NCBI GenBank assembly: GCA_036245525.1 | Contig: BTPG01000006.1 | Location: forward strand, 89,679,035-89,743,034 | Source: Semisulcospira habei | Taxonomy: Eukaryota; Mollusca; Gastropoda; Semisulcospiridae | DNA: 64,000 nt | Reading direction: 5' to 3' | In this document: positions 1 to 64,000 of the stretch, piece by piece | Layout: every line of letters starts with the position of its first letter | Numbering within the stretch: the stretch's first letter is position 1 | Position numbers and translations under genes: made by a program | The notes under the pieces: model-generated | Seen by the model: the letters and a program-made list of their open reading frames with translations, nothing else | What the model was told of the DNA's origin: nothing | The model's database searches: none

Positions 1-875
1 TTATAGCGCTGTCTTCTTGTTGTCTCTGTGCGGCTTTTCTTTAGCTTGAGCTTCATTCTTAAGGTAAGCAGATGGTGGTCGGAGGCAACATCTGCTCCCC
101 TCCTCACTCGAACATCTTGAAGGGATCTTCTAAATTTCTTGCTAATGCAGATATGGTCTATTTGGTTCTCTGTTGTATGGTCAGGTGAGACCCAAGTTGC
201 TTTGTGTATTCTTCTGTGTGGGAAGATGCTGCCTCCAATGACAAGTCGGTTTAGAGCACAAAAGTCTACAAACCTCTCCCCGTTCTCACTCATCTCCGAG
301 CCTAGTCCCTGTCTCCCCATCACCTCTTCGTATCCGGTGTTGTCCTCCCCTATTTTGGCATTAAAATCGCCCATGACGATGGTGATGTCTCGCTCCGCAC
401 ATTTGTCCACGGCACTCTGGAGTCGGTCGTAGAACTCTTGTTTCTCTTCCTCGTCACTGTCATTAGTGGGCGCATAACACTGGATGACATTCAGCTTGAG
501 CTTTTTCTTGGTTCTAAAGGCTGCTGTGATAATTCTTGGCCCAAGAGGTTCCCAGCCCATCAGCGCTCTCTGTGCCACTGGTGACAGCATGAATGCTACA
601 CCTTCTGTATGGGGGGCATTCTCCTCTTCATGACCTGAATACAGAATCATCTCCCCACTTAACAGCTTTTTCTGGCCAGACTGCATCCATCTGGCTTCAC
701 TTATACCTAGCAGGGAAAGGTTGTACTTTTGCATTTCCGCTGCTATCTGGGCGGCCTTGCCGCTCTGGTACATGGTCTTGACGTTCCATGTGCCCATGGT
801 TGTATCCCTGGATAGAGAGAGGCGGCTCGGTCCTGTGGCTTCTGAAGACTTCCGGCTTTCACCACAGGATGTCAT
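1..875 (-). CDS. Endonuclease domain of RTE-type ORF (partial)
   Basis: N-terminal part of the retrotransposon endonuclease/reverse transcriptase polyprotein. It is near-identical in translation to the first ~290 residues of the frame starting at 35134. Visible motifs include TWNVKTM at the start of the exonuclease-endonuclease-phosphatase fold, a central GDFNAK motif and a terminal SDHH motif. I saw no stop or frameshift on the minus strand to base 1. The endonuclease nicks target DNA for target-primed reverse transcription. Incomplete because the window ends. Confidence 0.8.
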   Translation of the reverse strand, partial: MTSCGESRKSSEATGPSRLSLSRDTTMGTWNVKTMYQSGKAAQIAAEMQKYNLSLLGISEARWMQSGQKKLLSGEMILYSGHEEENAPHTEGVAFMLSPVAQRALMGWEPLGPRIITAAFRTKKKLKLNVIQCYAPTNDSDEEEKQEFYDRLQSAVDKCAERDITIVMGDFNAKIGEDNTGYEEVMGRQGLGSEMSENGERFVDFCALNRLVIGGSIFPHRRIHKATWVSPDHTTENQIDHICISKKFRRSLQDVRVRRGADVASDHHLLTLRMKLKLKKSRTETTRRQRY

Positions 876-1154
876 AAGTCTTCTGGTAGAAGAACCTTCC
901 TCCTCCAGGAATGGAATTACTGTTAGTCTTTTCGTCGGCGTTTTTGTAGCTATTTCCTTTTTTGCAGGGTGGGGAAGCTACCCCCACGCCCAACCCCCTT
1001 ACTAGGAGGACCAGGGGTTTTCTGTCGGGGTCACCTTCCCTTAGACCATGTTGGTTCACGGCACCTTATTTCATTCGGTGCACCCCTCTCACGAGGGACC
1101 CCCTATCCACCACCCAGGGGACGCGCCTCAACGCCATATGGTCCCAGCGCGAGG
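1..1154 (-). mobile_element. RTE-type non-LTR retrotransposon, 5' part, truncated by window edge
   Basis: This is the 5' end of the same family as the element at 34855-38157, in minus orientation. The 5' UTR occupies about 876-1154. From the ATG at 873-875 the minus strand reads open to the window edge (about 291 codons) through the apurinic-like endonuclease domain, with GDFNAKIG and SDHHLL motifs matching the full-length copy. The 5' end matches the start of the full-length copy. The 3' half and the target duplication are outside the window. The open frame suggests a young copy. Confidence 0.85.
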
Positions 1155-1370
1155 AACCCACATCATACTGAGGCTAAAAGCTTCAAATTTGTACACTGCC
1201 ATCTGCAAGCTACATTATAGTACTTACAGGTAAGGATATAGACCAATGGCTTTAGTTCAAGGGCGGTGCCAGAATAGCTTGGCGCTTAGAGGCGCCAAGC
1301 TATTCTGGCACTACCCTTGAACTATTTTAGTCAAACTTATTTCACACACTGGTGTATTCCGAATGATAAG
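1155..1370. repeat. Fold-back repeat with 32-bp inverted arms, copy A
   Basis: A roughly 200-bp dispersed repeat, matched over its length by 52880-53100. Its core is a near-perfect hairpin: arms at 1254-1285 and 1292-1323 with a 6-base loop, in which GGCGCCAAGC and its complement face each other. Flanking sequence such as CAAGCTACATTAT and CTTATTTCACACACTG is shared with the second copy, so the unit is larger than the hairpin. Probably a fold-back or MITE-like non-autonomous element. Confidence 0.7.
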
Positions 1371-1544
1371 GGTTAATCTAAAGATAATGGAAGGATGGTA
1401 CCTTCTGACACCACTCTCTCACTAACATGGTATGTCCCAAACAGTAATGTAGTCTTCAAAAGACAACTTCAAAATTTATGTGGAAATTTTAACTGCATGG
1501 TTCAATGTAACATGCACATTAACCCAATCAGTGCCGAGAAAATT

Positions 1545-1620
1545 TGAACACACCCAACTACAAAAGGTATAGATCCTCAGTTTCGGGGGCTCAAGAGTAT
1601 CTATGCCTCTTGCTTTGAAT
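1545..1620. repeat. Degenerate copy of the CTGCAAGAG fold-back family
   Basis: Contains the diagnostic GATCCTCAG...GGGGCTCAAGAG...CTCTTGC pieces of the small palindromic family seen better preserved at 14583-14647, 52211-52277 and 58672-58741. Arms are eroded here. Confidence 0.4.
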
Positions 1621-1729
1621 TCATGTTACTAGGACAACTAGCCTCACGCTGGGACCATATGGCTTTGAGGCGCGTCCCCTGGGTGGTGGATAGTGGGTCC
1701 CTCGCGAGAGGGGTGCACCGAATGAAATA

Positions 1730-1951
1730 TGAATTTTTCATTAAAATGCATTTTTTTGAAAAATACTTACCGATGGTATGACATTGTGAAAAGCCCTTAG
1801 CTAGCCTAATTTTAGCCAAAATTTGGTTGTGTCCGTATAAGGGGGTGTTGGGAGGAGTGGGGCGCCATAGACCCAGTCATGGCCTGAATAGTCTCCCCTT
1901 ATTCCCACCCAGTACGAGAATACCCGTCATCCCTCAGTTTAGTTCCTTAGC
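1730..1951. repeat. DIRS-like inverted terminal repeat, 3' side
   Basis: Matches the reverse complement of 7919-8121 from ACCGATGGTATGACATTGTG inward to about CAGTTTAGTT, with few substitutions. The outermost ~40 bases differ from those of the other end, as is usual for DIRS. Confidence 0.85.
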
Positions 1952-1990
1952 GCACTTGAGGCAAGCGGGGTAGGTGGGAGGGTCCTTCGA

Positions 1991-2084
1991 GTCATACCAT
2001 CGGTAAGTATTTTTCAAAAAAATGCATTTTAATGAAAAATTCATTTGTTTTCTCAAAACACATTACCGATGGTATGACATTGTG
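1991..2084. repeat. DIRS internal complementary region
   Basis: Begins GTCATACCATCGGTAAG and ends CCGATGGTATGACATTGTG. Read on the other strand it is the right outer end (…GAGAAAACAAA) directly followed by the left outer end (TGAATTTTTCATT…). In DIRS-1 the equivalent region templates restoration of both ends and formation of a circular intermediate. Confidence 0.85.
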
Positions 2085-2203
2085 GAATTCCGAAGAGGAG
2101 GTGGGTGCCGAAGAAAAAACGCCCCTCCTGCCAACCGCCCAACCCTCAGACCCGCTCTCCCGGAGCAAACTCCCGATAATTTTAGTTAAGATACCTGCGG
2201 CGC

Positions 2204-2500
2204 CTAGGGCGCCGGGAGGGAGTGTTGCTCTGTAGTGATGTCTCCCACCAGCGAGAGGTTCTGCCACTGGGTGGAGAGGTCCCTCAGGTAGAAGCGGGCG
2301 CAAGTGGTCTCTGCTCGCCCTCTCATAGCCGCCACAAAGTCCTTGACTGCACCGGTGCTGTCGAAGCGGGACTTGCGGTCAAGGCTCTGACCTCGTGCGC
2401 CTCGATGTTCAACATGTGGCTGCATCAGGTCGAGGTCCTGGAAGGCCGGGCGGATCACTCCCCGGAACCAGGAGGAGCAGGTCTGGGCTGAGATGTCACG
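2204..2500 (-). pseudogene. C-terminal tyrosine recombinase remnant of DIRS-like element
   Basis: The minus strand encodes ISAQTCSSWFRGVIRPAF, then an H-x2-ARGQ segment and ATTC-RFYLRDLSTQW. This matches my knowledge of DIRS/Ngaro-type tyrosine recombinases: a helix, the H-x2-R box and a catalytic tyrosine in an FYLRD context. The catalytic tyrosine and one arginine box are visible. The N-terminal half of the recombinase is not readable in the same frame, so I call it a remnant. It lies next to the internal complementary region, the expected 3' position. Confidence 0.65.
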
Positions 2501-5500
2501 TCTACCTGGGGACAAAGGGAGAAACAGGTGTGTGCGTCCTCTGCGCAAGCTTGGTCCGGCGCAGGCCCACACGTAAGGCTCTCACCAGTTCCTATTGTCT
2601 GGTCTACCGAGTGGAGTCTGACACTCGTAAGGGCGGAAAGTCATCAGCGGTATGACAGCCAAGGCGACCACTACTTGGCCCCGAAGGCTGGTAACGTTAG
2701 CAGTTGCACGGGGCCTTCTGTCCGTACCTGACAGCAACCCGTGTGTGACACCAGCGCGTACGTTCACTGGCCCTGGAAGAGGTGGCTAGGCCACATGTAA
2801 GGTTCTCACCGGGGCCTTAAGTCTGTTCTCCCGGGTGGAGTCCGTACACACGCAGGGCGAAACATCTGTCGCCGTCAGGGAGGCCGCCTCTTGTCCAGGA
2901 AGATGTTCAGGTAGCAGTAGCCTGAAGCCGGTTGTCTGGCACTGCAAGCAATCTGGGTGTGTGGGCAGCGCGCGTAGTGTACTGACCCTGGAGGTTGAGT
3001 CAGGGACCGCCAGGAAGCACTTCTTCCTAGATACATCCGTCAAGCGCGTCATGTGCCGGGTTCCAAGGACGGGGTTGAGACCACGTAAGCCCCCATGGTA
3101 GATCACTCTTGGCCCACGCGAAGCAGTGTTGGGCATCCACACCGAAGAGAGCCTCCGAAATGCGAGGTCTTACAGCCACCCGGGTCTGATGAGCGTAATC
3201 ACCTGTAGGTGTCGGCGATCATGGTTAGATAGTCCCGAACAGTGAAAGGAGACCGTCCCTGGGCGTTGAATAGCCCGAGGAAGCATTCCGTCAGCTGGGG
3301 CTTCGCCAAGTCCGGAGGGAAAGAAGGCTGTCGTCAGTCCCGTCACCCAGCGCTCGTCGTCTTCCCTCGCAACTCGAACGGTTGAGGGTCTGCGGGTTGT
3401 CTCGGTAGCATCCATGGCCGCCCTAGGGAAGCCTCTGTGGTAGAGGGCTTGCTGCACAATCTCCAGGTGTGTCGGAAGAGTTCAGGGCCCGGTTGTTATG
3501 GCGGCTGTTCCAGTTGCTAGAGCCTCATGCAAGAAGTGGAGAGCTGCAGAGGGGGGGCATGTGGTAACGAGCTGACCTCGACTGGTGAAGAGACAAGCGC
3601 CCCCAAGCCAGGAAAACGCCCACCTACCTCCGCAAACCTGCAACAAAAGGGAATGTCGGACAACCACGCATATAACACAGCATTCAATCTCGATGGCGAG
3701 CAGTGAAGTTAAAAGATCTGGCCACAGCGACGCCTCCCCGCGCCGCCGGCCTCAAGCGCACTAGCATCTCCCATAATTACACCCTCCTTCTCCAAGCAGA
3801 AGAGGTGTCAGGTTGAACGGCGATCCCCTAGCCTGTCATGAGTCCTAAGCGAACTGAAGAAGGTAATGATAGTCGCTGCTAGTCTGCCCTGCTCCCGTCC
3901 TACTGGGAGTCCCACTCGAACAGGACGACCACGCACTCCATCCTCGACGGGATCCATGCGAAGAAACACGTAGTACCTGTCCCGTAGCGTAGGCAGCCTA
4001 GTCGACGGCGAAGAGGGCAGAATCCCAGCCTACCGCCCGGCTTGCCAACTGGTTAGGACTTCGAACATCGAGTTGTCCCAAAGTCCTGGAGACGCACCGC
4101 TGCTCTCAAGTCTTTGTCTAGCATCTGGCAAGATGTCGAGGCACTTGTGTCGAGTCGATAGAACGAAGATCGTGCACCATATCCACCGACTAGTGTACGA
4201 GAAGAGTCGACCATACTGCCGCGGAACTGAGCTCCAACCACCTCTCGGGAACTAATTTTGCCATGCTGTCGTCACGTCTAACTCCCGGTACTTGCGCCCC
4301 CAGCCGCAGGATCTCCAGTGCCGAGCGGGTAACTTCACAAGGAGCTATCGAGGGCAAGTCCATCCGCTCCAGTCAGGCGCCGCAGCATGCCGGAACTCCA
4401 AGTCGTCTCCACCCAGGCAAACGAACGCTTCCGCTAGGTCCCGAAGCTGTCATCTTAGAAGAAGAAGACCGTAGTGCTTGGTCGCCGCTGACCACGGCTA
4501 GGCCAATGCGAAGTGGAGGGTAGCACCCCGCCGGAAGAAGGATACGACGAGCCGAGAACTCGTCTCAGCAGGGGCTTAATCTGAACTGTGTGCGTTACCC
4601 CCGATGTAGACCGAAGTCGGCCCCTGCAGTGAGGTCGGTCGGACCAGTCCTCAACCCGCGCTGACCTCTATGAAGGTAGACTGCTACTTGGTAGTCATCA
4701 ATCGCACGCCTGGAGAATGCTGCCACTGACGTTCCCGGGACTGTGTCGTCGGCGTCACAAAACGTCGCCTCCGTCCCTCGGATGTAAGCCACAAAATCCG
4801 GTGCAGCAGAAGAACTGCGCCTCCGCAGAAGAGTGGTCCCTGCCAAAACTGTCCGACGGTCTGCGATGACCGCGTGCCTGTCCTGCATCAATGTTCCTGG
4901 AAGACTGCTACATCCAGCGGTGTAAGCAGCGTGTATCGGCTGTGCCAGAGTCCTTGTTAGGCTCCTTGTCGGTCTGCCAGGGGGGCCAGGGAAGTTGTCC
5001 ATCGCGCGGTGCCCTGCGTGGCCGACTCTTCAACTCGGTCGGCCGCGAGAAAGTGTGCAGGACGGTATCCCGAATCATCAGATCACAGTCTGTAGCCGCA
5101 GCGAAGCGTTGGCAGCGGAAGAGAAGTAGGATCACAAAGTTGAAGCCACCAGTGCCTCCCCCGGCGCCCTGAAGCGGAGACAGAAGCCGGTGACAAGAAT
5201 CCGGCACCCGAACGGATGAGGAAGGGACTTGAAATGCTTGGACGCGATGAGGGGACCTGCTTCGTCTAAAGCCCGAGGAGGCTCCCTCCTCTATCTCCAC
5301 GCAGAAGGCGGCGAATCCAAGATCTCTCGGAACCGCGAGCGTAGCGACGTGGAGTAGCTATCATCGCCCAGCCACGGCGAACGACGTCCTCTGGAATCAA
5401 GCGGAAAAGTCGTCTGTCTCGCACGCAGGAGAAGGGATGTCTAACTGCTCCGAAGTCCGGGGGACCCCGGGCGGCGGCGATCCAACGAAGGTGGACCCAG

Positions 5501-6990
5501 CACTTGGAAGGAACAGCGTAGCCTCAGCCTCAGAACTCGAACGGCGACGAAGATACTTCGGAGCGTCTGTCTTCCCGATGTGTAGCGACCCAACGGAACT
5601 GGGACGTCGTCTCCTGTTCCTCTCGTACCCCTGGTCTCTGTGAAGTGAGCACATGCTTCCGAAGTCAGGCGAACTGAAAGATTGTGACCTATTGCCGGGA
5701 ACGGAATCCCATCGTGAAGTCGTCTCTCTGCACTGCATGTAGAGCGGGCTCTCGTCTGCACGGTCGGGGCGAGGCGTGGCCCAACACTACTGAGCCGGGA
5801 TCTTGTCGTGTGAAGTGCAGCGGTCCTGTAGCACTTGCGGTTCCGCAAGCCGGAGAAAGTGCCGGTGTAACCACGACGGGAGATGGCGCCAACGCGTGTA
5901 TAGCCCGGGCGAGGGCGCCCCAAATAATCATAACCATAATAATAAATTAATTAATTAATGCTTATTGAAAGAGTTTTATGTGATTGTAATTGCCCATTCA
6001 GGGATAAATCAAGGTATGTGCATTAAATTGAACTATGAGAGTCAGAATACCACTCTGTGTCTCATCTCCATTTTCTCAAAACTGAAGTAATCGGTTCAGT
6101 GGTTCCAGGGTTATAGCCCCTTTAAGGATAAGAGGTGTTGCGCCCCAGCGGTCTGGCGAAACCGCTGCGCAGCTGGGAATGCAACATTTTAACACCTGTG
6201 GCAAAAGGGTTAAAACGCCTAGCTTGAAAGAAAGGCACTAGGTGCCCTAAAACGACAACAAACGAACCCCAATCTTGCACGCTACCGCGCAATATATGCT
6301 CTCACAACCCAGTCGTCACTGACCTGAGGCCGAGCTGTCGTCTCTAGGGCAGTACCCGTCGTCAGTGGGTCTGGGCGTGCCTCTCCGTTCGTCACGGTAA
6401 GGGGAACCTTAGGAGGGCCCTCCGCGTTAGTATGCGACAGTAGCTAACTGGCCCGTGACGTCATTGTCCCGGCGGGAGTGGACGAGTCTCGTGGCAAACC
6501 GTGCGACTCCCAGTACGTGGCCGCTTCTGCATGTCGCCTTGGCCCCACAGAACTGGTCCGCCGTAAGCAGTCTCTGCGTGTATCAGTGTAACCACTCGAG
6601 TCCGAAGGGTTACCCGCCTGAGAGCGGTAGCGGCGACCAGAAACCCGACGAGGCGACGGCCGTCGTCTCTCCGGGTTGCGTCTTGATAGTGGGCTGGGTC
6701 TACTGAACTAACACAGTGGAAGAGATCGGAATGTCTCCACTAACCTGTGATCTAGGCGAGGATCGAGCCCTGGCATCTGGTTCGTCCGTCCGTCGTGTTT
6801 CCACTCTGGGCTGTCGGAGGGTGGAAGAGTGGTCATCTCTCGAGGCCGTGTCCCGGTGAAACGAGTCTCGTGTGTCACCGCGTGACTACTTGTACGTGGT
6901 CGTTCCCGCCGGTCATGTCTGCGATCCGCCATGTGAGTCTGGACTGGTAGCGTCGTAGATTTGGTTGCCGACGCCAGTCCGGGGGAAGGA
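2500..6990 (-). pseudogene. Degenerate GC-rich interior of the DIRS-like element
   Basis: By position this should carry reverse transcriptase, RNase H and possibly the methyltransferase. I could not identify their motifs; only short frames are present. An AT-rich patch at about 5925-6250, with a TTAATTAATTAAT run, looks unlike the rest and may be a nested insertion. Composition contrasts sharply with the AT-rich flanks. Confidence 0.4.
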
Positions 6991-7600
6991 TCATGTTGTC
7001 TGCCTCCTCCAGAGGCGTACAGACTGTAATCCCTTCCGCTGACATGGGTTCGGGCTCCGGTCTCATGGTCGCCACGGTAAGGGTAACCTCAGTGGGGCCC
7101 TCCGCGATAGTATGCGACTTGCCAGCTTTCTTTGTTCGGGATGCCTTAGCCACTGGTACCGGCTTGGTTCCCGTCTTGGTACTCCGCACCGGGTCTGTCA
7201 GTCGTTCCCTGACAGGAGTCGGTCGTTCTCGGCGGTAAAAGCCCCACAGCTGCGACCATCTTCTTCCAGCCATGGGGCGCACACCACACACGTATTGTTC
7301 GAATCGCAACCAGCACAGGGTAGGCAGACTGCATGCACGTCCGATGGCCACTGAAAGTCGCCACACAACGTGCCGGTACGAACCTGGTATCTGTAACAAG
7401 AGGGTACAATGAAGAAACGAGCGAGCGTGGCCTCCGAGGTCACGCAAAATAAAAACGCGCGCGATGACGAAACGAACCTCATCGAATTCGAAAGAGTACA
7501 GCGCGTGCCTACGCTCGGCGCTCCTTCCCACCCTAGAGCGCCGGTCGAGGGCATTCACCGAGATATTACCTGTCCATGGCGACAAACGGTAGCAAACCCA
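6990..7600 (-). pseudogene. Gag-like zinc-binding remnant of DIRS-like element
   Basis: A minus-strand frame contains WPSDVHAVCLPCAGCDSNN followed by CVVC, a Cys-rich segment resembling the H-x-C-x2-C...C-x2-C motif of animal DIRS Gag proteins. It sits near the 5' end of the minus-oriented element, where gag is expected. Neighbouring frames overlap and are interrupted, so an intact product is unlikely. Confidence 0.4.
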
Positions 7601-7918
7601 CGTCTCAGTCTCCACCGAAGTGGACCCACTGTCCGCCGGTTGCAGAAACTCGTCGCCAGTCACGACCGGCCAGGCTCCGAAGTCTCGTCACAGCGCCAGT
7701 CGAGTGAGCTCGAAGCCCCAAAGCTAACTCGTCGGCAAGAGAGTCCCCAAGTCGACGACAGAGAACCGGCCCAGCAGAGAGCACAAGCAGTCCCAACCGA
7801 CTCAAGCTCCACAGTACACAAGTTCCAAGTACAAAGTCCAAGCTCACAACCACCGAGGTCAGAAGACCGGTCCAAGATCAAACGCAGAGCACGAACAGAC
7901 ACAACCTTCCTAGTGCTA

Positions 7919-8121
7919 GCTAAGAACTAAACTGGGGGATGACGGGTATTCTCGTACCGGGTGGGAATAAGGGGAGACTATTCAGGCCATGACCGGGTCT
8001 ATGGCGCCCCACTCCTGCCAACACCCCCTTATACGGACACAACCAAATTTTGGCTAAAATTAGGCTAGCTAAGGGCTTTTCACAATGTCATACCATCGGT
8101 AATGTGTTTTGAGAAAACAAA
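7919..8121. repeat. DIRS-like inverted terminal repeat, 5' side
   Basis: Inverted partner of 1730-1951. It ends in GAGAAAACAAA, which abuts the interrupted RTE-derived sequence AGGTGCCGTGAACC without any target duplication. Confidence 0.85.
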
Positions 8122-8312
8122 AGGTGCCGTGAACCAACATGGTTTAATGGATGGAGACCCCGACAGAAAACCCCTGGTCCTCCTAGTAAGGGGGTTGGGC
8201 GTGGGGGTAGCTTCCCCACCCTGCAAATAAAGAAATTGTTACAGAAACGCCGACGAATAGACAAACAGCAATTCCTTTCCTGGAGGAGGAAGGCTCTTCT
8301 ACCAGAAGATTT

Positions 8313-8495
8313 ATGACGTCGGGTGGTGAAAGCCGGAAGTCTTCAGAAGCAACAAACACCTGGCGTCGAGACCTCCAAGCAGACATCAAGAGACTGGGAA
8401 CCACCTGGAGTAAAATGGAAGAAGCACAGGACAGGAGTCGCTGGAGGTCTCTCGTCGACGGCCTATACCCTGGGAGGGATGACAGGCGTAAGTAA
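8313..8495 (+). CDS. 60-codon in-frame fusion ORF of the deleted RTE derivative
   Basis: The start matches the RTE polyprotein N-terminus (MTSxGESRKSSEAT) and, after the deletion, continues in frame with its C-terminus (WRRDLQADIKRLGTTW to the terminal DRRK). The frame ends exactly where the full-length ORF ends. Endonuclease and reverse transcriptase domains are absent, so no enzymatic role is expected. It may simply be a by-product of a deletion that happened to keep phase. Confidence 0.5.
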   Translation: MTSGGESRKSSEATNTWRRDLQADIKRLGTTWSKMEEAQDRSRWRSLVDGLYPGRDDRRK

Positions 8496-8642
8496 ATAAG
8501 GACAACTAGGGTTTGTTGGTTTTTAACTGACGAAGACTGCAGAAACACATTTTCTGTCAATGGGCACTGAACGCGTTAATCTGCTGACCATGGAATTAAC
8601 CTAAAACTAGCAAAAGAAACTCATTGCCTCCCTTGAACTTAC

Positions 8643-11600
8643 CTGTCCTCATCATCGTCATCGCTCTCTGGCCTGTCTCGCTGCTGCAGTCGCTGTAAAC
8701 GTCGATCACGAATTTCATCTTCCTCCTCCTCCTCCTTCTGTTCTATCTCCACAGGAGCCTGCGTGGCTTTGGGTGCCTGGAAACCGAATTCATCCTCCTC
8801 ATCACTGCTGCTGTCTGGGGCATAGTCTGGTCGCTTGCCAGTGACGTATCGGGTCACTTTGACCTTTTCCATGGTGACTTCACCTATTGGAAAATGACAA
8901 GGCATAAGTGAACAAGAAAGGCAATGCCCTTATGGCTCACGTGCATGACCGATCTACATGTGTGACCTTTGTGATAACAAGTAAAGGGATGGCTTCTACA
9001 CCAGGAAAATCCATGTTTTCTCACAATTTAATCAGTTTTCACACATCTGTCAAACCCTCGTGATCCTTGACCTTTGCAAAGAGTCGACTACATTAGTACA
9101 CATAGGAAGGTCTTATCATCATAAGCTATCATTGTGCCAAATTTGATTGAAAAGTTTGCAAAACTGATGATAATAACTACAATTCTATCAAAAATTGGCA
9201 TTTTACACACATTTGCCAACCTCTTGTGACCCTTGACCTTTCTGAGGGCTCATCCAAATTAGTATGCATAGACAGGTCTTACCATCAGTATCTCTGTATT
9301 AAATTTGGGTTTGAAGTTGTGAATAGTATTTGAGATAAAAACATCTCTTGTCAAAATATCACTATTTTTTACCTATTTCCTGAGCTCTTGTGACCCTTGA
9401 CCTTTCCGAGGGATCAACCAAATTAGTATGCATAGAAAGGTCTTACCATCAGGTATCTTTGTACCAAGTTTGGGTTTGAAGTTGTGAATAGTATTTGAGA
9501 AAAAATAAATTATGTCAAAAGATAGCTATGTTTGACCTATTCCCTGATCCCCTGTGACCTTGACCTTGTCAGAGGTCACTCAGATTGGTATGTTTAGAAA
9601 GGTCTTGCCACAAAGTACCGACGACAGCGGACAGTTGGACAACCACTGGCCCAGAACATAGACTCACTTTTGCTTCACAGTTTCACACATGAGCCACCAA
9701 GAAAAAAAAAGCCCTTATGGCTCATGTGTATCAACCGATCCACACGTCTGATAATAAGTAAGAGATGTCTTCTGTACTAACAAAATCCATGTTCTCTCAA
9801 AATTTAATCTTTTTTCACACATCTGTGAAACCCATGTGACCATTTACCTTTGGGATGAGTCAACTAAATTAGGATACATAGGAAGGTCTTATCATCAGCT
9901 ACTTTTGTGCAAAATTTGATTGAAAAGTTTGCAAAAATGTTGATAATAACTACAATTATTGGCATTTTATACACATCTGTCGACCTCTTGTGACCCTTGA
10001 CCTTTCCGAGGGGTCATCCAAATTAGTATGCATAGATAGGTCTTACCATCAGGTATCTCTGGAGCAAGTTTGGGTTTGAAGTTGTGAATAGTAATTGAGA
10101 AAAAACATTTTTGTCAAAATATGGCTATTTTTTACCTATTTTCTGAGCTCTTGTGACGACCTTTCCAAGGGGTCATCCAAATTTGTAAGCATAGATAGGT
10201 CTTGCCATCAGGTATCTCTGTAGCAAGTTTGGGTTTGGAGTTGTGAAAAGTAATTGAGAAAAAAAAAAATTGTCAAAATATGGCTATTTTTTTTTAATAC
10301 CTATTTCCCAAGCTTTTGTGACCCTTGACTTTTCCGAGGGGTCATCCAAATTAGATGCATAGATAGGCCTTACCATCAGGTATCTCTGTAACAAGTTTGG
10401 GTTTAAAGTTGTGAATAGTATTGAGAAAAAAAATCTATTGTCAAAATATGGCTATTTTGGACCTATTTCTTGAGCTCTTGTGACCCTTGACCTTTCCAAG
10501 GGATCAACCAAATTAGTATGCATAGAAAGGTCTTACCATCAGGTGTCTTTGTACCAAGTTTGGGTTTGAAGTTGTCAATAGTATTTGAGGAAAACAAATT
10601 GTGAAAATATGGTGATTTTGGACCTATTTCTTGAGCTCTTCGCCTCTTGTGACCCTTGACCTTTCCGAGGGATCAACAAAATTAGTTTGCATATAAAAGT
10701 CTTACCATCAGGTTTCTTTGTACCAAGTTTGGGTTTGAAGTTGTGAATAGTATTTGAGAAAAAATAAATTATGTCCAAAAATAGCTATTTTTTATATATT
10801 TCCTGATCCCCTGTGACCTTGACCTTTGTGAGAGGTCACTGAAAGGTCTTGCCACAAAATATCCTTGGGCCAAGTTTGAAGACTGTAGCTTGAATAATCT
10901 CCCAAAAAATGCCAACATTAAAGTTTACCACCGACGACGGACAACAGACGCTGGACAGACGACCACTGGCCCAGAACATACTCATTTTGCTTCGCACGTG
11001 AGCCAAAAATGTATGCTTCTTTGATGACACTGTTTCTTATGAACATCAATGTGCATGCAGTCACTGGTACCATTCACAGTACAAAAAAGGGTTAATGATT
11101 CTTCATGTTTGAACACTGTGTACAGTATAGTGAAATAAGGTTAGTCCATCAAATCCTGAGGCTGTTTTTTTTTTTTCTTTTTCAAACATGAGCATTTTCC
11201 TATCATCGCTATATTACAAATTAAAAGATAAATAACCATTGTAGATCAAGGGTTGTGCCAGAATAATCACAAGCTATTTAGCGCTATCCTTGAACCATCA
11301 TGCTCATACGTATTGATGAAAAAGTGTACATCAGGATGGAAAAGGGTTAAGTGAAAGGATTCATACCACTACAAAAATTAAGGCAATTGTGGGAGTTCAT
11401 TAGCAGAAAACATGGAAAGGTTTGGGAAAGGCTGATGACTTTGTTTTGATTTTGCAATTAATAACTGATACACTAAGGTTGATTCGCTAGCTGCCATACC
11501 TGTTTCCATTTCCATACGACTTGTTTTTCCTCGTATTTACATGTGTCCACTTGTAAACCTCTGTCAACATCCTATGATTCTATGTCCCAATTAATTTTGC

Positions 11601-12326
11601 ACTGAATGTGAATGTGTGCACTGTACAGTAGCCAGTCAGAGAAAAGATCAACAACATCGGTACTGAAAGTGAAATACACATAATCACAATTCACAAACTA
11701 AGTACAGAAATAAACTTACCGCAGTTAGTTGGCTGACTGCACTGGGTATAGAATAAAACAGTAGATATGGAAATGGAAACTTCACACCTCAACAAAGTCT
11801 GCCTTTTTTTAGTCAATTAAAAATCACCAAAACTTGTTTTAATGTATTGCAAATGCAGCAGCAACTATATGTTATGTCACTAGAGCAGAGAAAATGACTG
11901 CCAGAAAATCGCTACACAAATTTTTCTCAAGGGAAAACTAACTATTAAACTAAGGGTAACTAGCGAATCTCCTCTATGTGACTGATTAGTGATTTACTTC
12001 CATGTTCCTTTTAATGGTTATTTATTGTTCGTTGAAATTGATTATTGTAATTCTTTAAATAGCATTAAATCATTGGACACAAGGTGACTGTAAAGTTATG
12101 AACACTTCTGATTTTATATTTACTCCCTCTGGTCGATAAAACAATCATCAAAGTTTCAATGAAAAGGACACTCAACACAGAAAGAGATTTCATTTTCAAT
12201 GCACATTGAACGACTGAAATGTGTACCTATGCTGAAATCAGTGAATGCAGAATTCTTACCTTTATCATTTCTTATTGGAATGGCTCCTGCTGTTGATAAA
12301 ATTGGTACTTTTGGTTTTGAAGACAT
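8643..12326 (-). CDS. MFAP1: MFAP1 (microfibrillar-associated protein 1 homologue), exons 1-2
   Basis: Spliceosomal B-complex protein of the nucleus, known in other animals to bind PRPF38A. Coding exon 1 (12326 down to 12260) starts MSSKPKVPILSTAGAIPIRN and ends before GTAAG. Exon 2 (8883 down to 8643) follows a CAATAG acceptor and encodes MEKVKVTRYVTGKRPDYAP and an acidic, Glu-rich stretch, ending before GTAAGTT. The junction codon (G|GT) keeps phase and yields the family motif STAGA-P-RN-KGE-x2-MEKVKV-RYV-GKRPDYAP. The C-terminal two thirds would lie left of base 1, beyond an intron loaded with the RTE and DIRS insertions. The start is the first ATG of the family-matching segment. Confidence 0.92.
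8884..12259 (-). other. MFAP1 intron 1
   Basis: GT-AG intron joining the two MFAP1 exons. The 3' half (about 8925-11020) is a tandem array. The 5' half contains a degraded fold-back copy near 11245-11287 and otherwise AT-rich sequence in which I see no gene. Confidence 0.85.
8925..11020 (+). repeat. ~160-bp tandem array with a higher-order duplication
   Basis: About eleven diverged units, each with a TGACCCTTGACCTTTCC core, a GTCATCCAAATTAGTATGCA segment, AGGTCTTACCATCAGG and an AAGTTTGGGTTTGAAG segment. A larger period is visible: 8925-9710 and 9711-11010 both begin CCCTTATGGCTCA and end with a GACAACCACTGGCCCAGAACATA-type tail. Single diverged units recur inverted at about 53215-53300 and 57640-57720. 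Confidence 0.85.
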
Positions 12327-12420
12327 CTTGGCTGAATGGAAAAGCTTCGATATTGTCGTCGATGAAATGTTCGCTTGGTAAAACAGAAAATCCGGAAGTA
12401 CTTTTGTAGTTACCTCCCTT
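12327..12420 (-). promoter_or_regulatory. Candidate MFAP1 5' UTR/promoter
   Basis: Sequence just upstream of the MFAP1 start contains CGGAAGT (ETS-type core) at about 12390-12400, and CTTCCGG recurs near 12614. No TATA box is seen. The transcription start is not determinable from sequence alone. Confidence 0.3.
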
Positions 12421-12840
12421 TAGCTAGGTCACCCAACTCGTCCCCGTCTTTCCATGTCGTCCACCCCAACTTTTGTCTCGACCTACTACTATGTAAATTA
12501 TCAAGTAGTTTTCAGACCAAACAAAGCTTTCACTCCTGACAATCATGTTATTCTGCCTTCAGAGGTGTGCGATGTACAGACAAAACCAAACTGTAACCCA
12601 AACTGATTCTTTGCCACTTCCGGCTGTAGCATCATTCATTGTGAACAAGTAAAGTTTGCCGTCCTACTAAACTGACCAGTAAACATTTACGAACTTTAAA
12701 AAATAAAAAAAATAACAGCTTTTATGTCTGCTTTTTCAAGATGGGTTAGAAGGGCGAGGCATTTCAGTTACTAAAGCAAAGGGGGACAAAAAAGAGGTTC
12801 CTGAACCCCCACCGACTTGGGTTGTCTCCCGGCCTCGCCA
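12420..12840. other. Intergenic, no gene seen
   Basis: Non-coding sequence upstream of MFAP1; no long frame, repeat family or motif recognised other than the ETS-type core mentioned for the MFAP1 promoter. Confidence 0.5.
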
Positions 12841-13044
12841 TGATTCGCAGCTCGGCAGCAATCGACTCTGACAGGCCACGGACTACAGTGCCGTTTCCGT
12901 ACTGTCCAGTCTCTTAGTCTCAGTCAGTCCCAGTCATCCCCGAATTTTTCAATTCCCTTTTTAAAAAAATTTAAAAAAAATAAAAAATAAAATAAAAAAA
13001 AAAACCACTACCGCCCACCAGCTGCACATTTGTCATGCACAAAT

Positions 13045-13080
<36 letters not shown>

Positions 13081-13345
13081 CACATCACCCGTCTCATTTC
13101 TTGGCTATGAAACTGGTTCCTTACCAACCCCACACCTAAGCACAGCTGAAATCAGCGTGCCCCTCAAACCACTACGTCAATGGCAACTCAACATAGGCCC
13201 ACGATTGTTCACTGGAAAAGCTCAGGATGGGGTATGAATCAAAGCACCAAACATGTCTCCTCTCAGCTAGCCAGAAATTTCCAGCAAATTCCAACATTCA
13301 GCCCTACTACAAATTTTCAAACAAGGCAAAAATTAAAATGAAAAG
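12840..13345 (-). repeat. Dispersed ~480-bp repeat, inverted copy
   Basis: Reverse complement of the repeat found at 60897-61375 and 62958-63425. Shared blocks include CAGGCCACGGACTACAGTGCC, TCTCAGTCAGTCCCAGTCATCC and CTTGGCTATGAAACTGG. An A-rich run at about 13050-13079 interrupts the middle. Probably a non-autonomous transposon; no coding capacity. Confidence 0.75.
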
Positions 13346-13539
13346 AAAAGGGGAGACTGCCAGTGCTAATATTTTAGGAAGGTTACAAAGTAAAGTAGAT
13401 AATAGCACTGTCAGGGGAGAGAAGTGTGCATGATTGACCAGTGATCATAGATCTACTGTGGCCAAAGCACACCAAAAAAAAAAAAAGAGATAGGAAAGAG
13501 AGGGGGCGCTAAAAAAAAAAAAAAAAGTGACTGAAAGCA

Positions 13540-13840
13540 ATGCATATGGAAGCCCCCCCCCCTCCCCCCCGAAGGGGGGCGCATCACATATCCCACTGTT
13601 CCAGCCACTCAGTGCATGGAAATTTAAATCTAGGTCCCCCCCCCCCCCCCAAGGGGGGTCCAGATATTTAGCCGGTGTGGACAGCTGTTTCGGTCTTGGC
13701 GACCTCTTCAGCACGCCATCGGCGATACTGGAGGAGGCAGGAATTTCTGCCTACCTGCAATGACAACCACATTTTACTGTGGTGTCTGCAGGGGCATATT
13801 TTTCGGGGGGGGGGGGGGGGGGTGAGGGGGGGCGACAAAA
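13540..13840. repeat. Homopolymer C/G tracts
   Basis: Long C runs near 13551-13569 and 13636-13650 and a G run near 13805-13822, bracketing low-complexity sequence. Frames through here are artefacts of the runs. Confidence 0.7.
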
Positions 13841-14109
13841 GAGTGGGCGACTTCGGTATAGGGCTTTTTAGGTTTACGACGGACAATAGACGGACAGATG
13901 ATGGACAGACAACTGGCCCAGTACTTACTTACTTTTTCTGTCCAACTATCTTACACTATGATCGTCAATTGCAGAGTGGGTAAATGTTTCTCTTTAATTG
14001 CAAGGCTCGTAAACACCTCTCAGACGACGGGGCCCCAATTCCATCTGTCCTGCCGATGACACCAGGTGCAAAGCCACTAGAGCCTGCAGGTTTCTGTAAC
14101 ATTATTATT

Positions 14110-14112
<3 letters not shown>

Positions 14113-14142
<30 letters not shown>
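14113..14142. repeat. (GT)n microsatellite
   Basis: Uninterrupted GT dinucleotide run. Confidence 0.95.
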
Positions 14143-14144
<2 letters not shown>

Positions 14145-14582
14145 GCCCGTGGACTTTGCCTGCACTTTGGGTGTAGGAGTATATTCAGATTATACCTTAT
14201 TTTGAGTAATTCAAAATGTGTGCTTGGACCTGTCGTGTGCGGGCTCACTCAGTGAGGCTTACGTCGTCCTGACGACCTTGTCTACTGGGCGGACTAGAAA
14301 CAAAGGCCGCAGAAGGGGCACAGAATACACGGACAAAAACTGTTTATTCTTTGTACATCAGACATTTTCGGACTTAACACGCACACAGTCGCACACTCAG
14401 TCGCACGCACGCACGCACACAAGCACAGCACACACACACATGCAGAGGCAAACTTGACTGATTTTGTTCATACAAGTTGTTGTGGCTATTTGACAGGTCA
14501 GTTCAGACGTCAGTCGACTCAGTGTACCCCGCCATAGTGTTCTTTCTCTGCCGACATTGAGAAAAATTGAACCTGATCCAGC

Positions 14583-14647
14583 TGCAAGAGACATCGGTCC
14601 CTAGAGCCCCGCATGTGCGGGGACTCATGAGGATCAATGTCTCTTGT
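14583..14647. repeat. CTGCAAGAG fold-back family copy
   Basis: Palindromic unit from GCAAGAGACATCGG to GAGGATCAATGTCTCTTG around a GCCCCGCATGTGCGGGG centre. Same family as 52211-52277 and 58672-58741. Confidence 0.6.
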
Positions 14648-14659
14648 TGACACCACTGT

Positions 14660-16330
14660 ATATCTATGTTCACTGGTTCAAGTATTATCTGCCCAATACT
14701 GTTGTTCCGTTTTTGCCTTCATGCGCTCAACGCTGGCACTGACGTGTTAGACGACTGATATATAAGAATATTGGAGTCGCTTATTTTCTTACTGGGACCT
14801 ACCAAATACTGATTGAGAAGCGCATACACACATGTATTCCTGCTGCTTCCGTGAGGGGTTTATGAGGATCTATGTTTCATTCTCCACTAGTATTATCTCA
14901 GTAGAAGGTAGATTTGAGAACTCAACGGTAGAGACCACCTTTTTTTTCCGGCGAAACCATGCAAACGTGCCCCTTTCCTGCCGAGAAAATGTTAACACAA
15001 TGCAACTGCAATAGACGTAGACCTGCATGAGGATCTATGCCGCTTGCTGATCCCGCTTTGTGTTTATGATCACTGGACGGCTGGGGCTCTTCGGAGTTGA
15101 ATAAACAATGGTTCTAACAACTCACTTTTCACGTGGTATACGGGCATGCTACGTCACAGTGGAAAATTTCGTGTTTGTGCTGTCAGATTTGTTTCACCTT
15201 ATGAGTGACTGAAATTGAATGTAAGTATCAGTTGTACATATGTGACAATGTTGCTCTGTGTCCATCGTCAATTGCCTCGTCAGTTTCGCCACTGACCCAT
15301 GAATAACATTTTAGCCAATCATTGGTCATGATTTTTTTAAGTTCAACTCTTCTAAGATGCCTAAAGTATCTTGTGCGTGAAAGTTTACCTGGTCAGTTAT
15401 TTGCCAAGTGCAGCTTGTCCCCTGCGGCTCGGACAAGCCGCACGTCCGCAGTTATGCTTTATGATGGGAGATGTTTAGTTTCAGTCTTGATGTTCGATTG
15501 ATACAACAGAGCCTGTTTTGAGCGATCGCAATTACGTGAGCTCACCCTGGCATTTAAAGAAACTCACTGACTTAGGTGGGCGCAGCCACCAAAATGATAA
15601 TCTTTACTGACGGGTAACACTTCTCTTGAGCGAGCACTTGACTTGCCAAAAGAAAGTTTGTTGGGCTCACAGCAGGTTTTATTGTACCGATGTTACTATT
15701 TGTTGACTGCCGCTTCAGTGTTGCTCGCCCTTTAAAGTACTGTAGCTCTGTTTGGACATCATTTACTGTTTCGTAAATTTCAGGTAGGTCATTGGGACAT
15801 TACGTTCTGGTCTCATTTCTCAGCAGGCTACTAGATCACGAGTTGTGTTTGGTCGCTGTCACGGTCAGTGCTAACTTCATCTTGTGCATTCGGCCACCAG
15901 TACCGTAAACAGTATCGGCGGCTACATTCAAGAGGGTTGACTGGACGTTTTTGTACATTCCGCTTGTGCAGCGCCAAGATGCCTTTGTTCAGCGACGGCC
16001 GGTTTTGGGCCATCGAGCCAGCGATGGTCGCCGGAAACTGGATCCGTTACACTAGGGTTTAGATTGGTTTCGTTAGATTTATGTTTAGTTTAGTGATTAT
16101 CTTAGGTATGGTTCACCGGCAGTTGGTTTGCTACTAATCAACAGTTACTAACTAATCAAGTTCTAATCAACAGTTAGTTATAGTTTGTTGGTTAGTTAGT
16201 TAGTAGTAGTATAGAGCGAGTTAATTTGTTAGTTAGATTTCTGGATACAGTAATATCACTTGTTCATTGCTGTCTCTTGGAAGTTCAGTGCCGGGCCGTT
16301 GTCACATTGGCCATACCATCATTGCCCCTG
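14660..16330. other. Intergenic, no gene seen
   Basis: No convincing exon. It holds short degenerate pieces of the CTGCAAGAG family (near 15030) and a GTTAGTTAGTTAG-type simple repeat at about 16150-16215. Confidence 0.5.
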
Positions 16331-16339
16331 CCACTAACG

Positions 16340-16614
16340 ACCCCCCTCCAGCATCGCCGCTGTCACGGACTGTTCCACAAACGCTGTCGCCGTCACGGGC
16401 GGCCCCACGACAGCCGCTGTCAATGGCGGACCCACCGACACTGCCACCGTCACGGGCGGCCCCACGACCTCAGCCGCTGTCGCTGGCGGACCCATCAACA
16501 CAGCCGCTGTCACGGCCGGGCGCCTCGCCAACACTGCCGCTGTCACGGGCGGCCCCACTGCATCAGCCGCTGTCACGGGTGACCCCATCAGCCGCTGTCA
16601 CTGGCGGACCCATC
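16340..16614 (+). repeat. GC-rich minisatellite, left part (Polinton target)
   Basis: Tandem 24-30 bp units of the type CCGCTGTCACGGGCGGCCCC alternating with GCCGCTGTCACTGGCGGACC. Both strands stay open over several hundred bases because unit lengths are mostly multiples of three. The repeat resumes at 32470 on the far side of the Polinton, showing that the element inserted into it. Confidence 0.85.
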
Positions 16615-17570
16615 AGAGAAAGTATATAGGAGATTACAACGACACCCATTTAAGAAACAATTGATTTATTTAATCCTTTCCGTAAATAAACAAACGCACT
16701 TGACCAAATTCATTTAACAGATTTATCTGCCCAGTCAGGTCCCCCAACCCCTTGGAAACAAAAGGCTAGTTAAAATATCTTCCCGAGAAATACACACCAC
16801 CCACCCACCCCCCCACACACACACACCCCCACACCCCACCACTCAATGCTGTCAGAGTTGGCCTTCCTGAGAAATAGTGTCTACTTCCTGTTCATACCAC
16901 CATTGTAAACAATAGTCTTCTATGTCTAAATAGTGTCTCTCTCTCTCTCTCTCTCTCTCTCTGCACACACAAAACAAATTAGCATTCCTTTTTGTGTCAA
17001 CGCTTCAATGTATGTCACTAAACCACTATGTCATTTTTCTTACTCTGGGGCAAACCAAAAATATAGAACAAATCTCTAATATAGGTTATTTCGTAAATGA
17101 AACGTCCAACGTGAAAAATTGTGTGGAGGAAAATTTATCTGTGAAAAGTTTTCACTTCACACATCGTGACTGCTTCGACGCACACGGACATTGCGCTGTT
17201 GAACAATCGGCCTTTGTGCTCAAGACTGTCGCGTGATGAAACCGGATTCCTGTTGCGTGCAGTTATTGCCGTCATAACCTGTAGGTAGAGACAGCTGTTG
17301 TGTAGTCATTGTTAGTTTACAAGATTGCATCTATTTACTCACAACCAGAAAGTTGGGCTTGAAAATTGGTTGTGAAACGGTTTCCTGTTTTCGCTCCAGT
17401 GGGTGACAATCAGCCTTTCATACAGTTATTTATTACCCTGTCGCGTGATGCCTTTAAATTGAAACCCACAACTTTAATCCCGGGAGAGACCTCAATTATT
17501 CAATTTAGTATACACCCCACCATGTTTTACAAGTGTTTTAGATCACTCGAGGAGAAAATCGGGGAGTGAG
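16615..17570 (+). repeat. Polinton left terminal inverted repeat
   Basis: Pairs with 31500-32469 inverted. The outer ~750 bases are close to identical, including an internal CT microsatellite (about 16928-16962). The inner part, to the GTTTTAGATCACTCGAGGAG block, is more diverged. Confidence 0.9.
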
Positions 17571-17691
17571 TTGTTAGTTTGAACCAGATCACGGACATTG
17601 CCTTGTCCTGTTATGCATTTAAATTGAAACCAGATCACGGACATTTGTGTTGCGTGCTGTTTACCCAACCAACATGATAATGGCGGACCTA

Positions 17692-17742
17692 TCTGTGATT
17701 TTAGACCTTGCAGCTTCTGGGTGTAAGGTCTAAAATCACAGA
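17692..17742. repeat. Perfect 18-bp hairpin inside the left end of the Polinton
   Basis: Arms 17692-17709 (TCTGTGATTTTAGACCTT) and 17725-17742 are exact complements around a 15-base loop. It lies between the left inverted repeat and the ATPase gene, with no counterpart near the right end. Could be a replication, packaging or transcription signal; function unknown. Confidence 0.8.
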
Positions 17743-17909
17743 CCGCACACCGTCACTGACGTCCAAGTAGGGAGAAAATAAAACCAGACAAGCTTTTCGT
17801 AGTCATTATTATAAGGCTTGCGGTGTGAGTGGTTAGTTTGAAACCCCTTTTATAACCAGAAAGGCAAGCATAGTGTTTTTGTACAAACAGATTATATTGT
17901 GTTTTTAAA

Positions 17910-18515
17910 ATGGACTTAATGACGCACGATTCACATTGCGGCCTATTTTGTGGCGCCACTTCGTGTGGGAAGACTGAATTTGTTCTTAACCTCTTACAAA
18001 CAAGATACCTTCATCATTTCGAAAACATTGTAATATTTTGTCCAACAATCAAACACAACAAAGCTTATCACAACCGTTCATTCATTTGGACTGACAACAA
18101 CATATACTTAGTCGACCCTGAGAAAAAACTGAATGATTACCTGCTATATTTTTACAAGCAATTTGAAGGACAGCCAACATTGTTCATAGTTGATGACTGT
18201 TCTGCAGAAAAAGACATTGTCAAAAAGAGAAACATATTAGCAGAACTTGCCTTCAGTGGCAGACATGCAAACATCAGTGTATGGATTCTCACTCAGAAAT
18301 ATAATGCTGTACTGAAAGATTTTCGAGAACAGTTAAAGTTTATCTGTTTGTTTTACTGTAAGGACCGTGACAGCTTTGAAGACTGTCTCAGAGAGAACGA
18401 TGTCATTCCAAATAAGCAAGAACGGGATGATGTAAAAAATAAACTGAAATCAACTAAGCATCTAAAGCTCATTTTGAAGACAGATCAACCCACTGGGTAT
18501 GGATTAGTAAATTAA
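17910..18515 (+). CDS. FtsK-HerA/A32-type genome-packaging ATPase
   Basis: Expected to translocate DNA into virions, as in Polintons, adenovirus-related viruses and virophages. The 201-residue product has Walker A GATSCGKT at about residues 15-22 and Walker B TLFIVDDCS near residues 91-99, followed by the sensor-like segment RHANISVWILTQKYN. Length and motif order fit the compact viral ATPase family. The ATG at 17910 places Walker A unusually close to the N-terminus, which is normal for this group. It is the first gene inside the left repeat, followed closely by a small gene and the polymerase on the same strand. Confidence 0.88.
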   Translation: MDLMTHDSHCGLFCGATSCGKTEFVLNLLQTRYLHHFENIVIFCPTIKHNKAYHNRSFIWTDNNIYLVDPEKKLNDYLLYFYKQFEGQPTLFIVDDCSAEKDIVKKRNILAELAFSGRHANISVWILTQKYNAVLKDFREQLKFICLFYCKDRDSFEDCLRENDVIPNKQERDDVKNKLKSTKHLKLILKTDQPTGYGLVN

Positions 18516-18542
18516 TTTATACTTTTGGGTTTGTCTTTAAAA

Positions 18543-18887
18543 ATGACAGACAGACAAAATTGGCCTATTAGTGAAATCATAGATATTACACATTGCTTTA
18601 AAGATGTTAAATATAAAAGCCAGCTTAATAATAGAGAGTCACCTGGTAATTTATTTATTATACCAACAACAGTGTATATGTCTGGTAATATAACTTTTTA
18701 TGTTGATAATCCATTTATTAAAAAAATAACTGTTGATATTAAGACACAATCATTTATTATTAATGAATATTATGATGGTTGGTTTACTAAATTGTGTAGT
18801 AATTTAGCAAAAGAGCTAAATAAAATAAATTTATATTTTAACGATATTACATTTAATAAAATGGTATTACACATACAAAATCAATAA
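18543..18887 (+). CDS. Small conserved Polinton protein of unknown function
   Basis: A 114-residue, very AT-rich gene that starts 28 bases after the ATPase stop, so the two probably share a transcript. I prefer ATG 18543 (MTDRQNWP) over the upstream 18525 start. Segments ISEIIDITHCFKDVKYKSQL and GNITFYVDNPFIKK look like ordered beta-rich protein. No enzyme motif seen. It occupies the position where a maturation protease might be expected, but no His/Asp/Cys triad pattern is visible. Confidence 0.6.
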   Translation: MTDRQNWPISEIIDITHCFKDVKYKSQLNNRESPGNLFIIPTTVYMSGNITFYVDNPFIKKITVDIKTQSFIINEYYDGWFTKLCSNLAKELNKINLYFNDITFNKMVLHIQNQ

Positions 18888-18997
18888 TTATAAACACATG
18901 TGTAAATAAATTTGTTTATTGTAGGAGTTACAGTCAATAAAGTGCCATTTTCATTATATAATTTTCTATTTATTTTTTTGTCGGACAAATAAAAAAG

Positions 18998-21900
18998 ATG
19001 GACAACCGTCAAAGATTAAGAAACGTGTTTCACACAACTGACTTACCTATATATAATATTTACAATGTCTATGAATCAATAGAAAGATCTTTTTTAGTCA
19101 TACAAAATAACCTTCTTTCTGATAGTGTAAAGATTCAGATTGTTGCAAAAATAGAATTTGTCAGAGATGTTGGTAAAGTTATTGTAACGTATATCTCGAC
19201 AAGGCAGCACACAGTTAATTCGAGAAGAGAACTAGAGAAAGTGTTTAGAGAAAGATTGTTACCAGACTTCCATGAAGCAATTGACAGAGCAGAAATGCAA
19301 GGGTCTGGCTGGCATGAAGGCCTTGTACATGAACTACAACTAAAGCAGTCAAGATATCATCCTATTTTAGGCAAATCATGGATACCACTACCAAAAGAGG
19401 TTATAGACAAAAAGGGTGTCGTCAATATTCAGAACAATGATAATTTATGTTTCATGTGGTGTGTGCTTTCTAAACTTCATTTTGTAAAAACAAAACCTGA
19501 ACGTGTATCTAACTATACCAAATTTATAAACGAACTCAACTTCAGTGGCATTGAGTTCCCTGTTAAAATAGAGGACATAGACTTGTTTGAAAAACTAAAT
19601 CCTGGTATATCCGTGAATGTGTTTGTATGGGATAATCAATCTGAGAATAAGTTACAGCCAATTAGAGTATCACCAATTGCCCCAACATATGGACAGTCAG
19701 AAGATAAACATGTTGATATGTTGCTAATAAGCTCTGGTGATAACTTTCACTACACAATTATCAGAAATATGTCACGTCTAATTCATAATCATGTATCAAA
19801 ACATAATGGTAAACAGGAAGTGTGTAAGAGATGTTTACAAAGATTCTCCTCTATTGCAGTGGCACATAAACACATTCTACATTGTAGGTCAGCTGATGAC
19901 ATACAAACTGTACTTAAGTATCCAGAGTCTGGTAGTCAAGTGTATTTTAAAAACTATGGGAATCAACAAAAGCTGCCGTTTGTAGTATACGCAGATTTTG
20001 AATCACTCGTCGTTCCATATGAAGGTCCAATTCCAGAGTCATTACCAAAGACTATAAAATTGAGTGACCAAGTGGTGTGTTCTTTTGGATACATTATTGT
20101 TAGGTCAGACGGTCTTCATTCAGAGCCTGTTATCTACAGAGGTGAAAATGCAGCATGCCTGTTTTTAACAGAAATGAGACAACTGTATAGTCAGGTAGTA
20201 CAGTATCTCACAACATGTCAGATGCCTTTGGTGATGACAGAAGAAGACAAACTAAAATTTGATACAGCAGAGACGTGTTGGATTTGTGAACAGCCTCTGG
20301 GAGGTGATAAAGTTCGTGACCACGATCACATAACTGGGCGTTACAGAGGTGCTGCACATGGTGATTGTAACTTGAAATTAAAAATAGATCCTAAGACATA
20401 TAAGTTACCAATCTTTTTCCACAATCTGAAGGGATATGATTCACACATTATCATGCAGGCTGTTGATGAGTCGTACAAAAAAATTAGTTGTATTGCCCAG
20501 ACAACTGAGAAATACTTGACTTTTAGGTTAGATAAATTAGCATTTTATGACTCCATGCAACATTTGTCTTTAGGTCTTGCTAGTCTGGCAGAAGGACTGA
20601 CTGAGTATCCAATAACAAGTAAATATTTTGAGCCAGACTTGATTAAAAAAGGTGTTTATCCATATGAGTACATCAGTGACTGGGTAGTGTTTGAAGAAAG
20701 GAGACTGCCTCCAAAAGAGAAATTTTATTCTACACTAACTGGCAAAGGTATTTCTGACTCTGATTACCAACACGCACTTGATGCATGGGGTAAACTAGGA
20801 TGTCAGACAATTGGTGACTACCATGACCAGTACTTGAAAGCTGACGTTTGCTTGCTAGCAGATGTATTTGAAAGTTACCGTGAAAAGGGTTTGTTACATT
20901 ACAGTCTTGACCCAGCCTGCTACATCACTAGTCCTGGCATGACATGGGATGCATTTTTGAAATCCAGTAAGATATTTATAGACCTGTTGTCTGATCGTAC
21001 GATGGGTGAAATGGTGGAACGCGGATTGAGGGGGGGCATTAGTTTAGCAGCAAATAATTATGCCAAGGCAAATAATAAATATCTTGATGACTTTGACCCC
21101 TCAAAGCCAAGGTCATTTATTACGTACGTGGACGCTAACAATTTGTACGGATTCGCGATGTGTGAATTATTACCATTAAAAAACTTTTGTTTGTATGATT
21201 TGTCACAGTATGGTATAAAAAAATTAACAAAATATATTATGGATCGAGGTCAAAATGATGAAAAGGGTTGGATCTTTGAAGTAGACCTGGAGTACCCACA
21301 CCACCTACATGATTACCACAATGATTATCCGTTGGCTGTTGAGAAAATGAGTTTGACAGGGAAAAAAGAAGACACCAAACTTGTACCAAATTTAAATGAC
21401 AAATTCAATTACGTTTGCCACTATCGCTTGTTGCAGTTTTACATCAGACACGGGTTAGTACTAAAGAAAGTTCACAGAGGAATTCAATTTGATCAGAGTG
21501 CTTTCATGAAAGATTACATAATGAAGAACACCACATTGCGTGCCAGAGACGGCAACACTGCATTTGACAAAGACTTCTTTAAGCTTATGAACAATGCATG
21601 TTTTGGCAAGACAATGGAAAATCCTCATCACCGCAAAGATGTGAGACTAGTCACAACTGAATCAGGTGCAATTAAACTTACAGGTAAGCCCCAGTACACA
21701 GGGTATAAAGAATTTCATTCATCATTGTATGCAGTGTCACTCAAAAAAAAGATTGTTAAACTAGACAAGCCAGTATTCATTGGTATGGCAATTCTTGAGT
21801 TGTCCAAATTATTAATGCTTGAATTTTATTATGATTACTTCAAACCAAAGTATCCTGAGTGTCGTCTGCTATACACTGACACTGACTCTATGATCATAGA

Positions 21901-22423
21901 CGTATGTACTGAAGACTTTTATGAAGACATGAAAACAGAACTACACATGTATGACACGTCTGATTACCCTAAAGACCATCCACTGTTTAGCACACAAAAC
22001 AAGAAAGTGCCTGGAAAGTTTAAGGATGAACTAAATGGTGTGCCTATAGTTGAGTATGTTGGACTGAGATCAAAAATGTATTCTATACTGCATCAAAAGG
22101 GAAGTCAATCCAAAGCCAAAGGTATCAAGAAAACAGCAATAAAAAATAAAGACATTCGACATGAACATTATAAGCAAGTATTAGATGGAGAACTGATGCC
22201 TGATTATCCAAACAAAACACTGAGGTCAAATAGACACAATATTGAAATGATCCAAACACATAAGAAGTCTCTAGCAGTAGGGGACACGAAACGAGTGTTT
22301 TTCAGTAAGGAAAAAGCTTATGCACCAGGTCATTACAGACTCAAGTTATCTGAAGAAATAGCTGATGAACTGGTTGATGAACTAATCAATGAGTTAGTTG
22401 ATGAAATGATTAAAAATGCGTAA
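18998..22423 (+). CDS. polB: Protein-primed family B DNA polymerase (pPolB)
   Basis: Replicates the element; 1141 residues. An N-terminal domain carries the widely shared LPKEVIDKK…NDNLCFMWCVL segment (about 125-155). A C2H2-like finger CKRC…H…HC lies near 273-296. Exonuclease motifs: YADFES (about 331), HNLKGYDSH (about 475) and YLKADVCLLAD (about 611). Polymerase motifs: VDANNLYG (motif A, about 710), KLMNNACFGKT (motif B, about 863) and YTDTDSM (motif C, about 960). Between the first two exonuclease motifs is a zinc-binding CWIC…VRDHDHITGRYRG…C insert resembling endonuclease VII/HNH. All catalytic acids appear present. The 3' end overlaps the convergent integrase gene by 14 bp. Confidence 0.95.
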   Translation: MDNRQRLRNVFHTTDLPIYNIYNVYESIERSFLVIQNNLLSDSVKIQIVAKIEFVRDVGKVIVTYISTRQHTVNSRRELEKVFRERLLPDFHEAIDRAEMQGSGWHEGLVHELQLKQSRYHPILGKSWIPLPKEVIDKKGVVNIQNNDNLCFMWCVLSKLHFVKTKPERVSNYTKFINELNFSGIEFPVKIEDIDLFEKLNPGISVNVFVWDNQSENKLQPIRVSPIAPTYGQSEDKHVDMLLISSGDNFHYTIIRNMSRLIHNHVSKHNGKQEVCKRCLQRFSSIAVAHKHILHCRSADDIQTVLKYPESGSQVYFKNYGNQQKLPFVVYADFESLVVPYEGPIPESLPKTIKLSDQVVCSFGYIIVRSDGLHSEPVIYRGENAACLFLTEMRQLYSQVVQYLTTCQMPLVMTEEDKLKFDTAETCWICEQPLGGDKVRDHDHITGRYRGAAHGDCNLKLKIDPKTYKLPIFFHNLKGYDSHIIMQAVDESYKKISCIAQTTEKYLTFRLDKLAFYDSMQHLSLGLASLAEGLTEYPITSKYFEPDLIKKGVYPYEYISDWVVFEERRLPPKEKFYSTLTGKGISDSDYQHALDAWGKLGCQTIGDYHDQYLKADVCLLADVFESYREKGLLHYSLDPACYITSPGMTWDAFLKSSKIFIDLLSDRTMGEMVERGLRGGISLAANNYAKANNKYLDDFDPSKPRSFITYVDANNLYGFAMCELLPLKNFCLYDLSQYGIKKLTKYIMDRGQNDEKGWIFEVDLEYPHHLHDYHNDYPLAVEKMSLTGKKEDTKLVPNLNDKFNYVCHYRLLQFYIRHGLVLKKVHRGIQFDQSAFMKDYIMKNTTLRARDGNTAFDKDFFKLMNNACFGKTMENPHHRKDVRLVTTESGAIKLTGKPQYTGYKEFHSSLYAVSLKKKIVKLDKPVFIGMAILELSKLLMLEFYYDYFKPKYPECRLLYTDTDSMIIDVCTEDFYEDMKTELHMYDTSDYPKDHPLFSTQNKKVPGKFKDELNGVPIVEYVGLRSKMYSILHQKGSQSKAKGIKKTAIKNKDIRHEHYKQVLDGELMPDYPNKTLRSNRHNIEMIQTHKKSLAVGDTKRVFFSKEKAYAPGHYRLKLSEEIADELVDELINELVDEMIKNA

Positions 22424-23369
22424 CGGTGTCTGGGGGAATAATCTGTAATTCTTCTCTGACAAATGCCCTCTGAGGCGCAGGCTCATACAGATAATATATT
22501 GTTGCGTCTGGACCAGGGATTATTTTTTTTATATTATGAACAGATGTTGACCAGATGGGGTCTGTCGCCCTGCGTCTGTCGTCGTTCTCAGCCTCCCCTG
22601 GTTGATATAAATATCTCACCTGTTTGGTAAATAAACTTGTGTCTGGAGGTGGGGTTGGCCCTTTTTTTGGCTCTGCAATTGTTTTCAATTTAATAGCATC
22701 AGCAGGCTTAGGGTGTCCTTCATTATTCATTGCTTTTATCACATGTGGTAATCTCTTTACCCACTCAGTGTTACGGGTGTCATGCATGAGTTCCTTAGAA
22801 TACTGGTAACTGAAAAGTCTCTCTGACAACTGTTTATTGAAATTTTCTACAATTGCCTGTGATCTGTGCACACCTGGAATACCGCGTCTGACCAGTACGC
22901 CATGCTTAGCAAATAACTGATTAACTGCACCTTTGAATTCTGATCCATCATCAACCTGCACTAGTCTGGGGTATCTTAAAGGGCCTCGACCATATATTTT
23001 TGTTAATGCTGTAGCAACTGTGGTAGCTGTTTTGTCAGATATGGGTTCAGCGTCTTTATACCTTGAAGCAATGTCTACAACAGTCAGTGCATACTTGTAT
23101 CGTTTCTTTCTTATTGTGTCATGTGGTAAGAACAGGAGGTCCATTTGGTGTGTGTCATTTGGGGTAGTGTTTTCAAAATGGGGTCTTGTTATTTTTCTTG
23201 GAGCAGGTAAATATATCTGCCAAATTGCCTGTCTCTGTAACCATTGCTTGACTTGATTGAGTGTTATATCTCCGCCCACAGCGGCATGTAATTTCTGAAT
23301 AGCTGTTGCTCCTTTCCAATAGCCTGATGGAGAGTAATATATTTTTGATAGTTTATTTTCGGCTGCCAT
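22410..23369 (-). CDS. int: Retroviral-type DDE integrase
   Basis: Inserts the linear genome into host DNA. I choose the ATG at 23369 (MAAENKLSKIYY), 12 codons inside the longest frame, giving 319 residues. Core triad, numbered from the upstream start: D89 in QMDLLF, D152 in VDDGSEF and E187 in IVENFNKQL, i.e. D,D-35-E spacing. The N-terminus resembles the PSGYWKGATAIQKLH segment typical of Polinton integrases; I see no clear HHCC finger or chromodomain. The C-terminal SH3-like tail is present. The start overlaps the neighbouring minus-strand gene by 17 bp. Confidence 0.92.
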   Translation of the reverse strand: MAAENKLSKIYYSPSGYWKGATAIQKLHAAVGGDITLNQVKQWLQRQAIWQIYLPAPRKITRPHFENTTPNDTHQMDLLFLPHDTIRKKRYKYALTVVDIASRYKDAEPISDKTATTVATALTKIYGRGPLRYPRLVQVDDGSEFKGAVNQLFAKHGVLVRRGIPGVHRSQAIVENFNKQLSERLFSYQYSKELMHDTRNTEWVKRLPHVIKAMNNEGHPKPADAIKLKTIAEPKKGPTPPPDTSLFTKQVRYLYQPGEAENDDRRRATDPIWSTSVHNIKKIIPGPDATIYYLYEPAPQRAFVREELQIIPPDTVTHF

Positions 23370-23787
23370 TTTTTCTAGCAATGAAAACTCCTGTAAAATA
23401 AACAAATGTCATTCCCACTAGAACAAAGATTATCTCCCCGTTTCTTTGTTGTGTGCTTGGTTTGTAATAGTCACTTAGTTTTGGTTTTGGGATAGACATA
23501 TCTTCACCCGTGACTAAAAAATACTCACGGATTGCTTCGTCTGTATTTGAAAACGTATGCTGTGCGTGACCTTCAAGCCTGAGTTTTTCATTGATGAAAT
23601 CAAGTTTCTCAATTCTATTTTTTTCATAATCTTGCTGGGCTTGAGCAAGTTTTTCAGATGCTTCATTATGACGTTTTAATTCTTCTGCAGATTCTTCTCT
23701 ACCCATTTTTGAAAAGAGATAATTAGAGCCACTAAATGCCAGAGCATTAACCATAGCACCTCCTATCATAATAGCTATCGTCGCCAT
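23353..23787 (-). CDS. Conserved Polinton membrane/coiled-coil protein (144 aa)
   Basis: Unknown function, but I recognise the type from Maverick-like loci of invertebrates. The N-terminus MATIAIMIGGAMVNALAFSG is hydrophobic and glycine-rich. A charged helical segment follows (residues ~30-75, EKLAQAQQDYEKNRIEKLDF), and a second hydrophobic helix IIFVLVGMTFVYFTGVFIA lies near the C-terminus before a basic tail. Probably a virion or membrane-associated protein. It overlaps the integrase start. Confidence 0.7.
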   Translation of the reverse strand: MATIAIMIGGAMVNALAFSGSNYLFSKMGREESAEELKRHNEASEKLAQAQQDYEKNRIEKLDFINEKLRLEGHAQHTFSNTDEAIREYFLVTGEDMSIPKPKLSDYYKPSTQQRNGEIIFVLVGMTFVYFTGVFIARKNGSRK

Positions 23788-23798
23788 AATATTTTTAT

Positions 23799-24029
23799 TT
23801 ACATAGAAACATTTTCAGGAATAATTCCCTGCTTGACAAGAAAATCTTTTGTCGCAATCGACGCTGTGACAACTACAATTAGCTTAGCACTGTCTTCGAA
23901 ATCTAATCTACTCAGGTCTGCCGATTTCATTTTGAGTAGACTTTTTCCCAGCATAGAATAAGCTACTGCTAATCCGCTGATTACGGCAGAGTGATACACA
24001 AGGTTCATTAAATTTTTTGAGTCGTTCAT
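23799..24029 (-). CDS. Small conserved Polinton protein (76 aa)
   Basis: Short, mainly helical protein with a hydrophobic N-terminal half (LVYHSAVISGLAVAYSML) and a KLIVVVTASIATKDFLVKQG segment. Unknown function; the family recurs in animal Maverick-like elements. It sits 11 bp from its downstream neighbour in a compact minus-strand cluster. Confidence 0.65.
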   Translation of the reverse strand: MNDSKNLMNLVYHSAVISGLAVAYSMLGKSLLKMKSADLSRLDFEDSAKLIVVVTASIATKDFLVKQGIIPENVSM

Positions 24030-24064
24030 TTCTTAGGCAAGAAAAATTAAAATAATTAATTTAT

Positions 24065-24514
24065 TTACTGCATGTAAAATGAGTCCAAAGGTTTTGACAC
24101 TGTTGGTAATGTGGAGACTTCTTCTTTTATTTTTGGAGTGTCTGATTTTTTGGTCACTGTACGAGTCTGTGGTTTGTATTTTTTGTATAATTGATAACCT
24201 ACGTAACCAAATCCGACAACAAATCCGGCAACTACATATTTTGTTGTTTGAGGTTCGGGGTCAGGGTCAGACTTAGTTGTTTGTCTCTCACTTTCATGAA
24301 GGTGTGACGGTACTGACACAGGTCCTGACGATCCTGACGGTGGATCAGTTACATGAGTCTTTTCTGTTTGTGCCTTAAGCTGTAATTTTTTTTGCCTATT
24401 ATATTCAGCTAATCTTTTTCCAGCATCAACACGGCCCGGACTTTTAGTCTTCGTCACAGTTTGAACCTGTGTCAAAACAGGGTTCAGTTGTGGAGTCGCC
24501 TGGGTTTCGTCCAT
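24065..24514 (-). CDS. Basic, low-complexity Polinton protein with one membrane helix (149 aa)
   Basis: The N-terminal half is Thr/Lys/Gln-rich, with a basic GRVDAGKRLAEYNRQKKLQL segment. A Pro/Ser-rich linker follows, then a helix KYVVAGFVVGFGYVGYQLYK and a basic tail. It may bind nucleic acid or sit in the virion membrane; unproven. The start overlaps the end of the neighbouring gene by 71 bp in another frame. Confidence 0.6.
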   Translation of the reverse strand: MDETQATPQLNPVLTQVQTVTKTKSPGRVDAGKRLAEYNRQKKLQLKAQTEKTHVTDPPSGSSGPVSVPSHLHESERQTTKSDPDPEPQTTKYVVAGFVVGFGYVGYQLYKKYKPQTRTVTKKSDTPKIKEEVSTLPTVSKPLDSFYMQ

Positions 24515-24971
24515 TTTCTTCTGCAGTAAAATTTATTTTTGAAAAATCGATATAACTACTAGTTACCATCAAAGTTACGGCAGGTGCAAGGTAATTGCCA
24601 AACTTGTAAAACATGGTACATGCTAATTTGCCAATCGAACTAGAAACTATAGGGTTGCTTTCGAGATCATGAGAAAGGCTGTCAGTGTCTATTGGTATGA
24701 AGTGATTAACAGCTTTTGTGTATAGGTAAATAAGAGACCTGCTTAAATCGCGTGTCATTAGTGAAGCAATATGGTTTTCATATTTAGCATGAAGTTTTAA
24801 TAGTTCGTCAGCGGTGAGAGACTCTATGTCTTCTACCATGTATTGTTTTCCGAGATAAGTCTTTGATTTGCCTGAGACAATAACAGAAAGAATGCGTTGT
24901 TTTTTCGAGTCTAAGTCTTTGTTCTCTACCACATTGATATCATTAAGAAGAAGTAATTCGTCTTGGTTCAT
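24444..24971 (-). CDS. Conserved Polinton protein of unknown function (175 aa)
   Basis: ATG 24971 (MNQDELLLLNDINVV) is preferred to the 25028 start. Helical N-terminal region, then ESLTADELLKLHAKYENHIA, a mid-segment of soluble character and a hydrophobic stretch FGNYLAPAVTLMVTSSYI, ending in an acidic tail. No enzyme motif recognised. Part of the minus-strand cluster with virion-type genes. Confidence 0.65.
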   Translation of the reverse strand: MNQDELLLLNDINVVENKDLDSKKQRILSVIVSGKSKTYLGKQYMVEDIESLTADELLKLHAKYENHIASLMTRDLSRSLIYLYTKAVNHFIPIDTDSLSHDLESNPIVSSSIGKLACTMFYKFGNYLAPAVTLMVTSSYIDFSKINFTAEENGRNPGDSTTEPCFDTGSNCDED

Positions 24972-25188
24972 TTTATAATAAAATAAAAAAAACTTTGCCT
25001 GTGAATAACTTATGAAGTTACTGTTCATGTAACTGTCTAGAATAATGTGATCTTACTTGATAACTAATTTCAAAGTTACCTACAACTTACAAGTAACTTT
25101 GACGTTAGTTATCATAAGTTCTTAACCCAAGTCATAAGACACTCGGACAGATTTCTCAAGTTACAAGGACAAGAAGAAAACTTTTTTT

Positions 25189-25341
25189 TTAGTAATAATC
25201 TGGTGGTGGGGCTGATGGCATCAAATGAGCAGGCATGACATCTCTTTGCGAAGTGTATGACAAAAATAATGGATTACCAAAACCTATCGTTACTTGCTTG
25301 TAAGTTCTCGAACTTTTTTCATAGTTTCTTCTACGCCTATC
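25189..25341 (-). CDS. Candidate -1-frame extension carrying PSAP and PPDY motifs
   Basis: After the heptamer A AAA AAG at 25348-25342 in the upstream gene, the -1 frame is open for 50 codons and ends at TAA 25189-25191. It has no early ATG. The relic copy (44093-44269) keeps the same frame: KQ, SFGN/GFGN, LSYT, PSAP and a terminal YY agree, and the length difference between the copies is in-frame. The C-terminus has PSAP (Tsg101-type late domain) and PPDY (PPxY, Nedd4-type). Frameshifting is inferred; splicing or an independent start remain possible. Confidence 0.6.
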   Translation of the reverse strand, partial: DRRRRNYEKSSRTYKQVTIGFGNPLFLSYTSQRDVMPAHLMPSAPPPDYY

Positions 25342-25916
25342 TTTTTTCCTTGTTCTAAAAAAGATTTCTTTAGCTCTTCAACATTTACAGCCTGACTACG
25401 CATCTTATTCTGTATTTCAGATTTTTGTTGTTTATAGTTAGCCAAATCATCCTGGACTCGCTTAAATTCTTCGTCATCAATTTCATTATTTTCCAAAGCC
25501 TTACTAATAATAAGTTTTATACTCGTCAGCTTAGCTGCTGCGAGCGTACTTAATGCTTCATGCTTCTGCAACTTCATATAAAATCTTTTGTTAATGGCTT
25601 CCATACCAAAGCATGCTAGACTTGTGACAAGACCAATACCTTCAACAGCAATTCCTATAACACTTCCCACCCCCGTTGCAAAAAGAGTTATACCTCCTAC
25701 AGATAATCCGGCTGAAACCACCCCCATGGCCATTGATGTGTTGTGTACAGAATTGAAAACCGTATTGTAACGGCGTTTACACCTCGAGTATTTTGCTTGT
25801 TCTTCTTCCAAATACTTCAACGCTTCTGTAATATTCATTAAACGAAATGAATCTGCCTTTAATGTTTTATCACGCTCAATAGGCTCAGGTGGTATTTGTG
25901 GATACAAGTTCACCAT
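25290..25916 (-). CDS. Polinton helical membrane-active-type protein (208 aa)
   Basis: An N-terminal helical segment (NITEALKYLEEEQAKYSRCK) leads into a long glycine/alanine-rich hydrophobic hairpin (about residues 65-105, including GVVSAGLSVGG and GVGSVIGIAVEG). A charged helix with the family signature NNEIDDEEFKRVQDDLANYK follows. The layout resembles pore-forming helical proteins; I recognise the family from many cnidarian and molluscan Maverick-like loci. A homologous relic lies at 43498-44150. The 3' end contains a slippery-type heptamer leading into the -1-frame extension. Function unproven; membrane penetration or virion assembly is plausible. Confidence 0.7.
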   Translation of the reverse strand: MVNLYPQIPPEPIERDKTLKADSFRLMNITEALKYLEEEQAKYSRCKRRYNTVFNSVHNTSMAMGVVSAGLSVGGITLFATGVGSVIGIAVEGIGLVTSLACFGMEAINKRFYMKLQKHEALSTLAAAKLTSIKLIISKALENNEIDDEEFKRVQDDLANYKQQKSEIQNKMRSQAVNVEELKKSFLEQGKKIGVEETMKKVRELTSK

Positions 25917-25937
25917 TTTTTATTTACAAATATTTTT

Positions 25938-26822
25938 TTAATCAGCAATTACATTTTGCAACTCTTCAAAATTATACAATTTGCTGGCATAATAAAATGC
26001 AACAAGATCAATGTGTTCAAGGTTTATGTAAGTTAGACGAACAAAAGTTGTTTTGTCAACCACCACCTTGACAGCTGGAATACTGCTCGAAACATTAATA
26101 ACATCATTATTTTTTGTAATAGCAATAAAGACCTTTGATGATTCTGATACTGTTTCATCCCATGTAAGTTTAATTCCTTGTGCAATTTGAGCCTCTTTTG
26201 CAGAAGCAACAGATTTCATAATAATTTCAAATACTATTGCCGCTTCTCTAGCCACGACTAAGCTTGCTGGCATAAACACAACAGTGGTATCTGATCTACC
26301 CTTTCTAGTTGTAAGAAGATATCTTCGTTTCTCATAATTTTCAACTTTCAGTTTTTCTCTGCTATTGTTGTCTAGGGCAAAACTTGGAACAAGGCTTACA
26401 ATAAGCGGCCCAGAATTAACAACCTTCCTAAAAACTAAGGCGCCTTCATCATCAGTGTATACATAAGGACTAATAAATTCAATCTTTATGTCCCAGTCAA
26501 TTGTGGGTGGTGGTGCCGGTACAGGTGAAACAACCCACTTACTACCCACATGTATTAAGTTGTAGGGCACATTATTTACAAGATTAGGCGCAACAGGCAC
26601 AGTAACATCACGTAGCTGACCAAGTTTAGGAATCTGTCTTTCACCATCTTTCATGTCAACAATTACTTTTCTCTTGTACATGCCATAGGAATCAAGTTCA
26701 AAACCATATATTTCTCCAATTTCTCCCTCTTTCTCAAAATCCTGTACGTCTGCCAAATCTTTCAACTCTGTTACTGGACACGCAACTGGTATGATTCTCG
26801 GCTTTGGACCAAGACCACTCAT
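25938..26822 (-). CDS. Conserved Polinton protein, possible virion component (294 aa)
   Basis: I choose ATG 26822 (MSGLGPKPRIIP). The sequence is beta-rich, with KWVVSPVPAPPPTIDWDIKI at mid-length and a YTDDEGALVFRKVV segment, and is soluble throughout with no membrane helix. A clear paralogous relic at 40465-41665 aligns from YTDDEGALVF to the C-terminal NVIAD. Role unknown; location among capsid-type genes suggests a structural protein. Confidence 0.65.
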   Translation of the reverse strand: MSGLGPKPRIIPVACPVTELKDLADVQDFEKEGEIGEIYGFELDSYGMYKRKVIVDMKDGERQIPKLGQLRDVTVPVAPNLVNNVPYNLIHVGSKWVVSPVPAPPPTIDWDIKIEFISPYVYTDDEGALVFRKVVNSGPLIVSLVPSFALDNNSREKLKVENYEKRRYLLTTRKGRSDTTVVFMPASLVVAREAAIVFEIIMKSVASAKEAQIAQGIKLTWDETVSESSKVFIAITKNNDVINVSSSIPAVKVVVDKTTFVRLTYINLEHIDLVAFYYASKLYNFEELQNVIAD

Positions 26823-26842
26823 TTTTATAAACAAAAATAAAA

Positions 26843-27556
26843 TTATTTAATTTCCAAAACAACATAAAAATCATGCATTACAACTGGTTTACCATTCTGA
26901 TTAGTTACAGATAAGCACAATGATTCAAAGAAACTAGAACCTAATTTTTTAAACTGAGAATTAGGAAATCTAGCAACCACATTTTCACAATATGGGGCAG
27001 TTCCAGTCGGCAAGCATCTTAACAAAGTTGAAGGCTTTCCATTGTGTACATTTTCAGTAGTGTTCAGTTCTTTCAAATGAACATTTAGCACTGTGTGTAC
27101 TGACAAATGAACAGGATATCTGCCAGTTATTCTTGGTTTTTTTGGTGATAGTAGACTACCAACTGATTGTGACCAATCTTCATCTGGATGTGTTATTGTT
27201 TTAAAAAATCCAAGTAATAATAAAAGACTAATTGATAAAGAAAACTGACCACTTTTCGGAAAATCAATTGTAACAAGTAAATTAGCTGGGTTTAAAGTTG
27301 CTTTAATTTTAAATTCATTTTGAAGCCATTCAGCTAAAGTACAAAAGTCATAATACCCAGCTCGTAAAGTATCACCCTTCTCAATACCATCAAGAGTTCC
27401 ACTTACAGAATAATTTTCATCATCCGTTACATTAAACCACTTTACTGTGTAGAACATTTCATGGATAGCTACAGCCTTGCTACCATCACGATTATCAATC
27501 CCATTAGTTAACCACATTGGTTTGCTTGTGTCAATATTTGTTAAGGTTATAAACAT
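26843..27556 (-). CDS. Candidate minor capsid (penton-like) protein (237 aa)
   Basis: ATG 27556 (MFITLTNIDTSKP) is preferred. The protein is beta-rich, and the segment GYYDFCTLAEWLQNEFKIKA followed by LLVTIDFPKSGQFSLS resembles the GYY-x-L-x3-L pattern in single-jelly-roll pentons of Polintons and adintoviruses. That similarity is from memory, so the penton assignment is tentative. It faces the divergent plus-strand gene across only 23 bp, implying a shared promoter region. Confidence 0.5.
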   Translation of the reverse strand: MFITLTNIDTSKPMWLTNGIDNRDGSKAVAIHEMFYTVKWFNVTDDENYSVSGTLDGIEKGDTLRAGYYDFCTLAEWLQNEFKIKATLNPANLLVTIDFPKSGQFSLSISLLLLLGFFKTITHPDEDWSQSVGSLLSPKKPRITGRYPVHLSVHTVLNVHLKELNTTENVHNGKPSTLLRCLPTGTAPYCENVVARFPNSQFKKLGSSFFESLCLSVTNQNGKPVVMHDFYVVLEIK

Positions 27557-27579
27557 TTTTATTATCACATAAAAAAAGG

Positions 27580-28806
27580 ATGGAATTTAAATCACCAACC
27601 ATTACCACTACAAACGCATTTCAATTTAATGTAGATGCCAAATATAATGTCGCCCCTACTTATGAACAGAAAATAATTCAACTAAATCAACTCGACATAG
27701 CTGTAAGCGAACAAGATTTATTTCAAGTCAAAGTACCCAACCCTTTTGATCATTACCTAAACCCTCCAATAACAGACGATGCTACAGCAAGAAAGTGGTC
27801 CTCAAGTCCACTACAGATGTTTCAAAACCAACTTAACTTTGCTATACTGTGTAGTACTACAGGCTGTGGTGTTTCATTTACAGACCATTTGAATCACTCA
27901 AACAAACTGATTAGGTCTGTGTATCGTTTCCATGTTTATTACCAGCTTAGACGTATACTGTCAGAACTGCATACACCACTACCAACTGAATCCAGTTTTA
28001 ACAGGTATAACAACCCCATGGATATGAAAGCATTTGAACGCATCTGTAATGAATTTAACATAAGCACTAAGTATGACTTTACACAAAAACTTGATGATCA
28101 CAAAGGCATGGGAACACTGTATTACGCTTTGAGTCATAGACAATACCCTCAAGATTACTGGCCTCCCTACACTTCATTCTCATCAAAATCACAAGTCTGG
28201 TTAGGCTCAATAGAACAGAAACAATCTAACGCATGGTCAACATTTGTCTTGGACAGGAGTGACGGATTTACTCAAGCAGGAGTCGAGCGCGTAAATGAGT
28301 CTATCAGAACATATGTCTGGTGTATATTAGGTGCACAATCATTAACAAAATCTAATATTCTGAATGGAAGTGGTAAATTTGAAACACAAAAACAGTTTCT
28401 CGCTAATCTTGAAGATTCAGTAAATTCATCAGTTGATCTCCCATCAAGCATACAACGTTACCAAGATGTACTCAGATATGCCAGATCAAAAGTTGACTTT
28501 GTAGTTGGCACTGGGTTATACATGTTACCATCTGACCTTCAACTCCAAATGGGTACAATAACAAATTATAATAATGAAATCATTGTTGCTGGGAGTGATC
28601 AAAAACTAGGTCTCAATAAATCTGTAAATTTAGGAGAAACAACTGTGCACGTACAGTTGAAAAAAACATTACAAGTGATTACTTCCCTTGCTCCAACAGC
28701 TATACAACCAGTACAGTCAACCCCTGACACACATGAATCTGAGAGAACTGCATTGGTAATTGGCCTTACTGGAGTAGGAATATTACTTCTTTACCTGTTT
28801 CATTAA
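27580..28806 (+). CDS. Conserved Polinton protein with C-terminal membrane anchor (408 aa)
   Basis: Unknown function, but a family I recognise in invertebrate Maverick-like loci. Ordered region with STTGCGVSFTDHLNH, IRSVYRFHVYYQLRRIL, GVERVNESIRTYVWCILGAQ and ARSKVDFVVGTGLYMLPSD; a Thr/Pro-rich linker; and a terminal helix ALVIGLTGVGILLLYLF. It starts 23 bp from the divergent minus-strand gene and its 3' end overlaps the next, convergent gene by 24 bp. The tail anchor suggests a membrane-linked virion protein. Confidence 0.7.
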   Translation: MEFKSPTITTTNAFQFNVDAKYNVAPTYEQKIIQLNQLDIAVSEQDLFQVKVPNPFDHYLNPPITDDATARKWSSSPLQMFQNQLNFAILCSTTGCGVSFTDHLNHSNKLIRSVYRFHVYYQLRRILSELHTPLPTESSFNRYNNPMDMKAFERICNEFNISTKYDFTQKLDDHKGMGTLYYALSHRQYPQDYWPPYTSFSSKSQVWLGSIEQKQSNAWSTFVLDRSDGFTQAGVERVNESIRTYVWCILGAQSLTKSNILNGSGKFETQKQFLANLEDSVNSSVDLPSSIQRYQDVLRYARSKVDFVVGTGLYMLPSDLQLQMGTITNYNNEIIVAGSDQKLGLNKSVNLGETTVHVQLKKTLQVITSLAPTAIQPVQSTPDTHESERTALVIGLTGVGILLLYLFH

Positions 28807-30006
28807 ATAACCTATCATTAACCCTCCTACTGTCACCAAAAAGATCCAAACATGCTCCGCCATAAACCCTACTGCCTTTGCCGCTGTACTAATCAACCAA
28901 TTGACAACCGTGCCTAAAATGCCAGGTAACGAGTCTACTGCTTTCAGAGCCAATTTCTTAAGCAAGTCTGATATGTGTGACAACTGTTTCTTTACCCACG
29001 ACTGTAAGTCTTTTGGATCTGTGGGAACTGGGGTTGGTGGTGCTGGAGGTGGAGAACCACCACCCGTTACAGCCAACACAACTGTACTGATAATAAACCC
29101 CAGAGCTGTAATTAAACTGGCAATTGTGATACCCTGTTCTCTGAAAAGTGTTTTAAGTCTCTCAGCCAGAGTAGTGTCTTCGTGAAGTATTTTCTGAATA
29201 GTTTCTCTAATCCTGTTGACCTGTGATTTCAGTTTTTCCCTTCCAATACTAATCGCTTCTAACCTCGCTGATCTTTCTATCTGCAAATCATTTAATCTGT
29301 GTTGGATTCTTTCTTTCATTTCTGTGTCAAGATTCCCATTGTCTGCGGTAGCCAGTTTCTCTTTCTCACGTTCTATGTGTTTATCAAGCTCTCCCAGTTT
29401 GGCAAGATTATTAACCATCTCACCTCTTATTGTCTGCAGTGATTTATCCAACCCTATAATCTCCCGCATTGACAAAGGTGGATCATCTATTGTTTTCAAA
29501 GCGTCATTTATTTGTCCTTCAGTAAATGAGGTTTCTTGTATCACTGTGTTTGCTATTTCTGGTAGGCTTGTTATTGGTGCCATTTCAATTTCTTGCCCTG
29601 TTGGTAACTTTGTTTGCGTGTCTTGAAGCACACTAACCAGTCTTGGCGTGACAGGAGACCCACCAATACCAAGTTGACGCAAGGCACTAACACCACCTTC
29701 ATTTTTTATTGTACTTAAAGCCCTAAACCTACTAGGGTCTTTTTTGTTAGTCAATAGTACTTTTCCTTTGTCAACAGTATTTAAATATAAATGACCCTTG
29801 ACATCAAGTTCAAACTGGTTAGGGTCTATGTTGTCTGGGCGATTACCAACATGATCATAAAATGAGTTCACTTTGGTTTCTAAAAGTTCGTGACGTAAAC
29901 TGTAAATATTTCTTGTACCAGTCATATCTGCCATATCTGTTGTATTACCAAAATCATACGTGCCATCCATTTCAAAATCTTCATGATTAAATCCTCCCGC
30001 GGCCAT
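28783..30006 (-). CDS. Conserved Polinton coiled-coil/membrane protein (407 aa)
   Basis: ATG 30006 (MAAGGFNHEDFEMDG) is preferred. The N-terminal region has SLRHELLETKVNSFYDHVG and LSTIKNEGGVSALRQLG. A long coiled coil (about 195-290) follows. The signature LFREQGITIASLITALGFI is the first membrane helix, then a Pro-rich linker (PPPAPPTPVPTDP), and C-terminal amphipathic and hydrophobic helices end WIFLVTVGGLMIGYLMK. The family recurs in animal Mavericks; function unknown. Divergent from the capsid gene by 41 bp. Confidence 0.7.
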   Translation of the reverse strand: MAAGGFNHEDFEMDGTYDFGNTTDMADMTGTRNIYSLRHELLETKVNSFYDHVGNRPDNIDPNQFELDVKGHLYLNTVDKGKVLLTNKKDPSRFRALSTIKNEGGVSALRQLGIGGSPVTPRLVSVLQDTQTKLPTGQEIEMAPITSLPEIANTVIQETSFTEGQINDALKTIDDPPLSMREIIGLDKSLQTIRGEMVNNLAKLGELDKHIEREKEKLATADNGNLDTEMKERIQHRLNDLQIERSARLEAISIGREKLKSQVNRIRETIQKILHEDTTLAERLKTLFREQGITIASLITALGFIISTVVLAVTGGGSPPPAPPTPVPTDPKDLQSWVKKQLSHISDLLKKLALKAVDSLPGILGTVVNWLISTAAKAVGFMAEHVWIFLVTVGGLMIGYLMKQVKK

Positions 30007-30047
30007 TGTTTTTATTAATTTAATTTTTTTTATTGTGCATAATAAAA

Positions 30048-31331
30048 ATGACACAGTCCTACGGATCAAAGTTAGACCCACACAGAAAACTACGTGAACC
30101 TTTCGGTGTTAAAGCAGTTAGACAATCGATAGTCATCACAAACAATCCTAGTACTATAGACCAAAACCAGACTCTTACTGTCAAGTTTCCAAACCTAGGC
30201 CCCAGTGACGTTATTGTTCCTGGTACTGCTCGTCTTGCTTTTAATATTGAACTTTCATCGGACGCAGATGACAAAAGAACACTAGTTAACAATCTAGGTA
30301 GAGCAATTATTAAGAATATTAAAGTTAAACTTGAAGGACAGGAAGTGTTTAGTCTTGACGATGCTGATGTGTTCTACTGCTACACGGATTTGTGGCTTAC
30401 AAGAAAAGAACGAGAAGATCGTATTTACCAAGGCATACAGTCAGATAGCATTATGAAAATTCGAATAAATGCATCAGACAAAACAACCACAGAAGGCACG
30501 GACGTTATTGTGGCCGAAACATATGGAAATAGGTTTTGCATTCCACTCGAATTTGAAATCCTAACAGGACATTCGCCTTATTACCAAGGGGCACTAAATG
30601 ACCGCCTGAGTTTTGAACTAACCTTCAATGATTACTCCAAAGTTATCAAATCAACGGATCTCAATGCATCATATAAGATCTCTAACATTTCCTTGGAATA
30701 TGAGATTGTCACGCATACTGAACTAGCCAGACTCATTCAAAATCAGTACCAGTCAAGACTTCCAATTTATTATGATCGAGTGATTAGACACAGTTTAATT
30801 AATAAAAACAAAATGGACCAAATTTGGAACTTAAACCTAAACACGCCTGCTAGGTCACTGAAAGGCATTCTTATGTTATTTGTTGAACCAAAAAGTCCTT
30901 ACCAAGGAGATTCAGAAAAATTCTATAATCCGAAAATTACACATTTATCCTGCACAATCGAAGGCCGACCTAATCAAATTTTTGCGTCTGGAATGATGGG
31001 ATATCAGCACTATGATGAGATCACAAAGTATTTTGCTGGGGGAAGACTTAGAGAAAAATCAGCAAATATTGCGTGCAAAGATCTGCATCTGTATGACGTA
31101 AGAATCGGTGAATACCTGACAGACAAGTACGCACTGTGGCTAGATCTGCGTTCTACGGACGACAATTTCCTTCATGGTTCTGGCCGTATTATCGAAAACG
31201 GTAGTGACGGAATCTCAATTCAAATACAGAAAAAAACAGAAAAATCTGAAGCAATCAATATATATTTGTATCTGATTTATGATGCGCAACTAAACATCTC
31301 TGAGAGCAGGCTAAGTAGTCACATATATTAA
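30048..31331 (+). CDS. Candidate major capsid protein (427 aa)
   Basis: ATG 30048 (MTQSYGSKLD) is preferred. The beta-rich protein contains NNPSTIDQNQTLTVKFPNLG, DVIVPGTARLAFNIEL and NNLGRAIIKNIKVKLEGQEV, then DVFYCYTDLWLTRKER and a C-terminal YALWLDLRSTDDNFLHGSGR and INIYLYLIYDAQLN. Size and strand-rich repetition fit a double-jelly-roll capsid. It is strongly conserved among invertebrate Maverick-like loci in my memory. The capsid assignment rests on size, predicted beta content and gene order, not a solved structure. Last gene before the right inverted repeat. Confidence 0.65.
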   Translation: MTQSYGSKLDPHRKLREPFGVKAVRQSIVITNNPSTIDQNQTLTVKFPNLGPSDVIVPGTARLAFNIELSSDADDKRTLVNNLGRAIIKNIKVKLEGQEVFSLDDADVFYCYTDLWLTRKEREDRIYQGIQSDSIMKIRINASDKTTTEGTDVIVAETYGNRFCIPLEFEILTGHSPYYQGALNDRLSFELTFNDYSKVIKSTDLNASYKISNISLEYEIVTHTELARLIQNQYQSRLPIYYDRVIRHSLINKNKMDQIWNLNLNTPARSLKGILMLFVEPKSPYQGDSEKFYNPKITHLSCTIEGRPNQIFASGMMGYQHYDEITKYFAGGRLREKSANIACKDLHLYDVRIGEYLTDKYALWLDLRSTDDNFLHGSGRIIENGSDGISIQIQKKTEKSEAINIYLYLIYDAQLNISESRLSSHIY

Positions 31332-31499
31332 AAGTATTCACTTAGCTTGGTTTTAATCCTTCACAGCCCATTTTGAATACCGAAATCACTATAAAATCCG
31401 AACGTATTAGCAGACACGTCACGCTTGTGCTGAAACACCGACTAAACTGAAAATAAAAGGCGTCGTTTCACTGAGGTAACAGTTTCACTACCGATTTCA

Positions 31500-32469
31500 A
31501 CATTCCCAATTTTCTCCTCGAGTGATCTAAAACACTTGTAAACATGATGGGGTGTACTAGTAACTTGAATCATTTAGGTCTATCACTGGGATTAGAGTTA
31601 TTGGGTTTTGTCTTTCAATTTAAATGCATCACGCGACAGTGACTACGCAATAGCTTAAGCATAAAGACCTATTGTTCAGAAATGTCACCAACTGAGCGAA
31701 AACAGGAAACCGTTTCACAACCAATTTTCAAGCCCAACTTTCTGCTTATGAAAGAGATGCAATCTTGTAAACTCACATGACTACACAACAGCTGTCTCTA
31801 CCTACAGGTTATGACGGCAATAACTGCACGCAACAGGAATCCGGTTTCATCACGCGACAGGGTTGAGCACAAAGGCCGATTGTTCAACAGCGCAATGTCC
31901 GTGTGCGTCGCAGCAGTCACGATGTGTGAAGTGAAAACTTTTCACAGATAAATTTTCCTCCACACAATTTTTCACGTTGGACGTTTCATTTACGAAATAA
32001 CCTATATTAGAGATTTGTTCTATATTTTTGGTTTGCCCCAGAGTAAGAAAAATGACATAGTGGTTTAGTGACATACATTGAAGCGTTGACACAAAAAGGA
32101 ATGCTAATTTGTTTTGTGTGTGCAGAGAGAGAGAGAGAGAGAGAGAGACACTATTTAGACATAGAAGACTATTGTTTACAATGGTGGTATGAACAGGAAG
32201 TAGACACTATTTCTCAGGAAGGCCAACTCTGACAGCATTGAGTGGTGGGGTGTGGGGGTGTGTGTGTGTGGGGGGGTGGGTGGGTGGTGTGTATTTCTCG
32301 GGAAGATATTTTAACTAGCCTTTTGTTTCCAAGGGGTTGGGGGACCTGACTGGGCAGATAAATCTGTTAAATGAATTTGGTCAAGTGCGTTTGTTTATTT
32401 ACGGAAAGGATTAAATAAATCAATTGTTTCTTAAATGGGTGTCGTTGTAATCTCCTATATACTTTCTCT
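31500..32469 (-). repeat. Polinton right terminal inverted repeat
   Basis: Inverted partner of 16615-17570; contains the complementary GA microsatellite near 32126-32149. Confidence 0.9.
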
Positions 32470-32725
32470 CCATCAACACTGCCGTTGTCAGTCACGGGCG
32501 TCTCACCAACACTGCCGCTGTCACAGGCGACACCACGGCATCGGCCGCTATCACGGGTGACCCCATCAGCCGCTGTCGCTGGCGGACCCATCAACACTGC
32601 CGCTGTCACGGGCGGCCCCACCAACACTGCCGCTTCTAGAGGCGGCCCCAGCAACAGTGCCGCCGTCACGTGCGGCCCCACTGACCATGACTGCCGCTGT
32701 CACGTGCGGCCCAACCAACACTGGG
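32470..32725 (+). repeat. GC-rich minisatellite, right part
   Basis: Continues the units seen at 16340-16614 (AACACTGCCGCTGTCACGGG and GCGGCCCCACC). Joining 16614 to the sequence after the duplicated CCATC gives an uninterrupted GGCGGACCCATCAACACTGCC unit. Confidence 0.85.
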
Positions 32726-33690
32726 AGGGGGAGGGGGAATCATGTGGCTTCCATGCAGCCTTAATTACTTCTACGCTGCATGACAGCCACAGTTGCAAGT
32801 TGTGTTGAAGATGTTATTAATTTGTGATGCTGATGTATGATGTCTAAGTGTAAGCTCCTGTTTTTATGTTGATGTATGTCATGTAAGCTCCCAATGTGCA
32901 TACAACTAGCCATACTGTTTTACAGTGCAGATGGTTGATTTCACAACGGGGTATCAAACTGTCGCTTCCATCCAGCCTCGATCATTTCTACGCTGCATGA
33001 CAGTCACAGTTGTACGTTATGTTGTAGATGTTATGATTTTGTGATGTTAATGGATGATGTCTAACTGCAAACCCCTAAATCCCCTTCGTCCACTACCCCC
33101 CCCCCCCCCCCACCCGGGTCTGCCCTGGGTGACTTGGGTGGGGTAACTACTTTTTAGTTCCCAGGGTCACCCTGGTCAGCCCCACAGGGTGGGTTTTCTT
33201 CTATATTATGGGGCATGTGTTTCTATCTACCCTTGGTCCATTCACCTGTATTTGCCTTTTTAAAACTCTCCCTACTGTCTGCGCTGCCTGTAGGTCTTGA
33301 TATTGGCTGTGTTACTAAATGGTCTTGGCTTTATTTAGGCCCCATGTCTTAGGATTATTTAACGTATTGGACCGGCTGGTGACATACATTCAATATTCTG
33401 TTGGGGTTTTTTTCACAAGCAGTGCAGGCACGTCCTGAGAAAGCCTTGTTGCAGTTGGGACGTTAAGCAATGTAATCAATCAATCTATTCGTCCACTAAA
33501 CCCCCTAAAAACCACAAACCACTAAACTCCCTAAAACCCAAAACCCTAAAACACTAAACCCCCTAAAACCACTCTAAAACAACCAAACCCCCTAAAAGGA
33601 GAAAAAAAAAAAAAAATCAAAACTGTAAGTTGCGTTGTAGATGTTTGAATTTGTGACCGATGTTGATGTGTGATGTCTAACTATAACTAA
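32726..33690. repeat. Diverged ~200-bp repeats with a SINE insertion
   Basis: CTACGCTGCATGACAG-CACAGTTG… and GATGTATGATGTCTAA-type blocks occur near 32770, 32990 and 33620, suggesting a tandem or dispersed repeat. A CCCTAAAAC simple repeat lies at about 33510-33600. No coding sequence. Confidence 0.5.
33096..33487 (+). mobile_element. SINE-like retroelement, copy 1 (392 bp)
   Basis: Flanked by an 11-bp duplication TTCGTCCACTA (33085-33095 and 33488-33498). It starts with a C run and ACCCGGGTCTGCCCTGGG, and ends GGACGTTAAGCAATGTAATCAATCAATC, a tetranucleotide-type tail. Related to copies at 40868-41539 and 42985-43372. Confidence 0.88.
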
Positions 33691-33699
33691 TGGTCAAAA

Positions 33700-34853
33700 C
33701 TTAAGGGCCACTTTTTATCGCAGACGCACCGACAACACCACACAAATAATCTAACAATACTTTGAGTCAGTACTTTGCTAACAGTAACAATTTCATTTAT
33801 GTTTTGAGTAAAGCAATTGCAACAACAGCAGTACGTTAGAATGTTCACCCACCCCTCATTTGAAAAGTCGCACAAGACTGGTCCAGTCAGTAGCGAGTGC
33901 ACCCACCGTTTGCAGCCAAGCATTCAATGCAGCGTTGACGCATGGAGTTCACCAGGGTTCGGAGAACATGTTGTGGGATCGCTTCCCATTCTTGATGCAG
34001 GAACCGAGTCAGCTGGGGGACGCCTTGAGGTGGGGGGGGGGGGGGGAGGGGGTTGCTGCCTACACGTTGCCCCAGCACGTCCCAGAGGAGCTCGATGGGA
34101 GCCAAATCAGGTGAACGAGCTGGCCACTCCATCCTCATGAAGCCCCGTTGCTCAAGGTACTCATCCACCACACGGGCGAGATGAGCGTTGTCGTCCTGCA
34201 GAACAGCATTGTCGCCTATGGCTTGGAGAGCTGGCTGGATGAGGGGCTGCACAGTCTAGTCAAGGTGACTCGGATGACGTGGAGGGGGGTCCTGCCTTCC
34301 CTGCTGAAGCCTGCCCAGACCATGACCGAGCCTCCTCCGTGGCGATCCACCTCTTGGACGCATCCACCCGTGAATCGCTCGCCCTGGCGTCTCCAGACCC
34401 CCACCCTGCCGTCGTTGAAGGACACAGTAAACCGTGACTCATCAGTAAACAGAACCTGAGTCCACTGAAGTCTGTTCCACCTCACGTTGACGACACCAGG
34501 CAACACGGGCTCTGCGATGAGCTGGAGTGGGGGGTATTCTCACTGCTGTTCTGCATGAAGCCAGGCCAATTTCGCGCAGACGTTGGCAGACTGTGCTTCT
34601 GCTGACGTTAACGTTTGCAGCTTGCATCAGTTGACGTCGCAGAGTGGTTGACGTGACAGTTCGATGGCGCAGAGCCGCCACACAGAGATATGTCCTCCCT
34701 TCTGCTGGTGCAGTGCGAGCGTCCTAAACAGGGCCGTCGTTCTGCCATTCCAGTTTCTTGAAATTGTGCCAGCAGCCCCTGGATCACTGAATGGGACACC
34801 CCAAGACGTCTCCCAACTTCTCGTCCGGAAATTCCATCCTGCAGCCATGCTTG
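33700..34853 (-). mobile_element. Tc1/mariner transposon remnant, 5' end lost at the RTE insertion
   Basis: Minus-strand transposase fragments in several frames: DGISGREVGRRLGVSHSVIQ (helix-turn-helix), QVLFTDESRF (first Asp), SVMVWAGFSREGRTPLHVI, QDDNAHLARVVDEYL (second Asp) and WPARSPDLAPIELLWDVLG (Glu). A possible left terminus starts near 33693 (AATGGTCAAAACTTAAGGG). The 5' end of the transposase abuts the RTE element at 34855 and its continuation is not seen beyond 38157. Confidence 0.85.
33887..34850 (-). pseudogene. Tc1-type DDE transposase, frameshifted
   Basis: The transposase reads through at least three frames: 34850-34627, 34681-34442, 34506-34216 and 34252-33887 overlap with phase changes. 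A G-run at about 34030-34046 produces a polyproline stretch in the C-terminal part. Both aspartates and the glutamate of the catalytic triad are still readable, with about 33-34 residues between the last two. Inactive as it stands. Confidence 0.85.
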
Positions 34854-34854
34854 C

Positions 34855-37800
34855 CCTCGCGCTGGGACCATACGGCGTTGAGGCGCGTCCCCTGGGTGGT
34901 GGATAGGGGGTCCCTCGTGAGAGGGGTGCACCGAATGAAATAAGGTGCCGTGAACCAACATGGTCTAAGGGAAGGTGACCCCGACAGAAAACCCCTAGTC
35001 CTCCTAGTAAGGGGGTTGGGCGTGGGGGCAGCTTCCCCACCCTGCAAAAAAGGAAATAGCTACAAAAACGCCGACGAAAAGACTAACAGTAATTCCTTTC
35101 CTGGAGGAGGAAGGTTCTTCTACTAGAAGACTTATGACGTCCTGTGGTGAAAGCCGGAAGTCTTCGGAAGCCACAGGACCGAGCCGCCTCTCTCTATCCA
35201 GGGATACAACCATGGGCACATGGAACGTCAAGACCATGTACCAGAGCGGCAAGGCCGCCCAGATAGCAGCGGAAATGCAAAAGTACAACCTTTCCCTGCT
35301 AGGCATCAGTGAAGCCAGATGGACGCAGTCTGGCCAGAAAAGGCTGTTAAGTGGGGAGATGGTTCTGTATTCAGGTCATGAAGAGGAGAATGCCCCCCAT
35401 ACAGAAGGAGTAGCACTCATGCTGTCACCAGTGGCACAGAGAGCGCTGATGGGCTGGGAACCTCTTGGGCCAAGAATTATAACAGCAGCCTTTAGAACCA
35501 AGAAAAAGCTCAAGCTGAACGTCATCCAGTGTTATGCGCCCACCAATGACAGTGACGAGGAAGAGAAACAAGAGTTCTACGACCGACTCAAGAGTGCCGT
35601 GGACAAATGTGCGGAGCGAGACATCACCATCGTCATGGGCGATTTTAATGCCAAAATAGGGGAGGACAACACCGGATACGAAGAGGTGATGGGGAGACAG
35701 GGACTAGGCTCGGAGATGAGTGAGAACGGGGAGAGGTTTGTAGACTTTTGTGCTCTTAACCGACTTATCATTGGAGGCAGCATCTTCCCACACAGAAGAA
35801 TACACAAAGCAACTTGGGTCTCACCTGACCATACAACAGAGAACCAAATAGACCATATCTGCATTAGCAAGAAATTTAGAAGATCCCTTCAAGATGTTCG
35901 AGTGAGAAGGGGAGCAGATGTCACCTCAGACCACCATCTGCTTACCTTAAGAATGAAGCTCAAGTTAAAGAAAAGCCGCACAGAGACAACAAGAAGACAG
36001 CGCTATAATGTAGGCCTCCTGAGAGAAACTGGAGTTAGAGAAGAGTTCAAACTGGTGCTGTCCAACCGGTTTCAAGCGCTACAGGAGCTAGTAAATGAAG
36101 AGGAGGCGGTCACCACAGAGCAGCAGTGGAAGGCAGTTAGAGAGGCGCTGAACTCAACCTGCAAAGACACTGTAGGGTTCAGGAAACACCACCACAAGGA
36201 CTGGCTGTCGGCACAGACCTTGAAGAAGATAGAAGCGAGGAAGCAGAAGAAAGCAGCGGTCAACAACAGTCGCACGAGAGCAGCCAAAGTAAGGGCACAG
36301 GGGGAATACTCGGAAGCCAACCGCGAGGTGAAGAGGAGTATCAGGGCAGACAAGAGGGCCTACACAGACAGCCTGGCAGCTGAGGCAGAAAAGGCAGCAG
36401 GCAGCGGCAACATGAAACAGCTCTACGACATTACCAGAAGATTGTCGGGTAAGTATGGCCATACAGAAAGACCAGTAAAAGACAAAGAAGGCAAGCCTAT
36501 TGCAGACAGAGCAGACCAACTCGACAGATGGGCCGAGTATTTTGAAGAGTTACTGAACAGACCTAGCCCACCCGACCCCCCAGACATCCAGCCGGCAGAG
36601 ACCGACCTACCCATCAGCTGTGACAGACCCAGCCGGGAAGAGATCAGAAAAGCAGTGGCATTTTTGAAGAATGACAAAGCAGCAGGGCCAGATGGCATCC
36701 CAGCGGAGTCTTTGAAAGCAGACCTAGAGACAACAGTGGAGATGCTGTACCCACTGTTTGGAAAGATCTGGGAAGAGGAGGTGATGCCAGCTGAATGGAA
36801 AGAGGGGTACCTAATCAAGCTTCCCAAGAAAGGCGACCTCAGCAAGTGTTTCAACTATAGAGGAATCACCTTGCTGTCAGTACCAGGAAAGGTCTTCAAC
36901 CGGATCATCCTGGAGAGAATGAAGAGCTCCGTTGACCCCCAGCTGAGAGACCAGCAAGCAGGATTCAGGAAGAACCGATCATGTACAGACCAGATCGCCA
37001 CTCTCCGCATCATCGTGGAACAGTCTCTGGAGTGGAGCTCCCCACTGTACGTCAACTTTGTGGATTATGAGAAAGCATTTGACAGCGTGGACCGAGAGAC
37101 TCTGTGGAAACTCCTACGACACTACGGTGTACCCACAAAGCTCGTCCGCCTGATCAAGAGCAGCTATGATGGCATGACATGTCGCGTGATCCACAAAGGG
37201 CAGTTCACCAGAGAGCTCCAGGTCAGAACTGGTGTCAGGCAGGGGTGTCTGCTGTCTCCGTTCCTCTTCCTACTGGCCACAGACTGGGTCATGAAGATGA
37301 CCACAGAGCACAGACGAAGTGGAATACAGTGGACACTGTGGACACGGCTCGACGACCTCGATTTTGCAGACGACTTGGCATTACTGTCCCACACTCATCA
37401 ACAAATGCAGGACAAGACCACGAGGCTTGCTGACATCTCGTCCCAAGTGGGCCTCACCATTCACAAACAGGAAACAAAGACAATGAGGCTGAACACAACC
37501 AGGGAAGAACCAATCTTGCTTGCTGGCACCCCGTTGGAGGAGGTGGAGTCCTTCACATATCTCGGGAGCATCATAGACAAAAAAGGCGGCACTGATGCAG
37601 ATGTCAGAGCACGAATCGGTAAAGCCAGAGCAGCCTTTCTCCAGTTAAAAAAAGTGTGGAGTTCCAGAGAGCTGTCACAACACACCAAAATCCGGATTTT
37701 CAACTCCAATGTAAAAGCAGTTCTCCTATATGGAGCAGAGACTTGGAGATTGACAAAAACCACAGTCAACAGAGTACAGACCTTCATGAACAGTTGCCTT

Positions 37801-38157
37801 AGAAGAATTTTGAAAATCCACTGGCCAGAGAAGATCAGCAACGTCAGACTCTGGGACAGAACAGAGCAGATAACAGCAGAGAATGAAATTGGGCGAAGAA
37901 GATGGGGATGGATCGGTCACAGTCTGAGAAAGCCAGCTTCCAGTATCACTAGGCAGGCATTGTCATGGAACCCCCAGGGAAAGAGAAAAAGAGGTAGGCC
38001 AAGAAACTCCTGGCGTCGAGACCTCCAAGCTGACATCAAGAGACTGGGAACCACCTGGAGTAGAATCGAGGGAGAAGCACAGGACAGGAGTTGCTGGAGG
38101 TCTCTCGTCGACGGCCTATACCCGGGTAGGGGTGACAGGCGTAAGTAAGTAAGTAAG
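34855..38157 (+). mobile_element. RTE-type non-LTR retrotransposon, apparently full length
   Basis: The 5' end CCTCGCGCTGGGACC equals the 5' end of the copies at 1154 and 1642. A ~280-bp 5' UTR precedes a single long ORF, and the 3' end is a GTAAGTAAGTAAG tail. I could not find a target duplication. The left flank is a Tc1 transposase and the right flank is unrelated, so insertion probably came with a deletion. The family also left the 120-bp stub at 49829-49948 and the deleted derivative at 1642-8498. Confidence 0.92.
35134..38148 (+). CDS. RTE-type endonuclease/reverse transcriptase, intact 1004-aa ORF
   Basis: Mediates target-primed reverse transcription. The N-terminal endonuclease/exonuclease/phosphatase domain (about 25-275) has TWNVKTM, GISEARW, GDFNAKIG and SDHHLL. 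A basic coiled linker (about 380-440) follows. The reverse transcriptase (about 500-800) has LKNDKAAGPDGIPAE, QAGFRKNRSC, VDYEKAFDSVDRETLW, RQGCLLSPFLFLL and the catalytic box LDFADDLALL. The C-terminal tail has VLLYGAETW, WGWIGHSLRKP and WNPQGKRKRGRPRNSWRRD. RTE clade is assigned from the tail and single-ORF layout. No stops or frameshifts, so possibly active. In-frame ATGs at 35134 and 35212 could both start it. Confidence 0.93.
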   Translation: MTSCGESRKSSEATGPSRLSLSRDTTMGTWNVKTMYQSGKAAQIAAEMQKYNLSLLGISEARWTQSGQKRLLSGEMVLYSGHEEENAPHTEGVALMLSPVAQRALMGWEPLGPRIITAAFRTKKKLKLNVIQCYAPTNDSDEEEKQEFYDRLKSAVDKCAERDITIVMGDFNAKIGEDNTGYEEVMGRQGLGSEMSENGERFVDFCALNRLIIGGSIFPHRRIHKATWVSPDHTTENQIDHICISKKFRRSLQDVRVRRGADVTSDHHLLTLRMKLKLKKSRTETTRRQRYNVGLLRETGVREEFKLVLSNRFQALQELVNEEEAVTTEQQWKAVREALNSTCKDTVGFRKHHHKDWLSAQTLKKIEARKQKKAAVNNSRTRAAKVRAQGEYSEANREVKRSIRADKRAYTDSLAAEAEKAAGSGNMKQLYDITRRLSGKYGHTERPVKDKEGKPIADRADQLDRWAEYFEELLNRPSPPDPPDIQPAETDLPISCDRPSREEIRKAVAFLKNDKAAGPDGIPAESLKADLETTVEMLYPLFGKIWEEEVMPAEWKEGYLIKLPKKGDLSKCFNYRGITLLSVPGKVFNRIILERMKSSVDPQLRDQQAGFRKNRSCTDQIATLRIIVEQSLEWSSPLYVNFVDYEKAFDSVDRETLWKLLRHYGVPTKLVRLIKSSYDGMTCRVIHKGQFTRELQVRTGVRQGCLLSPFLFLLATDWVMKMTTEHRRSGIQWTLWTRLDDLDFADDLALLSHTHQQMQDKTTRLADISSQVGLTIHKQETKTMRLNTTREEPILLAGTPLEEVESFTYLGSIIDKKGGTDADVRARIGKARAAFLQLKKVWSSRELSQHTKIRIFNSNVKAVLLYGAETWRLTKTTVNRVQTFMNSCLRRILKIHWPEKISNVRLWDRTEQITAENEIGRRRWGWIGHSLRKPASSITRQALSWNPQGKRKRGRPRNSWRRDLQADIKRLGTTWSRIEGEAQDRSCWRSLVDGLYPGRGDRRK

Positions 38158-38421
38158 TCGGCCAGCGTGTATAAACTAGCATTGCACTGACGGCGTAGGA
38201 AACTACTGAGAATCCAATTAACAGCAACCGCACAACAAATTCCCACATGTCATCCAAAAGAAACACCAGTCATTATGTAGCATTGCAGGGTCCGACATAT
38301 ATCAAACGAAGGCCCAATGACTGCTAGACTGCGGGTGGCGACCTTTCTACCGGAGCGGGCGGCCTGGCGAGGTGTTGTATGGCCGCCATCTTGCCTCCAA
38401 GAATTAATACAGGATATTCAC

Positions 38422-39747
38422 TCACCATCGGAACGTTTCCTGTGCCCGTCGTCTGCACACTTTTTGTAAAACCTGCGCCATTTTTGACTTGACCATGTAG
38501 CCCGATGAGCTTTCTGTGATTTTGCCCACTGCTTTCTTTGAGCTGCCACAGCGTTTCTGGTCTTCGGCTTCTGGGCTGGTTTTGGCGTTTTGGCTGGTTC
38601 CAGCGGTTTCTCCTTCTTCTGTTTTTCTCTGAAAAATATAAAAATAACATTTCAGTTGCAGCAAGTTTTCCTTTGTATCATATAAATGTGTTTCAACTTT
38701 GGATTTTAATTGTATTTATAAACTGCCAACAGGTAGACCTCCCTGGCCTGGTAGTTAACCAGCAATACCATCCATCCATACCCTGACCTAGTTATTTCCT
38801 TTTATTTATTTAAAGGTGTCTATTGGGGATAACATTTATGTCCAACATTTACTCATTTAAGAAAGAAAGAGAGGAAAAATTACCTGTACTTTTGTGTTCT
38901 TAATCTGCTTTTCTCTTGCTGAAGATCCAGCTGTTCCGGAGTAAGAACTTTGCGGTACTTCTGGACATTTTAATTTGTTCTTATTCTGATAGTCTTTCAA
39001 TCTATCAGGGTCTTCTTTCAAGCGTTGTCTGTAGGCGTTGGCCCTCTCAGCATCAGATGTCTTCTTTACTTTGGATCCTTCAAAGTCACCCTTCAGCAGA
39101 ATCCGGAGACTGCCTAAAGAAAAAAAAGAATAAAACAAAAATTATTTGAATAAAATAATAAATGTAGACCTAATAATAATGGAAAATGTTAGGCCTACCT
39201 ATTAAGCAGTGATACATTTACTTCAAGTTAAAAAACGGTGACATAATATCAACCATTAAACAGGTAATTATGATTGATGACCAAAACCTAAAATTTACCA
39301 TGTCGTTTTAGCCTTGTGTTACAACCATCATTGAATTTCTTATTTAGGCCTACTCAGATCTAGTACGAGTCTGTCAAATTGGATAACCTAAATTATCAAT
39401 CTGTAGTTAGAAAATCACTGCTAGGGACATGTTTTTGCCCAGCAAAAGGTAAAGAAAAACCTCTGCATAATGGTAGGCACATTTTGACATGCTATTTATG
39501 AAAAGTGACAGTCGATATTACTGGAGTAAGACATATGAAAAACATCGCTTGCTTGTTCTACTTATGTTTACGCTTCCGATCATTTTCTTTTGCACTTTTC
39601 TCCAAAAATTACTGCAAAATAAAAGCATAATGTACAATCAAACTCTACACGAGTGAAGAAACGATAAAATCAAACTTATGTGACGGTCGTACTATTTGAA
39701 AGATCTTTGACATTTTACGAAAACTTACTTCGTTTTTCCGCTGGCAT
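38422..39747 (-). CDS. Unidentified three-exon gene (modelled)
   Basis: Model: exon 1 39747-39729 (MPAEKR), donor GTAAGT; exon 2 39113-38884 after a CTTTAG acceptor, encoding SSLRILLKGDFEGSKVKK and SDAERANAYRQRLKEDPDRL; exon 3 38628-38422 after a TTTCAG acceptor. Exons 1 and 2 join in phase. Exon 3 in the joined frame ends at a stop, but its +1 frame encodes a more protein-like basic sequence (AVAAQRKQWAKSQKAHRATW) that runs to a GTGAGT donor, so the exon 3 phase is uncertain. The AER-x2-YRQRLKEDP motif resembles short basic repeats in uncharacterised invertebrate proteins. No function assigned. Confidence 0.4.
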
Positions 39748-40460
39748 GCTTTTTTCTGAAGTAGTCGCCGTTAGTCTTTTCCGTTACGGTCACGTGATCC
39801 ATAAAATGTCGGAACGGGTTTGAAAACGTAAAGTAATAAATAGAAAAACGATTGTGAACGGTCGTTACTTTTTGACATTTTTTTTTTAAAGTGAGATATT
39901 CTGCCATTTTTTCCTATCAGAATTTCGTTTTATCCTTTGAACAAAATATATTTGTATTTGCCATAAATGTTTCTGCTTCGGTAATCCCAAACTTGGGATT
40001 GGAACTTCACTAAAGCATTGTTTTTTCATCTGCAAAGAGTAGTACGATTTTGACATTTGATGTAACGACCGTCCATGAAAAAAATTAGGTTATAATAATG
40101 CAATAATTTCAAAAAAGGTTAAGGATAAATTGTTAAGCCTTTTAAAGTGCTTTAACATCGATAAGTCAAACTCCAAAGTTTTATCCAGCTGTTATTGAGT
40201 TTAAATGAGAAAATAGAAACTGATGTGAGCAACTAGAACTGACAGCTTTCCGGAAAGCAAAAAAATCCCATTTTTTCTTCACTTTTCAATTTTTTTTCTA
40301 TATTAATTCTACAATTAAAAGCATCAGTTTATTTTATGTATCTCTCTTACATACATCCATCTATTCAATATCACAAATTAAAACGAACACCTAATTTCAA
40401 ATACAAATTTATTTTCATTTTTAAAATGCATACTATTGCAAAACGACCTTTTGTCACAGG
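39150..40460. other. Intergenic/intronic AT-rich sequence
   Basis: Apart from exon 1 of the small gene at 39729-39747, I see no gene. Short repeats around GACGGTCGT/ACGACCGT occur near 39680, 39860 and 40065. Confidence 0.4.
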
Positions 40461-40464
40461 TTCA

Positions 40465-41665
40465 TATACTGATGATGAAGGTGCCTTAGTGTTTAGGAAA
40501 GTTGTTACCTCTGGGCCGTTGGTGAGTCTTGTTCCAAGTTTTGCTTCAGACAACAATAGCAGAGAAAAACTAAAAGTGCAAGATTATGAGAAACAACGGT
40601 ATCTTCTTACGCATAAAAAAGGCAGATCAGATACTTCTGTTGTGTTTATGCCAGCAAACTTTACCATAGCAAGAGAAGCGACAATAGTATTTGAAATTAT
40701 TATGAGGTCAGTAAATGCTGCCAAAGAGGCTGAAATTGCACAGGGAATCAAACTTACGTGGGATGACACAGTGACAGAATCATCAAAGGTCTTTATTGCT
40801 ATTAAAAAAAAGTGCTGATATAGAAGTTTCGAGCAGTATTCCCGCTGTCAAGATAGTGGTCGATAAACTGTACATAGACTGTACATTGCTTAACGTCCCG
40901 ACAGCAACAAGGCTTTCTCAGGACGTGCCTGCACTGCTTGTGAAAAAAAAAATAAACAGAACATTGAATGTATGTCGCCAGCCGGTCAAATACATTAAAT
41001 AAACCTAACACATGGGGCCTAAATAAAGCTAAGACCATTTAGCAACACACATCCAATATCAAGAGCTACAGGCAGTGCAGACAGTAGGGAGAGTTTTAAA
41101 AAGGCAAAGTAAGTAAGTAAGTAAGTATAGATTGCTTAAACGTCCCGCAAGCGACAAAGGCCTTCTCAGGATGTGCCTGCGCTAAATGAAGAAAAAACTG
41201 CAAGAAGCGCAGACAGGAGGGAGAATTTCAAAAGAAAAATACAGATGAATGGACCACAAAGACAGAAATACAAACCCCCAAAAGAGTAGAACCCACCTTG
41301 CAGGGGTTAGACAAGGTGACCCTAGGAACTAAAAAGTAGACAACCCCACCAAGGTCCCCTAGGGCAGACCCGGTGGGGGTTAAAAAGGCAAATACAGGTG
41401 AATGGACCAAGGGTAGACAGAAACACATGCCCCAGAATAGAGAGAAAAAAACTCACCCTGTGGGGCTGACCAGGGTGACCCTGGGAACTAAAAAGTACCT
41501 AACCCCACCCAAGTCCCCCAGGGCAGACCCGGGTGGGGGAGTGGTCGATAAAACAACTTTTGTTTGCCCAAGTTACATAAAACTTTAACACATATCTTGT
41601 TTCATTTTATTACGCCAGCAAATTATACACTTTTGATGAGTTGCAAAATGTAATCGCTGATTAAA
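40465..41665 (+). pseudogene. Relic of the 294-aa Polinton gene
   Basis: Aligns from YTDDEGALVFRKVV through GRSDTSVVFMPANF and AQGIKLTWDD-TV to IPAVKIVVDK. It then breaks at the SINE insertion and resumes at VVDKTTFV, with the C-terminal LQNVIAD still recognisable. One frameshift lies in an A-run near 40805. N-terminal ~130 codons are missing. Confidence 0.9.
40868..41539 (-). mobile_element. SINE-like copy 2 with a further SINE nested in it
   Basis: The outer copy is bounded by a 13-bp duplication AGTGGTCGATAAA (40855-40867 and 41540-41552). Inside it, the interval 41109-41379 is a second, more diverged copy bounded by TTAAAAAGGCAAA (41096-41108 and 41380-41392). Both are minus-oriented: the tail complement (TTGCTTAACGTCCC) is at the left and the CCCGGGT head at the right. 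Confidence 0.9.
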
Positions 41666-41873
41666 TTTTAAAAAATATTTGTGAATAAAAGAAAATAATA
41701 ATAATAATAATTATGATATTTATAATGCGCTTATCTTATAATAATTATAACTCTAAGCGCGAACTCACAACTCGCACACGCATGCGCACGCTTTAGACAA
41801 TGACTCACGTACCATAAATAGTGAAAATACATTACGACGGTCAGCTTGGGGTGGGGAGTGTGGTGATATTGTG

Positions 41874-42632
41874 CTAGAACTGTTGAAAGAGGCGAGTTTT
41901 GAGGGCGGACTGGAAGGAGGAGAGAGAGAGTTTCTGACGGAGAGAAAGTGGGAGAGTGTTCCAGGTGGATGGACCGTAGACGGAGAAGGAGCGCGGGCCG
42001 AAAGTGCTGAGTTTGGTGCGGGGGATGAGGAGGTGGAGAGGGTCAGAGGTGGAGCGGAGGGAGTGGGAAGGAGTGTAGGGGTGAAGTAAGTTGGAGAGAT
42101 AGGTAGGAGCGTAGTTGTTCAGGGATTTGTAGCAGAGAGACAGAATCTTGTATTGGATGCGTTGGGGGATGGGGAGCCAGTGAAGGAGCTTGAGCAGGGG
42201 AGTGATGTGGTCGGATTTTTTCTTTCTGAGGACGAGGCAGGCAGCATTGTTCTGGACGCGCTGAAGAGTGAGAGTGGTAGAGTGAGGAAGGCCGGAAAGA
42301 TTAGAGTTGCAGTAGTCGATGCGAGATAAGATCAGAGAGACAGCGAGTTTGGTGGCAGCTTCGGTAGTGAGGTATTTTCTGATCTGACTGATGCGGCGGA
42401 GGTGGAAATAACATGCCTGGGCCGTGGCGGAGACGAAGCTGGTCATGGAAAGAGAGGAATCGAGGATAACGCCGAGGTTCTTGACCGAGTCAGAGAGGGA
42501 GATGGGGGTGCTGTCGAGTTGAAGGTGGAGAGAAGGGGGGAGCTGGGAAAGTTTCTGGCGCGTGCCTACCAGCATGGCTTCCGTTTTGTCGTCGTTCAGT
42601 TTGAGCTTGTTTGCTGTCATCCAGTTTTTCAC
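41874..42632 (-). pseudogene. C-terminal reverse transcriptase of CR1/L2-like element
   Basis: A 252-codon open stretch: KLKLNDDKTEAMLVGTRQKL, VKNLGVILDSSLSM, SLILSRIDYCNSNLSGLP, LLKLLHWLPIPQRIQYKIL and YGPSTWNTLPLSLR, ending RLFQQF. This thumb and C-terminal region is characteristic of CR1/L2/Rex-type elements. The palm with YADD lies just upstream in another frame. Confidence 0.88.
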
Positions 42633-42984
42633 GTCTTCGTAGCAGTCAGCCGTGCGAGTCAGTAGTGACTGAGTGTTGTCGAGTTTGTCTTTGTCTAGTA
42701 GTTGTGAGTCATCAGCGTAGAGGTGGTGGTGTATGTGGTGAGACTGGATGATGTTGGACAGGGGAGAGGTGTAGAGTGTGAAAAGACCGGACCCAGGATG
42801 GACTCCTGTGGAACGCCGCAGGAGAGCCTGACTGGGTTGGAGGAGACGCCGTCGATGGTGACTGAATGCTGTCTGTTGGAGAGGTAGGAGAGAAACCAGG
42901 AGTGAGCAGAGTCAGTGATGCCAAAGGGGTGGTGAAGGCGATGGAGAAGGATAGAGTGGTCTATGGTGTTGAAGGCGGCAGAGA

Positions 42985-43372
42985 TTGATTGATTGTACAT
43001 TGCTTAACGTCCCGACAGCAACAAGGCTTTCTCAGGACGTGCCTGCACTGCTTGTGAGAAAAAAAAAAAATAAACAGAAAATTGAATGTATGTCGCCAAC
43101 CGGTCAAATACGTTAAATAAACCTACAACATGGGGCCTAAATAAAGCTAAGACCATTTAGCAACACACATCCAATATCAAGAACTACAGGCAGTGCAGAC
43201 AGTAGGGAGAGTTTTAAAAAGGCAAATACAGGTGAATGGACAAAGGGTAGACAGAAACACATGCCCCAGAATAGAGAGAAAACCCCACCCTGTGGGGCTG
43301 ACCAGGGTGACCCTGGGAACTAAAAAATACCTAACCCCACCCAAGTCCCCCAAGGCAGACCCGGGTGGGGTA
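42985..43372 (-). mobile_element. SINE-like copy 3 inside the CR1-like element
   Basis: A 13-bp duplication AAGGCGGCAGAGA flanks it at 42972-42984 and 43373-43385; excising it rejoins the reverse transcriptase frame (LDLSAAF-NTIDHS). Starts on plus with TTGATTGATTGTACATTGC and ends CCCGGGTGGGG. Confidence 0.92.
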
Positions 43373-43497
43373 AAGGCGGCAGAGAGATCGAGTAGCGTAA
43401 GAAGGGAGATGTTGCCCGAGTCGGTGGAGATAAGCAGGTCGTTTAGGATATGTAGAAGGGCTGTTTCAGTGCTGTGATGTTTGCGATAGGCAGACTG

Positions 43498-44269
43498 GAA
43501 TGTTGAACTTGTATCTGCAACTACCAACGCTTGAGTCCGTGCCGATTGATCCGCATGTGACAACTGTGCCAATTGCATCAGATAAAACATTACAGGCAGG
43601 CGCATTCCGATTAATAAATATTACAGAAGCATTGAATATTTGGAAGGAGAAGAGGCAAAATACTCCAGGTGTAAAAGACGGTATAAGACAGTTTTCAATT
43701 CTGTACACAATGCAGCTATGGCTGTGGGTGTAGTTTCAGCTGGTTTATCTGCTGGTGGTTTTGCTCTGATTGCCACTGGAATTGCTCTTGAAGGTGTTAG
43801 TGGTTTTGCATGTCTGGCATGCTTTGGTTTAGAAGCCCTTAACAAAAGATTTCATACAAAGTTACAGAAACATGAAGCGTTGAGTACGCTCGCTGGTGCA
43901 AAACAAGAGTAGTATGAAACTTACAATCAGTAAAGCGTTGCATGACAATTTAATTGACGACGATGAATTTAAAAGAGTGCAAGATGATTTGAACAATTAC
44001 AAACAATTGAAATCTGAAATACAGAATAAGATGTGTAGTCAATCTCCCGTAAATGTTGAAGAACTAAAGGCTAGTTTTTTAGAGAGGGGAAAACAAATTG
44101 GGGTCCAAGAAACCACAGACAAACTTCAAAATCTACTTTCAAGCAAATAAAGATCAGTTTTGGAAATCGTTTAATATTGTCATACACTTTACAAAAAGAT
44201 GACACGCCACATATGCAGCTTGAGCCTATCTATTTAGCCCCATCCGCTCCGACGCCAGAGTACTATTGA
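43498..44269 (+). pseudogene. Relic of the 208-aa Polinton gene plus its -1-frame extension
   Basis: Begins with the equivalent of the intact start (NLYLQLPTLE), continues RLINITEALN, the glycine-rich hydrophobic region (SAGLSAGGFALIATG) and DDDEFKRVQDDLNNYKQLKS, ending at TAA 44148-44150. Small frameshifts lie near 43655 and 43905. The heptamer G GGA AAA (44087-44093) precedes an open -1 frame, 44093-44269, ending PSAPTPEYY. Confidence 0.85.
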
Positions 44270-44859
44270 GAAAAAAAAGTTTTTTGTTGCCCTTGTATTA
44301 TGACAAATCTGTCTCAGTATCTTGGGACTGAAGTCAAGTTGTTATAAGAACTTAGGGTAAGTAATTAATAAGTTCTTATGGTAAGTAATTAATAGGTTCT
44401 TATGGCAACTAACTTAAAGGTTACCTCTGCAGGTTCTTAAAAGTTAGTTGCAACTTGTTAATAAGTATGAAGTTTCACTTGTCACCACTTGGTCAGGTGC
44501 ATGTTTAGGTGTTACCAGAGACAATGGTTATAGAAAAAGATAATAAGAGAATCCCAAAGTATCAAAATCGATAGCCGCACTGATCATGGTCGCCATTTAA
44601 AAAAAAAAATCAACAGGGTGATTTGGTGATGGTGGGGAGGTGATGGGGGGGTTGATGCGTTTATTATCCATAAGGGTGAGATTTATAGATCGATGCGGCA
44701 TTATCGATTTGATTGGTTTTCAAATCTCTTATTTTACCGAGTAAATAAAGTGGATCCTGGAAAAAATGAGCGACCTGGTCATTATGAGTTTTGTTAGCAA
44801 AAATAGCAAAATAATGACATCAAAAAAAAATTGCTCCAATAATCTCTCTTCTTATATCT

Positions 44860-45110
44860 CTGGGGGGAGGCGGCGAAAGCCTGAACCCAAAGTAACGGTG
44901 ACAGCACCTACTTGAGGAGAAAGTCCGACGCTGGAACCCGGCGCTATCGAATCTCGCACCAGCATTGCGAGGTCAGTGGCAGGCGCCCGTTTACCACTGC
45001 GCCGGCGGCGACTCACTGAGTGGTCAAGTGCCGATGAGGCAGGCGGCCGTTCGACTGAAGTCACGGGACGGGGCGGGCGACAGCCTTGCCGGCCCTGAGC
45101 GGCCGCAACC
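44860..45110 (-). mobile_element. tRNA-derived SINE (candidate)
   Basis: On the minus strand, GGCGCAGTGGTAAACGGGCG resembles an A box and GGTGCGAGATTCGATAGC resembles a B box at tRNA-like spacing, followed by a GC-rich body. A short CCCTAACCCTA telomere-like run at 45109-45119 adjoins. Ends and target duplication not resolved. Confidence 0.5.
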
Positions 45111-45351
45111 CTAACCCTAGTTGAAAGAGTTTAACTCATTTAAGACGAACAAGTGGCATCCGCTTAAGCCGCGTCAGTATCCGGATGAAGCCGCGTATCC
45201 AGATGCCTTTCGTCTCGAATGAGTTACAGTTATGACGAGCCACCTGGCGACACAGGCGGACTAAAGTGCATGACTGACTTGTCTCTTCGTACCGGTTAAT
45301 ATATTTGGTGCCGGAGTTTTGTTTCACTCAGTGACCGAGGCCGACTCTGGC

Positions 45352-45375
45352 ATATATATATATATATATATATAT
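45352..45375. repeat. (AT)n microsatellite
   Basis: Uninterrupted AT run. Confidence 0.95.
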
Positions 45376-45479
45376 GCAGATTTTATCCGGGCAATTCTAA
45401 CAATTAGTTTAACATTCACGGCACCGGAGCGATGACTCAGTGCATGATGATAACGGACGGCGCTAACGGGCAGCTATTA

Positions 45480-47066
45480 CCTATGGAGTACGATCTGAAC
45501 TGCCAGTGTTAGCTGAAGAGGTGGAAACAGCTGTACGCGGCCTGAAGGGAGGAAAGTCTCCAGGTGGAGACAACGTACCTGCTGAACTGTTGAAACATGG
45601 AGGAGAAGTAACAACGAAGGTACTCACTACACTCTGTCAAAAGATCTGGGAGCAAAAGAAATGGCCAGTAGAATGGACACAGTCTCTAGTGATCCCGCTC
45701 CCCAAGAAAGGAAACCTGAAACAGTGCCAGAACTACAGAACTATCAGTCTGATAAGTCACCCTAGCAAAGTAATGCTTAGAATCATTCTCAACCGCCTCA
45801 AAACTTTCGCCGAGGAACTGCTGGCAGAAGAACAGGCTGGCTTCAGAGTTGGAAGAAGCACTGTAGAGCAGATTTTCAACTGCCGCGTCCTGATCGAGAA
45901 ACATCTGCAGCATCAGCGCGAACTCTACCACAACTTCATTGATTTCAGGAAAGCATTTGATCGCGTCTGGCACGACGGACTCTGGCAAGTCATGAGATCG
46001 TTCAACATAGAGGAGGGGCTGATCCAAATGATAGAAGCGCTTTACAAGAACGCCTGCAGCGCGGTTCTACTTAACAATCAGTCAGGCGAGTTCTTCAGGA
46101 CGACGATCGGTGTCCGTCAAGGATGCCTGCTCTCTCCTGTCCTTTTCAACATATTCCTGGAGAAGATCATGCAGGAAACCCTCCACGACCACCATACTTC
46201 AATCTCTATTGGTGGCAGATCCCTGTGCAATCTTCGATTCGCAGACGACATTGACCTCATGGCAGGCAGCAATAGTGAGCTGCAAAACCTGACAGACAAA
46301 CTTTCAAGTAGCGCAGGGTCTTATGGCATGGAGATCAGTACGGATAAAAGCAAAGTGATGATCAACACCACAAGCGACAGCAGCAGCAACATTCACATGA
46401 ACGGCCAGAAGCTAGAAGAGGTCAATAGCTTCAAGTACTTGGGAGCCACCCTGTCCAAAGACGGTAGTTGCATAGCAGAGATCCGTATCAGGATAGGTAC
46501 AGCAACATCCGCAATGGCCAGGCTGGACAGGATATGGCGAAGTAACTCCATCAGCTTCACCATCAAGTACAGGCTTTACAAGTCCCTCGTAGTGTCTATT
46601 CTACTCTACGGCTGTGAGACTTGGACGCTGCTTGCAGACTCAGAAAAGAAAATCCAGGCCTTTGAGAACAAGTGCCTGAGGAAGTTGCTCCACATCTCGT
46701 ACCGCGAGCACAAGACCAACGAATATGTACGGAGCATCGTCACTTCCCTGGTGGGCCCACATGAACCCCTTCTGGCAACCGTGAAACGGCGCAAGCTTGC
46801 TTGGTTTGGCCACGTGACCCGACACAACACCTTGTCCAAGACTATCCTCCAAGGCACTCTCGAAGGAAGTCGTCGGCGAGGTCGTCAGAGAAAGAGTTGG
46901 GTCGCAAACATAAAAGAATGGACCGAACTCGAGATGCCAGACTTGCTTGCCACCGCCCAAAATAGAACTCAGTGGAGAGCACTGTCTGTTGCTGCTGCCT
47001 TTCAGTCCCCCCCCCCCCCCAACGCCCAGTTCGGGCAAGGGACTGATGATGATGATGATGACGATC
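45480..47066 (+). mobile_element. Second RTE-type non-LTR element, 5' truncated
   Basis: A different family from 34855-38157: reverse transcriptase and C-terminal region only, ending in a (GAT)n tail at about 47045-47065, a common RTE-type terminus. The endonuclease and 5' UTR are absent, consistent with 5' truncation during target-primed integration. Confidence 0.85.
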
Positions 47067-47089
47067 TGAACACTGTTCAACTTGACTGA
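45506..47089 (+). CDS. RTE-type reverse transcriptase, 5'-truncated open frame (527 aa)
   Basis: The open frame includes LKGGKSPGGDNVPAELLKHG, PLPKKGNLKQCQNYRTISLI, EEQAGFRVGRSTVEQIFNCR, IDFRKAFDRVWHDGLW, RQGCLLSPVLFNIFLEKIM, the catalytic LRFADDIDLM, FKYLGATLSKDG, ILLYGCETWTL and a C-terminal KLAWFGHVTRHNT…RRRGRQRKSW. All polymerase residues appear intact, but the N-terminal endonuclease is missing, so it is a dead-on-arrival copy. The final ~40 codons run into poly-C and (GAT)n and are not native protein. Confidence 0.85.
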   Translation: MLAEEVETAVRGLKGGKSPGGDNVPAELLKHGGEVTTKVLTTLCQKIWEQKKWPVEWTQSLVIPLPKKGNLKQCQNYRTISLISHPSKVMLRIILNRLKTFAEELLAEEQAGFRVGRSTVEQIFNCRVLIEKHLQHQRELYHNFIDFRKAFDRVWHDGLWQVMRSFNIEEGLIQMIEALYKNACSAVLLNNQSGEFFRTTIGVRQGCLLSPVLFNIFLEKIMQETLHDHHTSISIGGRSLCNLRFADDIDLMAGSNSELQNLTDKLSSSAGSYGMEISTDKSKVMINTTSDSSSNIHMNGQKLEEVNSFKYLGATLSKDGSCIAEIRIRIGTATSAMARLDRIWRSNSISFTIKYRLYKSLVVSILLYGCETWTLLADSEKKIQAFENKCLRKLLHISYREHKTNEYVRSIVTSLVGPHEPLLATVKRRKLAWFGHVTRHNTLSKTILQGTLEGSRRRGRQRKSWVANIKEWTELEMPDLLATAQNRTQWRALSVAAAFQSPPPPNAQFGQGTDDDDDDDLNTVQLD

Positions 47090-47599
47090 TTCGGCTGCAC
47101 AACCGCAACTGTGCCACCTTGATTTACCCGGCACTGAGGACCTTATAACGGGCATGCTATCCGAACAAGCCCGTCGTTTTTGCGTGGGCAATCTGAATTC
47201 CCCTTCCCCCTCCATTTTGTACAACGGTTGTGCACGCGGCTGCGATGGGGGCACTGACAAATACGCACGCATTCTGGTCATCTCCCTCGACTCGTTACCT
47301 CGCAGCAATCGGAGGAGGCAGCCAGTGTGATTCACTCGTTCACATTCATTCCAAAATTGGTAGTAAAGAGGTTTGCACGTATGAGTCACATGTTTGGACT
47401 TGCCGCTACAGCCACGAGGTCACTAAAAATAGTTCGACGGGAAGGTGCGTGTAACGAGGCTGCTGATTGGCTAGATTTAGATATGAAAGTACGCAGCATA
47501 TTTTCTTCGTCATAAAAGATTTCGGATTTTAAATGTAAACTTCTTTTTGTATTTCGATTCCAAAGTATTTGCTACAAAATTTAGTGGCATCTTCGTATT

Positions 47600-47850
47600 T
47601 TGCAAATCTGAGTTTAATGAAAGAAACCAAACATAGTTCTGCTCCGTCAGTGCTCAGCCAATGAAAACAAGCTTTGCGCTTCGCAACAAAAGAACCGCGA
47701 AAGATTTCCACCGCAAGAAAAGTGCTGCTCCATGTTTCATGTGTGTTTTTGATGCATGTTGGTGTTATTTACAGTGATTTTTGATTGTCTACAACTCCTT
47801 TGGACTCTTAATGGATCGTTTATATTGTGTTAAACACGGCTGCTAAAGAA
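47600..47850 (+). promoter_or_regulatory. Candidate PKMYT1 promoter/5' UTR
   Basis: Sequence upstream of the ATG contains ACCGCGAAAGATTT near 47693, whose complement (TTTCGCGG) resembles an E2F site, which would suit a cell-cycle gene. No TATA box. Positions of transcription start and factors are inference. Confidence 0.3.
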
Positions 47851-50800
47851 ATGGAGTCTGATGCGACAGAATTTGAAAAATTCGCAAGTCCTCGACCAAC
47901 ACCACAGTTCTTCCACGACAAACAGACGTTCTCTACGAAAAAGGCTAGACTCGCGGTAAGTTTATTCTGTGTTTGTTTTTGGCGGTTGAAATTATATCGC
48001 TCGCATAACGATGCAAAAGAGTTCGAAACGGTCTGCACGTATGGCGTCCGTTCGTGTTTCGTTGTTATATAAACTGTTCATTGTCAAGTTCAACAGATGC
48101 GTTAGTGTGTAAACACCATCGCCGCCATTTTGAAGACGTGGTTAGATGTTTCTATTCATTGCGACTATGTCACCAACGTCGAGGTCCTTGAACAGGCTGA
48201 AACTGTGAGCATCGAGGCTTTGCTGCTGCGGACACAGCTCCGCTGGGCGGGGCATGTCTCTAGGATGGAGGATCATCGCCTACCAAAGATCACCCAGCTG
48301 TTCGGCGAGCTTGCTACTGGACACCGTGACAGAGGGGCACCAAAGAAGAGATACAAAGACTGTCTCAAAAAGTCACTTAGTGCCTGCCAAATCGACCACC
48401 ACCAGTGGTCTTCGCTTGCTGTGGACCGTGACACCTGGCGCTCCACCATTTACAAGGCAGCAGTCTCCTTTGAGGACTCTCGCAGAGCTAGCCTTAAGAA
48501 CAAGCGGCTCAGGAGAAAAAACAGAGATGCCGCAACTCAGAACCCTGGCCATACCTTCCCCTGCAGCCACTGTGGTCGAACCTGCCTGTCCCGGATTGGC
48601 CTCCGCAGCCACGAACAAGCCTGCAGACGTTGTGGGCAACTCCTATAAAATCTTCATTCGCGAAGTCAAGCCAAGAGTCATTGCGACGTATCAAGCTTCA
48701 TCATTCATTGAAAACTTAATTTTATATAAGTGTCATTAGTTTAGTAACTTCCTATAGTGACACCATTATGAGATCACATATGCTCTGCATTGTCTGTCAC
48801 TGTACACAGACTTGGCAGAGTAATGCACGATCATTTGTAATTGTATACAATATCATAGTCACTGTGCAGACTACTTCATCCTACTTATGAATATTATACA
48901 ATTGTATTGAACATATAGGAAGAAAGCTGGTTCATTTTTAAAGATTTGTGTGAAATTTGACACTAGAAAGTTTCAGTTTTGTCATGTTTAACAAATGACA
49001 AGCAATACCATTACCACAGGTTTCCGGTGAACATTTGTTTAACTGAATATTGTGTTGCTGCCCTGATAATTATCTTAATCTATTCAGTGAAGGAAAACTG
49101 CTTCTTGTAATCATTATAAAAGTCATATGATGTTTGATCTACGCTGCCTTCTGTTCTAGTGTCACTTGGATGTGGGAAAAGTTGTTTAGAAACTGATCTA
49201 TGCGTGAAAATGTTCTGCCTGGTTTATTCATGTTGCCTTCATAAGAACACTAAAAAAACTTAATGTATGTTAATGTTAATGTCATGACATGATTCAAGTG
49301 TTTTTGAAAGTATGTTAAGTGTATTTGACAATGTGACTTGGACAAAATGTGTCAAGCACTAAAATTCAAGCAGTGCTTTTACGTTGTTACAAAGGGAAAT
49401 ATGCTGAGACTAATGTGCTGTTTAGAGTAGGACTAGCACACACAAAAATGGCACCCAGGCAGAATTATATGTGATATAAAAAAAAATACACACACAGCAT
49501 AGGTATGAAACTAATTGAAAGGGGCAGAATGTCAATAGCATTTGATTTTTGTTAGCACGTAATTTAACTTTCAGACGTTTCTTTAAATGTGTTGCTTGTT
49601 GCAAGGGGCCAAGTATGCTTTTTAAAAAAAGCAACTACCGTTATTAATATTATTCCAAACTGTTTCAGTTCTGTTTCTGTTCTCATAAATCAGTGTATGG
49701 AACAGTTTCCAACAGAATCCAACGACAAGCATTTGTGCTGTAGCTATCATTTCCAGGGCTCATTTTGAAAATTTCACACATGGGTCATTGGCCCGCAGCA
49801 TACAAATCCAATGGGTCATTTATGAAACTTACTTACTTACTTACGCCTGTCACCCCTACCCGGGTATAGGCCGTCGACGAGAGACCTCCAGCAACTCCTG
49901 TCCTGTGCTTCTCCTTCGATTCTACTCCAGGTGGTTCCCAGTCTCTTGATTTATGAAACGGGATAGGCACCTCATCAACTGCTGAAATATTGGGGGGGGG
50001 GGGGGGGTGGCAAACGTGTGTTAACACCGGGGGGGGGGGGGGGGGTGTAAGCGGGCACCACGTCAGCCGCAGAAATATTGAAAGGGGGGGGGGGGGGGGG
50101 GGGCAGAAAGATAGAAAAAAGATACATGTAGCTGGGCCTTTAGAAATAATAATAATACATAGTTTTTATATAGCGCCCTTCCCCAAAGACAGCAAGCTCG
50201 GAGCACTTTACAACAAATAGAAATAATTTTAAGACACGCACACAAAAACAGTAGCTCGCGCCATGTTGGCGCATTCCTAACACGAAACACGCACGCACTT
50301 ACACAAACAATCGCGCACACACAATTTACATACATGGGCTACACATATAAGACGACAGCCAACATTTTCAGGCAGCACATCCAGACTAAGCTAATCCTGA
50401 TATGCTACCTGGAAAAGATGGGTCTTCGAATTTGTGAACACATGAAAAGAAGGGCCCATTGCCATCAGAAATGTATGGGTCATTGAACCCTCAGCTGAAA
50501 TTGTTTTGGGTCATTTTGGGGGTAATATGTGCCAATGGCACAGGGCACGCTCCCAAAATGTACCCTGATTTCACTTTCTGGGGTCACTTTTATCAGCTTC
50601 CAATAAAAATTTGTTCTGAAAGTTCTGGCACAACATGCATGGACAGAACCTCATGTTTACCAGTGTTAATATAATGCACAACTGCCAGAAGCTCTTTTTG
50701 TTGAGGTGATTCCTGCGACCATTTTTCTGTTGGTAGCGATTTTTCGTCGACGTGATTCCCACAGGAATCGCCTCAACAAAATGTGCTGCAGGCAGCTGGA

Positions 50801-53800
50801 GGGTTACAGTCGGTCAAATAGGTCCCGACCTGAAAATGATACGGGGAACACAGGTTTATTTCACATCTTTGCTTCGCTACCTCAAGCATTACTCAAATTT
50901 CTGTCTTGCAGGAATAAAGTTACATATTTTTCCTGGTATGTTTGCTGAAGTTCATAAGGCTGGAGGCGTTTTTACAGAATAACCTCTATTTTACAATTTG
51001 CAGCAGTTGCGAGGAACACCTCGTGATTCTCTTCCACCACGCCCACCTGTGAAAAGTGCCCCGCCCATCAGCCGCATCTTCCCCCATCGACCAGTTGTCG
51101 GGGCTCACCCTGTGTCTTTCCGCAAGGAGCACTGTATCCTTTTCTTGACGACTAAGCTTATTAATTTTCTTTATTTCAAAACAAAAATTATTTACGCCAC
51201 ACATCTTTGACTATAAGTAACTTTCTTTGTATTATTTACTCTGCCACCAAATAATTCTGTTAATAGTTCATTTCTGGATCCTTTGTGCATGCCGAGTAAT
51301 GACAGTCTGCACATAAAATAGCCAGGCACATGCAGTTGCACTGCAATCAAACCTAGGCTGGACAGATCTCGCCACCCCTAGCGTGATGCGGGAAGTTGTC
51401 TCGCGGTGGATGGATCCACCAGCTGTAGACAAAGAGTAAAGTGCCCCACTCACTTGGTTTGTGCGTGTGTTTCTTGTTTTTTGGGGGAGGGGACGATATA
51501 ATTAACTACCTTGTACATGTACTGATGTAGCTACAAACAAGTGGCGGCATGGACACGGGGGTTGTGTTTATGTTTATTAACACATTCAGCCCTGACGCAT
51601 TACAGCAGGGGATGGGTTGACCATAATTCAAGGGTAGCGCCAGATTAGCTTGGTACCTGTTGGCGCCAAGCTAATCAGGCACTAGGCTTGAATTATCATG
51701 GTCGATCCATCTCCTGCAACAGGTGCATAGTTGTTGGATGACGCCTCCAAAATTTTGGAAATGCGTGCTTCGGGCCGAATGAGTTGAATTAAAGGTAATG
51801 TTTGCAGAATAGTGTTTCTTGAAACAGTAAATTTACCCAACCCCCACCCCTCCTTCAAAATCTAAGAGAATCCAGCGTGCATGTTCATATCATTTTCACA
51901 TCATGTGACCGTAAGCAGTTCTGTTCAGTCAGGATGCAGTTTACGCGCTTAACCCCTTCACTTACAGGAAAAAGTGAACGCTATCCAGGGGTCGAAATTA
52001 GCGCGTGCCCCGAGCCAAATGCTACGAAAAATTACCTCGGGCACGCTAATCTGCCGTCTAGCGTGCCCGGTTGGCTCTCAAAAATAAGAAAAGAAAAGGG
52101 CAGATATCAAGGACAAGGTCTCAAAATCAGAATGGGGCACTCAAAGTTTTTCTCTAGGGTGCCCCGTTGGCACTCAAATAAAAAAGTTAAATTTGACCCC
52201 TGCTATCTGACTGCAAGAGATAGATCCTCATGAGCCTCGCGAGTGTGGGGGCTCATGAGGATTTCCGCCTCTTGCAGTGACCAATTTGTAGCCATGCCTC
52301 TTGAACGGTTGTGACTTTTGGGCATTGAGAGAGAAAAAAATACTTAAGAAACAAAATGTGTCCAGTGGAAGGTTTTAAATTTCAACAAGTGGATGAGACC
52401 TTAACTTGTCTTCAGCACTTTTGAGCCCAATTTATGATCCTTCATCAAAGGAGCTGTATTTCGAACAATGTTTTGATGTCATAGCAAAAATCGGTGCAGG
52501 ATCTTTTGGGGAGGTAAGTTCAAGTTGGTTTAATTAAATAGTTTATTGCTTTGCAAAATGCATAAGAGGATATACAGCAATTTCCATCAGATAAAACAAG
52601 CCACAGGCTTATAGCATGATCTGGACACTGAATCAATTGCATTTGCATGGCGGTGGTTTGCAGATATTAAATACAATGTAGGTAAGTAAGTTTAAGTTCT
52701 CTCTCTTCTGTTGGGGGGGGGGGGGGGGGGGGGGCTGTACTGGGTCATCCATCATCTGTCTGTCTATAAACACTTTAACGTTTGCATTTTCTCTGAGACT
52801 ATTCCAGCTTCAGACCTCAAACCTGCCTCAAGGATACTTTGTGACAAGACATTTCTATACATGTACTAATTTAACCCATATCATACTAAGGGCTAGGAGC
52901 TTCACATTTGTACAGTGCCCTATGCAAGCTACATTATTGTACTTACAGATACGGATATAGACCAATGGCTTTAGTTCAAGGGTGGTGCCAGAATAGCTTG
53001 GCGCCTAGAGGCACCAAGCTATTCTGGCACTACCCTTGAACTATTTTAGTCAAACTTATTTCACACACTGTTGTATTCCCAATGATAAGGGTTGAGTGAC
53101 CTCTTAAAGATCAAGGTCACAAGGGTGCTGAAATAGATTTTTTAAAATAGCCATTATTTTCGCAAAAACAAAAAGTGTTTCTGAAAATCAAATACTAAAT
53201 TGCTATTTTCAAATTTAAACCCAAACTAGGCACAGAGATATCTGATGGTAAGACCTTTCTATGCATACTAATTTGGATGACCACTGTGGATGAAAGGTCA
53301 AAGGTTACGAGAGGTCAACATGTATAAAAAAATGACCTTTTGGATTTAATTTTAGTTTTTATCAAAGTTTCAATCAGTCGTACACATGAGCAAATGGCTT
53401 TGCTACTTTTATTTTATTTTGATCTTTTTCACTAGTTGATCAGATACCTGATTTTTCATGATAGTATTGATCAGTGACTTGGGACCTTGAATCACACAGC
53501 TGTAAAGTAACTAAAAATGAACAGACTGGTGCATAATCTAAAACAATGGAGAATTCAGCATTTAACTTCTGTATGTTGACCTTCAGTTATGAGAAGCAAA
53601 CTAAAGTCAATGTGATTTGCATCTGTTCTGTCACTAGTGTCAGTTCTGTAACATGATTGAATCTTTCTATACATCCTTAAGCCATTTATGTTTTCATGCT
53701 ATAATACTTGAATAATAGTGCAAACTCAAAAGACGTCTTACTAATCATGCATTTTATTTGTTGCAGGTATTCAAAGTCCGTAGCAAAGAAGACGGCAAAT

Positions 53801-56800
53801 TGTTTGCTGTCAAACGGTCGCAAGAGAGATTCCGTGGAGAATCCGACAGGTATTCATGTTTTTCTCAATTGGGTATTCTTACATGTGGGAATTAAAAGAA
53901 ATTTGTACAGTCCACATGATAAATAACTATTCTCAAAAGCTGTTTGCTATCTTTGACCAAGTTCGCTGTGACTGTTCCTCAGACTGAGGGAGTTTCTAAT
54001 TATCCTTTCTTTTCTGATACACTACAATAAGCAAGTCATCTGTTGTATCAAAACTGAATGGTCTCCAAGAGGATCAAACTTGGTGTGAGAATGGGTTCAC
54101 TCCTCGGGGCACTACTGTTCTGGTACCCCTTGTGAACTGTCATAGTCCGTTCATTTTCTGATTTGTAGTTGTCGGTGGACAACATCTAGCGTTTTAACCA
54201 TATGCCTTTTTATGCAAATCATGATTGAACAGAAAATCCTTGACATTCTGCATGTACTTTAAACCTTCTTGTTCATGCCACAACTGGCACTTAAAACCCA
54301 TTAAAACTCAAGGCACTAGAAGTAGGAGATGAATAGACTATGATAATTCTAGGTAGTGTCAGATGGATCAACCATGATAATTCAAGGGTAGTGCAGGATT
54401 GGCTTGTTGTCTAAAGGTGTAGCCAATCTTGCACTGCCCTTGAATTATCATGGTTGATCCATCTTCTGGAACTGGTACATAGTTGTTTACTGACAGTGTC
54501 ACTTGTAAAATTTAGGAAATGCAGCTTTAGGGTCAAAAGGGTTAAACAGTTTCAGGTGGCTTGATGCACAACACATTTAATTTTGTTTCCTCAAAAACAT
54601 TACCAATGACATTACTGTCTGGATGTGTCTACTACTTACTCAATTTCAAATGTCATCGGTAAGTATTTTTCAAAAAAATATATTTTAGAGAAAAATTAAT
54701 TTTTCATGTTTTGCACAGGAGAAGAAAGCTGGATGAAGTGGCAAAATATGAAATGCTGCCAACCCACCCCAACCTGGTCGCATTCTATCGTGCCTGGGAA
54801 GAACAGCAGAGGCTGTATATTCAGATCGAGCTGTGTGCCATGAGGTAAGAATAACTAGAGTTCTCCCTACAGACAGCTTTACGGGTTTCAGTTTTAACCA
54901 GTTAGCTGTTTGTAGTTGTTTAGGCGATCCCTGCAGAATCATCTCAACAACGATCAAAATGTGACCCTAGCCCAAAGTTGTTCCTATTTTCAAGCTTATC
55001 CTTCTGATCCATCTCCTTCTACTCTGTTACATCGTCTAATCCACACACACTGGCACACAGAAATAAAGACGGACACACAGCGATTCCTGCCATTGATAAG
55101 CTCTGTGGTCTGGCGGAGCGATAGCTATTCTCAAGGAGAAGAATAGCACGAGCAGTGAAATGACATTTCAAGCTTCACGTCATGGCATCATTAGTCCCAC
55201 GACACCGTGTTCATAGTGATGACTCGATGTTATACGTCACTCATCGCAGTACTAACATTTTACTTATTAGAGGATCATTGTTGGCAGTTTTCTTGCTGAT
55301 TTTCACACCTAGGGCTGACAGGTCACAATTTGACCATATTCTACCTCAGGGCCAGGACAAACAGCAATCTTATCAGGCATGGGAATTGTCCTCGGATCCG
55401 CGGTTTTCCGCGGAAAATAATTTCACATTCCTAGGGGAAAAAAGAAAAATCCTCGAATCCTATTTCTGTTGCCGCCATCTAATAGCAAAGCAGACAAGAC
55501 AGGCATGGGAATTGTCCTTGGCCCGCAGCCAGAGCGCGCTGCGCAATAAACCTAGGTGGACAGACGCGCATTGTGTCCAATTAACACGGGGCAAGGTGTC
55601 GTTTGATTTTTTGGTCCCTTGAAGGTCTAGCGCGCGCCCCGGGCCCCCCCCCCCCCTTCCCCCCGTCATTTGATTTTTCGGCCCCTGGAAACGAGGCCTT
55701 TTGTTGTATCAGGCTGAATGTCCCCCCCCCCCCCCCTTCAGCTGATTTTTGCTTGGGCGATTCCCATGCCTGATCTTATGTAAACACTGTTTATGAAAAA
55801 TGATGAGAATATAGGGGTTTTTTTTAATAAAAGAAAATCAAAGTTATGTTAGCTGTTTTAAAAATAACTCCGAAAAAGTGGTGGAGAAAATTATCTGATT
55901 TTCATATCTAGGTCTTGCAGGTCACAATTGACCTAAACGTACCTGACAGCCAAGGCAAACTGTAGGGATATGTAAATACTGTATATGAAAAATCATCCGA
56001 TCTTAATGAGAAGATTGCTTCTTTTTTTTAAAAATTCAATTGTTTTATGATTAATCCCAAATAATTCGTGAAATTAATCGACAAAATATGAAACTATTTT
56101 TTTCCCTAAAAATATTCAAAAAGTTCTAGAGGTACACCGATAGTTAACGAGCTCATTCAATGTCTTCCTTTTATCTAGCTATATGAAAACATGAAGTAAA
56201 AATAAGAAACAGACTGTAGGATGGATCAACCGGAATTTGTGAAACAGCCATTTTCTCGCCAATGAGCATCTTACTAAAAAAAATTAAAGAAAACTATGTA
56301 TATTTGACAATATCCTAAAATTTTGAGCTTGTTCATACTCGGTCGCAGGCTTTAGTCGCTGTCAAACACACACACACACGCATAAACGGCGCTTGGCACC
56401 AAAAAGACCTCCTCCAGCATGGTTTGCGTAGCTAGACGTGATGTTATCTTGTTACTTCTTTGCCAGATTTTCGGCCCAGCGTGCCAAAAACGTCATGTGC
56501 GTGCTCCGGAATATGCTCCGATGTAGCCCCATTTCAAAGTTGTTCCTATTTTTTAAATAGGAACAACAAAAAGGCTACCGACAGCCACGTGGGAAACTTG
56601 TATGTCAAGTCTTTGGTCAAGAGAACATGATCATGTTTGAGTCGATCACGGAATAATAATACCAAGCATTATATGGGTGCTTTGTGGCTAAATTGGCTCA
56701 AAGCGCTGTGAGCTGAGCCCAACATGTATGCTCACATGAAACACACTCTGAAGACAATCGCAGAACATAAGACGGTGTGAAGGATCACCTCATCTTTTGA

Positions 56801-57949
56801 AAGTTTCAGGAAATTTATTGCTTGTAGTTGTAGAATGAGGATGTGATATCAACCCATTCAGCCCTGGCACACTACAAGAAGACGTGGGTTGACAGTGGTA
56901 GTTCAAGTGCGGTGTCAGAATATCTTTGCCAGGCTATTCTGTCATGGGCTTAATTAACTATCTTGATCAATCTGTCTCCTGCAGTGCAAGTTTGGGAATT
57001 TAACTTTATGGCTCAGTATGTTAAACAAGGTGTGGAAAATGTTGCGATTTTGAAAGGATGCTGCTCTGTGGACAGTTTTTGTCCTGATTTGAAATTGTCA
57101 TTGGCTTTTTGTATGTGTGGTAATAAAGATTTCTTTTTTCTTTTTCAGTCTGACACAATACTCAGAACAGAATCATGACATCAGAGAAATGACAATTTGG
57201 GGCTACTTAATTGACCTACTTATGGTAAGCTGTTAGCGGCTGTGTGCATGCATGTGTTTTGTTTATTTTGTTGCGGTGCTTTTCTTTGTTTCTTCCTTCT
57301 CAATAGTATAGTCTCTCTACACATTAATAAATTAAAATTCATATATGTGGAGATAAGAGAAGAGTTGATGTTCCTCCTTTGCTACACTACAAACATGAAC
57401 CCTGCACTTACACTCGCACAAATTTCAGTCTGATAAAAAAAACTATTACTCTGTAGTCCAGTAAATCTTGAGATTCATAGGCAATGTATTGCAGTAATTT
57501 TTGGGCTGAGAACTTTGCACATGCAGAATGTCCGAGCGCAATTACATTTCACAGGGTAACGGATAAAACTGTCGCCACTTTGCACGTGTATTTTAGATAT
57601 CATTTAAGTTTTGATTGGCACTCTTGCCAACATTTCAATCAAACATGGCAGAAAGTTAGCTGATGGTGAGACTTTTCAATGCATGCTTATTTGGTTGACC
57701 ACTTGTAATGTTAAGTTGTCTAGGGAGGTTGACATGCAGGGGAAAAATGATGGCTTTTCAGTTTTTGTGTTTATGTACGTCTGAGGTCTAGATAACCTCT
57801 GCTACAAATGATTGTGTACTTTGCAGGCAGTGAAACATTTACATGACAGGAACCTGATTCATATGGACATAAAACCAGACAACATTTTTATCACAGACAA
57901 CGATGTGTGCAAACTTGGTGACTTTGGTCTCGTCTTGGACATGAACAAG
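47851..57949 (+). CDS. PKMYT1: PKMYT1 (Myt1 kinase) homologue, exons 1-7, 3' end outside window
   Basis: Membrane-linked WEE-family kinase that phosphorylates CDK1 on Thr14/Tyr15 to hold cells in G2. Exons: 47851-47955, 51004-51133, 52416-52513, 53767-53849, 54719-54844, 57149-57224, 57827-57949; all junctions are GT-AG and in phase. The N-terminal region aligns with vertebrate Myt1 (SPRPTPQFF, PPVKSAPPISRIFPHRP, VSFRKEH, PIYDPSSKELYFEQCF). Kinase motifs: IGAGSFGEVF (glycine loop), FAVKRS (ATP lysine), HMDIKPDN (catalytic loop; vertebrates HLDVKPAN) and GDFGLV. The activation loop, C-lobe and membrane motif lie beyond 64000. Start is the first ATG; no upstream in-frame ATG seen. Confidence 0.92.
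48168..48648 (+). pseudogene. 3' fragment of a non-LTR element in PKMYT1 intron 1
   Basis: Frame with LRWAGHVSRMEDHRLPKITQ, GAPKKRYKDCLKKSL, DRDTWRSTIYKA and a C-terminal CSHCGRTCLSRIGLRSHEQAC zinc-finger-like motif. These are the terminal segments of a widespread invertebrate non-LTR reverse transcriptase. Catalytic domains are absent (5' truncation). Confidence 0.8.
48650..49815. other. PKMYT1 intron 1, no feature seen
   Basis: AT-rich intronic sequence; no exon, repeat family or open frame that I can support. Confidence 0.5.
49829..49948 (-). mobile_element. 120-bp 5'-truncated copy of the RTE family
   Basis: Reverse complement of the last ~110 bases of the full-length RTE element plus a TTACTTACTTAC tail at the left. 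An 11-bp duplication ATTTATGAAAC flanks it at 49818-49828 and 49949-49959. Lies in PKMYT1 intron 1. Confidence 0.93.
49990..50225. repeat. G-rich low-complexity tracts and a non-LTR 3' end stub
   Basis: Three G runs at about 49991-50007, 50030-50045 and 50085-50103, followed by AATAATAATAATACATAGTTTTTATATAGCGCCC, which resembles the 3' UTR and tail of the CR1/L2-like element at 41691. Confidence 0.6.
51603..51713. repeat. Fold-back repeat, copy B
   Basis: Long imperfect palindrome: GCAGGGGATGGGTTGACCAT … ATGGTCGATCCATCTCCTGC enclosing the AATTCAAGGGTAGCGCCAG/CTTGAATT core shared with the copies at 1254, 52973 and 54361. Confidence 0.75.
52211..52277. repeat. CTGCAAGAG fold-back family copy
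   Basis: CTGCAAGAGATAGATCCTCA paired with TGAGGATTTCCGCCTCTTGCAG around a GAGCCTCGCGAGTGTGGGGGCTC centre. Confidence 0.75.
52716..52733. repeat. Poly-G run
   Basis: Homopolymer in PKMYT1 intron 3. Confidence 0.9.
52880..53100. repeat. Fold-back repeat with 32-bp arms, copy C
   Basis: Close relative of 1155-1370 over ~200 bp, with arms at about 52973-53004 and 53011-53042. A single inverted unit of the ~160-bp tandem family follows at about 53215-53300. Confidence 0.75.
54361..54464. repeat. Fold-back repeat with 44-bp arms, copy D
   Basis: Arms 54361-54404 (AGATGGATCAACCATGATAA…) and 54421-54464 are almost exact complements with a 16-base loop. Located in the PKMYT1 intron before the exon at 54719. 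Confidence 0.85.
54582..54700 (+). mobile_element. Miniature element with DIRS-like termini next to a PKMYT1 acceptor
   Basis: The left end TTTGTTTCCTCAAAAACATTACC matches the 5' outer end of the DIRS-like element. The right end CATCGGTAAGTATTTTTCAA then ATATATTTTAG-GAAAAATTA matches its 3' outer end. Only ~60 bases lie between. Ends 18 bases before the AG acceptor at 54717-54718. Confidence 0.65.
54845..57148 (+). other. PKMYT1 intron between the exons at 54719 and 57149
   Basis: Holds a hAT-like MITE at 55374-55772, a degenerate fold-back at about 56885-56965 and otherwise AT-rich sequence. Confidence 0.6.
55374..55772. mobile_element. hAT-like MITE, copy 1 (399 bp)
   Basis: Ends CAGGCATGGGAATTGTCC … GGGCGATTCCCATGCCTG are inverted repeats beginning CAGG. 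A 7-bp duplication ATCTTAT flanks it at 55367-55373 and 55773-55779 (hAT elements usually make 8). An internal repeat of the terminal motif occurs near 55502. The interior has poly-C runs and no coding capacity. Confidence 0.75.
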
Positions 57950-58079
57950 GTAAGACATCTAGACATCATCCACAAGAAGCCTAGATTCTCAAGCACCTTG
58001 GCAAGTGCTAATAGGAATCTGTCCCCTTAGTTTATAGAGGTTGATGCCATTGACATCATCAGCTCAGTGTTGAACAGAG

Positions 58080-58582
58080 CAGGCATGAAAATTGTCCTCG
58101 GATCCGTGGTTTTCCGCGGAAAATAATTTCACATTCCTCGGGAAAAATCCTCGGATCTTATTTCCGTTGCCACCACCTAATAGCAAAGCAGACAAGACAG
58201 GCATGGGAATTGTCCTTGGCCCGCACTGGCTGCACAATAAACCTAGGCGGGCAAATGCACACTGTGTTTGATTATTCGTTCGGACCATGGTGTCGCAGCC
58301 CACCCCTTCCCCCGTCGTTTGATTTTTCGGCCCCTCGAAGCAAGGTTTAGCGCTTACCCCCCACCCCCGTCATTTGATTTTTTGGCCCCTCGAAGCAAGG
58401 TCTAGCGCTCACCCCCCCACCCCCCCCACCCCCCCCCCCCCCCCCCCCCCCCCCCCCACCCCTGTTTGATTTTTCGGCCCCCGAAAGCAAGGTCTAGCGT
58501 CTTGCAGGCCTTTTGTATCAGGCTGAAGGTCCCGGACCCCCCTAGTTTCAGCTGATGTTTGCTTGGGCAATTCCCATGCCTG
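58080..58582. mobile_element. hAT-like MITE, copy 2 (503 bp)
   Basis: Same family as 55374-55772, including CCTCGGATCCG-GGTTTTCCGCGG and CCTAGGCGGGCAAATG blocks, longer because of poly-C expansion at about 58416-58458. A third, partial copy with CCTCGGATCCGCGATTTTCC lies near 58800. Confidence 0.75.
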
Positions 58583-58671
58583 ATAGAGGCTGGTTCTGTG
58601 TTAAGATAAAACACGTGTGTGACAGTCTTCAGTCATAGAAGCTGAATAATCCTTCAGCCATCTTGTTATGT

Positions 58672-58741
58672 CTGCAAGAGACATAAATTCTCACGAACCC
58701 CTGCAAACCTAGGGGCTTAAGAGAATGTGTGGCTCTTGCAG
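58672..58741. repeat. CTGCAAGAG fold-back family copy
   Basis: TCTGCAAGAGACATAAATTC paired with GAATGTGTGGCTCTTGCAGG around CCCCTGCAAACCTAGGGG. Confidence 0.75.
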
Positions 58742-59445
58742 GCAGTGGATGATGGGGCATGGTTAGCCTGTGGACTGTTTTAAGCAGGGTGGAGAACTCT
58801 CCTCGGATCCGCGATTTTCCGAGGAAAGGTAGCGTCACTTCCAAGAAAATGAAATAGAGTTCCGAGAAAAATTCGCGAAACACATTTTGTCCAAGTCTCG
58901 ATCCGAGTTTTAAAATGGGACGAGTTCGGTCCGTGTCCAGCTTTTACTTTCTCGTTACTGAACGTGGCGCCCGTGAGTGTAACATTGTATGCACGGCCCA
59001 ATATAAATAAGCATAAGGCTTACTTACAGGGCTTCGTTTTAGTGCGTCTCTGGCGCGCAAAAACTCAAAATCATGTACTGAAAATGTAACTAAGGGGTAG
59101 TCAGAAGCACAAAATTCAGTGCATCTGCGTCCGAGACACATCATCCTTGCGCCACCGTGCGTACCCTAACAGAGGTCGGTGACAGTCGTTCCGAGGCTAC
59201 TACTTTTAGTGGTCAGGGTTCGTTTAGCCGCTCGCTTGGTCGCAGCTGCTTTCAGAATCGCCCTGACTCCGGGGTCCGTGCAAGTGTCATACTGGACGGG
59301 CAAGTTTACGTTTCGTGTCAGCATGTTATTACAAAGTGCGCGTTACATGTTGAACGCTTTACTTGCTGTGACGTCACCATAATATACTATTATGGGATGC
59401 GGCAACATGCGTCGGTTTCACTTTCGATCTTGAACAAAGTTGTAA

Positions 59446-59619
59446 ATGGCGGAGCAAAAGCAAAGGAAGCTGGAATGCTTCGGATTCTTCAATCCAGCAC
59501 CGTCTGATCTTGATAATCGCTTAGAAGAAAGTTCCACTTCGACACCGCCGTCACCATGGACAAGCAACAGTACCAGCACAATCAATGCTGAAAGTAAAAG
59601 TGTAGGAAAGGGTGTGTAG
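59446..59619 (+). CDS. Small ORF, possibly first exon of a hAT/ZMYM-like gene
   Basis: A 57-codon frame with a good start context (GTAAATGGCGG): MAEQKQRKLECFGFF followed by a Ser/Thr/Pro-rich tail. The basic-plus-FGFF start resembles the N-termini of hAT-type and ZMYM-like transposase-derived proteins, a weak memory-based resemblance. No downstream zinc finger or transposase core was found. Could be non-coding. Confidence 0.25.
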   Translation: MAEQKQRKLECFGFFNPAPSDLDNRLEESSTSTPPSPWTSNSTSTINAESKSVGKGV

Positions 59620-60229
59620 TTGGAGAACTACTAAGTGACGGGACGGACAAACCGGTGACCTTGTCCACGGCCATGGTGGGCAGCGGACAGGCACGAAATT
59701 AGTTAACCCTTTGAACCCTGAGGAAATAAGTCTATATACCCTTCCACCCTGACTTTATTTGAGAAATTTCTGTTGAAAATGGGTGTGCACTGCAAAAATA
59801 TTTGTAAATAATACTTTACAACAGATATCCCCATAAAGGGATATATGTACAGATTTGCCATTGGATGGACTACCGTTTTATGCATTTGACCACACTGTGT
59901 CACGTGTGTTGTAATGCCTGGTGACAAAAATAGTGACAGGTGACAACAAACTTGAAAAAAAAGTATTTCGTGAATGACAGGTCGCTGGTACTTAACCTTT
60001 AGCACTCTGCTTTCCGCTGGCAGTTCTTTCCCTGCAACTGCATTCTTTTTGAGTGGGCTAAACCCAACGCTACCCTACTTACTTCAAAAGCCTACAACGT
60101 TTTCATTTTTCTATGTATGGTTGTGGAATTTGGCATGTACATAAATAAATGAATCAAGATTATGTCACAATTCTTAAAACTGTGTTATCTGTGTTATTAT
60201 CCTAAAAAAATAATAATAATCAATGCTTA

Positions 60230-60373
60230 CTACGCACCGTTTCCGCGTTCACTAGCACTCGATTCAGAATCGCTCCTCTGCCCATCACCACCATCTCCCA
60301 CCCACCCACCCTCGATCTCAAGTCTTCTGGCAAAAAAGACAAGAAAGTCTTCATCATCGGAATCTAACTCCAT
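60230..60373 (-). CDS. Small acidic ORF, possibly a transposase N-terminus
   Basis: A 47-codon minus-strand frame starting MELDSDDEDFLVFFARRLEI, followed by a Gly/Ser-rich acidic tail. Acidic starts like this occur in piggyBac-type transposases, and TTAACCCTTTGAACCCTG at 59702 resembles a piggyBac end, but the other end and the catalytic core are not visible. Low confidence. Confidence 0.2.
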   Translation of the reverse strand: MELDSDDEDFLVFFARRLEIEGGWVGDGGDGQRSDSESSASERGNGA

Positions 60374-60689
60374 AAAAGTATTCCTTGATGAATGCTTCTA
60401 ACTCATCGGTCATCTTTTGTCAAAATGAAGCCGTCAGAACAAACTCTCGCTTAGAAAATTTGAATCGCTCAAACGCACTCGAAGCTAGCAAGATGGCAGA
60501 TATAAAACGGAAGCAAGCCTCATTTACAATCACCCACAATCCTTTGCAAAGGCTTCATAGCAACCTAGTGTGTTTACCATAGCTGATTTTGAACAGACCA
60601 CGCGGTGGCGACATATGTCGCCATCTGATAATGAAGCAAGATGGCGGCTGGCGACAAATGTCGCCACCAGCGTGCTACACAGGGTTCGC

Positions 60690-60800
60690 ACAGGGCCCTA
60701 AAAGGCCCTAACATTTTAAGACAAAAATTAGGGGCCCCTAAAAGGCCCTAAAAATGAAAACGGGGTGGCTGGAGGCCCTAAAAGGCCCTAAAAACGTAAA
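60690..60800. repeat. GGCCCTAAAA tandem motif
   Basis: Six or more occurrences of GGCCCTAAAA in pairs separated by ~30 bases. Low-complexity or transposon sub-terminal repeat. Confidence 0.7.
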
Positions 60801-60896
60801 AGCCTGAGAGGAATAAAAGTTTTTCAACAGAAAAAAAAATTGGGAGAAAACAATCGGAAAGGAAAATCGGTTGCGAAAATCAAACCCAGTGATATT

Positions 60897-61375
60897 GCCG
60901 ATCAGGTCACGTTATACATTCAAATTTGGAAGTTCAGGCAGTAAGAGGCCCCGTGTTTTTAAAAATAATTTTTGCCTTTTTTGAAAATTTGCAGTTGGGC
61001 TGATGTTGGAATTTGCTGGAAATTTGTGGTTAGCTGAGAGGAGACATGTTTGGTGCTTTGATTCATACCATCCTGAGCTTATCCAGTGGACATTTGTGGG
61101 CCTATGTTGAGTTGCCTTTGACGTAGTGATTTGAGGGGCACGCTGATTTCAGCTGTGCTTGGGTGTGGGGTTGGTAAGGAACCAGTTTCATAGCCAAGAA
61201 ATGAGACGGGTCATGTGCTGTTTTTTTTGGTATTTTGTGCATGGCAAATGTGCAGCTGGTGGGCGGTAGTGTTTTTTAGGGAACTGAACAATTAGGGGAT
61301 GACTGGGACTGACTAAGGCTAAGAGACTGGACAGTACGGAAACGGCACTGTGGTCCGTGGCCTGTCAGGTGCCCC
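60897..61375 (+). repeat. Dispersed ~470-bp repeat, direct copy 1
   Basis: Near-identical to 62958-63425, from CAGGTCACGTTATACATT to CACTGTGGTCCGTGGCC, with only small differences such as T-run length. An inverted copy lies at 12840-13345. No coding capacity. Confidence 0.9.
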
Positions 61376-62957
61376 ACATGCCATATGTGACATAGACCGG
61401 AAACTGGTTTAGTGTAACCAGATCATTGAGTTTGGATGGTTGCAGTTGGAAAAGTAAGAAAATCAGGAAAAATTTCAAATTTTGCCAAAAAATCGCTGTG
61501 CATGCAGTTTTATAGGCGTTTTGGCATGTTTTGCGTGGCAAAACCCTGTTTACCTGCACTGTGAGCTAGGTTTAGTGTGTTTGCTCATTTATTTTTTGTC
61601 TTACAGGTAGTCATGAGTCTTTCCTTTGACCATGAGCTGTGACCTTTGACCTTGACATTGAAAGGGGTGGGGTTTGGGGTGTTCAGTTTGATAAATGCGT
61701 TTAAAAAATTCACTCTTTCAGTTATTGAAGTTGTGTGGGGTTGGTAGGGGTTTGAGTTAGAGGTGGAGGGGGGGGGGGGGGGTTGGGGGTTTAAAGTCAA
61801 AGGTTAAGATAAAAACTACAATGAAACAGTTTTAGCATGTGCATTTCATCAGACAGCTGACCTCAGAGTGAAATAAGCGGCCAAAATAATGTGACATGCA
61901 GATGTGTTATTTTGCATGGTACTGCTACACTGGTTGCATCTGAGGTGTCGTTCTGCTGTAATTGTCATGAGGGATGTCTGGTGTCTATTCTAAACCAAAC
62001 ACAAGCACTTGTACACTGAGTAAAGCTCATTTGAGTGCATTGTTATGGAACCAGCAGTTGCAGGCACCAGTAGAAGGTTTGACAGGAGTGTTCACAAGTT
62101 TGGCACACACATGCCTACTGCATCTGCAAGATGAGCTGAGGTGTTTTGAGACTCTGACAAGTGTGTTTTATATAAAAATGAACTGTACATAACCATTTTT
62201 CTATGCTACCTCCTAAATCAGCACTCCAGACACTTGTTAGCGTATGCGGCGTGTCCCGCGTAGCATAGTTTTGGCTGTTTTGTGTAGTCTTTTTCCTGTG
62301 GGATAGCTCAATAGACTTCATGTTTAAATTGCAGAGCTGTTTCATGACCCCTTTTGCCTAGGGAAAGAGTGCCAGCAGCATATAGAGCATGGCAGCTGGT
62401 TACAAGCCTCTTCCAGCTTGTTGTCATCAGTCAACGGGGTCAATGAGGATGCCTGGGTGTTGTCTTTTGGGCTGCCCTAAGATAAACAAGAAAATGGCCT
62501 TGGGTCTGAAAGCTCATTTTTCATCAGTGTCAGTGTCATGGTAACTTTTTTAAGTTGTCCAGCCCACCAGAAGTCAGTTTGACTGTATTGCATGCGTGTG
62601 TAAACTTGGAAAAACAGAAAAAGTAGGGGGGTAGGCAATGGAAAAATATGGGGGAAAAAAAACACTTTCATGTGCCTGTGTCTCAAATGCAACATTTCTG
62701 AAGATCAGATATATTACTTGATGTACATGCCAATTTTGGAGGCATTCTGACCATATCTAGGCTGTTTTCATGGCATCAGATATGCATGATCCAACACATC
62801 AACAGCATTGTAAACGCCACATCAAGGCACTTCACATAATGGGCCATAACATAAAGATGCAGCAACTTTCAAGGGTGTCACTTTGGGTTTGACTTAGCTA
62901 TTGTCTAAGGGTTGCACTGATGGCAGATTGAATGGTGTTCAGGAGGGACAAGTTTCT
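61376..62957. other. Non-coding sequence between the two direct repeat copies
   Basis: No gene recognised. Contains a G run at 61769-61782 and a perfect TGACCTTTGACCT at about 61640. Confidence 0.5.
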
Positions 62958-63425
62958 CTGACAGGTCACGTTATACATTTAAATTTGGAAGTTCAGGCAG
63001 TAAGAGGCCCCGTGTTTTTAAAAATAAATTTTGCCTTTTTTGAAAATTTGCAGTTGTGATGAATGTTGGAATTTGCTGGAAATTTGTGGTTAGCTGAGAG
63101 GAGACATGTTTGGTGCTTTGATTCATACCATCCTGAGCTTATCCAGTGGACATTTGTGGGCCTATGTTGAGTTGCCTTTGACGTAGTGATTTGAGGGGCA
63201 CGCTGATTTCAGCTGTGCTTGGGTGTGGGGTTGGTAAGGAACCAGTTTCATAGCCAAGAAATGAGACGGGTCATGTGCTGTTTTTTTTTTTTGTATTTTG
63301 TGCATGGCAAATGTGCAGCTGGTGGGCGGTAGTGTTTTTTAGGGAACTGAACAATTAGGGGATGACTGGGACTGACTAAGGCTAAGAGACTGGACAGTAC
63401 GGAAACAGCACTGTGGTCCGTGGCC
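62958..63425 (+). repeat. Dispersed ~470-bp repeat, direct copy 2
   Basis: See 60897-61375. Sequences outside the matching block differ immediately (GCCTGTCAGG versus GCCATCAATT on the right), so each copy has its own boundary, as expected for separate insertions. Confidence 0.9.
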
Positions 63426-64000
63426 ATCAATTTCGAAGTTTAGTCGGTCAAGGGAAGTAACTCCATATCGAGTGTATGCTGATTCAGTGTACTGTTCTCT
63501 CCCCTTAACCTGAAAAGGTGTTTGACAGTAGACCAATGAACCTTTATTTTCCAACGGTAAAAGTTATTGGTAACAGGACCAGTTTTCAAACTTGCCGTTT
63601 AAGGACAGGGCAGACAAAGCATGCTTTTTCTTCTTCGTCTTGTGATTGAGAAGTTTAAGATTTCCATGTGCCTTGACTGTGCTGCAAGAACAATGTGTTT
63701 ACTCCAGGCAGTGTAAGAAATCTATGCTTTTGTAATGACTAGGACAATTTACTTGAGACGTACCAGAAACTGAGAATGTGATTAAGTACTTGCTGGATAA
63801 GGATTTGTATTGGACTTTGGAGAAGAAATGTCTATGAACACCATTTGGTAAATGGTCAAGAGTTAGACTGGGTGTCTAGTGGTAAAATCTACACCGTCCC
63901 TCACAAAACCTGCTACAAAATTATCAGTGGTCGGATCAAACTAAGGCATACATCATGTTGTAGGGAAATGGATAAGGTTTCCAGTGATACATGATTTTTG
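63426..64000. other. No feature seen to window end
   Basis: No exon of PKMYT1 or other recognisable gene or repeat found. Confidence 0.5.

Follow-up and report, generated by a model that had tools for sequence, protein, structure and literature searches.

Frameshift-made membrane proteins, such as alphavirus TF, and double late domains, such as that of Ebola virus VP40, are known separately. In alphaviruses, the -1 open reading frame of TF is generally 26-31 codons long and basic residues tend to follow the membrane region, Semliki Forest and Sindbis virus sequences shift at U UUU UUA at 10-17%, and no compact 3' structure was found at the shift site in the Semliki Forest complex (PMC2569925). 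Among late-domain motifs, PPxY is a ligand of Nedd4 and P[ST]AP a ligand of Tsg101 (PMC2841620, PMC2958808, PMC5680296); Ebola virus VP40 carries the overlapping late domain PTAPPEY (PMC6357148), and the PPxY of adenovirus protein VI recruits Nedd4 ligases (PMC2841620). The nearest published precedent is found in adintoviruses, in whose Penton genes hypothetical slippery sites with cysteine-rich ends were predicted (PMC11071296, a preprint). Among the papers listed in the literature searches, which covered few subscription papers, we found no report of a frameshift-made membrane protein combined with a double late domain, nor of a Polinton in which selection is shown for one of the two.

The window (the whole 64,000-nucleotide stretch analyzed) contains a Polinton/Maverick with a 208-aa gene, and comparison among copies shows that the -1 frame downstream of the stop codon of this gene is conserved as protein and under protein-level selection. 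At a probability of roughly 0.7, we consider that a minority of ribosomes slip at a U UUU UUA heptamer, which would make a second form of the likely membrane protein with the selected late-domain tail. The features of the locus are as follows.

16616-32469, no strand assigned: Polinton/Maverick carrying the 208-aa gene, with terminal inverted repeats and a target duplication
25290-25916, minus strand: 208-aa 0-frame gene, with the 0-frame stop TAA at 25292-25290
25602-25733, minus strand: hydrophobic, glycine-rich stretch (residues 62-105; Kyte-Doolittle), a predicted two-helix hairpin (AlphaFold2)
25356-25362, minus strand: U UUU UUA, proposed -1 shift site, in Ser-Phe-Leu codons 185-187, 23 codons before the 0-frame stop
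25341-25347, minus strand: A AAA AAG, the heptamer named in the sequence-only reading, present in some families only
25293-25362, minus strand: overlap, in which frame 0 is selected and frame -1 is open and not conserved; in the trans-frame form this stretch would supply a basic linker
25192-25292, minus strand: tail read in frame -1 beyond the 0-frame stop, selected at the protein level
25207-25218, minus strand: PSAP, in the -1 tail
25195-25206, minus strand: PPDY (PPxY), in the -1 tail
25189-25191, minus strand: -1-frame stop codon, end of the tail
43498-44269, plus strand: diverged relic of gene and tail, with U UUU UUA at 44075-44081 and the tail stop at 44267-44269

The element is bounded by terminal inverted repeats of about 950 bp (16615-17563 and 31505-32469, 93.5% identity) and a 6-bp target duplication, CCATCA. 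It encodes a retrovirus-like integrase (rve, PF00665, E 1.5e-10) and an A32-like packaging ATPase (PF04665, E 1.3e-13). When the 1141-aa open reading frame was examined as a protein-primed DNA polymerase B, Pfam gave just a weak Endonuclease_7 match. A 427-aa protein, a likely capsid protein, has 3419 relatives in the protein database, with PF16903 precomputed on 1 among the 120 listed; it had no sequence match in PDB. The flanks of the element (about 16352-16615 and 32470-32723) resemble each other, and the insertion site lies in a repeat-rich stretch.

The product of the 208-aa gene is likely a two-pass membrane protein, as predicted from its hydrophobicity and modeled fold. Hydrophobic 19-residue windows lie inside residues 62-105, and the AlphaFold2 model, built from four sequences, was helical with a mean pLDDT of 67. 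The best viral fold matches of this low-confidence model were three uncharacterised iridovirus proteins (E 2.8e-6 to 2.1e-5, 19-23% identity). The iridovirus matches were to invertebrate iridoviruses, and the weaker matches included some proteins named SLATT 2TM domain. These matches suggest that the modeled protein shares a class of two-pass membrane proteins with the iridovirus and SLATT 2TM proteins. Adenovirus protein VI was absent by name among the 50 matches listed per search with this model of pLDDT 67, some of the matches being nameless. Three metagenome homologues of the 208-aa protein stop at the same C-terminal position.

The sequence-only reading had described the 208-aa open reading frame with a -1 frame ending MPSAPPPDYY, and both are present in the sequence. 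Beyond the stop, the -1 frame continues for 34 codons rather than the 50 that had been claimed (about 52 if counted from A AAA AAG), and A AAA AAG itself is present one base away from where it had been placed, at 25347-25341 instead of 25348-25342. The description of the relic held: its -1 frame is open to PSAPTPEYY, the length differences between relic and window copy are multiples of three (3 and 18 nt), and, of this pair, just the window copy has A AAA AAG and just the relic G GGA AAA. The U UUU UUA heptamer, which had gone unmentioned, is common to both, and the relic -1 frame opens exactly there. The relic 0-frame body has two frame-breaking indels, and its tail has PSAP but TPEY in place of PPxY. 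Among 1265 stop-to-stop frames of at least 30 codons in the window, the tail described here is the only one with P[ST]AP and PPxY together.

Additional copies were sought in the host genome (1.98 Gb, 507 contigs) with the 208-aa protein and two further queries, P0001 and P0003; each gave at least 150 matches, and the match lists of P0001 and P0003 overlap in part. These match numbers show strong amplification of this Polinton group. Many of the copies matched by the 208-aa query have open genes that are 99-100% identical, which suggests recent activity. We read 100 loci, which with the relic make 101 rows. Fifty are near-identical (L002-L051, where L023 is the window's own), 30 of them taken from the top of the match list of the 208-aa query and 20 from lower down in it, and 50 are divergent (L052-L101). 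Nine of the near-identical loci, L032-L040, are mosaic: the first ~200 residues nearly equal the window copy (25290-25916) and the 3' end is that of another lineage, likely by recombination or conversion.

The late domain is conserved among these copies. P[ST]AP was found in 49 of the 50 near-identical and 39 of the 50 divergent copies, PPxY in 48 and 40, and both motifs in 48 and 37, respectively. The 11 divergent rows without P[ST]AP comprise three variants (SALP, PSPP, and LSAP) and eight cut or frame-shifted tails; in addition, the tail of L079 is cut after P[ST]AP, that of the near-identical L019 is cut, and that of L049 ends PPPD. The 39 divergent tails with P[ST]AP end in PSAPPPEYY (15), PSAPPPDYY (11), PSAPPPEY (4), PSAPPPPPDYY (3), or PSAPPPPDYY (2), and in four other ways found once each, including PTAPPEY followed by FLK in L098; PTAPPEY is the string of Ebola VP40. 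Their stop codons, TGA in 25 and TAA in 14, lie at the same end. At most tail ends P[ST]AP overlaps or abuts PPxY, and in intact tails length changes preserve the frame and proline runs of two to five residues preserve both motifs. Homologous copies had been proposed as a check on the -1 frame, and within this one host genome the open frame, a heptamer, and a C-terminal P[ST]AP/PPxY persist in most of them.

Substitution patterns were evaluated in the window-relic pair and in a larger set. In the pair, counted in the frames of the window copy, frame 0 gave a dN/dS of 0.20 for the body and 0.13 for the overlap, and frame -1 gave 0.99 for the overlap and 0.19 for the tail. The tail value is far from the value near 1 that the sequence-only reading had named as refuting its proposal. 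When the columns of the pair tail were shuffled 20000 times, 29 shuffles matched the observed protein similarity and 5 of these were also stop-free. No signal was detected in the other two frames of the tail (3367 and 913 of 5000 shuffles as good) or in the three frames after it (884 to 2774 of 5000). Together, the pair dN/dS and the shuffles indicate that selection in frame 0 runs to its own stop and that selection in frame -1 starts about there. Across the 21 pairs of seven tail types, dN/dS in the tail was below 1 in all (0.08 to 0.82).

The larger set was drawn from 54 rows (the 50 divergent loci, L023, L032, L042, and the relic), of which nine were dropped for a tail not ending in the motif (L059, L064, L066, L071, L076, L079, L080, L082, and L100), leaving 45. 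Counts of stops in frame -1 prove nothing in this set, because the choice of rows itself removes tails with stops. The rows fell into 22 clusters at least 15 nt apart; the clusters are not independent trials, because the rows share one genome and ancestry and some are mosaic. Across the clusters, pN/pS in the tail was 0.40 in frame -1, 0.90 in frame 0, and 0.95 in frame +1, and pN/pS in the overlap was 0.28 in frame 0 and 1.01 in frame -1. For the 22 gap-free tail codons, pN/pS in frame -1 was 0.33, a value reached in 2 of 2000 column shuffles. Freedom from stops in the -1 frame of the overlap is weak evidence (P 0.088 and 0.13). The dN/dS, shuffle, and pN/pS results bear out the claim of a -1-frame C-terminal extension with P[ST]AP and PPxY beside a conserved 0-frame stop.

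The body could be joined to the -1 tail by alternative splicing that removes the 0-frame stop. A weak, phase-compatible pair of a GTAAAT donor and an AG acceptor is common to the window copy and the relic, at spacings of 92 and 95 nt, but this acceptor is lost in L032-L040, where the tail is retained, and 20 of the 45 rows are without any phase-compatible acceptor for the GTAAAT donor. The window copy, L032, and the relic also share in-phase pairs that combine donors such as GTAAGG/GTAAAG with an acceptor in the tail, 51-54 nt downstream of the stop; the AG of this acceptor is present in 35 of the 45 rows and missing in 10 that have intact tails. The part of the tail ahead of the in-tail acceptor is itself selected in frame -1 (pN/pS 0.54 vs. 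0.87 and 0.96), as is the part after it (0.33 vs. 1.00 and 0.94), and the would-be introns are selected as 0-frame coding sequence. No phase-compatible GT-AG intron fits all of the copies, as read from the host genome, and vertebrate Mavericks were described with intronless open reading frames (PMC8097293). The missing acceptors and the -1 selection ahead of the in-tail acceptor make splicing unlikely.

The -1 frame opens exactly at U UUU UUA in several families. This heptamer was present, 23 codons before the 0-frame stop, in 97 of the 101 rows, namely 49 of the 50 near-identical copies, 47 of the 50 divergent copies, and the relic. The sequence-only reading had pointed to A AAA AAG and, in the relic, G GGA AAA, which occur in 10 and 5 of the 22 tail clusters; the heptamer that persists from family to family is instead U UUU UUA, in 21 of them. 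U UUA AAC was found in seven clusters. U UUU UUA is a conserved in-frame heptamer of the form X XXY YYZ, as expected of a -1 frameshift cassette. A AAA AAG occurs in 19 of the 50 divergent copies and is absent from the relic; the near-identical copies do not separate the two candidate sites, because A AAA AAG is also present in all 50. The four exceptions have C UUU UUA (L035), A UUU UUA (L054), U UUU GUA (L082), and U UUU UUG (L087). The tail is intact without U UUU UUA in L035, L054, and L087 and is not kept in L082; L035 and L087 carry A AAA AAG, and L054 is without any of the four heptamers counted. In all 22 clusters, the codons of the slip site are TTT for Phe and TTA for Leu, and the preceding Ser codon, TCT in 12 and AGT in eight, ends in T in both forms; synonymous sites close by vary, for example in the codons for Gly190, Ile193, Gly194, Val195, and Thr198.

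Taken by itself, the window copy does not make U UUU UUA remarkable, the heptamer being present in 10.6% of synonymous resamplings of the stretch; some consensus heptamer was present in 42% of resamplings of the slip-site stretch in this copy, and 17% of 30-codon windows across 13 open reading frames hold one. By folding and alifold, no RNA structure 3' of the heptamer was conserved or unusually stable (alifold energy 0.00; mean z -0.60 and 0.25 over 22), pseudoknots and long-range pairing being outside these models; the Semliki Forest complex likewise has no compact structure (PMC2569925). Of the 50 divergent loci (L052-L101), 18 carry a second canonical heptamer, U UUA AAC, three codons ahead of the 0-frame stop; these loci belong to families ending LLNK. 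U UUA AAC is among the most shift-prone heptamers with mammalian ribosomes (PMC5009743), and it could be an extra or backup shift site. Additional heptamers may add slippage.

Slippage in transcription on the run of six T's, by which some mRNAs would gain one T, would yield an identical protein without a ribosomal slip, and the T run is conserved even in L087, where the heptamer ends in G. Against it, a six-base run is short for polymerase slippage, and the final A of the heptamer would not be needed yet is nearly always kept, although the Leu codon TTA could persist by chance. We regard transcriptional slippage as improbable. Translation of the tail as a short protein of its own, or as the last part of a different spliced gene, would be compatible with the meeting of the 0-frame and -1 selected regions about the 0-frame stop, but no ATG is common at the start of the tail, the ATGs of the window copy and relic are unaligned, and no tail-only protein was found in a search requiring shared 5-residue words, which leaves this explanation somewhat less probable still. 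That the tail is the fossil of a continuous gene split by an old indel, as the broken tails in some copies might suggest, is very improbable given that the 0-frame end is identical in the three metagenome proteins and nearly all copies read, the tail is in frame 0 in none of those copies, and protein-level selection acts on the tail in the 22 clusters.

The best reading of the sequence is an alphavirus-TF-like trans-frame protein that would put a late domain on a membrane protein; both the frameshifting and the binding of ESCRT and Nedd4 by the tail are inferred. Under ribosomal slippage, the majority of ribosomes would not slip and would make the 208-aa form, ending at the 0-frame stop, and those slipping back one base at U UUU UUA would make about 187 residues followed by the basic linker and then the tail with the late domain. 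A two-pass hairpin has its two ends on the same membrane face, so the tail would be exposed to the cytosol or the virion interior. From its motifs, the tail is predicted to recruit Tsg101/ESCRT-I and Nedd4-type ligases, and confinement of the late domain to the minor form would dose this recruitment, as for alphavirus TF against 6K. The step served would most likely be membrane-associated egress, the alternative being endosomal escape during entry. More broadly, and at slightly less than even odds, the Polintons of this group may use a -1 frameshift of the HIV/alphavirus type to make a dosed minor virion membrane protein with an overlapping ESCRT-I/Nedd4 late domain at its end, for ESCRT-driven exit or entry like that of enveloped viruses.

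Alphavirus 6K/TF and this locus have in common a viral membrane protein gene, a conserved U UUU UUA, and a short -1 open reading frame that gives an alternative C-terminus. The proteins are unrelated, however; the Polinton is a DNA element, its tail ends in late-domain motifs, and its 0-frame ends at its own stop instead of continuing in a polyprotein, and the trans-frame form is predicted from sequence alone. The likeness is one of how the systems would work, and homology is not claimed. As in Ebola virus VP40, P[ST]AP and PPxY stand side by side, and the string in L098 is identical; in VP40, a matrix protein of no relation, the motif belongs to the N-terminal domain, whereas the Polinton motif ends the proposed minor frameshift form. 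Adenovirus protein VI shares the PPxY; it is a capsid protein from a DNA virus and is not known to involve a frameshift. The Polinton tail has P[ST]AP in addition. In HIV, the frameshift adds enzymes and the late domain resides in Gag itself. HIV-1 gag-pol shares the U UUU UUA heptamer with the Polinton gene (PMC5009743, PMC2569925). The adintovirus Penton genes, from relatives of Polintons, share a proposed -1 alternative C-terminus near the 3' end of a virion gene, but they are a different gene, the site is a prediction only, and the preprint's section on these sites does not mention a late domain (PMC11071296).

A membrane protein that carries overlapping P[ST]AP and PPxY late-domain motifs offers a testable route for Polinton movement between cells. 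If true, it would unite two virus tricks, a frameshift-made membrane protein and a double late domain, and would point, at the molecular level, to a life cycle of these Polintons that is non-lytic and linked to membranes.

Two minor observations concern other Polinton genes. Polinton capsid-type genes (P0048, P0108, and L001) were found in contigs assigned to Candidatus Thiodiazotropha and in a single contig of a Diapherotrites MAG, which likely reflects eukaryote DNA contaminating the prokaryote bins. A 144-aa open reading frame (23353-23787 of the window, minus strand) carries A AAA AAU at codon 138, close to its end, and its -1 frame is open for 30 codons beyond the stop, adjoining the start of the integrase open reading frame.
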